Source: Phycisphaerae bacterium (GTDB lineage: Bacteria > Planctomycetota > Phycisphaerae > UBA1845 > UTPLA1). From it: a stretch of 8,565 bases of DNA. The DNA lies in NCBI GenBank assembly GCA_016935885.1, contig JAFGQA010000266.1, positions 1-8,565 on the forward strand. The letters are read 5' to 3'. Below, piece by piece: positions 1 to 8,565 of the stretch. Position numbers and translations under genes: made by a program. Each line of letters opens with the position of its first letter. Positions within the stretch are counted from its first letter, which is position 1. The notes under the pieces were generated by a model. That model saw only the letters and a list, made by a program, of their open reading frames with translations. It was not told the DNA's origin and did no database searches.

Positions 1-84
1 GGGAAAACAGCGGTTCGGAAACGCCGTTCCTGACCGTGAAAACCACCGGCGAGACGCCGGTGCCACAGTTTTGCCACGGGCTGC
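1..84 (-). repeat. Dispersed repeat with GTGVSPV-type coding potential, copy 1 (cut by window edge)
   Basis: Read on the minus strand, this stretch matches 2099-2195 over 84 positions with three substitutions and one 13-nt gap. It ends at 75-84 with ccacgggctg (plus strand), the same 10-mer that ends the second copy. The other end lies outside the window. It contains an 8-bp stem (caccggcg/cgccggtg). It abuts the stop codon of the lipoprotein gene, sharing only the last base of its TAG. I recall similar sequences dispersed in planctomycete genomes; that is memory, not a search result. Confidence 0.85.
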
Positions 85-803
85 TAGTCGGGCCCATCTC
101 CCACAGCCACCGTTGTCAGAGGCTCGTCCGTCGCCGTTACGACCTTGTCCATCTGCGGGAGCACGCTGGACAGGAAGGCGTCAAGGTAGGACTCGAACGG
201 TGCTCCGTGCCGCACCGATTCCTCCACCCCGCGAAGAACGCACGCTAGTTCGTTCAGTTCCACCACCATGCGCGCAGGCGTGGGCTCGGGTCGATACTGC
301 CATTCGGAGCCCACCAGATCGAATCGAGCATGGATCAACGGGATGTTGTCGCCGGCCTGGAGCGTCACGGTGCTCGTTTCCCGTTTGAATCGCTGGTTGA
401 TCAGCCTCACCCTCGCAGAGAACGGCCCGATGTTGTCCTCCATCGCCGCCAGGTCCCAGGTCTCGACCATCGGCCCGGAATATCTGTCCTCGGCTGTCTT
501 TCGCAAGGCCGCGTTTGCATCGAGCACCCCGTCGATCGCCTTGAGCAGATCGATCGACGCCTCGCGCTGGTTTTCTACGACCAGCGTCGCGATCTCGTCA
601 TAGGCGCGTTGCTGGTGGAGCGACTGGAGCCGCCTGGCCACGTCCGCCGGGGAGCGCGTCGCTCGGATCTCTGTTGGCGCGGTTTGGACCGGCTTCTCCG
701 CGGTGGTGGTCTCCTCCGGCGAGGCACTCTCCCGACAAGCCGTGGACAAGGCCAACATGAGAATCACTGCCAAGCCCAGACTCGCCGTCAAGCACATTCG
801 CAT
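84..803 (-). CDS. Putative lipoprotein of unknown function
   Basis: I do not recognise a family. From the ATG at 803 the product is 239 aa. It opens with a bacterial lipoprotein signal: MRMC, a hydrophobic run (LGLAVILMLAL) and the lipobox LSTAC with the acylated cysteine at residue 23. A Thr/Glu/Pro-rich linker follows (about 25-47). Then comes a probably helical segment (about 50-110) and a strand-rich part ending in GSEWQYRPEP (about 165-180), which is reminiscent of small exported domains with an NTF2-like fold, though I cannot show homology. The frame stays open upstream to a GTG at 830. The start at 803 (or ATG 797) is preferred because it gives a standard short n-region, but neither has a strong Shine-Dalgarno. 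The gene is divergent from the GH113-like gene, so a shared regulatory region is possible. A dispersed repeat begins directly at its stop codon. Confidence 0.7.
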   Translation of the reverse strand: MRMCLTASLGLAVILMLALSTACRESASPEETTTAEKPVQTAPTEIRATRSPADVARRLQSLHQQRAYDEIATLVVENQREASIDLLKAIDGVLDANAALRKTAEDRYSGPMVETWDLAAMEDNIGPFSARVRLINQRFKRETSTVTLQAGDNIPLIHARFDLVGSEWQYRPEPTPARMVVELNELACVLRGVEESVRHGAPFESYLDAFLSSVLPQMDKVVTATDEPLTTVAVGDGPD

Positions 804-988
804 ACTACCGTTATCGGGCTTCGCAACCACTCATCCTGAGGGATCATCCTGGGCGGGACGCCCGTGCCGCAGTCGACACCGACCGGATCCATCCGCTACC
901 ATGCCCCGGCTTCATGAATGGAGCGTTGCGCCGTGAACGATCATTCGCGAAGGCCGGAAGCCGAGATGAAAGCTGATAGCCCACCGGG
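804..988. promoter_or_regulatory. Divergent intergenic region between lipoprotein and GH113-like genes
   Basis: This 185-bp gap must hold the promoters of both divergent genes, but I see no convincing -35/-10 pair for either. It contains a small 5-bp hairpin, gggcg-gga-cgccc, at 851-863, followed by cgtgccgcag. This resembles the edge of another dispersed planctomycete repeat, with only one copy here. No small ORF with a credible start and Shine-Dalgarno is visible. Confidence 0.35.
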
Positions 989-2257
989 ATGCAGACCACA
1001 CTGAAAGTCCTAGTAGCCGTTGTTGCCATGGCGGTCGCCTGGCAGGTCGGGCAGGTGGCGCGCGTCAGCGACGGTGCATCTGTCGAGCGCGAGTTACCGC
1101 CGCGACCCGTCCGGCCGGTTTCGGTTGGCGGGCAGTTCCGAGGCATGGCCGTTCAGCTCCATGGCGGCGTGGGGGTATATGACCGCTACAACAGGCTGAT
1201 TCCGGAGATCGCGGGCCTGGGCGCCGACACGGTGCTGTTCGTCGTGCACGGCTGGCAAGACCATGCCGGAAGTCTCGATCTCCACATCGACGCCCAGAAG
1301 ACCGCGGACCCAGAGGAGGTCGGCAGACTTTGCCAGTTGGCAAAGGCCCACGGCCTGCGGACCATCCTGATGCCCATCGTGCTGCTGTCGAATCCACGAG
1401 GCAGCGAGTGGCGTGGGAAGATCATTCCCGCCAACCGCGAGTGGGATGCGTGGTTCAGGCGTTATGCGCAGTTCATCGTCCGCTTCGCCAAGATCGCCGA
1501 GCGACACCGCGTGGAGGTCCTGATGGTCGGCTCGGAGCTCATCAAAACGGAGCAGTACACCGACCGTTGGCGGAGGACGATCGAGGAGGTCCGGCAGCAC
1601 TACCGCGGCAAGCTCGGCTACTCGGCCAACTGGGATCACTATCAGACCAGCAAGATTGGTTTCTGGGCGTCGCTCGATTGCGTGGGCATGACGACGTACT
1701 ACGAGCTCGCCGAGGGGCCCAATCCTTCGATCGAGGAGATCGATGCAACCTGGGCCAAGATCAAGACAGAGATCACCGCGTTTCAACAGGAGGTCCGAAA
1801 GCCGATCATCTTCACTGAAGTCGGTTGGTGCAGCCAAGAAGGTGCCGCGCACGAGGGCTGGAACTACTACGCCAAACAGGAGGCGACCGCGGCCGGGCAT
1901 CAGGAGCAGGCGATCCTATACGAGTCGTTCATCAAGGCCTGGTCGGACGAGCCCGGCGTCGGTGGGATCATCTGGTGGGAATGGGACCTGAGCAGCGGCG
2001 GTGTGGACGACTACGGCTATACGCCGCGCGGAAAGCCGGCGGAGAAGGTGTTGCGACGCTGGTTCGCGGGCGAGGCGAGGGTTCAAGGCGAGGGATTGGC
2101 AGCCCGTGGCAAAACTGTGGCACCGGACTGTGGCACCGGCGTCTCGCCGGTGGTCTTCACTGTCAGAAACGGCGTTTCCGAACCGCTGTTTTCCCTTTCA
2201 CCACGGGCTGATGGGCATCGCGCAGGAATAACATGGGCGATGGTGCCGCCTGGCTGA
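989..2257 (+). CDS. Exported GH113-like (alpha/beta)8-barrel glycoside hydrolase, C-terminus extended by repeat DNA
   Basis: The 422-aa product starts with an export signal or anchor (MQTTLKVLVAVVAMAVAW), which supports the ATG at 989 despite a weak ribosome site. Residues ~50-360 look like the glycoside hydrolase family 113 (beta-mannanase-type) TIM barrel. VGSEL has Glu183 at the position expected for the acid/base. FTEVGW has Glu277 at the position expected for the nucleophile. WWEWDLSSGG (about 331-340) and YTPRGKPAEKVLRRWF (about 347-362) give the typical family ending. In this family such residues hydrolyse beta-mannosidic links by a retaining mechanism. Many GH113-like proteins are uncharacterised, so the substrate is uncertain. 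From residue ~371 onward the protein is translated from two abutting dispersed repeats, giving a low-quality tail (GTGVSPV...) and a stop at 2255. The native C-terminus was probably close to residue 370. It likely acts in the periplasm or at the surface. Confidence 0.85.
   Translation: MQTTLKVLVAVVAMAVAWQVGQVARVSDGASVERELPPRPVRPVSVGGQFRGMAVQLHGGVGVYDRYNRLIPEIAGLGADTVLFVVHGWQDHAGSLDLHIDAQKTADPEEVGRLCQLAKAHGLRTILMPIVLLSNPRGSEWRGKIIPANREWDAWFRRYAQFIVRFAKIAERHRVEVLMVGSELIKTEQYTDRWRRTIEEVRQHYRGKLGYSANWDHYQTSKIGFWASLDCVGMTTYYELAEGPNPSIEEIDATWAKIKTEITAFQQEVRKPIIFTEVGWCSQEGAAHEGWNYYAKQEATAAGHQEQAILYESFIKAWSDEPGVGGIIWWEWDLSSGGVDDYGYTPRGKPAEKVLRRWFAGEARVQGEGLAARGKTVAPDCGTGVSPVVFTVRNGVSEPLFSLSPRADGHRAGITWAMVPPG
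2100..2210 (+). repeat. MITE-like element with 10-bp terminal inverted repeats, copy 2
   Basis: This 111-bp unit begins with cagcccgtgg (2100-2109) and ends with ccacgggctg (2201-2210), a perfect 10-bp inverted pair. It carries an 8-bp, 3-nt-loop hairpin at 2134-2152. It matches the inverted partial copy at 1-84 except for three substitutions and a 13-bp tandem duplication (actgtggcaccgg at 2114-2126 and 2127-2139). No clear target-site duplication flanks it. It lies entirely inside the 3' end of the GH113-like reading frame. Confidence 0.8.
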
Positions 2258-2383
2258 CCTGCTGGCTCGCCCTTGACAAGAGCAGGCTTTTGTCAAGGGC
2301 TTGCCGTTTGGCGGACCCCCCGTGGGCGGACACCGTGGCTTGCCGTTTGGCGGACCTGCCCGCCGGCAGGCGGATCAACCGTT
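2214..2383 (+). repeat. Composite dispersed repeat (modules A and B), copy 1
   Basis: Module A (2214-2254) matches the reverse complement of 6229-6269 at 38 of 41 positions. Module B (2336-2383) is an exact 48-bp inverted match to 6173-6220. About 80 bp separate the modules here, against about 8 bp in the other copy. The extra part holds a perfect hairpin and a second copy of gcttgccgtttggcggacc (2299-2317, repeated at 2338-2356, offset 39 bp). Module A supplies the last codons of the GH113-like gene. The right terminal repeat seen in the other copy is missing or unrecognisable. Confidence 0.8.
2270..2299 (+). terminator. Perfect 10-bp hairpin after the GH113-like gene
   Basis: Arms cccttgacaa (2270-2279) and ttgtcaaggg (2290-2299) pair perfectly around a 10-nt loop, starting 13 nt after the stop at 2257. 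No U-tract follows, so it is not a classical intrinsic terminator. It may protect the 3' end or simply be part of the repeat. Confidence 0.35.
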
Positions 2384-2411
2384 TGCGTTGTTTCTACGCG
2401 GCTCCTAAGAT
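2383..2411 (+). promoter_or_regulatory. Candidate sigma70-type promoter for the 2500-3816 gene
   Basis: TTGCGT (2383-2388) and TAAGAT (2406-2411) are separated by 17 nt and lie about 90 nt upstream of the start codon. The -35 box falls on the last base of repeat module B, so the repeat junction may have contributed it. In GC-rich DNA such a match can occur by chance. Confidence 0.3.
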
Positions 2412-2436
2412 CATCGTTACCCCAAAGGCTCCGGAA

Positions 2437-2487
2437 CGCGTCGGGGCCCCCATGGGGCTCCTTGGGGTTCCCCTTTTGTTGTTCTTA
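2437..2487 (+). terminator. GC-rich hairpin region followed by a T-rich run
   Basis: Several short complementary blocks (gcccc-cat-ggggc, ggggttcccc) are followed by ttttgttgttctt (2474-2486). This could terminate readthrough from the GH113-like gene, or act in the leader of the next gene if the promoter at 2383-2411 is real. The alternative foldings compete and none is long. Confidence 0.25.
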
Positions 2488-2499
2488 TGAGGGTGCAAC

Positions 2500-3816
2500 A
2501 TGTTGCTCACACCGACCGTCGCGATCTTTCTCACGACGGGCAGCTTCCAGGCCCAACTCGACCGTCCCCCGCCGCTTACGTTCGACAAGCACATCGACTA
2601 CATCGCCTGGTACAACGACTTCATCCGCCAGGGCAAGAAGAGAAACGCCTACGAGTTGTACAAGGGTTTCTGCACCGACAAGAACGGCCAAGGCGGCATC
2701 CCGGTGATGGAAGGCGTTGTGGGGGAACAATACAACCAGGTGAAGGGGCGGGTCTGGGACACGAAGGACTATCCCGAGCTGGCCGCCTACATCGGGAAGT
2801 GCGCCCCATACTTCGAGATCCTCAAGAAGGCCGTCAAACGCAAAGACTACTGGCAGCCGGCTCCGCCTGACACAAAGCTGCTGCTGTCGCTGATGATGCC
2901 CAATCTTCCGAGCAGCCGCACTGCCGCCAGGGCCCTCGTCGTCCAGGCCTGGATGAAACAAGACGACCAACCCAAGGCCCTGATCGACGCCTACCAAACT
3001 GTGCTGCGAAACGCGCATCACATAGAGCAGGGCAACATGCTCATCAGCCTGCTCGTGGGCACCGCGCTGCGAGCGCTCGTCCTTGAGGATGCCCGAGCCG
3101 CTTTGAGTGAGGAGATCCTCCGCGACGAGGACGTTTCCAGGACGTACAAGATCATTCACCGCTATCCCCCGGACCCCAGAAACAGATCACGTGCCTACAT
3201 CACCGAGTGGACCACGGCATTGGACACGCTCCAGTTCCTCTGTGCCGATGGCAAGATCGACGCATCCCGGTGGAAATCGATCGGATTTCCCCTGGAAGGT
3301 GAACATCCCCTTCGCGGATTCGACCCGAGCGCCACGGTGCGATCCGTCGACACGCGTTTTGGAGAGTTGACGCGCATCGTGGCCGGGCCGCTGACCGTCG
3401 AGACGGTTCGCGAGTCTGAGCGGTTCGAGACCCAGCACGCGCCCACGGTTCAACGCAATCCATTCCTGAAGGTCTTCACGCCGGGCCTCACCAGGTCCCA
3501 TCAACTGCTTGTGCGCGCGGAAGCCAGCCGCCGCGGCACGCTCTTGACGCTAGCCCTTCACGCACACCACGCCAAGCACGGCGAATGGCCCGAGAGCCTC
3601 GACAAGATAGGCAAGAAGCTCGGCCTCAAGGGCCTCGAAGAGTTGCGAAAGGACCCGTTCTCAGACAAGGACTTCACGTACAAGTTGATGGACGGCCAAC
3701 CGCTGCTGTACTCCGTCGCCTGCGACGGCAAGGACGACGGCGGCCGTCACGACGAGAAATGGGGCGAATCCGAGGGCGGTGGCGACTACGTCTTCTGGCC
3801 CTACCAACGGCAGTAG
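2500..3816 (+). CDS. Conserved hypothetical, probably exported protein with C-terminal DGKDDGG/DYVFWP motif
   Basis: I cannot name a function. The start at 2500 is supported by GAGGGTG seven nucleotides upstream and an in-frame TGA at 2488. The 438-aa product opens with an uncharged hydrophobic stretch (MLLTPTVAIFLTTGSFQA) that could be a weak signal peptide with cleavage near residue 18. Residues ~25-340 look mostly helical and resemble no catalytic family known to me. Residues ~348-438 (LTLALHAHHAKHGEWPESLDKI ... DPFSDKDFTYKL ... LLYSVACDGKDDGG ... DYVFWP) match a C-terminal module I recall from planctomycete secreted hypotheticals: a pilin-like helix of the LxxYxxxHGxYPESL type, then a DPFxxxxF...YSVGxDGxDDGG region. 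A 6-bp hairpin follows the stop. The next gene is 436 bp away, so it is probably monocistronic. Confidence 0.7.
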   Translation: MLLTPTVAIFLTTGSFQAQLDRPPPLTFDKHIDYIAWYNDFIRQGKKRNAYELYKGFCTDKNGQGGIPVMEGVVGEQYNQVKGRVWDTKDYPELAAYIGKCAPYFEILKKAVKRKDYWQPAPPDTKLLLSLMMPNLPSSRTAARALVVQAWMKQDDQPKALIDAYQTVLRNAHHIEQGNMLISLLVGTALRALVLEDARAALSEEILRDEDVSRTYKIIHRYPPDPRNRSRAYITEWTTALDTLQFLCADGKIDASRWKSIGFPLEGEHPLRGFDPSATVRSVDTRFGELTRIVAGPLTVETVRESERFETQHAPTVQRNPFLKVFTPGLTRSHQLLVRAEASRRGTLLTLALHAHHAKHGEWPESLDKIGKKLGLKGLEELRKDPFSDKDFTYKLMDGQPLLYSVACDGKDDGGRHDEKWGESEGGGDYVFWPYQRQ

Positions 3817-3820
3817 GATG

Positions 3821-3836
3821 GCGCTTCAAAAAGCGC
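3821..3836 (+). terminator. Short hairpin after the hypothetical gene
   Basis: gcgctt (3821-3826) and aagcgc (3831-3836) form a 6-bp stem with a caaa loop, four nucleotides past the TAG. There is no U-tract, so a terminator role is only possible. Confidence 0.3.
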
Positions 3837-3882
3837 GCGGTGAACCGGCCGAGACGGTGTTGCCGTGCTGGTCCGCGGGAAA

Positions 3883-3930
3883 GGGTCCGAGGGTTTAGGG
3901 GTCCGAGGGTTTAAGGGTTCAAGGGTTCAA
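3883..3930 (+). repeat. Octanucleotide tandem array (gggtccga type), left
   Basis: Six consecutive 8-nt units: gggtccga, gggtttag, gggtccga, gggtttaa, gggttcaa, gggttcaa. The unit gggtccga is the exact complement of the ccctcgga-phase units at 4173-4228, so the two arrays are inverted relative to each other and bracket the four-helix-bundle remnant. Confidence 0.85.
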
Positions 3931-3931
3931 G

Positions 3932-4010
3932 AATGTGGCGTCGCCCCTTGTGGGCGGCGCAGTGAAATGGTATCGAAGCAGGCGCCTGGGACGAGCCCCG
4001 ACGCTACATT
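3932..4010 (+). repeat. Possible small inverted-repeat element
   Basis: aatgtggcgtcg (3932-3943) and cgacgctacatt (3999-4010) are inverted copies with one mismatch, enclosing about 55 bp. The left end starts two bases after the octamer array. Only one copy is in the window, so its being dispersed is inferred from form alone. It sits where the N-terminal half of the four-helix-bundle gene should be. Confidence 0.4.
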
Positions 4011-4016
4011 CAAACG

Positions 4017-4157
4017 TGGGATGCCCTAGAAACACAGTTGCTGCTCTCCAAGGACCCGAAGTTGTGCCGTCATGATGACGTGGTCAAGCTAATCGAGGCC
4101 GTGTGCGAGGTTGAGCGGATGCTCAAGGCCCTGATTAGATCCTTAGAGCTTATCAAC
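4017..4157 (+). pseudogene. Remnant of a four-helix-bundle (S23/IVS-type) protein gene
   Basis: Translated from 4017 this reads TWDALETQLLLSKDPKL, then HDDVVKLIEAVCEVERML, then [11 protein letters not shown]. That matches, from memory of the family, the last two helices of four-helix-bundle proteins related to the 23S rRNA intervening-sequence protein: ...LxELETQLLLARDLGYL...VxxLLEEVxEVGRMLxxLIRSL. The expected N-terminal half (~70 residues with the SxQLRRAAxSVxxNIAEG region) is absent. The open frame reaches back only to a TGA at 3963 and has no good start; the first usable codon is a TTG at 4038 without a Shine-Dalgarno. Downstream the frame runs into the octamer array and then across the start of aspS, so the original stop is gone too. 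It is best seen as a decayed gene fragment. The family's molecular role is not well established. Confidence 0.6.
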
Positions 4158-4172
4158 GCTCCGGCCTTCGCA

Positions 4173-4228
4173 CGCCCGGACCCTCGGACCCCCGGACCCT
4201 CGGACCCCCGGACCCCCGGACCCTCAGA
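4173..4228 (-). repeat. Octanucleotide tandem array (gggtccga type), right, inverted
   Basis: Seven 8-nt units on the plus strand: cgcccgga, ccctcgga, cccccgga, ccctcgga, cccccgga, cccccgga, ccctcaga, then a degenerate eighth. Their complement is the unit of the array at 3883-3930. The array ends 13 nt before the aspS Shine-Dalgarno, so it is probably transcribed as part of the aspS leader. Confidence 0.85.
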
Positions 4229-4241
4229 CCCTCTTTTTCCT

Positions 4242-4245
4242 GGAG
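4242..4245 (+). promoter_or_regulatory. Ribosome binding site setting the GTG start of aspS
   Basis: GGAG lies 6 nt before the GTG at 4252. This decides the start, because the reading matches the expected N-terminus of bacterial AspRS: a short tail, then the [16 protein letters not shown] segment. Confidence 0.65.
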
Positions 4246-4251
4246 ACAACC

Positions 4252-6126
4252 GTGCCTCTACCATACAACCAGCGAACTCACGACTGCGGAGCGCTTCGCG
4301 CCGCCGACGTTGGCCAGACCGTTTTGCTCGCCGGATGGGTTTACAACGTCCACGACCTTGGCGGCATGGTGTTTGTTGATCTGCGCGACCGTGGCGGCAT
4401 CACGCAGCTCCGCTTCAACGCCGAATCGGATTCACCGGTCTACGAAGTCGCCCAATCCCTCCGTAGCGAAGACGTCGTCGCCGTGCGCGGCGAAGTCGCC
4501 CATCGCGGCAAGGACGTCAATCCCCGGATGTCCACGGGCGAGATTGAGGTCGTGGTCAACGAGATCGACCTGCTCAGTAGGTCCAAGACCCCGCCGTTTC
4601 CCATGGACGACGACATCGACACCAACGAGGACCTCCGGATCGAGCACCGCTTCCTCGACATGCGCCGGACGCCGGTCAGGAACGCCCTGCTGCTGAGGCA
4701 TCGGATCACCAAGACGATCCGTGACTACTTCGACCGGCACGGATTCATCGACGTGGAGACGCCCATCCTGAACAAGTCCACGCCGGAGGGGGCCCGTGAC
4801 TACCTGGTGCCGTCGCGTTTGCAGCACGGCAGCTTCTACGCCTTGCCCCAGTCGCCGCAGATCTTCAAGCAGATCCTGATGATCGGCGGCATGGACCGGT
4901 ACATGCAGATCGCTCGATGCTTTCGCGACGAGGACCTCCGCGCCGACCGCCAGCCCGAGTTCACGCAGGTCGATATCGAGATGGCCTTCGTGCAGGCGGA
5001 AGACGTGATGCGGCACGTTGAGGCCTGCCTGGCGGAGGTCATGAAGACGGTCCACGACGTGGATGTGCCGCTGCCCATGCCGCGGATCAGCTACGCCGAG
5101 GCGGTGAAGACGTACGGCCGCGACGCCCCGGATATGCGCTATGGCATGACCATCAAGGACGTCTCCGAATTGGCGGGCAAGACGGGCTTCTCGGTCTTCC
5201 GCGAGGTGTTAGACCGAAGCGGTGTCGTGCGCTGCATCGTTGTGCCGGACGGCGCGTCGATGAGCCGAAAGCAAACCGACGGCCTCGCCGAGGAGCTGAG
5301 GGGCATCGGTGCCGGCGGTATGCCTGTGGTCAAGGTGGCCGAGGAGGGCGGCAAGACGATCTTGCAGACTGGCGTGGCGAAGTTCTTCGACAGCGACGCC
5401 CTGATCGGCGAGCTCCTGGATACCACCGGCGCCAAGCCTGGCGATCTGATCTGTTTCGCCGCCGACACGGAGGATGACGTCTGCAAGTACCTCGGCTGGC
5501 TCCGCACCACCGTCGCCGAGCGCCACGGCCTGATCCCCAAGGACAAGTGGGCCTTCTGCTGGGTCGTCGATTTCCCGTTGTTCGGCTACGACGAGGAGGA
5601 AGGCGGCCTTTATCCGATGCACCACCCGTTCACCAGCCCCAAGGACGAGGACCTGCACCTGCTCGGACTCGCCGCACCCGACGTCCCGCCAAGCCAATCC
5701 CCAATCCCCAATCCGCAATCCCCAATCCCCAATCTCCCCGATCTACGCAAGATCCGAGCCAAGGCCTACGACGTGGTCCTCAACGGCATCGAACTCGGCG
5801 GCGGATCGATCAGGATTCACCGGGGCGACGTCCAGTCCAGGATCTTCGAACTCCTTGGGATCTCCGAGGAAGAGGCCCACGTCAAGTTCGAGTTCCTGAT
5901 GAAGGCCCTGCAATACGGCGCCCCGCCGCACGGCGGCATCGCACTCGGCCTGGACCGCATCGTCATGCTGCTCGGCGGCCACCCATCGATCCGCGACGTG
6001 ATCGCCTTCCCCAAGAACGCCAAGGCGATCTGCCCGCTGACCGGCGCCCCGTCCGCGGTCGCGCAGGCGCAGCTCGATGAGTTGGGCCTCACCGTCGTCA
6101 AGAGCGTTGTCGAGCCGAGGCAGTAG
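4252..6126 (+). CDS. aspS: Aspartate--tRNA ligase (bacterial type)
   Basis: Class II aminoacyl-tRNA synthetase that charges tRNA-Asp with aspartate in the cytoplasm. The 624-aa product has all parts in order. The N-terminal OB-fold anticodon-binding domain is at ~10-110 ([15 protein letters not shown]). The catalytic core includes GFIDVETP and [14 protein letters not shown] (motif 1 region, ~176-189) and [16 protein letters not shown] (motif 2, ~224-239). The bacterial GAD insertion is at ~290-420. Then come HHPFTSP (457-463), GGGSIRIH (516-523) and GLDR (566-569, motif 3). Leu36 is at the anticodon-domain position where some non-discriminating enzymes have His, a weak hint of a discriminating enzyme. 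Between HHPFTSP and GGGSIRIH it is about 20 residues longer than E. coli AspRS as I remember it, and the extra residues include [13 protein letters not shown], encoded by a heptanucleotide array. No frameshift or missing catalytic residue is seen, so it is probably active. Confidence 0.97.
5694..5735 (+). repeat. Heptanucleotide tandem array (ccaatcc) inside aspS
   Basis: Six perfect-phase 7-nt units: ccaatcc three times, gcaatcc, ccaatcc, ccaatct. They total 42 bp (14 codons) and give a 7-residue protein period ([14 protein letters not shown], residues 482-495). The rotated unit CCCCAAT fits the CCCCART type described as STRR in filamentous cyanobacteria. Such arrays are normally intergenic. 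Here the copy number keeps the frame of an essential gene. Confidence 0.9.
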
Positions 6127-6135
6127 TCTGTGTCC

Positions 6136-6153
6136 GCCGAGCGAAGCTGCGGC
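6136..6153 (+). terminator. Small hairpin after aspS
   Basis: gccgagc (6136-6142) pairs with gct-g-cggc (6146-6153) around a gaa loop, as 7 bp with one bulged g, 10 nt past the stop. There is no U-tract, so a terminator role is weakly supported. Confidence 0.25.
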
Positions 6154-6269
6154 GTCGCGCAGGAATCACATGAACGGTTGATCCGCCTGCCGGCGGGCAG
6201 GTCCGCCAAACGGCAAGCCAGAAGGCTGGCCAAGCGGCGCCATCGCGCATGTTATTCCTGCGCGATGCC
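6151..6269 (-). repeat. Composite element copy 2 with 22-bp terminal inverted repeats, between convergent genes
   Basis: The ends 6151-6172 and 6248-6269 are inverted copies matching at 20 of 22 positions; the shared core is gcgcaggaat...acatg. On the minus strand, module A (6269-6229) is followed by module B (6220-6173), in the same order as copy 1 at 2214-2383. Module A also contains the 7-bp stem catcgcg/cgcgatg. The 119-bp element fills most of the 174-bp gap between the ends of aspS and the M28 peptidase gene, so both transcripts may run into it. No transposase and no clear target-site duplication are seen. Confidence 0.8.
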
Positions 6270-6300
6270 TACGGGCGGACCCGACCTGTGAGCCTCGCCG

Positions 6301-8343
6301 TCAGGATGCAGGGGACGCCAGCAGGGCCGAGACCATGCCGGGCACATCGTCGGCGTCGAGTTCGCTGTCGCCGGTGAAGTCGCCGTGGATGACGTCGCTT
6401 GGGCTCGGGTTGCCCAGGATCGCGTCCACGAACAAACGGATGTCCAGGCCATCGGTGTCGTCGTCCGCGTCCATGTCGCCATCGGCCGCCGAGGAGCAGA
6501 CCAGCGTGACAACCGAGAACGCGTCGAGCCCGGCCTCGACGATGCTTTGGGGATCGCCGTCGTTCGCTGTGAATCGTACGCGCATGGTCGACGTCAGCGA
6601 GACCTCCGCCGCCGCGAGGTCTGCCTGGTCGATGTCGTGATGATGCCACAGCAGTCCGCCGTCGGTGTCGTGCCTGGCGATTTCGGTCCAGGCGCCCACA
6701 CCGTCGTTACTGTTGATCTCGACCAGCAACCGGTCCGCGCCACCCTCGGCGTTGGTCAGGCGGAGGAAGTAGTCGTAACCGATGGTGATGCTGCCGGTGG
6801 ACATGTCGAGCGTTGGCGTGGTGAGGCGCACGGCACCGCCATCCACGTCCGTGTTGCCGAAGCCGTTTTCCGTGAGGTAGCACCGACCGCTGCCATCGGA
6901 ATCCAAGGCGGGGTCATAATCCCATCCGGGGTCGTTGACTGGTATGCCACGTTGCCAGTCGCCACCAGTCGCCCCGAGGTTCCCGGCGATCCAGCCCTGG
7001 TCGCTCTCGAAGTCCTCCTCGAAGACCACGATCCGGTCGATGGCGGCAAAGGCCGAGTAGCTGGCGGCCGGCACAGTGGCGGGACTCGTTGTGACGACGC
7101 CCCCGGTCGTCTCGGCGCTGACGTAGTAGAACATCTCCTGTCCGCACTCGAACGCCGGGAATTCCGCCTCATAGACGCTTGGGGCGATTTGCTCCATCGG
7201 TAGGGTCACGAACCCGCTACCGGCGTCGTAGTGCAACAGAGCCGTGTCGGGTTGCGGCGTCATACCGGCACTGCCGACCTCGACGTGCAGAGTCGTGCCA
7301 CCGGCTGGATTGATCAACTCAGGTCGGCCATACGGAAAGCTGAACGCCAGACCCGTCACGCCCGCGTGGTCAACCAGAAAGCCAACGATGCTGCGGGTCA
7401 TCCTGACGGCATAGGCGTAGTCGATGTAGCCGGGCGCGTCCACGCTGTCCTGCTGCGTGTGGTGGCGGGCGTTACTTGCGAATTCGCCCTCAATCAGCAG
7501 ACAAGCCTGGTATCCCGCAGCCTCGAACGGCGTGTGCGAGCTTTGCTCATCTTGGCCGCAGTCTGCATAAGTCAGACCGCCGCCGTACATCCCAATCGCT
7601 TCACCGATGGCCGCCTTAATCGGAGTCGATGCGGCCTGGCCAAAAAGACACGCGTGGTCGGTGTCGGTGTCATAGGCGACCCTATCCGCCGAGACCATGC
7701 CCAGGATATCCTCGGGGTAGTGCGCATCCACGTAGGCGTCGCTGCCGACGAGGCCCTGCTCCTCCATGTCAAAGACGATGAAGCAAATGGTGTACTCGGA
7801 GTCATACTGGCTGATGATGCGGGCTGCCTCCAGCAGCAAAGCGACGCCGCTGGCGTTCTCGTCTGCGCCTGGGTTGTTCGTCGAATCGCAGTGAGCACCG
7901 AGGATATATGCTTGATCCGGGTGAGCGGTCCCGAGCTTCGTCGCGACGACGTTGTAGTGAATTTCAGACGAATAATCGAACGGCTCCAGCGTGACGGCCA
8001 AGCCATAGCTCTCCAACTCGCTGATGATACTCGTCTGTGCTGGATCGTGCTCCGGGCCATCTGGGCCGCGGTTATCGCCGAAGTGCGTGTACAGAATTCC
8101 GGGCACGCTCAGGTCGTCGCCGATGAAATACCGGTAGCTGGCCTCGCTAACCTGCTCGGCGGCGGCCTGGCCCATGGGCGACGCGGCGGCGTTGCGACCG
8201 GTCCCGAAGGCGACCGATCCCAAGACGGCTACGATCATGCCTGCAAGTGGGGGGCGGACTCCCCGCAGCCTGTGCGGCACGACTGTCCGCTTGACCTCCT
8301 CCATGAGGTAAGCCAATGGTGGTAGGGTCTTGCACATCGGCAT
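6301..8343 (-). CDS. Secreted M28-family zinc peptidase with beta-sandwich and dockerin-like C-terminal tail
   Basis: Probable exported aminopeptidase-type metalloenzyme. Numbered from the ATG at 8343 (680 aa), M28 two-zinc signatures are His151 (GAHCDS), Asp161 (GADENASG), Glu194-Glu195 (DMEEQGLVGS; general base and ligand), Asp220 (ADRVAYD) and His295 (HHTQQDSVD). All five metal ligands and the base appear present. An export signal follows a long n-region (PHRLRGVRPPLAGMIVAVLGSVAFG, ~23-47). Residues ~434-614 (FEEDFESDQGW...) resemble a secreted jelly-roll-like domain. The last ~60 residues hold two acidic calcium-loop repeats (DGDMDADDDTDGLD and GDFTGDSELDADDVPG), a dockerin-like pair. The frame is open to an ATG at 8406, but that codon overlaps a -10 box, so a downstream start is preferred: ATG 8343 or 8337 (GGTGAT just upstream), or GTG 8280, which gives the cleanest signal peptide. 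The natural substrate is unknown. Confidence 0.9.
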   Translation of the reverse strand: MPMCKTLPPLAYLMEEVKRTVVPHRLRGVRPPLAGMIVAVLGSVAFGTGRNAAASPMGQAAAEQVSEASYRYFIGDDLSVPGILYTHFGDNRGPDGPEHDPAQTSIISELESYGLAVTLEPFDYSSEIHYNVVATKLGTAHPDQAYILGAHCDSTNNPGADENASGVALLLEAARIISQYDSEYTICFIVFDMEEQGLVGSDAYVDAHYPEDILGMVSADRVAYDTDTDHACLFGQAASTPIKAAIGEAIGMYGGGLTYADCGQDEQSSHTPFEAAGYQACLLIEGEFASNARHHTQQDSVDAPGYIDYAYAVRMTRSIVGFLVDHAGVTGLAFSFPYGRPELINPAGGTTLHVEVGSAGMTPQPDTALLHYDAGSGFVTLPMEQIAPSVYEAEFPAFECGQEMFYYVSAETTGGVVTTSPATVPAASYSAFAAIDRIVVFEEDFESDQGWIAGNLGATGGDWQRGIPVNDPGWDYDPALDSDGSGRCYLTENGFGNTDVDGGAVRLTTPTLDMSTGSITIGYDYFLRLTNAEGGADRLLVEINSNDGVGAWTEIARHDTDGGLLWHHHDIDQADLAAAEVSLTSTMRVRFTANDGDPQSIVEAGLDAFSVVTLVCSSAADGDMDADDDTDGLDIRLFVDAILGNPSPSDVIHGDFTGDSELDADDVPGMVSALLASPAS

Positions 8344-8404
8344 ATCACCCCGGGGGCCGCGCCAAGGTCGAATGGTGACCTCACCCTGGAGCTCTGGCAC
8401 GCGC

Positions 8405-8434
8405 ATTATACCGAAGTGTAGTCCGAAAATGCAA
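8405..8434 (-). promoter_or_regulatory. Sigma70-like promoter for the M28 peptidase gene
   Basis: On the minus strand, TTGCAT (8434-8429) and a perfect TATAAT (8410-8405) are separated by 18 nt. Transcription would start near 8398, inside the longest possible frame. This excludes the ATG at 8406 as the start for this transcript and leaves a ~55-nt leader to ATG 8343. In a GC-rich window a consensus -10 is notable, but the promoter type is assumed. Confidence 0.45.
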
Positions 8435-8482
8435 ACCCTGGCGGGGCTCAGTCATCGGGTGCGGGACAGTGTGGGCGGGTGC

Positions 8483-8505
8483 CACTGGCAGCTTGCCTGC
8501 CAGTG
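8483..8505. repeat. Hairpin repeat (cactggca stem)
   Basis: cactggca (8483-8490) and tgccagtg (8498-8505) form a perfect 8-bp stem with a 7-nt loop, about 80 bp upstream of the M28 gene. I recall this hairpin type as a dispersed planctomycete repeat; only one copy is present here. The rest of 8435-8565 shows no gene. Confidence 0.5.
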
Positions 8506-8565
8506 TGTATACCCCATGCGCCCACCAGAGAGGCCGCACGGGCGGACAGGCCGGCCGTGGCGCCC

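Follow-up and report, generated by a model that had tools for sequence, protein, structure and literature searches.

An in-frame heptamer array in a loop of the aspartate-tRNA ligase of a Phycisphaerae-like planctomycete, probably a recent and tolerated insertion

Tandem, dispersed heptameric repeats, some of them intragenic, have been described in cyanobacteria and Xanthomonas with the units GGGGA(C/T)T and GGGAATC, and in a Nostoc survey of GGGGA(T/C)T 68% were called intergenic, with the role of the heptameric repeats left open (PMC4692102). The array described here is like them, GGGGATT being complementary to its unit, and the parts of that paper concerned do not deal with conserved enzymes carrying in-frame inserts or with one array taking the place of another in the same loop. 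Rickettsia palindromic elements (RPEs) are likewise dispersed repeats which lie in frame in conserved genes, and a guanylate kinase carrying one has been described as still active (PMC2229807). However, these elements are 105–146 bp long with terminal inverted repeats, whereas the array in aspS is a 42-nt tandem without a nearby inverted partner. The intervening sequence (IVS) of Coxiella 23S rRNA has two or three tandem heptamers, in a number which depends on the strain, beside an S23p ORF, the S23p proteins being described as having no known function (PMC4990558). Peptides of the NPQSPIP type have been tabled for a Fischerella aspartate kinase and a Nostoc efflux permease on account of their likeness to gluten peptides, their origin being undiscussed in the parts concerned (PMC8430993); they are presumably read from a coding heptamer identical to the one in aspS. 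General context is given in PMC6749651, and four helix bundle proteins appear in a gene table of PMC5524665, the relevant parts of which contain nothing on arrays. A literature search, thin on subscription journals, returned no description of loop inserts like that of aspS or of array-bounded S23p units.

The window (the whole stretch of DNA that was analysed, 8,565 nt) carries aspS at 4252..6126 on the plus strand, with a GTG start and a predicted product of 624 aa, an aspartate--tRNA ligase (AspRS) of the bacterial type with a GAD domain. The assignment is based on the ORF, on Pfam matches to PF00152, PF01336 and PF02938, and on NF001750, which, at 784 bits (cut-off 443), indicates the full bacterial type. 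The nearest matches of aspS were proteins and loci of Phycisphaerae metagenome-assembled genomes, and the contig is that of a Phycisphaerae-like planctomycete. Compared with the nearest genome (G001) over 605 codons, the gene differs at 92, 47 and 286 first, second and third codon positions, respectively, and is therefore under purifying selection. Solved structures related to this AspRS exist, as found by sequence search.

Six heptamers were identified within aspS at 5695..5736 (plus strand, 42 nt, codons 482–495) by TRF, by a pattern scan and by the comparison of a segment of 59 aa with one of 45 aa. In the CAATCCC register of CCCCAAT, which is the codon register, they read CAATCCC CAATCCC CAATCCG CAATCCC CAATCCC CAATCTC, so that the array is imperfect, with one CCGCAAT unit and a last unit which is also degenerate. 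TRF reported a period of 7 at 5694–5734 with 5.9 copies and a 94% match. With up to two mismatches, CCCCAATCCCCAAT occurred five times in the whole window, each time within the array, while 200 dinucleotide shuffles of the window gave a mean of 0.03 occurrences and a maximum of 1. A first-pass annotation of this DNA had placed six in-frame 7-nt units between the HHPFTSP and GGGSIRIH segments of aspS, and these results confirm it; it was also correct that the peptide has a period of seven residues and that the frame survives only if units change in threes. Its placement of the insert at about residues 470–500 gave the general place, the net insert being narrower, at residues 482–495. Arrays of the class named STRR have a CCCCAAT-type unit in three or more tandem copies and are expected to be mostly intergenic; the copies in aspS are six in tandem and coding. 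A palindromic element of 100–150 bp is not present here, the array being a 42-nt tandem with a best inverted score of 12 within 400 nt.

The segment from HHPFTSP to just before GGGSIRIH (5620..5796, plus strand) has 59 residues in the window. Among the 17 genomes of the family to which G001 belongs, 16 have a complete aspS, each with 45 residues here, and the 14 more distant loci of the class that were parsed all have 36. The gain over the family is exactly 14 residues, that is, 42 nt or six units, and the sequences flanking the array (AGC before, CCC GAT after) match those of the relatives in length and sense, with no extra bases. Relative to the family, the array is an insertion, recent and clean, and like an RPE it is in frame and without counterpart in close relatives. 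An old protein loop of the same length in all close homologues, the alternative named in the first-pass annotation, is excluded by the 45 residues of the 16 relatives, and the proposal of an intergenic-type heptamer set in frame in an essential gene is supported.

Inserts at this place were not confined to the window. Among 70 close AspRSs (69 best hits including the window, plus P0073), and leaving aside the termini and P0073, whose N-terminal region is aberrant, eight inserts of at least two residues were found at internal positions. Four of them (P0001, which is the window, P0002, P0026 and P0050) fall at residues 475–482, a span of at most eight residues, three (again P0002, P0026 and P0050) at residues 367–383 in the GAD domain, and the eighth at residue 63. 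The loop insert of P0002 is AVSGQR, which looks, together with the adjoining residues, like a GCGGTCA heptamer array in translation; that of P0026 is GSPPSQGGV and that of P0050 is EAPAEPGAT, within EGEAPAEP. As peptides, these three inserts look repeat-derived, so that the same segment would carry repeat-like inserts in four AspRSs. In a FastTree tree, read without branch support, every insert carrier has neighbours with 45 residues, and the window, P0002 and the 45-residue AspRS of G001 are close kin, the inserts of the window and P0002 differing in both unit and position. The DNA pattern for CGTGVSPV, which lies inside the GAD insert of P0002, had 210 matches in G001 against none in the control and is present in eight of the 17 family genomes. 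That for EGEAPAEP had 15 matches in G062 and six in G139, again with none in the control, and is present in four of the 17; it had no match in G207, though the AspRS loop of that genome most resembles those of the neighbours of P0050. The GCGGTCA array pattern, the unit suggested for P0002, was found in three of the 17 family genomes, with one match in G001.

We consider it very probable that a permissive loop of AspRS recently acquired the heptamer array as a clean in-frame insert, kept as the frame is preserved and the insert tolerated. The insertion would add 14 residues, and it would be retained since 42 nt preserve the frame, the unit is stop-free in every phase and the loop is tolerant; the array is read in all phases because 7 is not a multiple of 3. 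Tolerance of the 14 residues by the loop is likely, and from the alignment the loop may be placed at the protein surface; the enzyme with its insert presumably works. The array may have been copied from a dispersed array or may have grown by slippage, two routes of arrival that are both compatible with tolerance.

Of 397 genomes of the class, 20 had three CCCCAAT units in tandem with at most one mismatch, and nine had the reversed pattern, a control whose unit is also a heptamer and able to form arrays of its own. When two mismatches were allowed, two of the 17 family genomes had such arrays and 15 did not. The tally of arrays comprised 59 in 55 regions of 20 genomes (19 of the 20 positives of the class survey plus G062), with G208, G124:C352 (contig ends) and places outside the matches listed omitted. 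No fewer than 13 of the 59 are situated within, or between, Pfam domains of a single open frame; this is a lower bound, as 31 further frames spanning arrays (170 aa or longer) fell outside the first coding set and 20 of these were scanned. The products concerned are MqnE-type radical SAM proteins (L140, L155), an ECF sigma factor (L149), a MoeA-type protein (L151), a Ser/Thr kinase with the array between HRD and DFG (L157), a molybdopterin-binding oxidoreductase (L163), a B12-binding radical SAM protein (L169) and its orthologue (L170, assigned by 90% identity to L169), a DNA methylase (L171), an AddA-like helicase (L148), a glycosyltransferase (L158) and, as the only two CCCCAAT arrays of G001, a lipoate-ligase-like protein (L186) and MutS (L187). 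The coding strand is C-rich in 10 of the 13 and the opposite holds in L148, L158 and L187. In the last, the short array is inside domain III of this mismatch repair protein, with the G-rich strand coding. A fourteenth, uncertain case outside the 13 is FlhF (L188), with the array ahead of the GTPase domain, and NusB (L137) and MraW (L141), with arrays near the N-terminus and ahead of the domain, were not counted. The premise that coding copies of such heptamers are exceptional is too strong, given these 13 of 59 and the Nostoc survey cited above, in which 68% were called intergenic (PMC4692102, in the parts concerned). CCCCAAT arrays were also considered as halves of inverted pairs, which they mostly are not: a partner within 400 nt (score of at least 30) was found for nine of 43 other arrays and for none of 15 coding arrays, a set that includes the window and L188. 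A scan of viral contigs with CCCCAATCCCCAATC gave 81 stretches.

The behavior of such arrays over time could be followed between G396 and G068, which are ~90% identical at the loci compared. At L169/L170, a coding array, both genomes have 42 nt, and the 1716 nt aligned there (90% identity) contain no gap. Among five arrays outside supported genes, three differ in length by multiples of 7 (L164/L177 by 14 nt, L166/L190 by 35 and L176/L192 by 21), L172/L193 shows no difference and L167/L191 a complex one. The suggestion that selection holds the frame or copy number is, to this extent, consistent with the data. At two of the three coding loci compared, the loop sequence itself differs between the genomes: CCCCAAT heptamers in L163 stand opposite a GC-rich sequence in the same loop of L189 (144 vs. 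99 nt), and those of L171 opposite an AATTCAG heptamer array in L194 (136 vs. 55 nt), the length differences being multiples of 3 and the frames open. In homologues of the L171 methylase (PF01555, P0121–P0240), of which 106 among the 120 listed were parsed, the loop concerned ranges from 15 to 99 residues; it exceeds 31 residues in 51 and is repeat-like by simple patterns in 27. SRDRKGA is among the repeat-like peptides of this loop. These exchanges suggest that the aspS array is one of a recurrent class, in which repeats settle and replace one another in tolerant enzyme loops.

That the array grew where it lies, by slippage that expanded a single chance heptamer of the aspS loop to six units and without any copying, is a reading to which we give rather less than an even chance. 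The length is an exact multiple of both 7 and 21, no target-site duplication was seen, and the multiples of 7 separating G396 and G068 outside supported genes indicate that slippage occurs. Seeds can arise too, as a single chance CCCCAAT is present in one of 16 family loops (G207, L057), a case which leaves the odds of slippage unchanged because the nearest kin, G001, has none. The other 15 loops, that of G001 among them, are without the unit or any rotation of it. Slippage alone also sits poorly with the variant CCGCAAT, which recurs in arrays of five other genomes (G068, G333, G353, G357 and G396), and with the unrelated repeat-like peptides that have entered the same AspRS loop.

The other way of arriving is suggested by what lies just upstream of aspS. 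An octamer array of the GGGTTCAA/GGGTCCGA type at 3881..3931 and one of the CGGACCCT type at 4175..4233 (both plus strand, detected by TRF) are inverted to one another, 3882–3926 matching 4180–4224 over 45 nt at 78%, and the second ends 18 nt before the GTG of aspS. Between them, to the right of the first, a frame starting at 4002 contains a C-terminal fragment at 4026..4148 (plus strand) with resemblance to four-helix-bundle (S23p/IVP-like) proteins; NF008911 (E = 1.8e-4) and TIGR02436 (E = 0.012) match it below their curated cut-offs, and no Pfam match was obtained up to E = 1. The inverted terminal repeats are able to form a stem, and the fold of 3881–4233 as RNA (z = -6.86) was better than all 100 shuffles. 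From these matches, below cut-off as they are, the stretch is read as a putative decayed four-helix-bundle unit. Its neighbors are protein genes and not 23S rRNA, and the sole Rfam match in 3700–6200 up to E = 1 was a sub-threshold miRNA family.

Several further repeats were observed in the window. Positions 1–89, where the window begins, and 2094–2195, where a GH113 gene ends, are an inverted pair of a dispersed repeat (CGTGVSPV/GETPVP when translated), the core of which has 210 matches in G001. The GH113 gene and aspS are adjacent in G001 (L001), while ~2 kb (2258–4251) lies between them in the window, comprising a 438-aa ORF without a Pfam match, the four-helix-bundle fragment and the octamer arrays. 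More long inverted repeats (61–70 nt, 85–87%), at 2214–2405 and 6151–6269, flank the stretch of this ORF and aspS.

Prompted by the unit upstream of aspS, seven genomes (G001, G068, G269, G333, G353, G357 and G396) were searched with TIGR02436, which gave 37 matches, compared with none in 14 control genomes. Thirty loci were fetched (L284–L313) and 26 scored, three being cut by contig ends and L312 overlapping L307; several of the 26 are mutually orthologous and hence not independent. The two flanks of the gene are more alike inverted than direct in 23 of the 26 loci, with a similarity score of at least 60 in six loci for the inverted comparison and in none for the direct. A tandem run (at least 21 matches in 30) is present in 44 of 52 flanks, as against three of 52 outer flanks and three of 56 flanks of 28 aspS loci, and 48 of 52 flanks have their best period at 7 or 8, vs. 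nine of 52 outer flanks. The unit sequence varies from one locus to the next. The inverted arrays would belong to the unit, because a unit inserted into a single existing array would be flanked by direct arrays. Empty sites were sought for eight units in all (three from G396, five from G068). One unit is bordered on its two sides by GGATTTC and by CCGCAAT/CCCCAAT, respectively. It takes up 455 nt in G396, where its RNA fold is unexceptional (z = -1.61), and is absent from the orthologous site of G068, where 10 nt lie between flanks of 90 and 93% identity; the difference could reflect either a gain in G396 or a loss in G068. The L301 unit is in both genomes, and at L305 G068 has a four-helix-bundle unit and G396 another insert, 965 nt long with an open frame of 247 residues (L315, G396:C1:4987800-4990700). 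L299 and L310 had a single-flank match in the other genome, and L285, L288 and L292 had none among the matches listed. Such planctomycete units share with the Coxiella IVS, as far as the parts of PMC4990558 concerned describe it, a four-helix-bundle ORF, stem-forming inverted ends and heptamers beside the ORF. Unlike the IVS, the window unit lies outside rRNA, and the inverted ends are 7–8-nt tandem arrays of varying sequence.

The aspS array may accordingly be imagined as derived from the terminal arrays of an S23p/IVP-type element, copied on its own and spread by the element family, and this too we hold possible but somewhat short of evenly balanced. The predominance of inverted flanks and their arrays, the unit in G396 flanked by CCGCAAT/CCCCAAT with its empty site in G068, and the decayed unit of like build just upstream of aspS all point this way, as does the Coxiella IVS, with its tandem heptamers beside an S23p ORF (PMC4990558, in the parts concerned); moreover, the left flank array of L284, which starts AGCGGTCAGCGATCAGC, resembles the unit suggested for P0002. 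However, inverted partners are scarce around CCCCAAT arrays and absent around the coding ones, no copying event was caught, and the G396/G068 site is ambiguous as to gain or loss. The inverted score reaches 60 in just six of the 26 loci, three loci do not favor the inverted orientation, and orthologues are included in the count. A wider proposal would make heptamer and octamer arrays in general the termini of IVS-like mobile elements, with an S23p gene between inverted arrays whose period of 7–8 nt is conserved and whose sequence is not, and with arrays that also spread alone, enter tolerant loops of essential enzymes in frame and replace each other; this we regard as doubtful.

An assembly artefact in the number of units, or a chimera, could be imagined for a single contig with one member sequence, and is very improbable given a net length of exactly 42 nt in frame, imperfect units, a GC3 in the aspS frame of 0.90 before the array and 0.84 after it, and similar inserts in independent assemblies. 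An on/off switch of AspRS in some cells by slippage, which the first-pass annotation had derived from six tandem units of a length that is not a multiple of 3, is unsupported and scarcely credible, as contingency loci are typically surface or stress genes with the array near the promoter or N-terminus, whereas aspS is essential, its units are degenerate and lie far from the start (codons 482–495 of 624), the coding array of equal length in L169/L170 is unchanged across 10% divergence, and phase variation was judged unlikely for this repeat class by the authors of PMC4692102 in the parts concerned.

The novelty lies in loops that are used repeatedly and whose contents are exchanged, and in the proposed link to S23p units. 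Short tandem arrays, usually deemed intergenic clutter or switches, appear repeatedly to enter conserved-enzyme loops, and to replace one another there, without breaking the enzymes. If this is true, such loop arrays would be natural maps of insertion-tolerant sites. Through the link to four-helix-bundle genes, heptameric repeats gain an origin that can be tested, and S23p proteins may gain a function: if the element reading is true, they would act in the mobility or binding of the arrays.
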